Shown piece by piece: positions 1 to 64,000 of a stretch of 64,000 nucleotides of DNA (within the stretch, counting starts at the first letter, position 1; the number at the start of each line of letters is the position of its first letter). This DNA comes from Ceraceosorus guamensis (Eukaryota > Basidiomycota > Exobasidiomycetes > Ceraceosorales > Ceraceosoraceae), in NCBI RefSeq assembly GCF_003144195.1, contig NW_020290001.1:362717-426716 (forward strand), read 5' to 3'. The position numbers and the translations under genes are program-made. The notes beneath the pieces are model-generated. The model made no database searches, had not been told where the DNA came from, and saw only the letters and a program-made list of their open reading frames with translations.

Positions 1-60
1 TTCGGACGTCGCCTCCAGGTCGTACTCCTCCATCAGCTCGATGTCGCTCTCCGAGTCCAT
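1..60 (-). CDS. 5' end of an unidentified gene (partial)
   Basis: The first 20 codons of a minus-strand gene run off the left edge, with the start codon at 60-58. The visible peptide is very acidic (Asp/Glu/Ser rich, beginning MDSESDIELMEEYD). Position 1 is still open, with no splice donor seen. This is too short to assign to a family. It is called a gene because the reading frame begins with ATG, is strongly acidic and non-repetitive, and faces a shared promoter with the Clr2-like gene; it could still be a chance frame. Confidence 0.4.
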   Translation of the reverse strand, partial: MDSESDIELMEEYDLEATSE

Positions 61-1018
61 GATGGCTTGCAGAAAGAAGCAAAGATTGTCGTGTGTGGTG
101 GTCGGTTGCGCTGTTCAGCGAGTCGATGATGCTGTTTGGCTTTGTTTCCGCGTAGTAAAGCTCCGGCCGCAGGGGCCCTTTGTAGCCATTGATCAGGCGA
201 GGTAGTACAGGGTTACAAAGGTGTGCAAGATGACCGCGACAAGAGGCTAATTGTGAGAGGCGAGTAGTTTGCGACCTGAGCGCGTTCATTCACGATATCG
301 CGGTCGTGACTCTGGTGTTCACGACTGAGGAAATACGAGTCGCTCGGACGCGAACTTTAGTCACGAATTGATGCAACGCGTCGCGCGCGTCGTTATGGCG
401 GAGCTCCGCGGCGAACCATTAATGATCTTGTGTTCTAACTAAGGTACCGAACGCGTCGCGCACGATCTTGGATGTCTTGAGCGCGCGAACGCGGCAGCGC
501 AGTTAAGACTCAATCGTGACGACTTTTGTCCGCGGACGACCGAATTATAGTCGTGAGTATATGCGTAGGTGCACAGTACGTCTCAAAACCACCAGCACAC
601 AGCATGTACGCCAGCGTCCTGCGATATTTGTAGCGCGATATACATTTAGCAAGAGCATCATCGGCGGCGCCTGGATGAGTCAAGCCCCAGGATCGACCGT
701 GTCACGCCCCTGCATCACATCGAAGATCTACCAGCACTGCGACATCGCCACAGCAGCCCCCGCGAAAGCTATCAGCAGCCGCAGTCGTCGAGAGTCACGG
801 ATACAGTGCTTTACATTGCGGCCGCGGCGCTGGCTCCCTCCCGCATCGCTGTGACTCGGGCGTACAACAGTCGCAACAGTCAGAGCACCTCTGCGGTACC
901 CGTGAGGTCTCATGCATACAGATCGATCACTTCTCGTGTTCCACCACAATCTTGAATCAAATTGTTTGATCGCAAGTAGACATCGGTTCAACCTCCTTCG
1001 CTCGTTGAGTCAGCAACA
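61..1018. promoter_or_regulatory. Divergent intergenic region with two ACGCGT boxes
   Basis: This 958-bp region separates the partial minus-strand gene from the Clr2-like gene. It holds two ACGCGT words (376-381 and 451-456), each inside the same longer context, acgcgtcgcgc. ACGCGT is the MluI cell-cycle box bound by Mbp1/Swi6-type factors in fungi. Several tcacga/tcgtga words also occur (near 246-365 and 512). A frame at 516-854 has no family resemblance and is not counted as a gene. The cell-cycle reading is inference from the motif alone. Confidence 0.35.
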
Positions 1019-4000
1019 ATGTCGACTGATGCCAATGCAGATCAAGCTAGCACCTCTGCGCCCTGGTTTTCGCCTGCCCAGGCTCAGGTCGCGCCTACGA
1101 AGGCAACAACACGCCCGTCAGCCTCCGATTCAGCTGCGAGTCCAGGTCACTCTGCTCCCGTGGTGACAGGCGTCTCTGAAGTTACTACTAGCGCAGCCTC
1201 GTCGACTGTGCCAGCTATAGCCGAAAGTGCAAAGCGCGGCGCGACTGCGCCTGGACCACTGCTCGACAGAGCCGAGGTTGCTCGCGATCAGAACATCTTC
1301 AGGCCCAATGGAGAGATCGTCTTTCCCAGATCCGATGGAGACCCTGAGTATGGTCCGCCAAACACGGCCCTTCCCAAACCGACAGACTCGGAAGTCAACT
1401 ACTACCACAGTCAGTATACACGAATGGGCGGTGTGGCACGGTTATGGACACGTACTGGAACAGCTGCGCGAGCACTGCTGACGTTTGCTCCCTGACATTG
1501 CCGCTGCGTTCAGGCTGGGGAGATATAGCAACGGCGGAAAGAGACTGGGGAAGCAAAATCGGCAGCTTTTTAGCTCAGGAATTTGGTCTACCCGCCAGTG
1601 AGTAGGCGTTTGCCAGAACGTCAGACAACATTGTCCATGTGTGTGTACGCGCTGCGCCTTATCTACAAGTTCCAACCTGCTTGGCACAGACCCACCGCAA
1701 GGCAAACGTTGGTTCGTCGGGCGCTTTCCTAAGCACTACGAGATGACAGAGCAGCGCAAGGGTCTGCAGGTTAGCCCGCGTACGGATCCGTATTTGTTCG
1801 GCTCAAAAGCGCATCGGTTCCGCAGCGCCGTAGAGAGCCATGCACACTTCATCCTCCTCTTGCTGGATCCTACCATGGATCCGCGAAATTGCTCGTGCAA
1901 ATACTGCAAGGGCAAAGGTACGGAGCCTAAGACCTCCGCCAGCTACATGCCCAAAGGGCCCAAGGCGACGAAGGCTGCCGCACCTCGGACCTCGAAAGGC
2001 AATGATCGAAAAGGCGCAACGGGCAAGAGGCGAAATGTACGTCTGTTGCCTCATCGCGGCCCTGCTTACCTGGAACAGAGCTGACGTTCTCCTTGCAAAT
2101 ATCCTTGCACCTCCCCTTGTAGGTCGATGCACCCAAGCCAAATGAAGCTTACATTCGTACTCGCCGCCTTGTGAAACGCGATCACCTCCCTGGTGTACCC
2201 ATCCACTCCGCTCCAGAGCGCGAGGCTGAGCTGGCCCGAGGAACCCCTCAAAGAGGTCAAAGAGAAGGCTTCAGAGCTGGCGAAATGTGTTGGGCTGCCT
2301 TACCCGAACCCGTCGAGGCGCCCAACAAGGATCCCACAACCCGCGTAACTCATCTCATCGTCACTATCGACAGGAAAGATTTTGACGTGACCGTGGCTCC
2401 TGATGTCGGTGAAACTCCAGGCAGCTTCGATCTCACCGGTAGAGTGTCTCATGCTCCAGTCTACCTAGTCAAGGTCCTTGGGACCAATGAGCTTGTAAGG
2501 TAAAATGTATCGAGTTCGAGCGCGCTCTGTAGCTAACGCAAGCACTCCAACCCCTGGTCAACACAGGCCAGAGTGAAAGAGGAAGACCTGATACCTTTGT
2601 TAGCATTCAATGTCGCGGGCGAGCTCACGCAATGGTTGAAGGTCGACCCTGCAGAGGTGCCGTGGCTCGAGGACGATTTGCCGCCTCCCCTTCATCTATT
2701 CCCAGGTGAGCTGAACGTTTCGTCAGCGAGATGCTCATGTAGTCCCCAAGACCTATGCGCTCGCGATGTGGCTGCTCACCTTTGCTTTGTCATCCTTTTT
2801 GGCCCCTTTCAGATCCAAATGCCATGCCGGCAACAACTGAGACTAGACCAAACTTCGTCACCATTGTCTCGGCATTTGCTCACGGGCTGCGAATCGCATC
2901 TCTCATTCGTTCTACATTCACCCCTACGGACAGCTTCAAAAGGGATTCTTGGGGACTTCCTGCGCCGACAACGCACCCCATACCAAATGTACCTGACGCT
3001 TCGAAAGAGCGGAGTGGGGCTCAGAGTGGAGCGAACCAGAACGGAGAAGGTGGTAGTCCAGCTGCCGGTGCTGGCAATGCTGCGCCCGGCGGTGATGTTC
3101 CTCCCGCACCACACCAGTCGGGTCCAGAAGTGGACAACAACCTCTACTATCAAGGTATTCTTTTTGGGCCCGAGAGAATCTGGGTAGGCGACACGGTACG
3201 CCTGAACTTGAGCGCTGCACAGGTCAAAAAACTGCTACACGACATGGGTCCCAATGAGAAGATGCCAGGTGTGTCCTCCAATGTCAACGTCCCTTTAGTG
3301 ATGCGCATCAAAGCCATCTTCACGCCCGAGAAAAAGAAAGCAAAGCTCTCGGCAGCAGAGGTGAACGCAGCGGCCGAAGAGGAGGAAAGAGCGGCGGCGC
3401 AGGGCATTCGGGACAAATCGGCCGCAGCTGACGACGCAGGGGAGGAGCCTGTGGAATATCGCATCGCCGGCGACCTGTACCAGGTCTTGGAAGAGGAGGA
3501 GGCAAAGAAGCTTCAACTCGAGAGTCACATGGCGCCGACGTCGACACTGGGCCCTGTTGCACGGAGTACGTACGTCATACCCGTTCGACCTTTTCTCGTC
3601 GAGCTTCCATCCAAAGTGAGTCGTTAGAGCCATTTAGTGGCGGTATCGTCGCACTTCGAGAGCTCAACGCCGCCGCTCTGCCCGCTGCGCCCAGCTCCCG
3701 CCGTCTGGTATTCTTCCAGAGGGTTTCACCTTGCAACGCGTCAACCAAGGCAGCATCGAGGTTGAGTGTCCACTCAGCCAGATCGCGGGCCGCTTGTGGA
3801 CGAGCTACGCGCCCTCCGAGCCACTTCCTCGCAAGGTTTTGGAGCAGCGGGAGGTGCCGCTTCAAGCGCCATCGCAAGAGGCGACGGACGCGTACACTGT
3901 GAGCACTCCGTCTTGTTGCGAGCACGCGGATTGATTGTGCAGCCCTGACCCTGTCGTGTGTGCTCGATCAGGTCTCGTTGAGTTTGGCAGGACTCTTGCC

Positions 4001-4627
4001 TGGTCATCTCAAGATGGTTGCGGCAGAAACACCAAAATTGGATCGAGACCAAGCCGTGCGAGAATGCGAGGGAACGGCCCGCATGCTGTTGCGTGCTTAC
4101 ATTAAGAACGAGTGGAATCTCGGTCGCGCAGCTGATGACGGTGAAGAGGCCAATTCGGAGTCAAATGGCGAGGGTAACGGATCTGTCGAGAAGCGCAAGC
4201 GCGGTCGACCTAGCGGCAGAAAATCAAGCACGACGGATGCTGAAGGTGCTCGCAGCTCACCGAAACCCGCTGGACACACATCCGCAAGCGGTACTCCAGC
4301 AGCAAAGAAAGCTAGGAAGAGCGCAGCCTCGGATATTTCGGGCTCGCCATCGACCTCCACGCCGATAGCAAAGCCAAGAAAGAAGTCGGCAGCGTCGGCG
4401 GCGTCTGCGCTCGCGGACAGAGAGGAGAGTCCGCCTTTGCCTCCTGGTTGGATCAAGAAAGTCAGCAGAAAGGGTCAGGGTACATACTATGCAAATCCAG
4501 AACTCAGAAAGGTGAGTGCACAGAGCCTCATTATGAATTACTCTTGCCCTTCGTTGGTGGAGCGCCGGCTGACTCCTTGGCGTCTGTGGATGTCATTGAT
4601 GTGCAGGTCTCTTGGGAGCGACCGTAG
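1019..4627 (+). CDS. Clr2-like transcription-silencing protein with C-terminal WW domain
   Basis: This resembles cryptic loci regulator 2, the SHREC-complex subunit that acts in heterochromatic silencing in fission yeast. Nine exons fit in frame: 1019-1409 (or 1430), 1514-1597, 1690-2036, 2123-2494, 2567-2705, 2813-3615, 3638-3898, 3972-4511, 4607-4627, giving about 985 residues. The N-terminal Clr2 region (RPNGEIVFPRSDGDPEYGP, then PYLFGSK..RFRSA..SHAHFILLLLD) ends in the family's cysteine motif CSCKYC. The central region has FRAGEMCWAALPEP and YQGILFGPERIWVGDTVRL, both typical of the second Clr2 domain. A basic, low-complexity linker follows. The last about 30 residues, LPPGW...TYYAN...VSWERP, form a WW domain whose second Trp lies in the 21-nt last exon. 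The exon 1 donor is ambiguous (1410 or 1431). A WW domain is not a normal part of Clr2 as I know it. Confidence 0.85.
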
Positions 4628-5330
4628 CCGCTCTGGCGTTCTCAAGGCCGCTTCACGTGCGCTTCGCCATGCTCTGGTCGCATTGCCATGCTCATAGGCG
4701 GCCCGCGCTCGATAGATCCTTCACAATAGCGTCGTAGACACTGAAAGTGCTTCGAGCTCATGTATGTCACCCTCACGGAGCTTAGCGCGACGCTGTAAAA
4801 ATGCTTCAAATTTGCGAAGCGAGCCATCTTGCCGAGTTTGGCCAGCATGCGGTGGCACGCTCCGCCGCATTCGATGTAGGGGTAAAGCCTGCGCTCACGA
4901 AACTTCGCAAACAAGAGGCAACGCGCACATTCACATCCATGATGCTTGGCGTCCAACATGAGACGCGCTGAGGGAGTCGGTGTGGTCACCGCAGTGTTTC
5001 GGGACCGCACAGTGGAGATGCGGTGACGTCTTCATGTCTCGCTGCTGAGCTGGATGGCGGCCGGAGGAACCACGTGGGTCATGTTTGTACCGTCACTTAC
5101 ACTGATACCCGCGGACCGGCACACGCGGCATTCAGACGAGGATCAAAGAGTGGCAGACAGTCAGTCATTCGCATGCACGATTAAGCGGGTCTTGACGCCA
5201 GCCGGCCTACTCTGCGATGCGAGGTGTGGACCGTTCGATCGAGGTGCGAAAGGAGGAGAGGGCCATGAGGCAGCATTTGACAGGTGGGTGAACTTGTTGC
5301 GGCGGGCTGGGTGCGCGCGCGTGGGACGTG

Positions 5331-5352
5331 CGCCACCGCCGCCGCCGCCGCC
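5331..5352. repeat. CCG trinucleotide run
   Basis: About seven CCG-type triplets, in a stretch read as ccaccgccgccgcc and continuing, sit in gene-free DNA. It is a simple repeat and would be polymorphic between strains. Confidence 0.8.
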
Positions 5353-6668
5353 GCGAGGTGCGTGCATGGAGAGCATCAGTGGGAATTGAGCGTTTGTGCT
5401 ACACGCACGCTTGCATGCTTGCGCCGCTCTGCTGGTGCAGAGCTCTCGGATCAGCAAGTCACAAGTCCTCAGTGCGGTGGCGGCATGGCCCAACGTTGCC
5501 GCGATGTGGACATGTCGTCAGCACGATTACCGCCTCGCTCGGCGGTGCGAAAAGGAAAAGAGAATCACTCACACTGAATGACCGAGCTCCTTTTTTCTCA
5601 GCAGAACATCTCTCCGGCGCACCGCTCTGCTGCTGGCTGGCTTTGGTAAATCGAGATTCGCGCCATGCAATAGGGCCCCTTCTGCGTGAGTGCCAGCTGC
5701 TTGCCCGCCAGTCGGAGTCGATATCGGATTGTGCCAGGACGGTCGAGACGTTTGGCTGCTCAAGTCGGCCAGCCAAATGCTGAACAAGCTACAACAACAG
5801 TCTTCGAATGCAATGGTCTTTTCTTCGAATCCTGATCCTCCTCATCAGACGGCACTCGCTGAAGTCAGGGTGACGGCCACGCCGGCTCTGGTGCAATCTC
5901 CGCAGTAAGCGCTAGCGTGCACGGCTCTCCGCCCCTGTCCGTCGCGACTTCGACAGAAGAAGTACCAAAGCAAGTACGTTTGTCAAAGCGGCCCGTCCGT
6001 CGGGACGAAAGACTCCGGCCGTGGCAGAAGTAGGGAGTTGTGGAGGAAACATTTGCACCGTCGTTGGTTAGCCGACGTGACGCCGTGCCGAGCTCGGTCG
6101 AGTTGCAAGTCGGCGTCAAACTTCGGACGGGCAGTTCAGAACCTCTCTGCTCTTGTTGTAGTCCGCGCTTCTACGCTGCTCGCGATGCAGGCAAACTACT
6201 TCAGTGCATCCGCAGCCCTCGGCTCGAGTGCTCGATCGAAGCTCTGCAATCCTCGTGGCTGGGATGCGGTGTGTCCCCTAAGCGCGAGCCGTGCCCTCGG
6301 CAGCATCGAGGTGCTTCTCTATGAGCTGCAACAGGTTCCTCTTCATAAAAGGTTCAAGAAAGCCGTCAATGATCTGCCTGCGCACGTCTCTCAACACATC
6401 GATCTCGAGTCAAAGGCCGGTTGGAATATTCTCCGGTCGACGTCCTACTGGCAACATCCTTCCAACTCTCTGCGGAACCAGCGGCAGATCAAAAAGGACT
6501 GTGCATCCGATTTGGGGATCAGAGCGGCCCGACAATAGTTTTCTTAGATTGATTCTGCCCGTATGGGAAGGGGTTCGTGCTCAACGGTCCCTCATTCAAG
6601 GTGCATATCGACCCCTCTACAAGAGGAGATCGCCGATCCATCCACGATCCAAATCTAACGACTTGGTG

Positions 6669-6686
6669 AGTGTGTGTGTGTGTGTA
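6669..6686. repeat. GT dinucleotide microsatellite
   Basis: About nine GT repeats occur in non-coding DNA between the Clr2-like and homeodomain genes. Confidence 0.8.
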
Positions 6687-7935
6687 TTGTGCGCACGAGG
6701 AACCGAAGCCGAGTCTAAGGTGTATGTTTCTTGCGATGTCAGGGTGTTGTTGAAGCACTGGGTCTGAGCAAAGGAGCTCCCTCCGGTATCATTCCTCTTC
6801 GTCGAGCCGCGCTTGCGGAGATTTAGTCAAGAGCAGCCGTTGCGCTTGGATGCAATAAGTAGGCTGTAGCTTCAAAAAGCTGAACAAACTTCCAAGCAAG
6901 CAGCTCATCTTGCGCTTTGCCGAGCCTCTGCTCCTTCTCAAACAAACAGACGATCAACCAATCGACCAATCGACACTCTACTGCCCCTTCCTGGAGTCTG
7001 GATCGCTCTCAGTCCCAGCGCCTCGGCCGTGCGGCGCTTCGTGCCTCTCCTCGCTTCGCAGTCTCCACTGCTAGGAAAAGGATTCGCCAATACCGCCAAT
7101 CACGTTCCTCATCCTCTTGCATCGTCTCCCTGTCTCACATCCAGACCAGCCCTCAAAGTGTCAAAGGCGAGACAAATTGTATAATCAGGGTGAGTTTGGA
7201 GAGGCTCGCGTAGTCTCGCGCCCGTACAGCACAAGTGGTAGCTCGAGCACGTTTCCAGCATGATTTGCAACGGCGACGGCGTGGTGCGATCTGAAGTGGC
7301 AAAAGCGGCAAGGGTGGGATGTTTAAGTGGATGTTCAAGTAGACTCTTCTGTAGAGTTGAGTCGCTGAGTGTCAAGTAGAGCGCCAAACAAGGCGCGTCT
7401 GCGCAAATGGCAGGCCCGCGGACTGTCAGCGAGCTTCATCACGATCCCTGAAGCAAGAAGATGTCATGCATGCGTTTACGGCAGCTTGCGCAGGAGGGAG
7501 TGCTGGTCTGGCCGGAATTGGCCGGTTGCGAATCAGTCGACAGCGAAAGTAGCTTTGCGCAACGATCCCCAGGTCTACCAACTTTGCCTCCTGCAGCGCT
7601 CCAAGGGAAGGCAATCAGATGCCAGGCTCTGCGATCACCTCAGATTTGGATCTCTGATCGCTCTCAAGGACAGCAGATGATTGACCTTCAGATTTCCTTT
7701 CCCTTGCCCGCTCTCATGCCCTCACTCGACCATCTCTGACTGTCGACATGCCGCCGATCTGGTCATCGTCTGCATGCAACATGCACTTTCGTCAACGGTC
7801 CTGCCGCACCATACCCTTTCCCTTTCCGACTCGCTATGTTCTACTCGTCCAATGGGCTACAAAATGTGCCCCCTCTGGACTCAAATTTGATTCCACGTCC
7901 TCCTCCCGCAAACGTCTCTTTTCACCCCGCTCAAA

Positions 7936-10841
7936 ATGGACCTACAACGTCTCCCTCACGGTCGATATCCTGCACTGGAATCTACAATTCGCGACAAAAT
8001 GGTTGCTCAACGTCTTAGACGTGCACTAGAAGAAATCCTCGCCGACTCCTCCTCCCTCCCTGCCTCGCTCGATACCCGTCTAACACAAAACGCTGCAGCC
8101 GACGACTGGAGTCGCCAAAGCACTGACTTTACCGTATCTGGAGAAGAGCTCCGACTTATTTCTCCTATTGTGAGTACAGCCGCTGCGCGCAATTCCGGTC
8201 CACGAACTCACAGTCCCTTCTTTACAGGCTGGCGCGATAATGTCGTCTCACTTTCAACAGCATCAGCCTGGCCTAGAGACGTCCAGTCTCGGACTAATTT
8301 GGCCGGACACGCGCCAGCAGATCACGGCGAACACGTTCGACATGCCTTCCGACCTGCAAGCGCTCAACACGGCAAACGTCCTGGCCAACCAAAGCAGCTC
8401 TGGCGCGGAAGCACGCGATTTTGCCGAAGCTCCGTATCAATTGCGGAAAAGGCGACCGACCTTGTCATTAGATTCTGGCGCGACGAGACCGCATGCGTCC
8501 GACACTGCTATTTCTGGACCCCATGACGTGCAACGATCCTCTTCGTCCAGTCGTCTGGCCCCTCGAGCCGCATTTAGACAAGGCAAGAAACGCAACAAGA
8601 TGTCTCAATGGCAGCTAGAGGTCCTCGAAGAATTCTTCGATCACAACGCCAATCCGATCGGCCAGACACGAGCTGACCTGGCCAAGAGAATCAATTGCTC
8701 GGATAGAAGCGTACAAAGTGAGTCCAATGCAAAGGTCGATCGCAACCTTGATCCGTTGCCAAGCGGAGCTGATGTCGTTCCGCGATGCTCTCTTCACTCA
8801 CAGTCTGGTTTCAGAATCGGTGAGTCGAGCACGCATGACGTTGTCTTGTCAAATGAAGCTCGCTACATCGACGGTGGACCCCTTCAAGACTTGTGCCCGT
8901 GTGGGCACACCCATTTTCATATATTGCACTTGATGTGACGATTTTCCTGCCAAGCGTCAGATATCCTGGCTGACCAATTTCCCAGGCGCGCTCGCGCAAA
9001 CCCTCCTTACAAATTGCAATTTCATTTCAAATACTCTATGGAAAAACTACATCGACGTATTCGATGCATTCTCGACGCTCGCAGCCGTCAAAAACGAAAG
9101 GCATCAGGCGGGGCGCCGGGCCCCAACGTCCCTCAGACTGGACGCTTCAAGAGCGAGACCTCGTCTCTTCCGCCGCCCACTCCAGCCAGTCTGAGGCACA
9201 GTCTCGGTGGCTCCACGTCCGCGAGCGCCTACACATCCCCTTCCACGACTCAGCTTGGACTCGCGGGAGGCGTAGATTGGGAGAGCTCGGCTGGGTCTTT
9301 GTTCTCCGGCTTGGAACGTGAGTCATGAAAGTCCAGCAGTCTGACTTCCAACAGCTGCGATCTAACATGACCTACGCCCAACTGGTAGCGAGCATCAAGT
9401 TTCCGGTAACTTCTTTGACAGTGGGCACTTGGCGTCGAGTCCAACCTGGTTTGACTTGCTTTTTCTCGCGAGCAAACAAGCGTTTCGAATGGCGTCTGAT
9501 CAATGATAGCATCGGGTTCAAGCTCGAACTGCCTTGGAAGATTGTCAAAAGCATTTCGCTGGAAGGGCCTTTCGACTCGGCGGGCGCCGCGCAAGTAAGT
9601 CTTGGAACATGCTCCTGGCCTCATCTGTCCCGAGTGACAAGGCTGACGCCAAGTCTGCGTCCGGCAACCTATAGGGAAGGATCTCCATTCAGCTTCATCG
9701 AGCTCCACTCTTCTACCTCGAAGTCTTTCGCAGCAATGAAAGAGATGGGTCAGAGAGCACGACAAAGTCCTGGCGTCAAAACGACGATTTCACTCAGGAG
9801 CGACAGGCCAGCGAAGTGTTGCTCCACGAACTAGAGGGTCCTTACGAGCAACTACGAGTTGCCGTGCATCATCTCATGACGCTCGAGCCCGGTCTGCGCC
9901 TGCTCATGCGCTCCAGTGGTATCAACGCTGCACAGATGTTCATGTCCCCGAGTCCAACTACTGGAACGAGTTCTGCTTTTGCTACAGGAACACCGTGGTC
10001 GACTGCGCTGCAAGCCTACCAAGACCCGAACGGGCATGCTGGCAACACGTTGGAGCTTTTCGACGCCACCGTCGATCGGGCGCATCCACACGGCTCGGGG
10101 AGGATGCAGTTCCAGCCTGGTCACGACATGAGTGATCTTTACAGGTCGACATCCTTCCCTTCGCCAGGCTTTGACGCTCTTCCCGGCGGGTTTCCCAAGC
10201 CAAGTCCAAATGGGTCGGCGGACAGCATACCATGGCCCCAATCGTCGCCAAGCTTGCTTGATTCCGCGTACGATCCGGCACTGGGCTTTGCATCTACGCC
10301 GCTGAGCTCCCCTGCCTCGACCAATCTAGCCTCCTTGACTGCAAGTCCGATCACCAACACGTCGCTTGGTCTGGGCGCCTTGCGCGTTCACGACCGCGAT
10401 GCTTACAACGAATTTGCGAATGGCCACATTCCAGCGCCTTCCAGCATTCCGACGTCGGCGCCACCCAGCATGACATCCTGGCCAGCTTTGGATTGGTCGA
10501 GGCCTAGCCAGGCCTTCACCCGTGCATATGGAAGCATCGGAAGTGATAATCGATTTGTTGCTCAGCCGACACAGCCGACACAGCCGGCACAGCCTCCAAA
10601 TTCCTATGTCAAAGTGCTCGAGCACGGAACGATGTCGGCTCCTCCCCACGGTCGAATGGCTCCCTTGCCTTCCATCAGCGATGCTGCCCAAGAACGTGGC
10701 TCTGAATCAGGCTCTACACTGAGCGTAGGAATGGGCGTCAGCGCCATGTCCAGTTCCTCCACTCATGGCTCCCAGCCCACGTCCATGCAGCACACTGAAG
10801 ATTCGCCTCTGAGCGACCCTCCCAGCGGTTCTGCGGCTTGA
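7936..10841 (+). CDS. Homeodomain transcription factor, Hoy1-type
   Basis: Six exons join in frame: 7936-8169, 8228-8717, 8804-8819, 8986-9317, 9389-9594, 9675-10841, for about 814 residues. The homeodomain (about residues 196-256) starts KKRNKMSQWQLEVLEEFF and ends in helix 3, SVQIWFQNRRARANP. Exon 3 is only 16 nt and supplies most of IWFQNR. About 100 residues later a second conserved block (SIKFPVTSLTVGTWRRV ... FEWRLINDS ... RISIQLHRAPLFYLEV) matches the PH-like domain that follows the homeodomain in Yarrowia Hoy1 and related filamentous fungal regulators. The long C-terminal tail is Ser/Pro/Gly/Gln rich, with QPTQPTQPAQPP repeats, as in activation domains. A branch site ctaac at 9362-9366 supports the intron ending at 9388. 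An upstream ATG at 7836 is in another frame. The targets are unknown; Hoy1 controls hyphal growth in Yarrowia. Confidence 0.85.
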
Positions 10842-11233
10842 ACATCTCTGCATTCTCGTGTGCTCTTCCTAATACAGCTAAAGATCTCTTCTCCGCGCCC
10901 CTACTGTAGTGTAGTCCGTCTCGCATTCCCTAAGCAAAGTGGTAATCTCGTCCTTAATCCTGTCGCCAAAAGCTTCATCGCTCTCTGAGATGAGCATGCA
11001 CCATCTTTTTCTCTTCGCCTCCTTGTACGCCTCCTCCGATGCCATCTGCACACTCTTTCTCACGAGAAATGCGCTGTCGCTACCATCGCTTGGTCGTCAC
11101 CCTTATCCGCTCGTCTACAAGCTTTCGCTGTGCCAGACAATCTAGCTAATGAGAAGAATCACTCGATCTTACGATCAAAGAAATGCGATTGAACGTTGAA
11201 CAGACCGGACGAAGAGCTCGTGAAGGTGCGTCT
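10842..11233. terminator. Convergent 3' flank between the Hoy1-like and ALG14 genes
   Basis: The homeodomain gene (plus) and ALG14 (minus) end facing each other across 392 bp. No gene is supported here. The interval must carry both 3' untranslated regions. I see no canonical AATAAA that clearly serves either gene. Confidence 0.4.
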
Positions 11234-12369
11234 TTACACCAACCAGCCTTTGCAGACCGCGCCTTCCCTGTGACCCGCTTTGCCTGCTGCCTCTGGCCAC
11301 TGCACAACGAAGCGATCTACAAAGGGCCTCAAGATCCTCGCCGTCAGGCTCAAAGACTTTACGCGAGCAAAGGACTCCACGTACAAGAGCTTTGGGGAGG
11401 GCATGCCGACAAACTGTCAAGACGGATCGTTGAGCGTGTTAGCATTCTTTTGCACACAACGAAAGAAGCGATGCAGTATGAAGACTCACGCGCAAGACGT
11501 ACACTGCAGCTACCAGCGGTACGCAAGTTCCTGGGCCGTTCATGAGCACGACGTCGAAAGCGTGTGTGTTGAACGTCGCCGCAGTGCCAGCGGAAAGCGG
11601 TGCTCGGCCCTGAGCGCTTGCACTCGTCGCCATGCCGAGCCGAGCCTTGATGACGGGCAGAACGATGAGCTGAAAGCAAGATGCAAAGGAAATGATCGTC
11701 GTGATGGGCGAGGTGAGAAAGCTTTGCTTGACCGCTCTGGCGCGTGGAAGCACTTTGACTGCATAGTCATTGGCTTCGCCGTCCTCCCCTTCAGCGCCAG
11801 AGGCAGCCGCCGCGGCGCTACGGGCCGCGCTCATGCTCGCCTCCAAGCTTTCGACCTTTGAGCGACTGAACGCATCTGTTCCGGAAATGAGGTACACTCG
11901 AGGTCCATAACGAGCTGGCGAGAGCGCGCTGACCAGTTTCAGCATCTCGGCGGTATGTCCGCCTGCATTCATCGAGAGCAGGTAGTCGAGACGTGCTCGA
12001 GTCAGCTGAAAGGTGGGACTCGAAAAGGCAGAAAGACACTGACCCTGCTTCCACTCGCACCCATCACTGACTGACCAGGCTCCCCATCGCTTGCTTTGAC
12101 ATAGCCTGCAACTCACCGCTGCCGAGGAATATGGCCACGCTGCATCTTCGATGATTAGCTGTGCGGACGGACGTGGATGGACCTCGCGCTCTGACATGGG
12201 ATGGCAAGATGTACACCAACCTCGCCAATGCCAACGAGCTGATGAGGCACAAGAAGAGGAGAGCGAGCGACAAGATCCGTACGTATGTCATGGTGATACC
12301 CGATGACTTTCCAGTACGGCGGCTTGTGCTCTCGTTTGAGAGGCGTGGCCTTATCTTGTGCGGTCCCAC
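11234..12369 (-). CDS. ALG14: UDP-GlcNAc transferase subunit ALG14
   Basis: Alg14 is the ER-membrane anchor that recruits catalytic Alg13 to the cytosolic face, where the second GlcNAc is added to dolichol-PP-GlcNAc in N-glycan assembly. Three exons on the minus strand, 12369-12117, 11962-11490 and 11413-11234, give 301 residues (275 if the second Met at 12291, just before the membrane segment, is used, which fits the family better). An N-terminal hydrophobic helix (ILSLALLFLCLISSLALA) precedes the signature VAIFLGSGGHTAEMLKLV, which is completed across the first intron. Further family motifs are YGPRVYLISGTDAFS, RARAVKQSFLTSP, MNGPGTCVPLVAAVYVLR and, after intron 2, LLYVESFARVKSLSLTARI and FVVQWPE. 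A Ser/Ala/Glu-rich insert between the second and third motifs is longer than in yeast. Confidence 0.93.
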
Positions 12370-13223
12370 GCGATTTCTGCTTGCTGCCTCCTGATCACAG
12401 CCGAGATGTGCGCCTTGTATGCTGTGCTACGCTATGCGTGCCTGCTGACGTGGCAGCCAGTCGTGAGTGGATCAACAAAGTCGGGTCACGCTCTTACCAG
12501 CAAAGGTCAGGTACTTTTGATCTCTCGATGCTAGCGACACACCATCCGCGTGTCCCAAAATTTGGATCCGATGGAGGTGGAGGTAAGAAGGCAAACAACA
12601 CGCATTTCGCGCGGGCACTGAGTGCTATACCAGGGCCGGTGCAGACGCGTGCGTGTATGCGTGTACCGGTACCCACAGTGTGGATGAGTAGATACATGTC
12701 ATCAGAAGAAGCTTTGTGTGAATACTCCATCGTGCTCATCACCACTTTCAAACGAGGACCACCGTGCGGTAGAAGTTCGTTCGGAACAGCATACTCGTCC
12801 ACTGCATCGACTCCTCAGTCGGCAGAGACCGAGCATGCCTACAAAGAACGGCAGTCGATGCTCAAAGCATATCATAGACATTCGCCACGCCACGAATGCG
12901 TCTGCGGAACTACAAGAGTACACGTACAATTACAATAGAGTGGGCTGCGGAGTTGAATGGAGAGCTGGACTGTATTAAGGACCCTGTGTATGACAGTGGT
13001 TCCAGGAGCGAGACGATGAGCTGAGATGTAGCAGGGCGACAAGTACACGTGTGTTGATTGGAACGTAGGCGAGTCTAGACGGGACTCGGATGCAGAACAA
13101 TGGACGACGAGGTGCTGTAGGCGTAGACGTTGGGCTGGCGGGAAGCGGTGGTGATTGAAAGATGGTAAAGGCGCCGTGACTCGACCAAGCACGTGCGATT
13201 TCCGTGTTGCGTGGCAGGCAATC
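12370..13223. other. Intergenic region, no supportable gene
   Basis: This lies between the start of ALG14 and the end of RMD5, both on the minus strand. Several short frames exist (for example 12303-12938 plus and 12494-12802 minus), but none shows a domain, a consistent splice pattern or conservation I recognise. A small multi-exon minus-strand gene cannot be excluded at about 12480-12830. It most likely holds the ALG14 promoter and the RMD5 3' flank. Confidence 0.45.
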
Positions 13224-15245
13224 TCAAAAGTAGACGCGATGAGCTTCGCCAATTCTGCTCTCAGTGGGACAGTAAGGGCACTTGACTCGTCCGCTTCCCT
13301 TGCCGATCTTGCTCAGAGACTCCAAGCAGACGACGTGCCCGCAAGTCATCATCATCGGCGGGTTCTCATCCGTTCCTTGCTCCTTGGAGACTGGGCAGGC
13401 AAACGTTGAGTGAAAGCGAAGATGGGGCGGCAAAGGTATCTCGACCTGTGCAAAGCGAGAGGCAAGGGCACTCGGTCAGACCAAAGACACGTGAAGATCA
13501 AAGGCACGCTGTATTCTGCATGACCAGCGTACTCACCGGCAGCTCGTCGGCTTGGCTCCACTCGTTGCCGCTTTGCTTCATCACAGCCCTGACTTTAGCG
13601 ATGCGATTCAGCGCGCCGCCCGCACCGACTTCGACAGCTAGCTTTAAAGGCGCTTCCTTCGCCACGCCTTTCCTGGCGCACCACTCTGCTTCAAAGAGCG
13701 GCGCGAGTAGTGGTCCATGCATGGTGTTGTTGTCCAAGAAATGGCGGTACTGCAGCGGCATGCTCGTAAACAATACTTGGTCCGAAAGGTCGCTGGCATG
13801 TGGCTGGAGGAAGACGAGGAAGGTGTACAGCTTCTCAACCTCGACCAAATGCGTGTGCATGAACTTGGGGAATACCGTATTTCCATACTTCATTGCGTTT
13901 AGTTGGGAAAGCATTGGATTGGGATTGGGTTCGGCACGACCATCCCCAAATCCGTGCTGGTTGATGACGCCGCTCATGCTCATCGTGGGATGAGCATCGT
14001 GATAAGTTGAGTGGGCTTCGTTGCTGTGCCCATCCTCGGATGCACCGCCACCTTCTTCCGGTGCATCCGTCCAGTGCTCCATCGTTGCGTCCCCGTCGGT
14101 GCCATCGACGTGAAGCCTGATGTTGCCGTTCCTGTGCAAGGCTCTGCCCCGCGCCGATGTCTCATCAGGATGCTCGAGACGACCAGTAGCCAAACGCAGG
14201 AACACGCTTCGGTGCAATACAAATTCCAGCGGAGACCCTCTGGCAGCCAGCCACTTGCTGTTCGTAGTTGCCCATTCGATGGCGAGTCCAGGCCGCTCGG
14301 CGTGCAATGCTTCCAAGACCATTGTGAGCTCCTTAAAATTGACGTGTGGTGAAGGGTGCGGAATGCCTGCTTCCTGTCAAAAATTTGGCTCACGCTGTTA
14401 GCTGAAGTGAGAAAACTTGGCAAGCTATGCCTTCGTGTACACATGTAGCACACTTGCTATGTCGTGACAGAAGGTTGTGTGCACAGCCTGCAGCCCGGAC
14501 CCCGTGAGGGTGCGCAGCGGCCAAGGCAAGAGGTGCGGTCTGCAACGAGAGCAAGCAAGACAGTGCAATCTCTCCTGTGTAGAAGCGCTGCAAAGAGCGA
14601 CAGCCTCGACCAGCGCTATGCAGCAGCTATTCGATACGATTGCCCTCGCGACGCGCTTCAGAAAGATCTCGAGAGGGCACACATGCTCCCTCGACGCGAT
14701 GTAGGACGGCTATGACTCAAACGCTGGACATGTAAAAGTGGGCCGGGAATCGCTTCCCTTCGAGGCCCGTCCATGGCTCTTAAGACCATCCATGTGGTGG
14801 TGGGGAGCGGTAGACAGGCTGATAGAAGCGGGAAACCGGCGCGCATCGTCCGACTCACTTTTTGCAACGTCTCGGCAGCCTCCCACTCCCCGGCTCGCAT
14901 GAGATGCAGAGCTACAGTTGAGTCGAGCGCATACTTTGACGCGGGCGAGGAGAAGAGGTTGGGATCGGCTATACCACTCAAGCTGGATGGAAACTTTTTG
15001 TCCAACGCTTTGCCCAGTCGAGCCAGAGCATTGTAGTACTCCTTCACGCGCGTAGAGCTGCTGGATTGCAACGAGGCAAAGGCGTCCGCGAGGAGGGGTA
15101 GATTGGGACTGGATGACGCTCGTTCCGTCTCGAGCTGAGTGATGAATGCGTCCAAGTTCGAAGCGAAGGATGAGGGCACAGTGCTGTTGTACAGGCTCGG
15201 CGCTCGTGCTGAGAGCTTGGACAGATCAGAGAGCAACGAGTCCAT
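13224..15245 (-). CDS. RMD5: GID E3 ubiquitin ligase RING subunit RMD5/GID2
   Basis: Rmd5 (Gid2; RMND5 in animals) is the catalytic RING subunit of the GID/CTLH ligase that degrades gluconeogenic enzymes when glucose returns. Three exons on the minus strand, 15245-14859, 14373-13537 and 13445-13224, give 481 residues. The N-terminus has [13 protein letters not shown] and [19 protein letters not shown] (LisH-like region); exon 2 starts with the family's EAGIP and [21 protein letters not shown] (CTLH). The C-terminus is the degenerate [33 protein letters not shown], with Ser replacing a zinc-ligand Cys as is usual for Rmd5. The 485-nt first intron is far longer than its neighbours. A His/Asp/Gly-rich insert lies in mid-protein. 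A Met 27 codons upstream (15326) is less likely as the start. Confidence 0.93.
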
Positions 15246-16028
15246 CTTTGAATTTTGGGGAGTCCGCGCGAGGTGAGGGGAGGCGTGAGAGAAGTAGACG
15301 AGCTCTCGCGCGAGCTGGGGCGACAAGCGCCCTCGACGGCTGTAAAGGGCTTGTCACCTGAGATGTAAGCTCTCTGCACGAACAGACAGCGATCTTGGTG
15401 TCGTGGTCGTGGTGGTGGGAGCTAGGGGTTGCAGCGTATCGAGGCTGCATCGGCCACGCCGCGTGCAAAATTGATGACCGCTTCACTTGACTCACACTCA
15501 TGACTATAGGTGGCTGCATCACGCCGCTAAGACGGTCTGCGGGCGCGCGCGCGCGCAGCGCTTGCGAGCCACGCGAGGGCCCATTCACCACTCACACGTG
15601 CAAGAGGTCAACTACGGCCAAACGATCACCCACATTCAATTCGTTTCAAATGTCTGCTTGACCTCGGCTGCTCGAACGTCGTCATTCTTCATTGTCGAGT
15701 CAATGATTCATCAGTGCATGGTCTGCATGTGGTTGGGTGAACTTCGAGTTCGAAACCTTAGAGAGCAAGCGAGCTTCTGAATCAACCCTCAAGATTTGTT
15801 CCTGCAGTCGTGAGTGTGCGTGCAACAGCAAAAGACGCGAAGAGATGATCGAATAAGCGATACATGGCGAAGCATTCATGAGACATATTCGAGATTGTGT
15901 ATATCGAACCTTGATTTGAATGACATACAAAGCTCCCCAGCTGACCTCGGCGCGAATCACATGATACAAAGGTGGGTTCGGCCCAACGATCCATGGTCCA
16001 AACCCCGGGGGCTCGGTCCGTGCTACCG
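15246..16028. other. Intergenic region with alternating GC run
   Basis: This separates the RMD5 start from the end of the CinA-like gene (both minus). It holds an alternating (GC)7 run at about 15543-15556, a sequence type able to adopt Z-DNA, within the RMD5 upstream region. No gene is supported. Confidence 0.5.
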
Positions 16029-16901
16029 TTACAACTTCGACCTCGCACCGCCTTGTGCATCTTTCAAATCGCTTTCCAGCACCTCTGCAAGGAGCGTTAG
16101 CCCTTCGAGAGCGAATCGGTGCATGTTCTGTCGGGTTTGGGGTGCGCTGGTAATCTAGTCAGTGAAAGCGGCCGAGAAGGGTTGAACAGTGGGCCATGCA
16201 ATCAACGAAAGGGTGCGCACCTGCACGCGATCCTCGCTGCCCGTCCTAATGACCCGTGTAAATGCTCGGCCTTGCGGACGAGAGACTGCGACGCAGGTGA
16301 AGCCGCTGAAAGGAAGAACGCATACACGCAAGGTGTTCAAATGGGCTACGCGCAATCTTGCAGGCCGACGGAGATGGCCTCGACTCACGCTGGCAATCTC
16401 CGCCCAATACCGTGCGGTCCCGCTATGCCACTCTCACCCACGGCGTAATCCGCACCCAGCTGCTTTGCCACACTCTCAGCTAGACCAGATACAACGGCAT
16501 CGGTAGGACCTCTAAAGGCAGCATGCAGCCCATCAAGAGCGACTGAGCAACTTCCATGGCAAAAGTCAAGCAGCGACCCTGTGATGGTCGTGACTCACCT
16601 GTAATTCCTGAGATCCGCCTCTGTCCATCCAGCCCAGCTCACTCGGCTTTCTGAGCAAGTCGAGGCACAATTACCGTCAGCCAAGGCGCTACCAAGATCA
16701 AGCGAGCGATGACGCACCTTTGGTGTACAGCACGCCTCCACCCTTGTACCACGCACCGGCCCCATCCACACCCAAAAGCGCAGCGCTGATCAGACCTCCA
16801 GATGACGATTCTCCCACAGCCACCGTCTTGTCTCCCAACGACTTGAGGCCTTGCACGATGCGATCCAGCAGCTCTTGAGGTATATTGCCGACTGTAGACA
16901 T
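16029..16901 (-). CDS. CinA C-terminal-domain (PncC-type) amidase
   Basis: This is a single-domain protein of the CinA C-terminal family, which in bacteria includes PncC, the enzyme that deamidates nicotinamide mononucleotide in pyridine nucleotide salvage. Five exons, 16901-16718, 16650-16599, 16511-16389, 16305-16221 and 16154-16029, join in frame to 189 residues. Family landmarks in order are VAVGESSSGGLISAALLGVDG (the usual ESCTGG with Ser for Cys and Ser for Thr, keeping the nucleophile Ser after Glu), AWYKGGGVLYTKES, the YAVGESGIAGP loop, and RQNMHRFALEGLTLL near the end. The bacterial N-terminal MoCF-like half is absent, as in PncC. The family is mainly bacterial; the four introns show long residence in a fungal genome. 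Activity on NMN is inferred from family only. Confidence 0.87.
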
Positions 16902-17381
16902 TTTTCAGGCAGCTATATGATGCTTGAGATCGGATTCGGGTGATGAAGGTATACGTGGACAAGTTGAGATCGCGAACGTGTGGATGTCCAACGCGAGCTC
17001 CGGCAAAAGCCACAAAGCTTACCGAACCGGAGATGTTGTTTGTGTTGTGAGGGCGCACCCAAACTCCGCGGCCTTCCGAATCGGACGCATCGGTGAGGTC
17101 GCGCGCCTTGGTCTCGATCGGAAATCCAGGCACGGCACACCACACGCTCATGCGTAGAGCTTCTTCGCTGATCCTGACTCGTGACTTGTAACCGCAACTT
17201 TTCCTACTTCTCACCGTCCTCTGCGAGACGAGCGCCTTTCTGGAGTGCTGTGATTACCGACGTCGCAGACATCTCAGCGACCCCTCGCACGACACACTTG
17301 CCGCAGCTGTCACATCCCTAAAGCTGCGCGCATCCAGATCTTCTCGTCAGCGCCAGCAGCTAGAAGTTAGCACCTGGGCCT
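16902..17381. promoter_or_regulatory. Divergent promoter: CinA-like (-) / AP-3 delta-like (+)
   Basis: The two genes start in opposite directions about 480-515 bp apart, so this interval must contain both promoters. No TATA box or recognised operator stands out. Frames crossing it on the minus strand have no family resemblance. Confidence 0.5.
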
Positions 17382-18942
17382 TTGCTCTCCCAAATTCGCA
17401 GCCACTCCCTCAGAACGATGTTCGAGCGATCCCTCTCTTCGCTCATCAAAGGGCTGCGCGCAAATGCGGCGCCTCTATCTGGGGCGACGCGGCAGCAACA
17501 GAGGAATGAAGCGCGATACGTGTCTCAGCAGCTGGATGAGATCAGGGTGGAGATGCGCAGCGAAGACCGAGCGGTCAAGGCAGAGGCGGTGCTGAAATTG
17601 TGCTACGTGAGTAGGTGGAGCGCAGGTCTTGATGGCTTTCGACCTCGAACGCTGAGACATGGCGTTGTGTGCTGCAGCTGCAAATGCTCGGACACACGTC
17701 TAGCGCACCAAACAGCTTCAACATGCTCGAGGTTATGAGCTCGCAGAAGCTTCACGAGAAGCAGATCGGCTACCTCGGTGCAAGCATGAGCTTCACGCCA
17801 GAGACCGACGTCCGGGTGCTGGTCACAAATCTGATGCAAAAGGTGCGGCGGGCTGAAGGGCTGTAGCTTCGCAGCTGCAATGTGGCATTCTGTTGCTCAT
17901 GCCGCCTCTCCTCTGGCGCAGGACTTGCACTCCGACAACCCAATAGAGGTCTCTATAGCTCTCAACGGATTGTCGCACCTCGCATCAGCCGAGCTCGTGC
18001 CTCACCTCCTGACCGACGTCCTGCATATCTTGCAAGACTCACCTCTACCTGCACTGCGAAAGCGCGCTCTGCTGTCTCTGCACGCTCTCATCGCGCACGA
18101 CGAGACCTCCTCCACTCTCGCCACCTCGTTGCCAGCTTTGCAAGAGGCACTACATGATGCTGATTCTGGCGTAGTTGGAGCAGCAGTCAACGTCATCACT
18201 GAGCTTTCTCACGCTCGACCAGAAGCCTTTTTGGAATACGCGCCAGACCTGTGCTCACTGCTCGAGACGCACACGAACAATTGGACGCTGATCAAGCTGC
18301 TCAAGCTTTTGGGCACTCTTGCCGCAGAGAGTAGCTCGGACGAGCTTGCTGGATTGCTTGCATCTCGGCTAGAGAGCTTCATCAGGACAACCAAAGCCAT
18401 GAGTCTGCTGTACGAAGCGCTTGTATGCGCTATAGAAGCTGGTTTGGTGGATGGCGAGGATCGACCAGGCGCGTCAAGCACCAGCGCGAGCTCTCCGGAC
18501 GCATTCAGAACGCTTTGTCTGTCCAAGTTGACAAGCATGCAATCGGGGACGGATGCCAATCTGCGCGTCATGGCGCATTCGGCACTGAGAAAATTGGAGA
18601 ACCGCAGCATGGGGCCTAGCAGAAAGAAGCTACCTACCAACGTGGAGGGCATGCTGATCGAGTTTGGCGAGACTGACAAAGAGCTGCTCGAAATCGCCGG
18701 AGAGCCTGCGAGAGGAGCAGATCGCTCGACGTCGGCTGCCATCGGTACCAGCAGCGCAGCTGCTAAACAGCCTTCAAACATCCCAGTGGCATCTTTGTTG
18801 GATGATGATGATCCCGAGCAGGTCGAGAGCTTCGCGGTGAGGGCACCACGAGGTCTGCAGTGTCAGACTGAGACTGACTGGAATTGACGCGACTCTACTT
18901 TTTCCGAATCCCACCTTGTAGCTGCATTCGCAAGGCAGATGA
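17382..18942 (+). CDS. APL5: AP-3 adaptor complex delta subunit, half-length
   Basis: AP-3 delta is a large subunit of the adaptor that sorts cargo from the Golgi or endosome to the vacuole. Four exons (17382-17606, 17678-17842, 17922-18836, 18922-18942) give 441 residues, or 429 from the second Met at 17418, where MFERSLSSLIKGLRA matches the usual AP-3 delta start. The match continues through DEIRVEMRS, KAEAVLKLCYLQMLG, LEVMSSQKLHEKQIGYLGA, NPIEVSIALNGLSHLAS, NNWTLIKLLKLLG and TTKAMSLLYEAL. It then fades into a Ser/Lys/Asp-rich tail ending near SLLDDDDPEQVESFA. Ordinary AP-3 delta is about twice this length; the second half of the solenoid and the hinge/ear are missing, and nothing downstream resembles them. 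Without the last splice the frame ends at 18887 instead. It is a truncated or paralogous delta; the symbol is by homology only. Confidence 0.82.
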
Positions 18943-19849
18943 TCACCCTCTTGGAACTCTTTACACGGGGACAGATAGACTTCTTTTGCCTGGAAACGTC
19001 TTCGCCCGGACGATGCACGGGTGTGTCCGTGATGGGTCTCCCCTACCAAAGGTCTATGGTCTGATCTCACCCAACCTCGAAAGCGGTCCCGGGCTGCGGC
19101 CGAAACATTTCGCTGCGCAAGGACAGCTGAACGCGCACATCGAGGCACCCCTCGCGCTGATGACGAAATGTTCAAACCATATGGGATCACGCTTGTTGTA
19201 TTGTAGACATCGAATCGAAATGAAGGACTTCGGATCTGAGGCGCACTCACAGACCCAGCAGCGCGCGTCGCTCACTGTGAGCCGCTAGGCGCGGTCATTA
19301 CGATTGCTAGTCGTTCACAGACTGTGCCTGAGGCACTGACTCAATTCCATCATTAGCCTCGTGCAAGCTGACTCGCAATTCGTGATGGTCACGAAGGTGG
19401 AGAGGAGGAGGTCGCTGCTGGGCTCGAGCGTGCCGCTTCCTATGCACTTCCTACTCCCAAGCACGACGAGGGTGCTGTGGGTGACGCGGCTTGTGCATGG
19501 CGCCGCACGGACCGAAGCGGCTTGCACGCGCGCATCGTTGTGATTATATATGCGTGCGACTTTCCTTGGCTGTCTCGATCGCGAGCTAATCGGCACTCGC
19601 CGCCATGCAGAGGGCTGAACTATCATAGCAACCACCATCAATCGTGATTGCGCATAGCTGACCTGAGCGAGGACGCTTTTGATCGATTCTGGTCTTGAAG
19701 AGTTCAAGGGGCCATACATAGCGGCCTCAGAGTCGAGAGGAACACGGTGCATCCGAGAGCCGAGAGGCTGCCAAGGTCCGTCTCAACACGGAAGTCCTAC
19801 CTGGCAAACTTTGCCTTGTCCGGACGTCGGCGCAAAGCTCGGCACCAGT
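18943..19849. other. Intergenic region, no supportable gene
   Basis: About 0.9 kb between the AP-3 delta-like and UBLCP1-like genes. Frames at 18884-19288 (plus) and 19315-19752 (minus) lack domains. In particular nothing encodes the missing C-terminal half of AP-3 delta. The right part should hold the UBLCP1-like promoter. Confidence 0.5.
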
Positions 19850-21791
19850 ATGGCTTCGCAAGAGGCTAGTGGCTCGGACGTTCCAATGTCTGAAGCTGGT
19901 ACTGTGGACGAGCAAAAGTGGATGTCCTTCAGCGTACGACATGGCAAGACGTTCCACAATGTTCGACTAGCCGAGGACGACTCAGTACTGGAGCTCAAGA
20001 TGGTCAGTCTATAGCTTACAGCGCGAGTCTGCGGAGGAATTTTTAATGTCTCCTTCTCCTCGACCAATGACTTCTCCCAGATGATCTTCAGTCTCACAGA
20101 TGTCCCTCCAGAAAGGCAAAAGCTTTTGGGCCTCACACGCGGCAAGCTACCTATCGATGAGGCGCCCTTGTCAAGTCTTGCTATCCCACCTGGAAGTCTG
20201 AAGGCGAAACAAGCTGTCAATCTGGATGGCAGTAGCTCTCCTGCGTCATCTCGGACGCATACAAGCGGAAAGACGATCAGCATCATGCTCGTAGGCACTC
20301 CAGTCCAGGACACATTTCAAGACAGAGCGGCTTTACTGAATGCGGTGAGCTCCATGATGAATGTGTCGCAACTAAGTGCGGAGTCCACAAATTTAACGAA
20401 TCATGCTGTTGCGAGTTAGCATGGAGGCCAGGACGGTGATGGAAGAAAGAAGAAGCGCAGCAAAACCAAGGATGAGCGAAAGGCCGATCGCGGAAAGCCA
20501 GACTACGTTGCGTGCGTATCATGGCCGGATGCAGCATTGCCTCTCCCGCGTCAAGCCTGACATTGTCCAAGTTTGCACATCTAAAACAGCATGTCCGATC
20601 CCTCGGTTAGTATCCAGAAGCCGCAAGGCAGTGAACAGTGGTGCCGGGCTCATAAGCTCGAAGCACCACATCCTTGCAGAATATATCGAAGGTTCGCAAG
20701 ACGGTGGAAAGGTTCCGCGAATTTGCCCCTATACATCCACCTCGTACAGGATTATCTGGCGGACTTCTTGTCTTGGTAAGAGCATTGGCCCGGCACTCTG
20801 CAAGCCACCTCGACCCTCATGCTGTACAACACTCCGCACAGGACCTCGACTGGACGATAGCAGATACGCACAAGCTGATGGATCCACAGTGTCCCGTAGC
20901 TTTGGCGGCCCGTCCTGGCCTTCACGAGGTGGGACATTCTCTGGTCGCTCTTCTGTCCTCCTGTGGCTGACCTCAATCGCCTTGTTCAGTTCCTGGCAGC
21001 AGTCTACCCATACTACGACATTGCTGTCTGGTCTCAAACCAGTTGGCGCTTTCTAGAGATGAAGCTTACAGAGCTTGGGTGCTTTGAAGACTCGCGATAC
21101 CAAATCACATTTATCTTGGACAGATCTTCCATGCCAGCGGTTCACGTGCGCGAAGCTACAAAGAAGGAGGTCAAGCCGCTTGACGTCATATGGAATAGGT
21201 TTCCCGAAGTATATGGCGCACACAACACTGTTCACGTACGTGATGCGGCTGCGCTTCCACGCATCACCGAAGACCTGACTCTTGAGCTTTCCGTACACTA
21301 ACGTCCAGGTCGACGATCTCGGCCGAAATTTCATCATGAATCCTCTCAACGGAATCGTCATCCAGCCGTATTACTCCGATGCCCGTCTAGACGACGAGCT
21401 TGCGAGCCTAGCGAGGTACTGCTTGCAACTCGCGAATCCGAGCGTGACAGATGTACGCAACCGTGGCTGGTCCACCCCCGGACATGACAGGTGGCATGAC
21501 TGCACCTTACCGCTGGTAAGCCCGCTACCCGTCGCGCTAGACAAAGCGGACACCACAGGTAGCTACGCCTACGTCTTCAGACGAAGACACGCGCATTGGC
21601 TAGCGTACGCCGCCAAACATCCGTCATCAGCGAGACAAGGGGCGACGCAAGCTCGCGCTGCGCCACAGGAAGGGCCAAGCAGCGGTAATTTAGCAACAAC
21701 AAATGAGGAAGAAGGAAGTGTGTCGAGCAGTGGTGCCCCCATGCAAGAGGATGATTCAAAAGAAGACAAGCAACCACCAAAGCAGTCTTGA
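19850..21791 (+). CDS. Ubiquitin-like-domain CTD phosphatase (UBLCP1 type)
   Basis: UBLCP1 is a nuclear HAD-family phosphatase that binds the proteasome through its ubiquitin-like domain and dephosphorylates the 26S proteasome. Exon 1 (19850-20002) and exon 2 (20081-20344) encode the ubiquitin-like domain (WMSFSVRHGKTFHNVRL, LKMMIFSLTDVPPERQKLLGL). A Lys-rich exon follows (from about 20432), then NISKVRKTVERFREF. The catalytic motif LLVLDLDWTIADT (DxDWT, the DxDxT class) is completed across an intron. YYDIAVWSQTSWRFLEMKL and HVDDLGRNFIMNPLNG complete the phosphatase domain. The C-terminal tail is acidic and low complexity. At least six introns are needed; the one near 20510-20680 has a poor donor (gttgcg), so that join is uncertain and a small exon may be missed there. 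Confidence 0.88.
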
Positions 21792-22358
21792 GCATCACGA
21801 CTGACCAAGGCCTTTCCCTGGTACGCACCGAGACGCATCGCAATCTCCTTTGTACACCTAATGTGACATGTCTTCTCCTGCGGCTGATCGACCCGCCTCT
21901 ATCGCGTACCATAGCCACGACACATGGAAAGAGGGAAAGCTCTGCTGGTGGTCAATCGCAGGATGATGTAGTGGGTGCAGCCAGTCGTGGCGATGCGTGA
22001 TCGGATTTTAAGGTGTTGCAAGGATACAGATAGTACAGGCGAGGACGCTGGGAGCGGTCTAGGAGGAAGAAAAGGAGGAGAGACGGAGGTGTTCTCAAGC
22101 CAGACAATGCGATTCGATGCGATGCGATGCGAGGGAGGATCGTCCAAGGAAACGGACGGGTCGAGGATTGCTTTGCAAGGAAAGAGGAAGACAAATTCTG
22201 AGATGAGATGGCGAGATGATGGAGGATGGAAACCTAAGAATAGGAGGGTTGTGGTTCACGTGTTCACATCAGCCTTTCATGGCGAGGTAAGGCGGCGGCG
22301 TATTGGCGACCAGAGCGTGTTCGCCCTCAAGCGCTGGGGGCGATCTCTTCTACGCAAC
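21792..22358. other. Convergent 3' flank with ATGCG repeats
   Basis: The UBLCP1-like gene (plus) and the Zn2Cys6 gene (minus) converge here. The interval contains degenerate ATGCG/ATTCG pentanucleotides at 22107-22133. Frames crossing it have no recognisable product. Confidence 0.5.
22107..22133. repeat. ATGCG pentanucleotide repeat (left copy)
   Basis: About five tandem ATGCG units, one altered to ATTCG, lie 3' of the Zn2Cys6 gene. A longer array of the same unit lies just 5' of that gene. Confidence 0.75.
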
Positions 22359-23387
22359 TTAGCGGGACGGATTGATCCTTGGATCCAGCGCGGGAGAGGC
22401 ATCTTCCTGACCATGAAGACTCGGAAGAGGCGGGTAGGTCGGAGCAGATGGCCATTGCACGCTTTGCTGCCACTCCGCGACAGAGCCAGCAGAAGGTTGG
22501 TTCGAATGACCTGCAAAGCTACTGTACCGCATTCCCGCCGCGGGGTCGTGAGTGTTTGTGACGAAGCCGGAGGAGTTGAACGGATTCGAAGGGATGCCGC
22601 CAGCGGGACGTGGATCGTGAAAGGAGCCGGCATACGAAGCTGCGTTTTGACTCATTGGATGTTGTGCGAAGGTCGACTGGACAAAGGGAGGGATGCTGAG
22701 TCCTCTGAATGTGCTTGGATCTTGCAAAGTGTGATCTAGAGCCGCTTGAAGAGGAGGAGGAGGACGAGGAGGAGGAGGAGCAGGAGGAGGAGGAGGAGGA
22801 GCAACATCACTTTGCAGAGAGCGGCGCCTGTCCGCGTCGCGCTGGCGCTCGCGTTTGTTGCCGGAGTAGGAGCTGCTACCGACGCTACCTCTTCTTTTGG
22901 AGGGCTGCTTGGGCTGAGACTCGTCGTAGTGGCAATCGCGATTGCCGATGCGGCATTGTTTGCAGGGCAAGCCATCCTGGGAGCACTTGACTTTGCGCCT
23001 GCGACAAATCAGGCAGCCGGTCCGGCTGCGCTGAAACTTTTGTTTGCGATGCGTACCAGCACCGGAGGATGAGGATAAGGAAGCTTTGGCGTCGTCTCTC
23101 GTCCACTCTGGACCCGAATGCGGCAAGAAGGAGTGAAGCTGAGCATCTTGTGGGTGAGGTGGAACAGGCAGATCGGGTGCTTGCGGAGCCGCCAAGGCTG
23201 AGAAGGCATCGGAAGGTAGAGACATGGATAGATTGGGAGGCTTCCCCCCTCGCCGATCTGCCGCTGCCGCAGACGGCAGGGATGGAGGAGGCGCAACTTG
23301 TTCGGACGATCCGGCCGCGTAGCGAGAGGTCGAGTAAGGCGCGCGCGCCCCACGAGAGTTTTGATCCCAACGACTTGGCGTGCCCAT
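22359..23387 (-). CDS. Zn2Cys6 (GAL4-type) transcription factor
   Basis: A 342-residue single-exon fungal binuclear zinc-cluster regulator. The cluster at residues 125-152 has perfect spacing, C-X2-C-X6-C-X6-C-X2-C-X6-C (SRTGCLICRRRKVKC, SQDGLPCKQCRIGNRDC), preceded by basic residues and followed by QPKQPSKRRGS. A proline tract (PPPPPPAPPPPRPPPPL) at about residues 196-213 comes from a CCT/GGA repeat at 22749-22802. The rest is Ser/Pro/Gly rich and disordered-looking, with no fungal-specific TF middle-homology domain in this frame, so either the protein is a short form or a downstream exon is missed. The start Met at 23387 is the first in frame. Its targets cannot be predicted. Confidence 0.82.
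   Translation of the reverse strand: MGTPSRWDQNSRGARAPYSTSRYAAGSSEQVAPPPSLPSAAAADRRGGKPPNLSMSLPSDAFSALAAPQAPDLPVPPHPQDAQLHSFLPHSGPEWTRDDAKASLSSSSGAGTHRKQKFQRSRTGCLICRRRKVKCSQDGLPCKQCRIGNRDCHYDESQPKQPSKRRGSVGSSSYSGNKRERQRDADRRRSLQSDVAPPPPPPAPPPPRPPPPLQAALDHTLQDPSTFRGLSIPPFVQSTFAQHPMSQNAASYAGSFHDPRPAGGIPSNPFNSSGFVTNTHDPAAGMRYSSFAGHSNQPSAGSVAEWQQSVQWPSAPTYPPLPSLHGQEDASPALDPRINPSR
22749..22802. repeat. GGA/TCC triplet tract encoding polyproline
   Basis: A purine-rich imperfect GGA repeat on the plus strand. On the minus strand it is read as CCT codons and yields the proline-rich stretch of the Zn2Cys6 protein. Confidence 0.85.
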
Positions 23388-23459
23388 GTCTTGGCAGAGG
23401 AGAAGTGGTCTTAATCGAAACGTCGCTGCGCGCTAGGTGACCAAGTGAAGGAAGTAGGG

Positions 23460-23498
23460 ATGCGATGCGATGCGATGTGATGCGTTGCGTTGCGTTGC
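23460..23498. repeat. ATGCG/TTGCG pentanucleotide array (right copy)
   Basis: Eight tandem pentamers change in register from ATGCG (with one ATGTG) to TTGCG. The array begins 73 bp upstream of the Zn2Cys6 start codon. Confidence 0.85.
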
Positions 23499-24012
23499 TA
23501 GAGGAGAGGCGAGACGAAACGAGACGAGGAAGAAAGTGCGAGAAGACGCGGCATGCGAAGTGCGAGGTATCGAGGATGTTTGCCAGGAGGCGAGGACGAG
23601 GAAAGCGCGGCTACTCGAAACGAATCATTTCTGTCGTTGCTTTGGATCGACCTGTGATCCGCCGCCCCGCCCAGCAGAACAGAGCAAAGCTGTCCGCTTG
23701 CAATGAGCCGATGCTGTGGATGTTTTGGTGTTGATGACCGTTTGGCGCTGGTTGCAGCTGTCAGCAAGAGGGGTGCGCTCAAAAGGCGGGAGCGATGCGA
23801 CGGGTGGGCGGGTAGAAGTAAGGAAAGGGTTGGCCGTTTGAGTGGTAGAGGTAGGAAAGCTGTGATGAAACTTTTGACTTTGGTAGACTGCCTCGGCTGC
23901 TGTCAATGAATCGCGAGCTGTGAGCGGGGCGCGCCCGACCCGCGAGATCCGAATCTGCCCAGTGAGTCGTGAGTAGCGATCGAGTCAGGTGATGGCAGGA
24001 AGAATCACAACG

Positions 24013-24028
24013 ATCTATCTATCTATCT
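24013..24028. repeat. ATCT tetranucleotide repeat
   Basis: Four ATCT units are followed at once by two GGCT units, in non-coding DNA. Confidence 0.8.
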
Positions 24029-24440
24029 GGCTGGCTGAGCAGTCACGAGTCTCGAGTCGTCGCGAATCGGGCGAGTGACTTTAGCCCTTCAAGCAAAGGT
24101 ACGTTGCAGGTTGAGTGTGATGAGTAGCAGAGCTGCTTAATTCTAGCCTGCCAGTCGCGACTCACAAGCCAGGAAGCGTAGGAATCTGAGTTTGGGAAGA
24201 ACGGAGCGTCAATTTAAGGCTCGACCGAAATCGTCAGACTTTCTTCGCACGCACATCCCCACCCATCCCCGCCCATCCCCCGATTTGCCCTCGAAACTGA
24301 TGGCCTTGTGGTGCAATTTGCAGGAGCGTTATATAGACGGACGGCACGGGAGGACCCTGAAAGGCGAGGAGGAATTATAATCACGATCGAATGGGATATC
24401 ATGCCACGCAGCACCGCGGGCATGCATCTATGCGGCTGCT

Positions 24441-24462
24441 GCATGCATGCATGCATGCATGC
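24441..24462. repeat. GCAT tetranucleotide repeat
   Basis: Five and a half GCAT units, self-complementary (each GCATGC is a palindrome), in non-coding DNA. Shorter GCATGC runs recur at about 43191-43202 and 51771-51780. Confidence 0.85.
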
Positions 24463-25960
24463 CATCGCACGCGCGGGAACTCGCGATTCGTGATTATTAC
24501 ACTTCGTCACCGCCAAATGCATGGGTCGCAATCAAAATCTGAATCAAATGAAGCGACCCTTATTGATGATGTCCATGCACAACGACGCGAGACTCACCGT
24601 CCACGCGTATCACACCTCACCACTCACAACGGCAAAGCACGCGTACGCGATGTATGAGTCAAGAGTGGACATGGCAATCAGAATGCAGGCAGACCACGCA
24701 GCAGGCACGAGAAGAGCATTCATCATTGCGAGCCAACGTTTTACGTACGTTGACATTCACGATTCCCGCACACGCGCGCGTACCTCAGAGGGTCTGCTCA
24801 TGCACAACCACGCACAACATACACGGTATGTCCGAGCTTCATGCGATCAGAGACTCACGACTCTGACTGCTTGACTGCAAATTAGGGCGGGCGATGCACA
24901 AGATACTACTGCTGCACAATCCAATCGTCCAATCACAAGCTTGAATCAGCGAAGCGAATCTACGGAGCAGCCGACGGGCACGCGACGACGATGACGATGC
25001 TGCTGCTGGTTGAGCTTCATGACCCGTGTCGTGATTCGACTCTTGACTTTCACACGGCACAGTACCGTACAGCATGCAGCCCTTAGCGAAGTCGGTGGAG
25101 GCCATAAGCGAGGGAAGCCTCGCGTAACATTATCCAGCAGCATTCATGATTGCCAGCGCCATGCAGCATGACTGACTGACTGCACTTAGCCGAGAAGTAC
25201 TCGTGACTGTACTTGATGTCGTGTCCATGCACCCGCCCCCGCATCCGACTACCGACTCGCACACTCTTCTGCAGGTACCTCGAGTTGGACATTTTCCGAT
25301 CACCGAGCGTCCCGTCCGCGGTGGCGACTGGAGCTCAGCGTCCTACAAACACGTGAATCACGTATATACACGTGAGGGTCATGGACTTGACACCGCAAGA
25401 CCGACCGGGCCTGGAAACATGATGTAATTTCGAGTACTCACGACTCGTGACTGTAGCTCGACGAGGCTCGCTCCATTTTGATTGATTCACATCCACTTCG
25501 TTCATTTTGGGCTCCACACTCACACTGCGCGCAATCAAAATCTTGAATTGCCCGTTGCCGAAATGTTTGAAATCTTGATTTTTGAACGTCGATGAATTTG
25601 AAATATCAATATTTGGTGGTAATCGAATCGGTTTCGCTCTGCCCACGTGGCGTGACTCTTGGCCTCCAGCAGCGCGGCAACAAGATCACACACGTGACCG
25701 GTGTGCTTGGGTCAGCGAAGCCCTGCTGTTCGGTGCGGGCGTGCGCTGTGCGCTCTGTGTCCTGGCCAATCAATCATCACGAATCACAAGTCTTGAAGTG
25801 AGTGTGGCACACACCAACGCTGTTCCGGTCAGCAGCGCTCCATCAGAAGCGACAATCCGGTCTTCCCTTTGATCTGACTCTCATCGCCTTCCTGTCCGCG
25901 TTTCAGCACATTCGTCGCCTGCTTGACCGCATCAGCCCTCTCACATCTAACTGGGCCACC

Positions 25961-27770
25961 ATGTCGCTCTTCCGCAGCGCAATCCGCGCGCCTCTTCGCG
26001 TCGCGGGACCTTCGTGCGGGGCCGCACCGGCAGCTCGACGTGGTCTCGCCACTGCTCGTGAGGAAAGGCCAGAGCAAGCGAATAGCCCTTGGGCCAAGTC
26101 CAGCCCTTCAGCCCCCACAACTGCTTCCCACACGGTCGAGGAGCTGCATGGACTAAGCATCGATGAGATTCTCAAAGAAGGAGGATCGCGAAAGGAAGCT
26201 AGTATGCGTCACTTTACCATCAACTTTGGGTGAGTTGAGCGGCCTTGCGTACGAGGGACACACCGCGACCTCACTAGCTGTATGTGCTGATGACGACCAT
26301 TCATCATGGTGCCACGAAGACCTCAACATCCCGCAGCGCACGGGGTGCTTCGGCTGATTGTGGAATTGAATGGCGAGCAGGTGCTCCGCGTGGATGTGAG
26401 TATTTCTTTCATGATGCGCTTTCCTGTCGATTCAAAATTCGGCATCTGACTCCTAAACCTTATCTCCAAACGTTCACCCGCAGCCCCACGTCGGCTTGTT
26501 GCACCGCGGCACAGAGAAGCTCATCGAGTACAAGAACTACACTCAGGCGCTTCCCTACTTCGACCGACTCGACTATGTCAGCATGATGACCAACGAGCTC
26601 TGCTACTCGCGAGCCGTCGAGAAGCTGCTCAACATCGAGGTTCCCGAAAGAGCGAAATGGATCAGGACGCTGTTTGGAGAGATCACCCGCATTCTCAACC
26701 ACTGCATGGCCGTCCTCTCGCACGTGATGGATGTCGGAGGTCTTACGCCATTCCTCTGGGCTTTCGAGGAGCGTGAAAAGCTGATGGAGTTCTACGAGCG
26801 AGTCTCTGGCGCACGTCTGCACGCGGCTTACGTGCGACCGGGAGGAGTGGCGTTCGATCTGCCACACGGTCTTCTGGACGACATTCACAAGTGGGCGACA
26901 CAATTCTCATCGAGAGTAGATGAGATCGAGGAGGTTGTCACTGGCAACCGTATCTGGAAGATGCGTACCATTGGCGTGGGCAAGGTGACCGCGCAGCAAG
27001 CTCTTGACTACGGCTTTTCTGGACCCATGCTTCGCGGTTCGGGAATTCCTTGGGACATTAGGAAAGTCGCCCCGTACGATGCGTACGACCAGGTGGAGTT
27101 TGACGTGCCAGTCGGCAAGAATGGTGACTGCTACGACAGATACCTCTGTCGCGTGGAAGAGTTCAGACAGAGCTTGCGCATCATCGAGCAGTGCTTGAAC
27201 AAGATGCCCGCTGGCCAGTACAAGGTGGACGACTACAAGATCGTGCCTCCTCCCCGTGCCACCATGAAGGAGAGCATGGAGGGTCTCATCGCCCACTTCA
27301 AGCAATTTTCTGAAGGATACAATGTTCCACCTGGCGAGACGTACTCGGCGATCGAAGCGCCAAAGGGGGAGATGGGTGTTTATCTCGTTTCGGACGGATC
27401 TAACAGGCCATACCGGTGCAAGATCAGAGCCCCAGGGTGAGTGCGCCGCGGTTCTTGCATTGCCGTCTTGACTAGTCTGATAGATTGTGCGGTCTTGTCT
27501 CAGATTCGCGCACTTGGCAGGAGCGAATATGATGTCTCAAGGGTTGCAGCTTGCAGATTTGTGTGCCATGTGAGTGTCCTGACGCTCGCAGCTATGAAAT
27601 CCGACTGACACTCGTTCGTCATCCTCTTGGTGACCACTCGCGCGTTTATAGCATTGGGGTGGGTGGCGCGCTTGGTGATGTTGCTTTTGCAAGTAGGGCT
27701 ACCTGCTGACCTTGCTATCTGCTACCTTTCGCAGACTCAAGATCTCGTGTTCGGCGAAGTTGACCGTTAG
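25961..27770 (+). CDS. NADH:ubiquinone oxidoreductase 49-kDa subunit (NDUFS2/Nuo49)
   Basis: This core subunit of mitochondrial complex I forms the quinone-binding pocket next to cluster N2. Six exons, 25961-26229, 26320-26395, 26484-27436, 27504-27569, 27652-27658 and 27735-27770, give 468 residues. The start has a GCCACC-ATG context and an Arg/Ala/Ser-rich mitochondrial presequence ([16 protein letters not shown]...). Invariant family blocks are [77 protein letters not shown] and the C-terminus [19 protein letters not shown]. The IIG of that C-terminus depends on a 7-nt exon (27652-27658, cattggg) flanked by AG and GT. Without it the frame is lost before the conserved end. Confidence 0.96.
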
Positions 27771-29287
27771 ATTGCGCCTTAGGTGCTCCCCACGCTCTCG
27801 CTGTGATGTTCCACATATTCTGATTGCAATCTTTTCTTTTGGCATCTGACGGCTTCTACGTGGCTGTCGTGATAGTGTTTCGACTTTGCGCTCGGATCTG
27901 TAAGCTTGTGTCGCTTACGCCATGCGATCAATCAGGCTGCCATTGTGTGTGACGCATCTGTCCTCTCCACTTTTCCGTGCGACGCACCACGACTGACCGG
28001 CAAGTCTGGAGCTACGTCACGTCACGTCAAGTCACGATTTGTCATTCACGCTTATCAATCACGAATGTGACGAGGTCATCTCTCAAGAGGCGTAGCAGTT
28101 GTCGACGACATTTACGCCAGTGTGGAAATTTGGGCGCTGAACGATCGAGTGGCTGAATCACGGGTAGAATGGTGCGCGTTCACGTTCGTGATTGTTTCGC
28201 CCGCGAGGTGGCGTGCTGGCAGTCCGGAATGAGGGCTTGAATCACTTGATCGTCGCTGAAAGTGAGACACGAATCTATGGTCGGTCCGATAGCATGCAAG
28301 TGTGCCTTGGGGTATATCCACCCGCTCACACTTGCTCCGAGAAGAGTGAGCCAGGCACTTCTAGTTCTTGTGAGCACGACAAGCTGCAGCTGCTTCATAC
28401 TGATGTGCAGTAGCTGCCGGCGATGCGTCGTATCGTCGGATCGGACAGTCGCGAGTTGTGAGTGCCCGCGTCGCGTTCTTGATTCTTGTCGTGCATGCTG
28501 CTTCGGACACTCACCGTTCTTTGCGTGGTGATGCGTCGGCGTGAAAGCTATAGGTGGATAGCCTGCAGCTGATGCAGGGCCTTTTGCCGCCATGATGGCG
28601 TGAATGTGAATGTGCCTGGCAAGCGCAATGACGAGCACGAAGAGACGCCTGGATCATCTGGAGGGGCCCCGGGGGTGCCGATTGGCCCACCGACGCGTGG
28701 CTTTGGGCTACGTGCATGCTGCTGAAAAGCAGAAGAGCATGCACAAACGGACCCCGGCCCGCATGTTATCGCGTTATGCGAGCGCATCGGCGCTAAGCCG
28801 AACAAAGCTTGCCTAGCTGCCATGCCGTCGTGGAGCAGCTCGCATGCAGCCGACTTCATTTTCGAGCTGCGTAAGAGCTGCGTAAAATAAAATAAGAAAG
28901 GCGGGGAAGTGCGTGTGGCCGTACAGCAGCAAAAGGGTAAGCGGTGCAGCGGACGGGGAGTGCCGGACTGCCTTCGCCGGTTAGCGTGGCCGGGCTGTGT
29001 GTGACGTGCTCGCTTGGAAGGTAATGATGATCACGAGAAGGGAGAAAAGCATGCTGGACCACAGCCAGCCTCCCGTAGCTGCGACGGGAGTGATGCGAAT
29101 GCAAAGACAGCAGCTTCAAAGTCGTCTTCACAGCCATCACATGACGCCGAAACGATAAGATCTCGACTACCCTTCCTGACCGAAGGCCTCAACTCCTTCT
29201 CGACCCACAACATCTGCTTGGAAAGTGACACATCCCCCGACGCCTCAGAGCGCACATCTTCTCCTTTCAAGACAGGCGACAAGCAGA
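27771..29287. other. 1.5-kb gene-free region with clustered TCACG words
   Basis: No coding exon with family resemblance is seen on either strand. Around 28014-28070 and 28155-28195 there are many TCACG/CGTGA words in both orientations, for example gtcacgtcacgtcaagtcac and aatcacgaatgtgacg. The right end should contain the promoter of the YCII-domain gene. Confidence 0.5.
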
Positions 29288-30344
29288 ATGAATCGGACAC
29301 TTCGACTCTTTGCATCCGCCTCCTCTGCGAGCGGAGCATCATCCTCCGCCTGGGCTGGAAGACCCAGCAGCCACGCAGCCAGTCAGACGTACCTCGTCGT
29401 AGCCCACGATGCGCGTGGCGCAGACATCATGGCGAAGCGTCTGGCTGTGCGCGAAAACCATCTGGAGGGAGCGAGACGGGGCAAGCGGGATGGCAGGATC
29501 CGTGAGTGTCGATGAAGAGGTGTGATGAGAGCTCGACAAGAAGCTGCAGAGCTCTTCGAGGGGCATTGGGGGCACTTCGCTTACTCTGGCTTGCCATCCA
29601 GTGCTTGGTGGTGCGCTCCTGAGCCGCGACTTTTCCGAGCTGAGCGAAGAGGGGCCAAAGGGAGCCATGGCGGGTAGCGTCATGCTGGTTAGAGGCGAGG
29701 TGAGTTGAAGCGGACAAGGTAGCACAGCTGCACCGATTATGGAGCTGACTCTGGACTACTGCACGGGCATGACGACGCACGTCCAGTCCGTTGCGGAGGT
29801 CCGATCGCGCATCGCGCAAGACCCGTACGTGACTGGAGGCGTGTGGGATCCGAGCAACATCAGCGTCCACCCTTTCGCAGAAGCGCCGCTTGTGGCCATC
29901 TCTTCTGAGCTTTCGACCAGTTCGGATGTGACCTTTGGACCGTCGCGCAGTCAACACTATTCTGCCTTGGATGCGGACGCCGAGCTGGCGGATGCGATCG
30001 CCAAGAGAGCTGCCGTCGCCCGAGACCAGCCTGCTCCCTCGCTCGGACTGGACTTGGCATCTTTGCGCAACGCTGCAGCTGCGACGCTGCAGAGCGGTGA
30101 AAGCGGTGCGGCCAGCAGCAGCAACAGCAGCCGCTCGAGCAAGTCGCCGAGAGCCAAAGGTTCGCGAAGCGCTAGAGCGCAGAAAAAGTCGCAGAGTGTC
30201 AATGCTGCTGGCGCCGCTGCTGGTGCTACGCCTGCCACGCCTGCTCACACGCTGGGACAACTTCGAGGAGAAGCTGCCAAAGCTGCTGCGGCTGCCAACA
30301 TGACCCTGTCCCAGTTGCGCACCGTCCACACCAAGACAGGCTGA
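29288..30344 (+). CDS. YCII-domain protein, probably mitochondrial
   Basis: YCII-related proteins have a small ferredoxin-like fold with a conserved His-Asp pair; most have no proven reaction. Three exons (29288-29501, 29602-29699, 29787-30344) give about 289 residues. The N-terminus MNRTLRLFASASSAS looks like a mitochondrial presequence. The YCII domain runs from TYLVVAHDARGADIMAKRLAVRENHL through LGGALLSRDF, AMAGSVMLVRGE and RSRIAQDPYVTGGVWDPSNISVHPF, matching the family order. Unusually, about 160 residues follow, Ala/Ser/Lys rich and low in complexity, far beyond the roughly 100-residue domain. An in-frame Met at 29225 is a possible alternative start. Confidence 0.8.
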
Positions 30345-30602
30345 AGGCTGCTGCTGAGTATTCCTTGCACGGGGCATATGCAATGCTTTCGATTTCGACA
30401 CGTCCACCAAGACTAGGCGACCGTGAATGCTAGATCCACGCTTTTGCGTCGCTTTCCTTGTGGGGACTTCGAAGGCGTGCTGCTGGCTTTCCCACACCGG
30501 TCTGCTTGACTTGAAAAGGCGGTCATTTACACTGGCCAGCACATCCCACTTTGGCTTCTTGAGATCTTCACTACAGAGGCTGCTCTGAAATGCCCGACTC
30601 AG

Positions 30603-30653
<51 letters not shown>

Positions 30654-31631
30654 CAATCTACAGCTCCCTTGGCCCTGCGTCGCACATCGATACGCTGCGC
30701 ATGCACCCTCGCAACATTCAAGCAGGATGCCCCCATCTGTGTTCGGATTGCGAACGACGCGCGGATGGTGCGTATCCGCTCAGCGCTGCCCACTCTTTCC
30801 TTCGATCGAGACTTGTAATTCTGCAGGAGAGACTCGAATTTCGAATCACGAATGAGGTCGTCGACGAAGCATTGATCGGGCTCCGCGAGTGCGACACTTG
30901 AAAGGAATAACCGTGAATTGGTTTACTTTTGAGCGCTTTGAATCAAGAAACGCGAATCTCAGTCACAGGTCACGATAGTCACGAATCATATCACGAGTCG
31001 ATCGGCGCGGCCGCGCGCCGGCGCAACTCGCGCTCAGCACACTGGTTATGCATGACTGCTCACGCACGGCATCCGTGCGCAGACGGCAAAGAAGAATAGC
31101 CGACCGAAGGCTATAGCTAGCATACACACACGCACACACACACGTTCATGTGTGCTTGCGCTTCACTCTCTCATCGAGCGCATTCGCGGCTGCCTCACGC
31201 TGGCCTTTGCGCACGCTCCACAATCTCGCGACTCCTATTGTGAGCCATCCTGCGTTCGCCGCCCACTGACTGCCCTTTGCGACTACCAGCTGCAGAGTGG
31301 CACTCGCTCTGATTCGATCTCAGTGGCCGCAGGCCATCATCCCAGTCTTGAGTCTTTCGAATCTCTGCGACACAGTCCCCCACCACCAGGCCTTTGCTGC
31401 TGCTTGCACTTTCAGGTGCACGCTTCATGTTGCCTATGCTCACGTTCTGCACATCTTATGGCCCAGGATTACGTGACTCAGGGGGAGCAGATCTCATAGC
31501 AGACGAGCACCTCGACTACCGCGTGCAGACGTAGCCTCTAGCGGCGACTCCAAAGTCGCTTTGTCGCGGCACGCATCGCCGCGGGGTTTTTGCGTCGCGG
31601 TCTCGAGGTGGACATATCTACTTCGTAGAAG
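30345..31631. other. 1.3-kb intergenic region with CA repeats
   Basis: No supported gene. The region holds a long CA microsatellite, a cluster of cgaatcacgaat and gtcacgatagtcacgaat words (30838-31000) and a second, interrupted CA tract at about 31123-31143, then the promoter of the ClpX gene. Confidence 0.5.
30605..30648. repeat. CA dinucleotide microsatellite, about 22 units
   Basis: An uninterrupted run of CA repeats in the 3' flank of the YCII-domain gene. It is the longest perfect simple repeat in the window. Confidence 0.95.
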
Positions 31632-34373
31632 ATGCTTGGACCAGCGGTGCGGACTGCGAGTGGTCCTTCGAGAGGGCTCCAGGCGGCCTTGTCTTGCGCT
31701 TCTCCATACTTGGTAGCCAACTCGGCATGCGCATCCCACAGGCAGGGCAAGCATTGCCGCACCACCACACCTGCATTTTGCACACCAAACAGGCCTCGCT
31801 CTACATCTCTGCCGCCTCTGGGAGCTCGCTTCTCTTCAAGCTCTGCCACACCTCCTCGCTCTCGTGCAATCTCCTCCAAAGATGCGCTAGCGTCCATAGC
31901 CTCCGATCAAGGTCCTATTCCTACTCCCAAGCAGCTCATGGCTCATCTAGACGCGTACGTCATTGGTCAAGCCACTGCCAAAAGGACGCTCTGCGTAGCT
32001 GTGCACAACCACTTGCTCAGGTGCAGAATAGAGGATGCGCAAAGCTGGGAAGAGCAGCGCAAAGGCGAGATATCTGAGGAGGAAGGTACAGATAATGTGC
32101 CCGGAAGCGCGTCGAAGGAGGTGAAGAGGCAAATCCCTTTTGCAAACAGAGGCTTGACCACGGGCGCCTCGGGATATCGCAACAGGCCGCGTAAATCGCG
32201 GTCTCTCCATCCTGATAGTCTCCATCAGGCGCAAGAGCACGAGACGGGGCCAGGGTCTAGGTACGAAGAAGACATCTTGACCGACTGGGCTGGTCAAGCC
32301 AAGGGCCGTCGCTACGTGGATGGTTACGCCCAAGGTAAGTGCTTCCTCGCTTTTTGAGATCGAACATGGGACGCTTGGAGCTAGGCAGGGAGGCGTCCAA
32401 GACTTTGTGAGCTGACTCTTAGCCTTTCGCACACTCGACTCAGACGATGCTGGTGATGGCAGACCAGAGGCTCATGCATCAGGCAGCAGCCAGAAATTTT
32501 TCAACTCGAATCTGTCGGAGAGTGACATGCGAGCGCAGCGACAACTTGAGTGGACACGAACGCCTGCAGATCCCGCTCCTCACTCAGCTTCAAGAGCCGA
32601 CTCGTCCACTTCTGGCTCGAGTCACGCGAGGAATCGCGGCCCTGCCCGCACAACTTCGAGCCTCGGAATCGTTTCCAGTGCAGATGACAAGCCCAGATTA
32701 CCGCGACCGAACGTCCTGCTTCTGGGCCCATCCGGCTCCGGCAAGACGCTGCTGCTCTCCACCTTAGCTCGAGCACTACGACTGCCCTTTGTGCATGTAG
32801 ACGCAACTCCCTTGACCCAGGCGGGTTACGTTGGCGAAGATGCGGAAAATATCGTAGCAAGGCTGTTGTCGGCTGCAGGCGGAGATGTCCAAGCCGCTCA
32901 GCGAGGTATCGTTGTCCTTGATGAAGTGGTGAGTGCGACCAGGCGAGCGCGGCGCAGGAATTTGAAGACGTTGCATCATTGCGAAGGGTGAGCTCATACA
33001 CCATCACCTTTCCGGCGCGTAGGACAAGCTAGCGCGCAGACCTGGGGATTCTGCTTCGAAAGACGTGTCCGGTGAAGGCGTGCAGCAGTCGCTCCTCAGG
33101 ATATTGGAAGGGGCAATCATCAGCGTGCCGGAAAAGGCAGCCGCTGGCAATGCTGCGCAGGCTGCTGCTGCTTCTGCTCCTGGCTCAGCCAAAGCTGGAA
33201 GACAAACGCAACAGCCTTGGTGGCCCCCAGGCAGAGAAGCAGAGAAAAGGCAGGAAGGTGAGTCCTTGTGCGCGACTCGGCACCACTTCAAGTATCGCGC
33301 GCGCCGTTCATTGATATTGTTGCGTTTGGTCACAGGTCCACGTCTCGTCGATACCTCTGGGATACTGTTTGTGCTTTCCGGGGCTTTCATCGGTCTCGAC
33401 GACGTCATCAAACGGAGATTGAGAGGTGTTGCTGCTGCTTCAGCAGTAGAAGGTCGCGAAGTAGACCAAAGCCGGCGTGCTGCTGCTGCTGCCGCTTCCC
33501 GGAGAGCATCAGATCTCTACGATCTGGCCGAGGTCGAAGACCTGACAGCATATGGCCTGATTCCCGAGTGAGCATCACAGCCCGCATTTCACATCTCGCC
33601 CACCCTTCCAAGCTGATGAGGCCCTCCGCTGCTCGACTGCGCCCAGGTTCATTGGTCGCGTGCCCGTGATGGCTGCTCTGAGCGCTCTTTCTGAAGAAGA
33701 ATTGCTGAGAGTCATGACCGAACCTCGACATTCCTTGACGCAAGAATACGAAACGCTGTTCCGAGCATACGGGGTGGAGCTGCGCTTCACTTCCCTGGCG
33801 CTGCAAGTCTTTGCTTCTCAGGCTGTCAGTCGAAGAACAGGCGCTCGTGCATTGCGGAGAATGGTGGAAACGACGCTGTTGGACGCGCAATTCACGGCCC
33901 CAGGCAGCTCGATCAAATACGCGTTGGTCGACTGTGCGGCAGCTCGGGGAGATTCCGATGTGCAGCTGTTTTCGAGGGGCGCAAAATCAATGTTCGAGAG
34001 GGCGTGGGAGGAAGAGAAAGGCTCCGCACAGAAGAAGGGCAAAGCTTCGTGCGCGGGCAAACCCTTCAAGAAGGACGGTCAGAGCGCCAGTTCGAATCGA
34101 TCGCAGGCGCAAGGATCGCTCGACTGGGGCCAGGGCATGGGCATTCCGCCTGAAGTGAGGCGGGCCAGACAAGCTGCGATGAGCTCGGCGAGGCCTGGCG
34201 CACGAAGCACATCGGCGTCATCCAGCGCTGCGCGGCATTCTGGATCCAATGGTGGCGTCAAATCTGGAGCGCGCAAGACGTTGCGATCGGACGAAACTAC
34301 TCTGCGACGCGCGATACGGACACGGCTTTCCAGGCCTTCGCGAGTAGGCAATTTGCGCATCATTGCAGAGTAA
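31632..34373 (+). CDS. MCX1: Mitochondrial ClpX-type AAA+ unfoldase (Mcx1)
   Basis: ClpX is a hexameric AAA+ unfoldase of the mitochondrial matrix; in yeast Mcx1 works without ClpP and activates heme synthesis. Five exons (31632-32334, 32423-32928, 33023-33257, 33336-33567, 33647-34373) give 800 residues. The first about 85 residues form an Arg/Ser-rich presequence. AAA+ landmarks are [16 protein letters not shown], Walker A GPSGSGKT, the pore-region [15 protein letters not shown]-like block (seen as [17 protein letters not shown]), Walker [27 protein letters not shown], sensor 1 [34 protein letters not shown] and the sensor 2 region [10 protein letters not shown]. The bacterial N-terminal zinc domain is absent, as in other mitochondrial forms. 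Ala/Ser/Lys-rich inserts and a basic C-terminal tail make it longer than Mcx1 (520 residues). Confidence 0.93.
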
Positions 34374-34380
34374 TTGCCCA

Positions 34381-34386
34381 TTTTAT
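34381..34386 (-). terminator. AATAAA polyadenylation signal of ERG7
   Basis: The minus strand reads TAAAATAAAATGG immediately after the proposed ERG7 stop, so AATAAA overlaps the gap between ERG7 and ClpX. Cleavage 10-30 nt beyond it would fall inside the last ClpX codons. Confidence 0.5.
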
Positions 34387-34387
34387 T

Positions 34388-37300
34388 TTACAACTCCTGT
34401 GCTTGAGCTCTGCAAGGAATGCACAGAGGTCCAGACGAACGGCACGTCTGGTGCGTGATGCTGTGCAGTGGCCGTCGCGTGGCTTACCAAGTGCCGAGAT
34501 GGCGATTAGCTTTCCCAAGAGCCCAGATGGTGAAGCTGCATGCAGATGAAGCATGCTTGAGTAAGTTGTGAAGCCGACTGCCACGCATGGGCAAGTCACT
34601 CACCTGTGAACGTAGTTTGGACTGCAGAATGGCGGGACACATCGCTTAGCAAAACGTCTTTGCGTCAATGACCGACCGTCTGGACTCACTATGAGATGCT
34701 GCAATTGCGATTGAAGACACCGACAGTCTCCTCGTCTGCCCAAGATCTGCATCCGGGGCTTGGCGCCCAGTCAGTGCGAGGACCAAGCGACTTTGGAAAT
34801 TTGCTGCACTCACCCGTCGTCGAGCTGCCGCCCCATGATCAGTGAGACACCTCGCCTTATTGCTCCCTTGTCCTCGCAACCCGCATGCAAGAGGGCGATG
34901 ACAGCCCACGAAGTCTGCACCACCCGAGAGGTGGCAGCCTGCACATATCTTCCTTCCACGCAAGACTGTCAGGGATCGTCATGATGTGTACTTAGTCCCG
35001 GCGAGCCACAATTCCTCATGTGGAGCTCTTTACCATGCTCAACTTACCTTGAAGTCTTCACCCCACCCGCCATCCTCGCGCTGCTTTCCAAGCAAGAATT
35101 GACAAGCTCTCCTCACAGGCTCACTGTTCTCGCAGCTTTGTCCTGCCAAGTGCAAGCTCTCCAGCGCGAACATCATGGCATAGGTGAAGCACACAGCCCA
35201 AGATCCAAACCAGGAGCCATCGGGCCTTTGCGCTTTCATAATGTAGCCAAAAGCGGATTTGACACAGCGGCTGAGGTACAGGGCGGGTCATGTCAACAAA
35301 TGCCACGAGGAGTGCTTGTCCTGTAGAGACGTACTCTATATCTTTCTTGCGGTAATTGCTGATCTGCTGGAATTTGAGCAGCCCCGTGACAACGCTTGTT
35401 GTGCCTGATCAGCAGCGTTGTATGTCAGCAACAGTAATGCGAGTCGGTCATTTGCAATTCTACCCACATTCTGGGTAATCGTACTCGATCATGATGTCCC
35501 CTGTGATTATCGATTCGCAATCAGCAATTCGAATGAGAGCAAGTGTTGATGACTGAGGCTCACCAAAAACTTCAGCGGGATTCAGCCACTCGAGCACGGC
35601 TGCCAGATATGGGGCGGGGTCAGTGCCTACCACAATGCGGCCACACGGGCAGACCACCTCACCTGGCCCATTGATCGTTTCGTAGCTAGCAAAACCGCCA
35701 CTCCTGTTCTGCATCGTCAGCAGCAAGTCCACAGAGTCGTGTAGGCGCTCGATCGCGATGCGCTGTGGCAGCCTGTAGAGGGATTTGACGTCAGTCGCAC
35801 CGGTCGTGCAGCGGTGTCACAGGAGGGTAATAACTATACACACTTTGCGTCATTCTGAAGCATGATTGTAGCTTTCATACCTTCTCCAGTACAATCGCTA
35901 ACCGTATAGCTCTGCTCTTTCGTGCTGAATGGCCAAGCGCCCTTTGAACTGTACCGGTAAGCCGCATTATAGTGCTTCGGATTGTCACGAATCTGATGCT
36001 CGTCAAGCCAATCGAGAATTCGATAGCATGAGTTCTTGGTGTCATCATCGTCGACTAGTCCGGAGTCCACCATGGCTTGAGCAATGAAAGCTGTGTCTGC
36101 AAGTCCAAAGAGCGGCATGGAAGTCGAGATCAGCTGAAGCATCCAATGTCGCTTCATCGTCAAGTGTTGATTCGCTCACCCCAAAGCTGAGAACCGTTCG
36201 TTCCAGTCATCATCATGCCATCTCTACCCATCCACATGAAATCTTTGAGTTTCTCTCGATGTTTGGCCATGACGTCACTGTCAGGTCCTTCTTCGATCCA
36301 CCTGCAAATATAGTTGAGCATTTTGCTGACTGGTCCGACGGTCTGGTAGCTTGTGTTCTCGTCTTCCATCGCTAGCAGCTGGTACGCCCTCTTGACACCT
36401 GCTCTACGGAGTGGAGGTATGGAGCCACAAGACTCGTAGACGCCCAGCACTGCCATCAGACCTTCCATCGTCTTTGTGTGCGGGGCCCAAATGTCCACCT
36501 CTGCTACGTGGTTGCGTTGGGAAGGCCAGTGAATGCTCTCGTACGGTTCGGTGTACAGCTCCTGCGAGCGAAAGAAGGTTCACCGCTTGAGTGGATGCAC
36601 GATTCGCTGACGTATGCTCAGCCTACTCACTTGCCTCAGAGATTCGATCAGAGGATCGAGTGGACACTTGAAGCGCTTCGCCCAAAGATAGCCCATCGGC
36701 AAATACACCATTCGGGTGTGAATCCACCAGCGCCAAGGATGAAAAGGTATCCAGTCCGGCAAGCACCAGAGTTCTGGAGGGATGGGATGCATGCCCTCCC
36801 AGTCGTACACATTCAGGACGGCCAGCCACAGCTTTCCCCATGCTGGAACTCCTCTAGCACCGCCTAATTTGTGAAGCACTCCGCGGGCACGAATCATTGC
36901 AGGATGATCGGCCTCCATGCCGAGAAGGCGGCAGACGGTATAGTTGGTGGCCGTTCCAAAGGCCGTAGACTCTCCTGCAATGTGGCTGAGAGTAACGTAA
37001 CCGCAAGCACCGAGCGTGATTGGTGTGGTCAGCGATGCCCCCAGACCGACGGCGCGCGACTCCAAGCTTACTCACAGACCCCAGCCACCGTCCTTGTTGG
37101 CGCGATTGACCAAGTACCGTTTGATCTCGATGGCCCACTCGGCAGGAACGGGGGTCGACGTGACGTACATGCCGATGACGAGGCCAGGCAGCAAGAACAG
37201 TGGTCCCCCGTACTCGCCCGCCCAGTGACCATCGTTGGACTGTATGCGTCGATAGAACTTGAAGCCATTGCGTGCAGCGTCGATGGGATTGGTCGCTCGA

Positions 37301-37524
37301 GGTAGTTTGGGGGCACCCTGAGCACAAGAGTGGTTCCTGAGCTTCCGAAATTGTTGCGAATAAGGGACGACGAGCACAACACTCACAATGTCCAAACCAA
37401 GCCAATACTTGTCCTCGTCAGATTGTGGCCATCTTGTGCACTCTTCGTCGGTGCGCAGGTAGTGCCATACGTGTCTACCGTGATCCACCTCCAAGCGCCA
37501 TCGAGAGTAATCTGTCTGCTCCAT
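34388..37524 (-). CDS. ERG7: Lanosterol synthase (oxidosqualene cyclase)
   Basis: Erg7 cyclises 2,3-oxidosqualene to lanosterol at the ER or lipid droplet, the first cyclic step of ergosterol synthesis. The minus-strand start at 37524 ([23 protein letters not shown]) matches fungal Erg7. Many exons follow: 37524-37387, 37317-37076, 36985-36631, 36561-36180 and at least six more. Landmarks are QW repeats such as [20 protein letters not shown] and [65 protein letters not shown] (the catalytic Asp motif, usually DCTAE), [34 protein letters not shown] and [18 protein letters not shown]. An 18-nt exon (34621-34604) supplies PNYVH. The 3' end is uncertain: the last exon could end in a short Cys/Ser tail at 34388 or stop slightly earlier. 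It converges with ClpX. Confidence 0.93.
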
Positions 37525-38567
37525 GATAGCAGGTAGACAGAGCTTTGCGATGACTCCCTGAAGAGTTTGTTGAGCCTCTCTACGAATGAAAGTGAATGCG
37601 TGTAGACCTCGGCTTTTGTAGGCGTGCGCGATGCGAGTCTTGACGCTGTGGGCGCAAGTCGCGGGGTATGTTCTATCGCGGTGATGGATCAGGTGATGTC
37701 GAAGCGCGAGCAAACATCCATCGTACTTTGCCGCGAAGTGACGCTTGTATGTCGACAATGAGAGCCTTGCGAGCAAGAAGATGCTTCGAGTGCGAGTCAC
37801 TCGAGTGAGTCGAGCAGAATCGTTCGATTTCGGAGTCCTCTGCTGAGAATCAGTTGCCTGGAGACGTCGCTGATGCTGACGATCCGACGAAGCTTCCTTC
37901 CCCATCATGGTGCATGCAGCAGCAGCAGCAGCACAACCCCCTTCACACACGCGCATGCGCGTCTCGAGCGTCCGCGTACGCTATAGCAGCTTCCACACGC
38001 GGCGGCGGGACTTACAGTGTACCTTGTGCGCGCGAGATGCGTGTGCAGCTGCTGCTGATGGGTGGGACGCTAGACAAAAGGAAAAGCTTGCACCGCCTCG
38101 TGCAAGCTTCTGCGCGGGGTGAGCGGACGGGACGTGTGCGGATCGAGCAGGAGCAGCAGAGGTCGATGCGATGAATACACCTGATGATGTTCGAGAGGGC
38201 GATTGACTTATCCACATTCTCTATTTCTCGAGTCATGCTCGCAGGGATCTGCTGCAGCCATGCAGAGCCACAGACTAAGATGGACGTGCTACGCTTGACG
38301 CAATGATGCCGTCACATCTGAACGTGATAAACGAAAACATGACGATCTGATTCTTAGGTGCAAGTGGATACAACGAACATACACAGTTGGGTCGGAATAG
38401 AAAGCAAAGAGGGTGTAGTGGCCAGAGTCTCGAAGGAGAAGGTGACTATGACTCTTGACTGTGAAGAGCCCAGGGTCTAAGGATTGGGACAGGATCGCAC
38501 GGCACATGATTCGCATCTGTGATGTCTCTGCCGTTCTCCGCGCTCGCACAGGGATTTGCTGCTTCGC
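37525..38567. other. Intergenic region upstream of ERG7
   Basis: The ERG7 reading frame stays open upstream to 37956, but those codons do not resemble Erg7, so they are treated as 5' leader. A CAG/AGC triplet run lies at about 37918-37935. No other gene is supported up to the end of the coiled-coil gene. The ERG7 promoter should lie here; I found no clear sterol-regulatory element. Confidence 0.5.
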
Positions 38568-40844
38568 TTACTCGCCTTCGCCGCGGGATGACTGCAGCTC
38601 ATCACCTTCCTCCGCATCTTCGGCCGGCTCACTAGCCTCTGCGGCATCGAGCTGCTTCTTGACTTCCTCCTCCTCCTTCGCCTTGGCTTTCGCTGCATTC
38701 TCTTTCTTACTCTTATTCGAAGCCCCTCCAACTTTTCTCGCTCCAGCGGGCACGGGTGCGTTGGGGTCTGTGGTGACCTCCGTGCTTGCTTCGGCACGCC
38801 GAATCTCGGCTGCAGGAGGTCCTCGCTGCGATGCTGGCTCGTCCGAGGCGATCCCGAGCTTGCCCTCCAGCTCGCGCACTCTGTCCTCGAGCGTGTGGAC
38901 ACGAGTCTCCCACATCCCGCGCTCCTCTTTAATGCGCCTATCAACGGTGGCATCCAAGACACGACTAGAGCGCTGCAAAGTCTGCAGGAGCGTATTTGAA
39001 CGCCTCACCTGATCCTCGAGGGTAGCCTTGAGAGTGCGCGAGTCGGTAAGGGAATCGTAAAAGTTCGAGAAGAGAGCCAAGAACTGAGTTTTGCTGCTGG
39101 GAGGTGAGCGCAGATGCTCTGGCAGCCGGGCCGTGGGCGGCGGCTGAGGCAAGCCTGCTGTACGGGGTGGCGCTGCACCGCCTCCGGGCGGTGCACCTGG
39201 TGGGCCTCCACCTCGCATGAAAGCAGTCGTATGATATGCAGGAGATGGCAGCGTGGCAGTCTGAGGAACAAAACGAGCTGATGCTAAGGGAGCTGCATAC
39301 CCATGGCCCATAGCTGATCGTTGGGATCCAGCAGGCTCGGGACGTGGAGCCAATCCTCGCTGCGGAGGCGAAGCGCCAGCATAACGCTCATCAATCTCGT
39401 ACTCGACTCGTCGGCCGATGGGTGCTTGAGCCATGCCGGCTCCTGAAGGGCTTTGGTGGGCGCCCGGATGACGAGAGGAGAGACCCGGCTCGCCATCAAA
39501 GCTGATCTTGTGCGCTGGCGCCGAGCGCGCAACGGGTGTGGGGGCATTTGTTCGTCGACTGCCCGATGATGGGAGATCAGCGGCGGTGGGGCTTCCGCTG
39601 TTCCCAACGTCAATATGCAATCGGCTAGCCTTCGCATGGGCCAAGTCACCACGCCGACGACTGAGAGGCACAACACCCTCGTACTGCTCGGCTTCGGCCG
39701 AAGTTGGGACTGGTCCGTTTTGTGGAGGGCCAGCAGCGTAGTGGCGAGATTCTGGAGAGTAGTGAGCTGCCCCGTCACGTTCCGGCCCACGCCTTGCTCG
39801 AGCGGCAGCACGATACGCTTCCTCATCTTCATCGACGTAGTCGTAGGCGTCTCGGGCCTGGACAAAGACGAAAGCAGCGAATCTATCAGGAGACTGCATC
39901 GCTTCACGCTAGCTGCGTTGCCCAGATACTCACTCTCGCTTCTTCGTCCTGCCTAGAGACTGTGACTCTCCTCCTCTTGCCGTTCACAGGATCGTCCGGC
40001 CCGCCTGAGGCGAGATGATTGAAGCTTGGCAGTTGCATGTGGGGAGAAGCGTGTCCATTGTGAGGCGAAGCACCATATCCACCCGGCGAAGCGGTGGCAC
40101 CCGAAAGCATTCGCGGTGGCAAGGGCCGGCTCTCCTCGCGCAGAGCGGCCGTGCGGGTTTGTGGCGACGCACGAAGCGCGGCGTGCGAGCTTCGCGGACT
40201 GCACAAAAGGTCATTTAGGTGCAGCACGTCAGTAGTAGGACGATCTCTTCTGAGAGTGCCAGTGGTGTCACTTACGACACGAACCGAACATCGTCTTCAT
40301 TCCTGCGTTTGCGCGCCTCCCAAGCTGCGCCTTCGTCAGCGTGGCGCGTCTGCATGATGAGACCGCTCTCGCCTAGGCTGGCGGCGTGCGTGAGAAGATT
40401 GGGATTACCGTTCACTGACAATTCAAGTCTTTGCTCCGCAGGATTCACAGCGACTACCGTGGGCACTAAACGCGATGCCGTAGCACTTCGCTCGCGCAGC
40501 AACAGCTTGTTGTTGTTACTGCTCTCAATGCCTTGCTTGGGTCTCGGCGAAGTGGCCGACGCGAGGCCCGCAGATGGATGAGAGGTCGTCGAGCTGGGAG
40601 TGGCTGGGACCAGGAAGTGATCCCCGGGTAGCTGCGGTCGAGAATTGAAGGGCAGACGCTCGACCGGGCTATCGAGCCTTCCGGTGCTGTGTGTGACTGC
40701 TATGCTCGGATTCACCTCTGAGCGATGCTTGAGCGTCACTGCAGACAACGGCCGTGTTTGCTGTGATGCTGCTACCTGGCCAAAGTGCGATGACTCGATC
40801 GTACCAGCACGTCTCCGCCCTGTGTTTGCGTATTGCAAGGACAT
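38568..40844 (-). CDS. Unrecognised low-complexity protein with central coiled coil
   Basis: Three exons (40844-40276, 40198-39934, 39857-38568) join in frame to about 707 residues. I do not recognise the family. The start, MSLQYANTGRRRAGT, is the first Met that precedes steady non-repetitive coding. The first 480 residues are Pro/Ser/Ala/Arg rich and look disordered, with a short basic stretch (GKRRRVTVSRQDEEAR, a possible nuclear signal) at the exon 2 end. A well-formed block follows: SKTQFLALFSNFYDSLTDSR, then TLKATLEDQVRRSNTLLQTLQRSS and RMWETRVHTLEDRVRELE-like heptads, predicted as a coiled coil of about 75 residues. The tail is Lys/Glu/Ala rich and acidic at the end. The ordered block is probably the conserved part; a nuclear role is only a guess. 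Confidence 0.72.
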
Positions 40845-43800
40845 CGTGCAATGAGGAGCCCAAGCGAGAATTGTGGACCAAATCCAATGCGAAGATGCGT
40901 GAAGATGAGGTGATCGAAGCAGCGTCAAAGCATTGGCCCAGGAGGGACGAGAAGCAAGATAGAGGGGGGTAGAAAGGGAGCAAAGAGCGCAAAGGTCAGC
41001 AGACTGAAAGTCGCCCCCGCACCAGCTGCGAGTACCGCCCAACGAAGCAAGAATGAGGTGGCAATGTGAAATGAGCGAGTCCGAGGTGGAAAATCGTGCA
41101 GTACCAGCTCGACGGCGGATGGTGGGTGGCCCAACAGAACAAGGTACTGCAAGCGGCCCGCTCCCAAAGACCGCACGCCCTCTCCACGCTGCCTGCCTGC
41201 CTTGCACGTCCATGGCAAGCAGCTCATAGCGACGGCGCTCATCGCCGCTTTCACTGCCATTATGGCATGTTGCTGCGCCGAGGTAGGGCTGGTTGTGCGC
41301 CCTTTCTACGCGTATTTCGACGCCAAAGTGGCTTGCAACCACGCCTCGAAAGCGAGGGCTGCGCGCAGACTGAAGCTCCCTATATATACCTCGCGCAGCA
41401 CTGAAGCATGCTGCATCCCTGACCCTGACTTTGCTGCTGATGCGAAGCCTCGCCCATCCGAGTCGCGATCAAATGAGTCTAAGCTTTCGAGTCTGATCGT
41501 GTGAGTCTGATTATTGAGTCCGAGTCTGCGCGCCATGTGCGATACATGCAGCTGCTGTCTGACTTCATCGTCGAAGCTTGATTGCGGCTGCCGTATGCAC
41601 AACACGCGACAAGTGCAAGAGATTCTCTCATTGCGCCGCCGCGATGGCTGCATCAACTGAATCGCCGTGCGATTCTTCGGGTGTCGGCTGCGTGCTTTCG
41701 AAGGCGCGCTGGTCGGACGATGCAAACGCGAGGAGGAGGAGAAGAAACAGCCACAGACAGCCTGGTCTACGTCTGTCTGTCTGTGCCTTTGACGATTGAT
41801 TGCGCTCGCCGAGGTTGGGTAAGCGCACGCGCCCCGTGACTCGAGAGAGATGGGCCAACCATCTCATCGGTTGTGCCTCTTCAGACGAACCACTGCACAG
41901 CTCCACTACGGCCACCGAAGCGGGTTGCGAGCCCTTGTGAATGGGGCTCAATTCGTGGAGCTGCCATACAGAGTTGTGCTTGCGCAAAATCAAGCTTGCC
42001 GATCGTCGTGCTCATATATGTGTGCAGCAGACGGTCCCGCCTCATTTTTGATTGAAATGTCTCCCCGGAATTGTTGTCCCGAGTCTTCGCTTTGCGATGA
42101 TGATCCCAGTCGAGAAGGTGGCTGGTGTGATGCCGTGATCATACAGCCATGAGTGGACGAGAGACCGGCAAGAGGCATCATTATGGAGGCGGTATTTGCT
42201 CGACCATATCCATCCCTGCGCTATGATCGGTTGGACGCGAGCGACACGGCTTCCACGCGCACTATCAGCCAGCAAACCCTCTTCCTCGAGGTTTGAAGCC
42301 GCACCTCAACCCAGCACAAAAGACGGAGGTGTCCTGCAATCCACTCATGCTGATCGATAACCCTGTCTACACATCGCGATGAGAGTGCGCGCGCGACAAC
42401 GCGAACTGGCCTACTCGCTAGACGCTTTTCCCGCCAGACACGTGCGCTGCCAACGCAAAAGACTCACCCAAATGAGCGGCTGCAACTTTATTTTGATGTC
42501 GGGAAAGAAGGCCAAAGAAAGTTCCGCGCCTGCCGCCTAATTACTATCTCGGCAAGTCCCTTATTTCAACCGGACGATGTGCGAAGAGATGACGACGCGT
42601 ACAAGTCGTCGTAGGGTAATGAGAAATCGAGTGGGACGGAGAGCGTCGGAATGAGGGGCAGATGGGCGCAAGGGTGATGAGAGGAGGCAAGTCGGATAGA
42701 AGTTGGTGGCAGAGATTCGGGCCGTCGAGATCGCGTTGGACGCGCGGGAATGGATATTGGATGAGCAAGGGCTTTGGTGTGGATGACAAGGGAGCTGGTG
42801 TGCCAGTATGGTGGTGACTACGGACGGCGTGCCGTGCGACCGATCCGTGCAACCAGAGGTGAGATAGCTCCTCGACGCGTGCCAAGGAGGAGAGGGGTTG
42901 GTCGTAAGGGTGCAGGTGGGGAGCTATCAACGTGAACGCTGGTGAGGAGGCCCGAGTACGCGCGCAATCAAGTTGGGCCTCGCCGCTCTGCTGGAGATCA
43001 GCTATAGCTATACACACGCGTGTGCGCTGCTTTCTAGACCGCGAAGCAGACGAAGAGGAGGGGACGAGCCGGAAGCGGTGCTACGACGAGCCGCGCTCGG
43101 GACGCGCTTGCGTTCGCAGCTAGCAGCCTGCTGCTGGCTCGAGACAGCCTCGGCGCTCTTGTCGGAGACATCAGACGAGCGGCGAGTGCGTGCATGCATG
43201 CATGGACAGACGCGTGGGCGAAGCGCGCCAACGCGCTTGGGCTGCTGCTGCTGCTATGAGCAGTCACCAGCAGTGAGCGGCGCCGTGGCGGAGGTCTCGG
43301 AGGCAGGACTTGCAGCGGCGCTCCGGCCATGTGGAATGGCCACCATAGCTGGCGCATCAGCATGCAGCGCAGCACCAGAGCACCCTGCGCCGCTACCAGG
43401 CCGGGCGAGCCGCACAAGGCGAAGGCGCTTCGTGCAGCGGCAAGATTCAGATTTGCTGGAAACGCCTGGATAGGTCAGCGCAGCACCTACCCAGCAGCTG
43501 CGATGTTTTGGTTTGCGCGCGCATGGCTCGCTGGCGCGGCGCGTCTACTCTGACTGTTTTATTATTATTTCTACTCCGGATCATCACACAATCATATCAT
43601 GGCCGGGGCGAGGTGCGACCGAGCAAGGCGCCGCAAACCTCTCTCGCGTCGGCGCAGTGACACAACCTGCAAGGAGTACATTAGATATTCTTGAGTCGCT
43701 GCCACCAGATGAGGAGAATCAGTGATGGCGGCACGCATAAACCATCGTTCTGTTAGGGCGTTCATGCGCGCTAGCCACCTTGCATGAAAAGGCGTTGCTA

Positions 43801-44613
43801 TACAATTCTGGATGGGCTGACGAGCGCCGTTTTGATTGATGGTTGAAGGACAGAATTATCAAATGAATTTCCAATGATGAATCACAGCAATCTAAGTATC
43901 AAGCATGAGAAAGGCGGACGCGCGCGGGGAGGTTGACGCGCGCGCTCCGGCCAATCCAGATGCGATCGCGCTACGTTTGGGATGTTTACGACTCAATGAC
44001 GATAGGCAAGTAAGCAAACAATTAAGTGACACGCATGACAGTCTTGAGTCATGAGTGTATTATCCCGGCGTAGTGCCGCTATCGCGACTTTTCTTGGTGC
44101 TGTTGCGGGTCGCGGATAGCGCGCCGGCAAACTCACGATAAGCGCACTCGTGACGTGACTACTGTGACTACTGAGTGATTGTGTGCGCATGACTGCTCGG
44201 CATCCCGTGGTCAAGAGATCGGGCCTGGGAAGCTCGGGTTCCCGATTTGAGGCCAGCTCAGGAGTCACTTAAGATTTGACTCACACTGGGCTTTCACTGA
44301 ATTGCAATCAACCATTTGATCAGCAACCACACCTTCGGCATTCTCGCAGGAAGGTGCGTGCGCGCGCAGCTTTGCAAGGTCAGCTTATATTCATTGATTG
44401 AGGAGCTTTCATCGAGCCAAGCGATGGATAGATGCATGGACGGGTGGTTCGTCATGCAATAATGAATGCAGCAGACAGACAGGAGAATTGGCGCAGCTTT
44501 GAGCCTTAAACACCTCCTTCACGCACTAGCACCAGGTAGGCGCGCGTAAATGATGGCAGCCAGGTGCGTACATTATTCACCCACACGTCCTGACCCGCCA
44601 TGTCCGCACAAGC
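40845..44613. other. 3.8-kb region without a supportable gene
   Basis: This is the largest apparent gene desert in the window, between the coiled-coil gene and the aldehyde dehydrogenase (both minus). Frames such as 42973-43473 (plus) and 42544-43017 (minus) are Arg/Ala/Ser/Cys rich, as expected from GC-rich non-coding DNA. Short tracts include gtctgtctgtctgtg (about 41771) and gcatgcatgcatg (43191-43203). The AT-rich part (43550-44600) contains cactcgtgacgtgactactgtgac-type words near 44145-44170. An ncRNA or a small-exon gene is possible but not visible. Confidence 0.5.
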
Positions 44614-46923
44614 TCACAACGATCCACGGATGAGCGCGAAGATCCCCCGCGCCTTCTGCGAGAGACTGCCTCCCACAAAGTTGCCAAGACCTTGCGCAAA
44701 GCTCCAAGCATTCGTTGGGTTGGTCAGAGGGTAGTCGAGCGGGGGTGGGATCGCTGTGCGAATTGCCGAGAAGAAAATGTCTTCAGTCGTGGCCTTGGGC
44801 GAAGTGAGCGCACGCAGACCTTCTGGTCCGGCAAAGCGACCGTAGCCGGATGCCTTGACTCCACCGAAAGGCAAGCCCTGGTTGAGGTAGCCACATGCGA
44901 AATCGTTGATGTTGCACATGCCGGCATCGAGTTTGCTAGCCACGTACATACATTGCTTCTTGTTGGAGCCAAAGACGCTTGAGCCTAGCCCGTAGCGAGT
45001 GCCGTTCGCTAGAGCAATGGCGTCGTCCAAGCTGTCAAAGGACATGACGCGGAATATAGGCGCGAATAATTCCTCCTGGGCAATTGCCATGTCAGGTTTG
45101 ATGTCTACTATGAGGGTCGGCTGGAAGTAATGCCCGTGTGCGTGTTTGGGATGCGCGTAGCGTTTGCCGCCGATGATGACTCTGGCGCCAGCCTTGACCG
45201 CATCGGCAATGATGGCCTCCAAAGCCTCGATTCTGGCACCCGTGATCAGGGGGCCAATGTCGACGTGCTCAACATGGTCGCCAGCCTGTTTGGCGTCCTT
45301 GGACTCGGAGAAACGAGTATCAGCTAAGAATGAGCCTGGCTTGAGCGCTTCGATGCGAGGTGCCATCAATGCAATGAATTCGTCGACGATTTTTGAGCTG
45401 ACGATGAAGCGCTCAGCACCAACTGTATCGCAGACAGTTCGATGTGTGAGATAGTGGCGACAATGAGCGGTGAAGACACGGCATTGTACTGACTACAGTT
45501 CTGCCCCGCCGCGCCAAAGGTGCCTCTCATCCAGGTAGGTGCAAAATACTTGAGGTCCACATTTTCAAGTATGATCATCGGGTCTGCACCACCGAGCTCC
45601 ATACAAGTCGGTATCATCGCTTTGGCGGCGCTTTGCGCGACGAGCTTTGCCACCGTCTCCGATCCGATGAATGTCAGATGCTTGATGGCTGGATTGGCTG
45701 TCAAGGCTTCGGCATCTCCGGGATAGCATACGACCACTTGGACGAGGTCTGGAGACTCTCCACAAGCGACGAGGCATGCTTGCAAGGCTGTCAAAACGTA
45801 CTGAGAGGACCAAGCCACTTGTTCGGAGACCTGCAGTATTGACCGGGGCAAGGTAAGCAGCCTGACTCTCTCAAAGTGGAGAATCGATGATTCCGCGCTT
45901 ACCTTGACCACCACAGAGTTTCCAGCAGCCAAAGCTGCGATTGCTGGTGAGATTAGATTGTGGACGGGATAGTTCTGCGCAGCCACAAAACAAGATGAGA
46001 ACCTGGTCGCGCGGCCGACGCAGCCCCAAGCGCAGGACTTACCCAGCTGACACAGGCGGCGACAACGCCTAGAGGTCTGTGAAAGACCTTGCATCGTTTG
46101 TGTGCCAACAAAAGGTTCGAGGGCCGCACTTCCGTTTTCAAAACAGCCTCGGTGTTGCCGATGAGCCAGTCGAGCTTCGAAAAGGTTGTCAAGATTTCGC
46201 CAAGCAGCGCATCTACTGCCTGAAGACGGAGCGTCAGGACGCGTCGATCGAGCGTAGTTGTAGGCGGGATAGCTCGAAAGACGACTTCGAATCACTCACC
46301 GTCTTGCCAGTGTCCCTGCAAGCCACCTTGACCACAACTTCCATATCGTTGGCGAGCCACTGCTTGATTGTCCTCAGTACCCGCCTTCTCCTCGCAAATG
46401 GCGAGTCGCGCCAGGCTCTTTGAGCCGCTTGTGCTCTGCGCACCTTCTCAAAGATGGCAGACGCATCATCAGCCTGGATATCGGAGATGTGCTGAGCAGT
46501 GGATGGATCGTAGCACGTGATTAGTCGAGGATGGGCTTTGGAGGAGACGGTGGGGTAGGGAAGCACCATGCCATTCCATCCTGCTTGTACGGCGTGAGGC
46601 ACAGCCACAGACACTGGCCTCGCGGACTCTTTCCTGCGCTTAATGATCGTCGAGGTCAGGAAGGCGACCAGCACAACGGTCAGCGCAGCTGTCAAGATTG
46701 ACCCCGCGTGCGGTTCGATCTGGGCAACAACATCTGCAAGCCAAGTTGGCGAATGCTGCTTGGCAAGCGCGGCAAAGCGATGAGTCCAATCGTAGAGGGG
46801 TGCTGCAACAATGTCGAATGCACCACCAGCAGCTTTGACCGGCTGCGTGTGACTGCTCCTGCCATTGCCGCTCAACCAAGTTGCCAATCGAGACGTCATC
46901 GACCGCGGAGGTGGCTCAAGCAT
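44614..46923 (-). CDS. MSC7: Membrane-anchored aldehyde dehydrogenase, MSC7-like
   Basis: This is an NAD(P)-dependent aldehyde dehydrogenase family member like yeast Msc7, an ER-associated ALDH whose substrate is unknown. Five exons, starting with 46923-46300, give roughly 670 residues. An N-terminal extension carries one transmembrane helix (SILTAALTVVLVAFLTSTII) followed by KRRKES, then the ALDH fold: [65 protein letters not shown], the general-base Glu in CMELGGADPMIIL and the nucleophile in GTFGAAGQNC-IGAERFIV, whose Cys codon ends an exon just before a GTCAGT donor. EELFAPIFRVM and GLPFGGVKASGYGRFAG complete the fold. The TM anchor and the GQNCIGAERF form separate Msc7 from soluble ALDHs. 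An alternative start is Met at 46899. Confidence 0.9.
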
Positions 46924-47650
46924 CTTTGTGGAGGCACGGCGCTCGGGGGATTCAGGTGTCTTCGCTCAGGTTTTGGCTTGTACTTGCACAGAGTCACTAG
47001 TGTAAAACGCTAGAGGAGAGCTCTGTTACCTGCCAACGAGTCCCGGTGATCAAAGAGAAGTGATGATGCAAAGCACAGTCGTCAGCAGTCACTCGAGGAT
47101 GCTGCCCCGCGTTTCCTGGCTGAGAAGAAGTCCAGAAAGGAGCGGAGCGTATGCTGCGTGCATGCAGCAGCAGCTGCTGCTAGCGCGCCTTGGGCAACTC
47201 GCAACATTCTTGATTCATGATTCCCCCGCGGCTTTTGTAGCAGCTCCGAGAGGGTCACGTGAAAAGTTGATGCAACCTCCTCTGGATCACGTGATTGAAT
47301 AGTCTTGGTGTGTGTATCGACACAACAATCGGCACGGCCCACCCACGCGACTCTGTGACCTGCGTGTGTCTGAGACACACACGACAGGCGAATAATCACG
47401 GAATGATGAAGATTCGTGATTCGTGGATCGCGCTGCATGCTACGAGCTGCTTTCTCGGCCTTATCGCCGGTCGCTGGTCGCTGCATGACCGCTGCCCACT
47501 CGTGACTGTGCGCTCGACTGCCTCGCAACGCGGTGCTCACACATCTTTGACTGGCTCACGCCCACTCTACATCTCTTGCTCACTTGCCATCTCTAGCTGA
47601 GCCCCCAAAGCGCTCTCTTCGCGCCTCTCACCCTCCCTCGTGCTCGTCGA
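46924..47650. promoter_or_regulatory. Divergent promoter: MSC7-like (-) / aminopeptidase (+)
   Basis: A 727-bp shared upstream region. It holds a doubled aagattcgtgattcgtgg (about 47408-47426), cactcgtgactgtg, and two gatcacgtga/ggtcacgtga palindromes (47256-47263 and 47286-47293 approximately). CACGTG/TCACGTGA is the core for bHLH factors such as Cbf1. The regulatory meaning is inferred. Confidence 0.4.
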
Positions 47651-49916
47651 ATGTCCGCTCGCATCGCTGTGCGTCAACAGCCGTCTGCACTGCGTTCATC
47701 ACTTCGGTCAACACTTGGCCGCCAATTCTCGTCTTGCTCGCCAAAGCCCACAGCTAGTCTGCCCTTCGCAGTGCCAAATCGATTCCAGAAAATTGGCGCC
47801 TTTGAGCAGACCCTTCTCTCACCATCGTCCTCATTCTCTACCAGCAGCAGGATGAGCGCCTCCTCTTGGGTCCCTCCCGCTCCGGGCAGCATCCCACCTC
47901 CACCCAGACCTCCTTTCACTGATCAGCACACGCTCAGCAACCTGGCAGACATTCGCACGCTGAACCTTCATCTGGAATGGCAAGTGGATTGGGAAGCCAA
48001 ACTCATCTCTGGCAGTGCTGCCCACGAGCTGGAGGTGATTGGGGAGAAGGGAACGGATAAATTGGTGCTGGATACCAGCTACATCGACATTCACAAGGTG
48101 GAGGTGGAAGGGAAGGAGACGAGGGATTGGCACCTGGCTCCGCGCAAAGGCTCGCTGGGAGCTGCGCTGACCGTACCGCTTGGCAAAGTGTGGAGCAAAG
48201 GAAGCAAGGGCAGGGTGGTGGTGCACTACAGCACCACGGATCAATGCACCGCTCTCGGCTGGCTCACCGCCGCTCAGACCGAAGGCAAGAAGAGCCCTTT
48301 GGTCTTTTCTCAGGCTCAAGCAATCCACGCCAGATCCCTCGTGCCCATCCAAGACACTCCGAGCCACAAAATCAAGTATACTGCGAGAGTCAAATCCAAG
48401 ATCCCAATCCTCATGTCCGCCTTGCCTGCTGGCTCCGTTCAGGCGTCCGAGGATCACCCTGGAGACCCCCTGGCTGCAGAGAGCCAAGGCTTGTCAGACG
48501 ATGAGGAGAAATACTACGTATTCAAGCAGCCCGTTGGCATCCCTTCGTATCTCATTGGTATTGTAGGTGGAGACTTTGTCTTCAGGTCGCTTGGGCCCCG
48601 CTGCGGAGTATGGGCTGAGCCTCCCATGGCGGATCGAGCAGAGTGGGAGTTCAAATCCACGACGCACAAATACCTCTTGGCAGCTGAAGAGCTCATCTCT
48701 CCCTACTCGTGGACGCGATTCGACAGCGTGGTGCTGCCTCCCAGCTTTCCTTACGGCGGAATGGAACAGCCCAACCTGGTCTTGCTCACGCCTACGCTCG
48801 TATGCGGAGACAGATCGCAATGCGACGTCGTTCTACACGAACTTTCCCACTTTTGGAGCGGCAACTTGACAAGCTGCGCTACGTGGGCAGACTTTTGGCT
48901 GAATGAGGGCATCAATGTGTGGATCGAGCGTCTCATCCTGCAAAAGATACACGGGCCGGAAGTCGGTCCTGCTTATCGCGGCCTCAGGTGAGTGAGAGCT
49001 CGCGGGGTCCTAATTGCATGTGGTGCTGCGTCGCGGTCACATCGCTGAGACGGCTTTCACTCTTCGCGCGTGTTTCATCAGCTACCTCATCGGCGAGAAG
49101 GAACTCGGAGGCGCCTATAAGGAGTTTGATGCCACCCCACGATTCAAGCGACTGGTTCCCAAATATTCTGGCAATGAGGATCCGGACGACGCATTCTCGC
49201 GCATTCCCTACGAAGCAGGCTCTAACCTCATCCTCTACCTGGAAAGGCTGGTGGGAGGTCTGGACATTTTTATTCCTTTCATCCGATCCTGGTTCGCAAC
49301 ATTTTACGATCGATCGGTCACCACTGGCGAGTTTAGGCAACACCTTGCGGACTTTTTTGCGGGCAACGAGCACGTGACGGACAAGCTGAAAGAGGTGGAT
49401 TGGGATGCCTGGCTCAACAGCGAGAGCGGCAAATTGCCTGTCCAACAGACCTACGACGATCGATTCGCCAAGCAGTCGTACGCGCTTGCGGACAGGTGGC
49501 TCAAGGTGATCAAGGAGGGCGGCAAAGCGGAGGGCTTCAGCAAAAAGGACATCGAGGGATGGTCTGTGGATCAACAGGTCGTCTTTCTGGAGCAGCTGCA
49601 CCTCGGACCCAAAGTCAAAGCGTCCATTGCCGAACAGCTGGACCAGACGTATCAATTTAGCCAAGCACAATGTGGGGAAATCCTCCTCTCCTTCTTCGTC
49701 ATCGCTTTGGAAGATCCAGCGACGAAGTATGCAAAGCAATGCGCAGAATGGGTCAAAACGGTTGGCAGGATGAAGTATGCCAGGCAGCTCTACAGAGCTC
49801 TGTACGCCGTCGATCCCGACTTTGCGCGAAAGACCTTCGAGGAGTCCAAGAGCTTCTACCACCCAATTTGCCGGAACCTGCTTAGACAAGATCTCAAGCT
49901 TGCACCTGTAGCATGA
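47651..49916 (+). CDS. LAP2: M1 aminopeptidase / leukotriene A4 hydrolase homologue
   Basis: A zinc metallopeptidase of the M1 family, LTA4-hydrolase branch; yeast Lap2 cleaves N-terminal residues and has epoxide hydrolase activity. Two exons (47651-48987, 49082-49916) give 723 residues. The first about 65 residues form a Ser/Arg-rich presequence, followed by Met68 (MSASSWVPPAPGS), where cytosolic homologues begin. The substrate motif GxMEN reads PYGGMEQP (Gln for Asn). The zinc site is VVLHELSHFWSGN with the third ligand in FWLNEGINVWIE, the proper HEXXH-X18-E arrangement. Tyr of the IPYEAGSNLILYLE motif is the catalytic tyrosine. The C-terminal helical domain (from about residue 560) matches LTA4H. 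Two in-frame starts suggest mitochondrial and cytosolic forms from one gene. Confidence 0.93.
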
Positions 49917-50178
49917 GGGCGCACGCTAAAAGAACACCCTGCAATCAATAAGGTCGAATCAACCCAACTTTGCGCGTGGCGCCCTCCTCGGGCCATTGAG
50001 AGACACCGGCTCTGCATGCTAATGCGATGACTGAGATGTTGCATTGTTCTTTGACATACGAGCGCTTATACACAAAACTTCCTTGCACTCATGGGTCTCG
50101 CGCGACCATGTGCGACCTTTGTTTTGTTCCCTCAACCCTTCCATTCCCTGTCCATCCTCTGGGCCAGAGACTTCAGCG
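49917..50178. terminator. Convergent 3' flank between LAP2 and RER1
   Basis: The aminopeptidase and RER1 stop codons face each other 262 bp apart. No gene is supported between them. Confidence 0.5.
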
Positions 50179-51343
50179 TCACTTGGCCCCATAGCGTTGT
50201 TTCCGTCCCAAATCAAATGGCACGTATCTAGTAGAAACCGTCGCAGGTCCGAATGAGCGTTTGACAGCGCAAGGCATGACAGCAATGAAACGCCCGAACA
50301 ACTTACTTGTACTTGACCATGTGCGCAATCTGCCTTCGCATGGTGATGCCAAAGAGGATGAAAAAGTAGAGGACGAGGATGGGGACAAAGACTGGAATAT
50401 CGAACGCTCTTGTGATTGTGCAGCCCAATGAGATGAGGATGGCTTGGGTGGCGCCTAGCCAGAACTGTGTGGGGAGGATTCGAGATGAGAGGACAGCAAT
50501 CATCAGCATCATGTTGTTGATTGGGAGAGAAACGCCCACCGCACTTTGACTCGGGTAGCGTGCGTCTACGGCGATAACCTACGCAGAAGGCTTCTGCGAC
50601 CTGTCAAAGCGCGCTCTGCACACGAGCTGCCTGAGGATTGCGTCTACGAGTGACACACCATGCGCGTACTCTCGCAGCATGTATGCATCGCTGGGCCCGC
50701 TGGTGATTCTCTGTCCAGAACCATCGAGGCGCTTTTTGGCTTTGCCGTTGACTCACTTTGAATTCAGGCAATCTCCTGATGAAGGGCCTAAATTCCTCCT
50801 CTCCAGAAGGTGCAGGCGTTCCGAACATTCCGCTCATCAACCCTACCCCGCCCGATTTTCCAAACCCTCCGCTGGCAGATGCAGAAGTGGGCAGTCCCGG
50901 CTCTCCTTCTTCCACATCTTGCTCTGCCAAGTCAGCCTCGATCGAAGGGTCGAATTTGGGCTGAAGAAAGGCGAGAAAGAGGTTGAGCAGGTAGATGAAG
51001 AGTGCGTAGCAAACTTCACGAGAGGGAGATGAAGAACGAACAAGCAGACTCTAAATTAGCGTCGAGTCATGAACGAACAGCTTCCTACTCTGGTCTGGTC
51101 GCCAGGCTGGCTGCGATGCAGCAGTTCCCACTCACTGATGTACCAGCCTTGACCAAAGATGACCCGAAGCATGAACAGGGTCAATAGAGCAGCGGTAGCG
51201 CCCCATCTCCTTGCAGTGTAGGGAGTGGTGCTGTCCAGAAACACTTGCACCCTCTGTTGAGCCTGGCTGGTCTGCGTCAAGAGGTTCTGGATGACGGGCG
51301 GTGCATCCAAGCCGTGATCGCCTCCATCTTGTGGCTGCATCAT
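50179..51343 (-). CDS. RER1: Golgi-to-ER retrieval receptor RER1
   Basis: Rer1 is a four-pass membrane protein of the early Golgi that returns ER membrane proteins through COPI vesicles. At least four exons on the minus strand run from MMQPQDGGDHGLD (51343) to the stop at 50179-50181. Landmarks are VQVFLDSTTPYTARRWGATAA, then CYALFIYLLNLFLAFLQP, EEEFRPFIRRLPEFK joined to FWLGATQAILISL, IPVFVPILVLYFFILFGITM, RRQIAHMVKYK and the C-terminal YVPFDLGRKQRYGAK. Between the second membrane segment and EEEFRPF there is a Gly/Ser-rich loop of about 40 residues, longer than in yeast. The join of the first two exons (ACAT-CA to the exon starting near 51020) uses a plain acceptor and is the least certain. 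Confidence 0.92.
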
Positions 51344-52700
51344 CCTTGTTGATGGCGGAAAGTGTATGCTCGTGATCGAAATTGCGCTCGGATGGACCTG
51401 AAGAAGAGACTGGCTGCGCCTTCACAAAAGTGCCCTTGTCTTGCTTCTGAGGATGATGTCGTGCAAGCTCGGATTAGCGCTTCAAAGCCAGACTATGTAA
51501 AGATTGCGATGATTGTTTTAAAGGTGGTGATGGACCAGATTGGCGCCAATCAATGTTCGACCTGCTCACGACTCACGACTACACTCACCACTGTGACTGC
51601 GTTCGGTCATTTGCTTTGCTCTGCTTGGCAGTCATCCATCCGTCGTGAGTGACTTTGTGCATGACGTGGTTTCGGAAGCTTTGGCGCGTTCGCTGCTGAC
51701 AGGTCGCGGCGGCAACTGCGCTGCTGTGCATGCTGTGCCGTGCCGCGTGCTGCTGAGCGAGCGCGCGTGCGCATGCATGCGGCTGCTCCCCGAGAGGCGT
51801 GCGGGTGCTGTGTCGCGCGCGCCCACATCGGTCGGAAGATCTTGCACGCTGCACGTGAATAATCAAGAATGACGACCAAATCACGCATGGTCAACCTCAC
51901 ACGCGGTCGGTTGGGAGGCAGGAACCCAGTCCATTTCAAGTAGAGGCTCGCCCTTCGCTCATGAGGCTGACCATCGAACACTCACGCAAACGCTTTGCTG
52001 ACCGTGTCAGCCTTTCAGGGGCGATGCTCAGGAACCCTGATTGAGGATGACGCGTTGCTCACTCGGCCACCTCGATCGCGGTCGTTGGGTTGCACATGTC
52101 GCGCAAGCCAAGCCTTTCAAACCGTCTCAGCAGTCCGCGTCTCAGTGTGAGCAACTGAGATGCTCAGTCTGGCGCATCCGTACTCGTGATAGTTGCGCAC
52201 TTTATCCTAGCCCTGGCAAAAGTCGTCGAAGTGGGCGTCGTCCCATGGAAGTGTAAAGACGTGTGCGGAGATGCACAGCCCGGCCCAGAAGCAGAAAGCG
52301 TCTCGAGCTAGCGACTCTCCCTCCCCAAGGGCGGCTGCTGCTCTCATTGGCTTCAAGGCCAATCTTGAACGGCGTGATGCTGCTGTTGGATTGACTAATA
52401 CATTTTTGCGATTACAAAGCAAGTTCAGGCGTGCAGTTGTGCCATCACCGCAAGCATTGCGACGAGCGAGGTCAGGGTAGGCTCGTCAATCACGCCTATT
52501 CCATACGAGCTTGTTTGCTGTCCGGCCCAGGCCCTCCTACACCGCCTCCTCCAAGCTCGTGGAAGTCCATCGGTCTCTCTCTCTTGTTTCCCGATTGTCG
52601 ACCAGCATCATTCCTAAAGCTGTCCACATGATGGGAAAGAGACTGTGTCAGCGCAAGCGGGGCGCAATATTCCACGTTGCGAAACGGGCGACCGTGACGC
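51344..52700. other. 1.36-kb intergenic region
   Basis: This lies between the RER1 start and the MPE1 end, both on the minus strand. Words such as gctcacgactcacgactac (51568-51586) and a gcatgcatgc run near 51771 occur. No coding exon is recognised; frames on both strands are compositional. Confidence 0.5.
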
Positions 52701-55125
52701 TCACCCATTGACCGGCGCCCTCATGTATGCGCTGCCAGCACCTCCTATCGGCTGTTGTGCATATCCCTGTTGAGCATGTTGCTGCTGCTGCATCTGGTTG
52801 GCTTGCCAGAGATTCCCGACATTTCCTTGCACGTTCCCCATCCCCATTGGCATGCCCATCCCCGTGTGCATTCGCATCGCTGGATGATTGAATGCCATGT
52901 GGTTCATGTTGCCCATATGCATACCTACGCCCATCCCCATGCTCTGCATCTGCTGCATCGCTTGAGGGTTATTCATTCCGTTCATACCCATCATAGCGCC
53001 GAAGCCCATCGACATGCCGTTGTTGGCAGCAAAGCCGGGAGGGAAGCCATTCGCCCGCATCTGGTTCATGTTCATACCCATAATGTTTTGATTTGGCATG
53101 TGCTGCTGTAATTGTTGCGTCTGACTTTGCGCCTCCCCACCTCCTTTCAGAATCTTCATGAAATGCATCTGAAGAAGTTGTAGCTGCATTTGCAGTTGCA
53201 TCCTCATCGGAGGGGGCAGTGCAGCATTAGTCAGCATCATCAATGTCTGCTGCACCGGCCGAGGGTTCCACTGGGCAGTGGTGGGAATGATGTCCTTGAC
53301 AGGCTCTGGCTCTTCTAAAGCCACCACGTCTTCTCTCGGTGGGGAGTCATTGATGGACCTTGCCTTCTCTGCGTCATCGGCACCATGCGCATTCTCCGAA
53401 ACCTGCTCCTTGACTTTCTCCTCTGAGCCTTCCTTCGTCTCCTCGGTGGTGGATTCCGCTGCATTTGCCTCGGGCACTTCGGCTGCCTCTACGCCCGCCT
53501 CATCACGCGCAGACGCACTAGCTCCAGTCTTGTTGGATCTGGCCGCCTTGAGCTCAGCGACTTGAGCTTGCGGCAAATTTTCCAAAGCATTGACGCCCTC
53601 AGCTCTCTCGCTCTCGCTTTTAGCAAGCTGAGCGGCGACATAGGCTTCCACTGCTTCCCTTTTCTCGTCGTCCGCAGCCAACCTCGTCAGATCCGCAATG
53701 CGCCTATCGCACTCCGCACATGCGAAATCGTGCTCGAGCAAATACGTCTGAATACAGTCCTCACAGTAGCGTGTGCTGCAGCAGGGTGTCTTGACTGCTC
53801 TCTTGAGAAGCTTGCTGCAGATCGGACACGCCAGACTCGCGTCCTGAGGTACACTGCTGAAGACGTCGCTTCTACCGAGTGGCTTTCTCTGCGCTCTAGC
53901 GCGCTCCCAAGTAGCACTGGGAATGCGAGTTTTTCAGCGGAGTATTACAACAATGTTGGAGTGGCCAATAGAGCTTCGGATGACTTACTTGTCTACCTGC
54001 GCGATGACGTAGTCACCATCTGCTGTCACCATCGGCACAGCACCGCCCTCAGCTGCAGAGGCTCCCTCCGGCACCTCGACTTTGCGAAGCATACTCCTCG
54101 GAATACCCGTGGTACGCTTAAACCTCGGCTTGTTATCCCATTCGCGATCATTATTGGTGGGACAATCATGAATCCAATGACCTTTCGTGCCGCACCGGAA
54201 GCAGATGTAGCCGATGGGCGGTGGCCGGTCTGGGCCAGCAATGTGAGAGCTGTTGGCGCTCGTGAAAGCCCGAGGAGGACCTCCTCTTCGTGGTGCGCCA
54301 CCGCGTTCTCGATACGTTGCACTGTGAAATGAAGTGGAACCAAAGAACGTTGCAACGAGCAGGTGGTAAGAGCAAGACCCTAAGCACCGTGCACGAGCAC
54401 ACTACTGACTGTTGCATTCGTTCTTGTGTCTCGTCCCACGCTTCCGTGGAAGCTTGGAACATCGCGGCGATGTTGCGTGCTTCTTCGTCTCCGCCCTCGG
54501 CCAGAACGCCGAGCGACGACCCCCCGCCAACAGTGGGATCCTCAGATGTCTGACAGTGGTGCCGAACGCTTGTGTCAGTCGAGGCGCGATCATATAGTGC
54601 CCCTCAAGTGACAGCTACTCACGCTTTTGTCGTCCTTGCCATCAAACCTTTTGCTAAGCATGCCACCTACACCTCGGATGGGCTTGGACGCAACACCAGA
54701 AGCGTTGGGTTGAGAAAAGCGGTCATCCCTACCACCTTGACCTGGCGCTGCGGATGGACCAGCAGCGACGTCGGCGACGTACTGAGCAGCCGTGCCCTTG
54801 CCAGCTCTTGCGGGCGGAACACGTTTAGCGAGGACAGAGGTGGCTCTGGGCAAGATCACATCGTCTTTGTACTCTGCGAGGTGACGTGCCAAGGAGCACA
54901 CAGATGCGTCAAGTGGAGCGCATAGCAAAATTTGGACTGCATACACTCACCCTCATCCGTTTCTGTACTGGCGATGACGAGATCAAAGTCTGTTCCCTTG
55001 CCCATTCGGTTCTGAAGCATGATCTCCCTCTTGAGGTCCCACACGCTCATTCCCACCCCATCAAAGGTGATCCGACTGGGCGCCCTTGCCGACTTGAACT
55101 TGTAGTAAATCGAAGCAGATGCCAT
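52701..55125 (-). CDS. MPE1: Cleavage and polyadenylation factor subunit Mpe1 (RBBP6-like)
   Basis: Mpe1 is a subunit of the CPF nuclease module that senses poly(A)-site RNA during mRNA 3'-end processing. Five or more exons run from MASASIYYKFKSARAP (55125) to 52701. Domains in order are the N-terminal DWNN ubiquitin-like domain (VWDLKREIML, DFDLVIASTETDE-EYKDDVILPRATSVLAKRVP), a CCHC zinc knuckle (CFRCGTKGHWIHDC), and a U-box/RING-like domain (ACPICSKLLKRAVKTPCCST, RYCEDCI, FACAECDRRI). An acidic Glu/Ala/Ser region comes next. The last about 170 residues are dominated by Met, Gly, Asn and Gln (for example MGMNMNQM, MHTGMGMPMGMG, MQQQQHAQQGY), a low-complexity tail well beyond the yeast protein. 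The start sits in a divergent pair with BCD1. Confidence 0.93.
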
Positions 55126-55736
55126 CTTAAATCGAGAGTTGGGTTGCAGCTCTTCTTGCTAGAGTAAGTGAGAGCGGGCAGCAGATAGCGGTGGACCCCT
55201 GGCGGTCTCACACTCGAAACGTGGAAGCGTGACGCGATTAGCGACTGCTGATCTGGAGTACAGGCGTGCAGAGCGAACGGCACACTGCAGCGATGGGAAG
55301 TGCAACAAGGTCGTTGGTTGCCCTGATGCTCATCGAAAGGGACGTCGACAGGATGAATGGTGGTCGACTGGGCGAATCGGGCCGGCTGAGCATGCGAGGC
55401 GGTGTTCGTGATTGCACTCAGACTTCTGACTTCGAGCTGGTCATCCACAAGGTGCATCTGCATGGAAGCGTGCACAGACGAGACTCTCCACGTGACGAGG
55501 GAATTGCAGCAGACCTGCAACTTTTTTGGCGCTTCGCATGCACGCACGCGTCGACTTGACACCCATGCAAAAGCCCAACTTACCATCACGCCCACCACTG
55601 TTATCTCCGACTCAACTCTTTCTTCTCGTTTGCATCCATTTCGCGCTCTCAGGCGGACTCTGACCTCTGTAGCGCTCGTTTACGACAGAGGGCGCTTGTT
55701 CGCACCTCTTTGTGGTGCACTGCACTGCATCTGAGG
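55126..55736. promoter_or_regulatory. Divergent promoter: MPE1 (-) / BCD1 (+)
   Basis: About 611 bp separate the two start codons. Both genes act in RNA processing (mRNA 3' ends and box C/D snoRNP assembly), so shared control is possible, but no specific site is recognised. Confidence 0.45.
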
Positions 55737-58065
55737 ATGCCATCGGCAGCTACGCGTACATGTGTGGAGTGCAACACCAACCCTTCACGCTACAACTGCC
55801 CGACGTGTCGACAGTCCACATGCGGTCTAGCATGCTCCAAGAGTCACAAAGCTGCCTGTGATGTGCGGCATGCAAGCACGTCCAAGACTACGCTGCTCGT
55901 CGCGCAGACTCGCGAAGATCCTACCGAACTGGAAAGAGCTCAAGCAATTGGTAGGATAGCCGGAAGGATCGCACCGCAGAGACCCAGAGATGTCAACGAC
56001 CTCATGGCAGACTTTTCCTTCGTAAGCGCCATCGCTCAGCAGGCTCAGAATGCTGGGAGGTTGGCTGTGCAGCTGGGACTCACCAACTCCACCGACACCC
56101 AGCACGTGCGCGCAAAGGATGTCGCGAATGGTCGTGAGAATGAGGCAAAGCATGGGAAGCGCGGACAGGGACAGCAGACGCAGCAGCGTTTGCCGCCGCA
56201 AGAGGCGAAGGCGCAGGCATTGCAGAAGCAGATCTCGTACCGCAGGCTGCCCATCATGCTGCTTCCGGTGGGGATGCAGATGCGCAAGGAGAATGCCACC
56301 TCCTGGTCGGGTCGGTGAGTGCTACCAGAAGTAAGGCTTATTGTTTCTGGCCTCCAAGCGCGCAAATTCCTCACAGCTTTCTTCATACCCTCGCACTCTC
56401 AATCGTAGGGACCAGCGCCTCTCATTCACTATCGATCTACGTTTTCCGTTTGCGCCCAAAGCATTAGCGCGGGCGTCAGAGGTGCAAAGCGCCGGCAAAG
56501 GCAAAGGGAGACCCATGAGGGCCCTATTGCACCGCATTGATCCAGCAAAACGCGTGCATACCATCTTCGTGGACGAGCTAGACAGAATGGCGCGCCAGCA
56601 GGGCGTGCCGCAGCCTCCAAGCGTGACATCCAAGGCAGAGCATGGCCGCACATTGCCGCTGCATTCTGATGCCGAAAGCTGCGGGAGATATTCGTCAAAG
56701 GTGCTCGAGGCAGCTGGCCTTCGTACTGACTCCAAAGAAGAAGCGTGCCATGGGGACCACAAAGACGGCGAGACCCTACAAACAGTGCTGCCTCCAGGTA
56801 CCGTAGTACTCTTGAATGTATACGCGGACCGTCTACGCAACGAGAGCACAGCAAAGTTCAGCAATTGGTGGCATGCGCAGGTGCGACGAGGTAATGTCGC
56901 TCCGAACAGCTTGGAAGGTCCCAGCAGTTCAGGGCCTCGTCCTGCAGCGGAGCCAATTGTCGCGACCTGCACCCCCACAGGTTCGAGAGCGGATAGCGAG
57001 CGTTCAGGTCCATTGATGCATCCAGCACCTGTGATGCCGGAGACGCAGATCGCATGCGGCAGCGAAGCCCCCAGTACATCCGCGCATCAAAGCGGCCCTG
57101 TCGATACGGCAATGCGGACAGTCGTAGCTCTGCGAAGCGCAGAGACAACGGTTCAAGACATGCTCAGCAGTCTTCCGCGCCGACTTGCAATCATAGAGTA
57201 CCCGCAACTAGAAATTTGGCCGCTGCAGAAGGTCTTGCAGGCGGTCGAAGGCGGGACGTTGAAGGTGCACGAGCTGCGTGATCCGAACGAGCCAGAGGAG
57301 TCGCCGAAAGCAGAGGAAGTTCCCTTGGCCCCATCAATCGAGGCGGAGGGCTCACTTCAGATTATGCCTCCACCTGAGCGTATATTTGATGTACCAACGG
57401 GTCCCAAAGCAAAGCGGCTGAAGCCATCGGATCATGCACCAACGCGTCCCAACTCTAAGCGACCAAAGCTATCGGACCCTTCTCAAGTCTCGAGTTCTAC
57501 AGTAGTCAATGAAGCGCCCGCGCCAACGTTCTCTGCTCAAGCGCCACCCTCTGGACTTGGCCTGGCGCTTAGCGCAGCCCAAGCAGCTTTGAAAAATCCC
57601 GCTGCACAAGCTGCCATGATGCGGGCTGCGCAGGCAAGGCAAGCTCCGCCTTCACTTCCAAGACCTGCAGTTGGGCTTTCGGGATTGGCGTCGTACGCTT
57701 CAGACTCTGAGTCGGATGAGAAGGACGAACAAGAACAAGATCAGGAAATCCCGGAAGCAAAGCCCTCCGGCTCTCGCTCTCCAGAAACGCAAAGGTTGGC
57801 CAGGCTAGAAATGCTCTCAGAGACCGGGGCACAAGCGGCTCTAGATGCTGTGTCTTCAGCAGGAGTCGGCCCCAACTCATCTTCCTCTACTTCAGGACTT
57901 GCAGAGCTTGCTAGATCTTTGGGCTGGGCACTGCCTAGAGCTCCTTCACCAGAATCCCTGCAATCGCCGGAGATTCATCTGCCTCACACGAGCCCGGAAT
58001 CGGAAACACCTGCGCTGGGATTTGATGGGGAGGAGGAACACCTTGACTGGGGAGACGACGCTTAG
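55737..58065 (+). CDS. BCD1: Box C/D snoRNP assembly protein Bcd1 (HIT zinc finger)
   Basis: Bcd1 (ZNHIT6 in animals) is an essential nuclear factor for box C/D snoRNA stability. Two exons (55737-56314, 56409-58065) give 744 residues. The N-terminal zf-HIT domain has its cysteines and histidine in order: CVECNTNPSRYNCPTCRQ, then TCGLACSKSHKAAC. After an Arg/Gln-rich linker comes the Bcd1 signature RRLPIMLLPVGMQMRKENAT, which continues across the intron into RDQRLSFTIDLRFPF and KRVHTIFVDEL. The last about 400 residues are Pro/Ser/Ala rich, with possible bipartite nuclear signals (PKAKRLKPSDHAPTRPNSKR) and an acidic end (EEEHLDWGDDA); yeast Bcd1 (366 residues) lacks such a tail. The chosen Met begins MPSAATRTCVEC; another Met nine codons upstream is possible. 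Confidence 0.88.
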
Positions 58066-58328
58066 GATGCTTGCTCCAGTCCTGCGAAGCATGGTAGTTG
58101 CGTCTGTACCGGGCATCACATGGCAGGCAATACTCTGCATCGACGGCGGTGCCGAAGCGCCTTGAGTCTCTTCAGTGCCATCACATTGCTCATTACTTGT
58201 ACGTATCCTCAACTCGAAGGACATTGGCGTCACATCCACGTCTGACGAACAAGAAAGCCTGTCAAAGCATTCAGAGGTGCCCAAGTAACGATGCTGCATT
58301 CCGAATTTCCCTTCGCCTTTCTGACATC

Positions 58329-59423
58329 TTACGCCTTATCAGCGGCTGCCGCAAAGTCATCGACAAAAAGCCATCTAGTCTTGGCATCCAGATCATCTTT
58401 CCTCCAATCGTTGATCTTCTTGGGAAATAGTGGCAAGACGTCTTTGAGAAGCCTGTCGTGAGCTAGGATGATGAAGACACCATCCTGCGCATCTAGCTCG
58501 CCCAAACCAAGCAACGAGTCGAGCGCTTCTTGACGGTCGGAGCAAAAGTCGTCGGACGGCACGTAGTATGGCTTTGTTTTGCTCTGTTGAGGATTGATGC
58601 GCTCCAAAACTTCACAAGGGCATCCAGCTCCCTTGCTGTATTTCTGGCTCGAGTGGATGATTACGTTGGCGGGCAAAGGATGCCCGTCGTGCGGACGAAT
58701 CTCGCCGGCATGATGAGCTGCATCGCCTCCGAACAAGACGAACGTGTCGGGCGAGACGCGTGCCAGGCCGCTGATGTGACCTGGTGCGTGTCCCGGCGTG
58801 TTTAGCAGATAGAAGGAAGCATCGCCAAAGTAATCGTACGCTTTGAATCGTCCGATATGCAGCGTGCGAGAGGAATCGTTGAAGTCTAGCTCTATGAGGT
58901 CGCGATCTTCCCACATTGCGGAAACTGTGGGCGACTCGGGATCCGCGGGATAGCCCGGTAGGATGGCCGACTTGAACCCTGGTCCTACGATGAGCGATAC
59001 GTGAGGAGGGAAGAGATTGGGGTTGCCCGTGTGGTCGAAATGATGGTGGGACCAGATGATGCTTTCGATCTGATCGAGCGACGGCAGCGATGCGTCTCGC
59101 TTCGCAGCATCTTGCAAAATCTCAGCAATGTCACGTTCGACCTCTACCGAGCCACCTCTGCTCTTCAAGCCGTCCACAAAGAATTTTGGAAAGCCGGTCT
59201 CCCAGTCCTTGCGGATACCGAGGTCGAACAGGACATTCCTCTTGCCGCTCGAGTCCGTCACGAGGAAAGAGAAGGCAGGACAGTTGAGATCTTCGTGTCC
59301 TTCTATGGGCGTCTCAAAGAAATACTTGGCTGGGTAGTGAATTGTCGAGGTGGAGTCGATCACACGCACGGTCGAGACATTGTTGCTTGCAGGAAGCTTG
59401 CCGACAGGAGTGAAAGCGCTCAT
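58329..59423 (-). CDS. Metallo-beta-lactamase-fold hydrolase, lactonase-like
   Basis: A complete intronless 364-residue gene. The metal-binding motif HxHxDH is at residues 126-131 (SHHHFDHTGN), with the further His in LLNTPGHAPGHISG and the bridging Asp in FVLFGGDAAHH, the arrangement of N-acyl-homoserine-lactone lactonases and related fungal proteins. NVLFDLGIRKDWE near residue 64 is also typical of that subgroup. No signal peptide is visible, so it is likely cytosolic. The substrate is unknown; lactones are the best guess. It converges with BCD1 (stops 263 bp apart) and lies beside the quinate dehydrogenase-like gene, where a lactonase could serve a catabolic pathway, but that is speculation. 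Confidence 0.87.
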   Translation of the reverse strand: MSAFTPVGKLPASNNVSTVRVIDSTSTIHYPAKYFFETPIEGHEDLNCPAFSFLVTDSSGKRNVLFDLGIRKDWETGFPKFFVDGLKSRGGSVEVERDIAEILQDAAKRDASLPSLDQIESIIWSHHHFDHTGNPNLFPPHVSLIVGPGFKSAILPGYPADPESPTVSAMWEDRDLIELDFNDSSRTLHIGRFKAYDYFGDASFYLLNTPGHAPGHISGLARVSPDTFVLFGGDAAHHAGEIRPHDGHPLPANVIIHSSQKYSKGAGCPCEVLERINPQQSKTKPYYVPSDDFCSDRQEALDSLLGLGELDAQDGVFIILAHDRLLKDVLPLFPKKINDWRKDDLDAKTRWLFVDDFAAAADKA

Positions 59424-59984
59424 GCTGGAAAGTGCAGGTCGCAGGTGTGAAAGAACACCGAAGAGAGCAAAGTGGGGAAAATCAGCAGACGGTGCTTAGC
59501 CTCTCCAGTTCGCAGACACAGCAGGCGCGGAACTGTCGTCAACGAGGGTCCTGGTCTCTCGTCGCTCTTAAAGGCTTGAGTGGTCGAAGTTGAGCCTTCT
59601 TTGCTCACTCCACTCTCAACATGCACACGACACGCTGCTTTTGTGCGTAGGGTATGTGGAGGAAGTGCAGCTAGCTGCCTGCCGGCGGTTGACCCTTACG
59701 CCCGTCGGAGTTAGGCAATCGTACCGTTCCTCGGCTGACGGTTATATGCAAACAGATCACGTTTCACTTACGACAGAATGGCGTGCGTGCCAAGGAACGA
59801 GCTTCAATCGAATCGACAGACGCGCAATCGAACATGTCCTCAAGCATTGGCGCAGATGCTTTCCTGCTGCCGCTCACTGGCCCACTTCGCGTGGCCATTT
59901 GCTCGTCAAATTCATACATTGCAAACGGGCTCCAGAACAACAATGGACAACGAAACAGTGCGTGCGGGAAGGTTCCCGTACAAC

Positions 59985-61505
59985 TCATCGAACAGCCGCG
60001 ACGAATGATTGAGGAGTGTCGAGTCCAGTCGTGAGCTGAGACGCAGATGTGCGAGGCATCTTCATCGAGGCGGCAACGTGGTTCTGGGGCGCCACGACGA
60101 CGTCGCCCATAGCAGTAGCCATCGCTCTTGCTTCTTCTTCAGCTTCCAGACCCAGCGGACCCGCATCGCCAGCAGCGGTGGCGCAGCCAAGTGGGTCTTG
60201 AAGAGGTGCCTCTCCCTTCAGAATACTGGCGCTGGTGGCCCACATTCGGGCTTGCGCCAAACCTTGCTCGATCATTGCCTCGACTCCACAGATGGGCGAC
60301 CAAGCCGATGCAGACGGTTGACTGGCAGCATACGCCAGCAGCGGTGTCACGCGCGGCTTGTAGCACATCTCGAGGAATGGTCGAGCGGATGGAAGCGGGA
60401 AGCGCTGAATTGTCGAACTTGTCTCCACGTTCGCCTGGACGTTGGCGTGTGCGCCGAGGCCCGGGCGGTATTCGCTCTCGAAGAACATGTGTGCCAGATT
60501 GTAGACCATCTTCTCATCTGCTGACTGTGGCGCCATGCTGGGAATGGCGCCGATGGTGCAAGCTAGCTGGCCGGTCTCTCCAGTCTCCCTCCTGACGGCT
60601 TCCTCTTGCCAGGCTTGCTCGGAGCGTAGAGGTCTGAGATCCAAGTTCAATCCTCGCTGGTCGAAGTACTGCACGACGTTGGCAGTCTCTGCGGCATCTC
60701 GATTGAGCAGGTAGAGCGGCGACAAGCCAAGTTGATGCGCAGCCCACACAGCGGAGCGGCACGTACCGCCGCTTCCGATGATGAGGGCGCTGTGCTTCAG
60801 GCCTTCTCTGCGACCGTCCAGCGGAAATTGATAGGTGGCCGAAGCGCGCATGTAGAAGCTGGGATCGAGACCATGTTGCGTGGCGACGTTGCGAAGGATC
60901 GCGTGTCTAATGCCCAGGTAGTCGGTGTTTGTGCCGATCATTCTTCGATCTTCGAGGCGAGTGGAGCCAGACTGAGAAGGGTAGACGACGATCGTATTGA
61001 CCGTACCAGTCGCTTGAGCAATGGCATCGAGCTCGTCCAGAATGTGCTCCTTGCCGAGTTGGGCAGCGACAGCCACCTTGAGAGGCATGGTGACGGCACT
61101 TCCGCCAAACCTCTCGTCTTCGCGCACGTAACGTCGCATGTGCTTCTCATCGATGCTGCGCGTCTCGCACAGGCTGTACGTTGGGAAAGGCCCTTCGTTG
61201 GAACAGTCACCCTTGCGTAGAGAGCTGCGCTGCATCAAAAGGTTTTGAAATGCAGGAGACGCTGAATGCGAGATCGGATAACCGAAAAGACGATGTCTTC
61301 TGGGAGAAGCTTCGATCTCTTGCAAGGTTGGATGAGCGGGAGGTGCGAGGGCCAAAGTGGAGGGGCCTGCTTGCTCAGTGCTCGACTCGACGGCGACGTC
61401 AAGCATGGTGCTGTTTGCTACGGGTGCCATGTTGAGAGAAGTCTTCGATGAAAGAATTGGAAATGGGAATGAGCTGGCTTGAATATGCGGCAGTGCGAAG
61501 GACAA
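59985..61505 (-). CDS. Quinate/shikimate dehydrogenase-like protein
   Basis: A fungal dehydrogenase of the quinate/shikimate family (QutB/qa-3 branch, distinct from the AROM domain), which oxidises quinate or shikimate to the 3-dehydro acid. The single exon encodes 506 residues; Met26 (61430) is an equally good start. Substrate-lobe motif LFGYPISHSASPAFQN is at residues 73-88, AVTMPLK with the catalytic Lys at 143, TGTVNTIVV at 166-174, and MIGTNTDYLGI with the catalytic Asp at 195. The nucleotide-binding loop is LIIGSGGTCRSAVWAA at about 241-256, followed by LYLLNRDAAET. EMCYKPRVTPLL and GVEAMIEQGLAQ close the domain. The C-terminal about 90 residues are an Ala/Met-rich extension. The divergent neighbour is a quinate-permease-like transporter, which supports quinate rather than biosynthetic use. 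It could alternatively be a QutR-like regulator relic, but catalytic residues are intact. Confidence 0.87.
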   Translation of the reverse strand: MSFALPHIQASSFPFPILSSKTSLNMAPVANSTMLDVAVESSTEQAGPSTLALAPPAHPTLQEIEASPRRHRLFGYPISHSASPAFQNLLMQRSSLRKGDCSNEGPFPTYSLCETRSIDEKHMRRYVREDERFGGSAVTMPLKVAVAAQLGKEHILDELDAIAQATGTVNTIVVYPSQSGSTRLEDRRMIGTNTDYLGIRHAILRNVATQHGLDPSFYMRASATYQFPLDGRREGLKHSALIIGSGGTCRSAVWAAHQLGLSPLYLLNRDAAETANVVQYFDQRGLNLDLRPLRSEQAWQEEAVRRETGETGQLACTIGAIPSMAPQSADEKMVYNLAHMFFESEYRPGLGAHANVQANVETSSTIQRFPLPSARPFLEMCYKPRVTPLLAYAASQPSASAWSPICGVEAMIEQGLAQARMWATSASILKGEAPLQDPLGCATAAGDAGPLGLEAEEEARAMATAMGDVVVAPQNHVAASMKMPRTSASQLTTGLDTPQSFVAAVR

Positions 61506-63251
61506 GATCGAACTGGAATGGATTGCTGAGGTGTGAGCTACGACCAGCTGGCCTTTTTAGGGACGCAACCATCAATCACGAATGGCAAGAGGCTTCGTGG
61601 TGCGCTTTCACCGCACACGACCATTTCGGGGCCTGCTGCGTGCACGATCATGCAGGATGGCGACGCTAACTTGCGCGCACCTGTTGTGAAGCCCATTCTT
61701 CCGGCGCGCTGCCTACGTACCCCTTCCCTTTACACCGCCATTCCCCTCCATATTCACCATTCGCTGCGTTTCGATTCGTCAGGACGCAAGACCACACGTC
61801 AGCGATTTCGAACGTCTTCATCGCTCGCACTGGTCGCTCTGCCAAGGAATGTGGAGAACGGCACGTAAATGATCCTGAATGACGCTTCGCCTTGTCGTCA
61901 CAGCCGTCAGCGATGACCGTTGGGAAGAGTGGTCTGGTGCTGGTCCTGGTAACGTTTACCCCTCCGGCTGATAGTTTCTCCGCTTTCCCAGCTTGGAGCT
62001 CTCCACGTGGCTCTGTCGATTCCATCTGCCCAGAATTGCATCCAACACCCTTGCAGCTGCAGTGCCACCCTTTCCCGCAGTCCAAATCGCGACCTCACAC
62101 AACTCGACAAGCGTTGGCCAAGCACGGTGCTCGGATGAACGCTCACGGATTGTGACAACAGCACCGGCTGCTTGGCGAGTCATGGCCCTGGCCGAGACCT
62201 GCAGCATCGAATCCGGCGCAAATCGTGAATGTCTTGCAGCATGCGTAGCCAGCACAGTGTCGCTTGATGATTGCCGCAGACCTGGTCTTCATGCAGCTGC
62301 AGGCACTGCTGGGCTGCATGGCGTGCGCGCGAAACAAGTCGTGAGTGTGGGGTTGGTTCCGTTCGGCAAATTCAAGAAGTTTTGGTTCCTGGGCATCGCG
62401 CCTGTCTCAGTCACGAAGCTCCTTGCCGCCTTTGCCGTTTGGAACGGCGCCACAGGCAACCCGAGACTAGGAAAGTGGCTGCATGTTTCTGCGCTCACAT
62501 TACCTGCACCAATTCCTTCGATTCCTCCGCAGTGGCTCCTGCCGCGGAGGCAGGCTGGTGCCTCAACACGCGCTGGGCTGCGCTGAATCGCCTAGCCCTT
62601 TGCTCACGACGGCCCTCTTCGCTTCCTCAGGCTTGCCGCCCTCGCCGCGCTCAACCGGAAGAATGGGACTGCAAACTGGCGCAAATCCCCTGGATTTTGA
62701 CAGCCATCCCGCACTCAAGAGCGCTTTCTCTGGGACTGACGTAAAACCCAATGAAGCAGCCCCCAACGCGATCCAAGTAGAGAGGACATCTGAATGACTT
62801 CTGAAGTCCAAGCCACGGCTCACAGCAGACGCGGCAGCGCCACTCGATCGGCCCAACAGCGGCCGCTCGCTGCTCGACCCGCCCCGATTTTTGCAACGGC
62901 TCCGCTGCGCTGGTCTCGCAGGAACTGGCTGGAGCGACCGGAGCGAAGTTCTTCCCTTGCTTCTCTCACCACTCACAGTCACTGCCAACTGGCCTGATTC
63001 AGATTGGGGAGGAACGACATCGTACAGACCACTGTATCGACGTTTCACTGTATCCAATCAGGTGGCTCACTTACCCCGTGGGGAATACATTTGCAACCGC
63101 TGTCATCTTTAAGAAGGCAGTCCGGGGCTCCACATTCCGTTCTTCCCTCCTCATCAAGCAATTCGGCTTCCACTTCTCCACTTCTCTTCTCAGCCTTCTC
63201 CGGCCTCGACAATCTTCACCCACCCTCTTCGCCCACACCCCACGTCACAAG
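61506..63251. promoter_or_regulatory. 1.75-kb divergent promoter of the dehydrogenase/permease pair
   Basis: The start codons of the quinate dehydrogenase-like gene and the permease lie at its two ends. No coding exon is recognised inside; the frame at 61993-62586 lacks any domain. A few tcacgaatgg and aatcgtgaatg words are present (61576-61586, 62222-62232). The pyrimidine-rich stretch at 63150-63245 is the likely permease leader. Confidence 0.5.
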
Positions 63252-64000
63252 ATGAAGATCGAGTACCCACCCGAGATCAACAATCTCCGAACATGGGGCC
63301 TCGCAACCGTTGCAGCCTTTGCTTCCGGCATGATCGGCTACGACAGCGCCTTTGTCGGTGGCACTTTGGCGCTGCCGGCTTTTCTTAGGGAGTTTGGCAC
63401 CCTTGACAAGGAGTGAGTTGGATACGTGCGAGTGCCTCGTCGCAGGATGAAGACCACTATACTTACCACAATAACATCCTGCCCTCTCCCTCACAGCACC
63501 TCTTCGAACCTCGTGTCAACGTACCAAGCCGGTGCCTTCTTTGGTGCCTTCGCCGCTTACCCAACCGGCGTCTACCTCGGCCGCAAGTGGGGTCTCTTCG
63601 CTGCATCCCTCATCTTCACCGTCGGAAGCATCATCATGACCATCGCATCCAACAACACTGGCCTTGGACCCATCTACGGCGGCAGAGCCATTGCCGGTCT
63701 TGCCATCGGTATGGCTTCCAACCTCGCTCCCACCTACCTGTCCGAAATCGCACCTACCGCTATCCGTGGTCGCCTCATTGGTATGTGGGAAGTTGGTTGG
63801 CAAGTCGGAGCCATCATCGGTTTCTGGATCAACTACGGAGTCAAGCAGCACCAACCGGACACGAGCGACTCTCAGTGGCGCATCCCATACGGTTTCCAGC
63901 TTGTGCCCGGCGCGCTCCTCCTCTTCGGCACCCTCACCATGATCGAGAGTCCACGTTGGCTCCTCACCCGCGGCCGCGAAGAGGAAGCCGTCCGCAACTT
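63252..64000 (+). CDS. MFS quinate/sugar permease, 5' part
   Basis: This is a sugar-porter-family transporter of the plasma membrane, resembling fungal quinate permeases (QutD/qa-y). Exon 1 (63252-63413) starts MKIEYPPEINNLRTWG, close to the start of quinate permeases, and holds TM1 with MIGYDSAFVGGTLALPAF. Exon 2 resumes at about 63498 (TSSNLVSTYQAGAFFG) and runs to the window edge. Seen are the loop motif YLGRKWG between TM2 and TM3, the sugar-porter signature GRAIAGLAIGMASNLAPTYLSEIAPTAIRG, QVGAIIGFWINYG, and PESPRWL as MIESPRWLLTRGREEEA. About 230 of an expected 530 residues are visible. The partner gene across the divergent promoter is a quinate dehydrogenase homologue. Confidence 0.9.

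Follow-up and report, generated by a model that had tools for sequence, protein, structure and literature searches.

A predicted seven-nucleotide coding microexon in the gene for the complex I 49-kDa subunit of Ceraceosorus guamensis

Analysis of a 64,000-nucleotide stretch of Ceraceosorus guamensis DNA (the window, to which all positions refer) indicates, with a probability of about 0.95, that nucleotides 27652–27658 constitute a constitutive coding microexon, seven nucleotides long, in the nuclear gene that encodes the 49-kDa subunit of complex I. The exon, its coordinates, its frame and its role in the conserved tail of the protein had been proposed in a sequence-only reading of the window, and all of these hold in the light of translation, enumeration of splice models, shuffled sequences and the identical tail of a Ceraceosorus bombacis protein. 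The gene (NDUFS2/NUCM; 25961–27770, forward strand) consists of six coding exons (Table 1), which, when joined, amount to 1,407 nt and encode 468 aa followed by a stop codon. The Complex1_49kDa profile (PF00346) was matched with 406.4 bits (cut-off 24) over positions 1–271 of its 271, and three PDB alignments pass through the C-terminus, where they are free of gaps. When the best-matching protein (P0001, see below) was searched against the fungus's own genome (23,826,002 bases, 199 contigs) at E values up to 10, four matches were obtained, all of them exons at this locus, with no second locus among the best-scoring candidates. The first intron of the gene (26230–26319) ends in AAG, as opposed to the common CAG.

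Table 1. Exons and 3' introns of the gene for the complex I 49-kDa subunit.
Feature	Position	Strand	Basis
Coding exon 1 (starts with ATG)	25961–26229	+	joined translation; match to P0001
Coding exon 2	26320–26395	+	joined translation
Coding exon 3 (bulk of the conserved domain)	26484–27436	+	joined translation; profile match; match to P0001
Coding exon 4 (ends with ADLCA + AT)	27504–27569	+	joined translation; match to P0001
Intron 4 (82 nt; GTGAGT...TATAG)	27570–27651	+	joined translation
Exon 5 (predicted 7-nt microexon, CATTGGG)	27652–27658	+	translation; splice enumeration; shuffles
Intron 5 (76 nt; GTGGGT...CTGAC (27706)...CGCAG)	27659–27734	+	translation; genome template match
Coding exon 6 (last 11 residues and stop)	27735–27770	+	joined translation

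The sequence around the microexon reads GTTTATAG/CATTGGG/GTGGGT. Exon 4 closes with GCC AT in front of its GTGAGT donor, while exon 6, behind the CGCAG acceptor, opens in frame with ACT CAA; since the former ends in an unfinished codon and the latter starts in frame, the length of any bridging piece must be a multiple of three plus one. CATTGGG supplies the third base of one isoleucine codon, followed by isoleucine and glycine (AT + C ATT GGG), thereby restoring the reading frame across exons 4, 5 and 6 and fixing the one in which the final 11 residues are read. The conserved tail, [IVL][IVL]GT.D.VFGEVDR, was obtained only when these seven bases were included. At 7 nt, with an intron of the AG/GT type on either side (acceptor TATAG, donor GTGGGT), the exon falls within the limit of 15 nt applied to microexons; its length is not divisible by three, whereas switch-like microexons usually, though not necessarily, have lengths that are.

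The best protein match, annotated as nadh-ubiquinone oxidoreductase [Ceraceosorus bombacis] (P0001), is identical at 465 of 468 residues, the tail included, and the differences, at positions 55, 269 and 320, all lie away from the microexon. Among the homologues considered (the best 120 of 7,999 scored candidates), the intact tail [IVL][IVL]G[TS].D.VFGEV[DN]R was present in 84 and absent in 36. When the first two residues of the tail were left free, 85 of the 120 matched, comprising 76 with IIGT, five with VIGT, two with LIGT and one each with IVGT and GTGT, the last belonging to P0044, an apparently bad model. The IIG that had been called universal is thus strongly predominant but not strictly so. 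Within the 36 defective models, 16 keep the core and fail or stop around VFG, and five fail right after IIGTM. These failures agree in part with the earlier assertion that gene predictors routinely miss such exons, but the public C. bombacis protein is correct, so that the exon has been captured in that species; the gene model behind that protein may itself have been built by homology. The conserved C-terminal tail presumably lines the quinone pocket; the literature passages searched contained nothing usable on the role of these C-terminal residues.

A break or stop after IIGTM or VFG was seen in the fungal 49-kDa models P0038, P0041, P0042, P0047, P0051, P0052, P0056, P0057 and P0060, and likewise in P0064, P0067, P0086, P0089, P0094, P0103, P0117 and P0120. 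Judged by name, these broken models are mostly from Agaricomycetes, and their appearance would fit the mishandling of a tiny DLVFG exon together with a short terminal one. The protein models thus suggest that other basidiomycetes also split the 49-kDa tail into very short exons with which predictors cope poorly.

The splice sites flanking the microexon were compared with those of the genome at large. In genome-wide counts of splice templates, for which the reversed pattern served as control and which represent rates rather than numbers of introns since one intron may match repeatedly, GTGAGT..CTGAC..CAG was found 1,852 times (control, 306), GTGGGT..CTGAC..CAG 252 times (control, 175) and GTGAGT..CTGAC..TAG 484 times (control, 346). 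By excess over control, GTGGGT reaches approximately 5% of GTGAGT, and TAG approximately 9% of CAG. The acceptor TATAG and donor GTGGGT of the microexon are therefore minority types, while the outer donor GTGAGT and outer acceptor CGCAG are common types. Intron 5 fits the donor-CTGAC-CAG template and is present among the template matches. Intron 4 is off template, having no CTGAC at the usual spacing of 6–30 nt; it carries a CTGAC at 27605, with the branch A 43 nt from the intron end and no other AG between, such that the microexon acceptor is the first AG downstream, and a GTGAC at 27630, 18 nt from the acceptor. Additionally, a small codon-based de novo set of introns gave a weak indication in the same matter, with G at +4 in none of 34 donors and TAG in one of 33 acceptors; these totals apply to the loosest threshold and fall to two and two at the next and to none at the strictest. 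This set recovered none of the 49-kDa gene's own introns. A hexamer-based set yielded only 21 noisy candidates and was discarded.

The minority inner sites and the spacing in intron 4 were counted as points against constitutive inclusion. The inner sites, set against the common outer ones, also lend some weight to the possibility that the microexon is genuine yet subject to alternative splicing, being skipped in part of the transcripts by way of the common outer sites (GTGAGT at 27570 and CTGAC..CGCAG ending at 27734), or left behind with intron 4 retained, so as to tune the amount of working complex I. An exon of seven bases has no in-frame skip, and either event destroys the tail: by conceptual translation, skipping leads to a frameshifted protein of 492 aa, the last 37 of which are unrelated (stop at 27847–27849) and which loses the conserved C-terminus, while retention of intron 4 brings in a stop codon at 27571–27573, where translation ends at once. 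However, nearly all intact homologues conserve the residues that skipping would remove, a point in favour of constitutive inclusion, and some skipping noise is to be expected even where there is no regulation. We therefore regard alternative splicing as unlikely. Because minority sites flank the microexon while the outer sites are of common types, the exon might even be a deliberate weak link, its inclusion weighed against a frameshifted tail allowing the cell to set the level of functional complex I, although we consider this idea decidedly unlikely.

To return to the constitutive microexon, its place among all conceivable splice models was evaluated by enumerating GT or GC donors and AG acceptors in 27504–27773, the minimum intron length being set to 40 nt. 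The motif [IVL][IVL]G[TS] occurred in none of the 235 one-intron models of this region, and the idea that IIG might arise by simply extending exon 4 or exon 6 was consequently rejected. VFGEVDR was reached in frame by nine of these models and by 471 of the 3,439 two-intron models; the motif was present in two of the latter, both running through 27652–27658, one of which loses 12 residues through the use of a GTCTCA donor at 27534. Across both sets of models, it is the microexon that restores the frame together with the conserved residues. With the outer sites fixed, five models remain in frame, all starting from 27652. The contention that cattggg alone would serve is accordingly borne out for fixed outer sites and a tail free of inserted residues; in its unrestricted form it goes too far, as the four longer exons also keep IIG.

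These longer exons, of 16, 28, 31 or 37 nt (donors GCGCTT, GTTGCT, GCTTTT or GCAAGT), would insert 3, 7, 8 or 10 residues after IIG. GCAAGT does resemble a usable GC donor, but three of the four depend on GC donors and the fourth on a poor GT, the insertion is absent from the C. bombacis protein, and among the 120 homologues, the best of 7,999 scored candidates, a pattern of this kind occurs only in P0044, the seemingly bad model. The use of a longer exon is hence highly improbable.

The match to the microexon exceeds chance. Among 20,000 dinucleotide-shuffled versions of the 165-nt gap between exons 4 and 6, the arrangement AG/HATHGGN/GT arose within the allowed interior in 10 and its looser I[IVL]G version in 66; the strict motif has three occurrences, the microexon included, on both strands of the window and a further 200 kb (528,000 bases). 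That the match is nevertheless fortuitous and the true tail different, formed for example by a single intron joining a donor within exon 4 to 27735 or to a different acceptor (as in the model joining ADLC to TQDL from a GCCATG donor at 27565), carries very little probability, since all nine one-intron models reaching VFGEVDR rely on GC or GTGCCA donors and lack IIG, the shuffles place the probability of chance at about 0.0005 to 0.003, and IIG is present in C. bombacis.

If the microexon is spliced as proposed, its flanking introns, being short, would each be recognised as a unit of their own (intron definition). Complexes bound to the acceptor and to the donor would not fit together on seven bases, and introns 4 and 5 are thus probably excised successively, a model that has been put forward for plant microexons (PMC8831610). 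Our guess is that intron 4 would be excised first, its donor being the common GTGAGT, and that the joined exon of 73 nt would then be spliced from GTGGGT. By analogy with the plant microexons, the order may instead be downstream-first: where reads of all three types were available, splicing of the downstream intron was greater in 32 of 49 cases (PMC8831610). Recursive-splicing (RS) exons (PMC6224609) are alike in that removal of the upstream intron leaves a usable donor adjoining the new junction, and unlike in that the seven bases of the 49-kDa gene are coding and must stay.

Exons of this size have precedents. In plants, microexons of 1–15 nt have been described, among them conserved exons of 1 nt in APC11 and VPS55 (PMC8831610); these share with the present case a tiny coding exon flanked by two introns, a conserved protein context, frequent absence from annotation and the proposed consecutive removal of the introns, while ours differs in belonging to a fungal gene with short introns and in being predicted from sequence. 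Microexons also occur in the P450 genes of Phanerochaete chrysosporium, the shortest exon being 6 bp (PMC1184071); here too a basidiomycete has coding exons of a few codons and short introns, but these genes are members of a gene family and the 6-bp exon belongs to predicted gene structures, whereas the 49-kDa gene is a single-copy respiratory gene with an exon length indivisible by three. In Trichoderma, Xlr2 contains a 20-nt microexon, missing from the gene model, which resembles ours in being fungal, in having a length indivisible by three (microexons are usually multiples of three) and in that its absence destroys a conserved domain; Xlr2 is, however, an ascomycete regulator whose condition dependence was shown by RNA-seq (PMC11121469). 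In the open literature on microexons in Ustilago and basidiomycete introns, as represented by titles and the beginnings of abstracts with subscription papers mostly outside, no report on the 49-kDa gene was found.

Tiny exons are thus already known in a basidiomycete, in Trichoderma and in plants, and the correct tail is already contained in the public C. bombacis protein; the microexon opens no long-standing question. It would, however, make a clean example of how a gene at the core of respiration, in a fungus whose introns are short, can depend on an exon of 7 nt. The proportion of homologue models without an intact tail (36 of the best 120 of 7,999) indicates that C-terminal gene models of the 49-kDa subunit merit checking.

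A genome-wide estimate of tiny exons was also attempted with the template CTGAC..CAG-N-GTGAGT, counted against its reversed form for bins of 1–15, 16–30 and 46–60 nt (31–45 nt was left out). The counts were 206 versus 143, 219 versus 150 and 239 versus 158, respectively; the 1–15 nt bin is rich in CAGTCGTGAGT-like copies among the matches listed, for which reason no conclusion on the frequency of tiny exons was drawn. The CAGTCGTGAGT-like string recurs on many contigs among those matches, inflating motif counts for very short exons, and probably derives from common TCACGACT-type repeats of the fungus.

Elsewhere in the window, which holds 94 open reading frames of at least 150 aa, four of the ten long ones tried gave Pfam matches: 17835–18887 (+), 22359–23432 (-), 47597–48991 (+) and 59985–61556 (-), which correspond, in this order, to an adaptin N-terminal region, a fungal Zn2Cys6 cluster, a peptidase M1 and a shikimate dehydrogenase substrate-binding domain.
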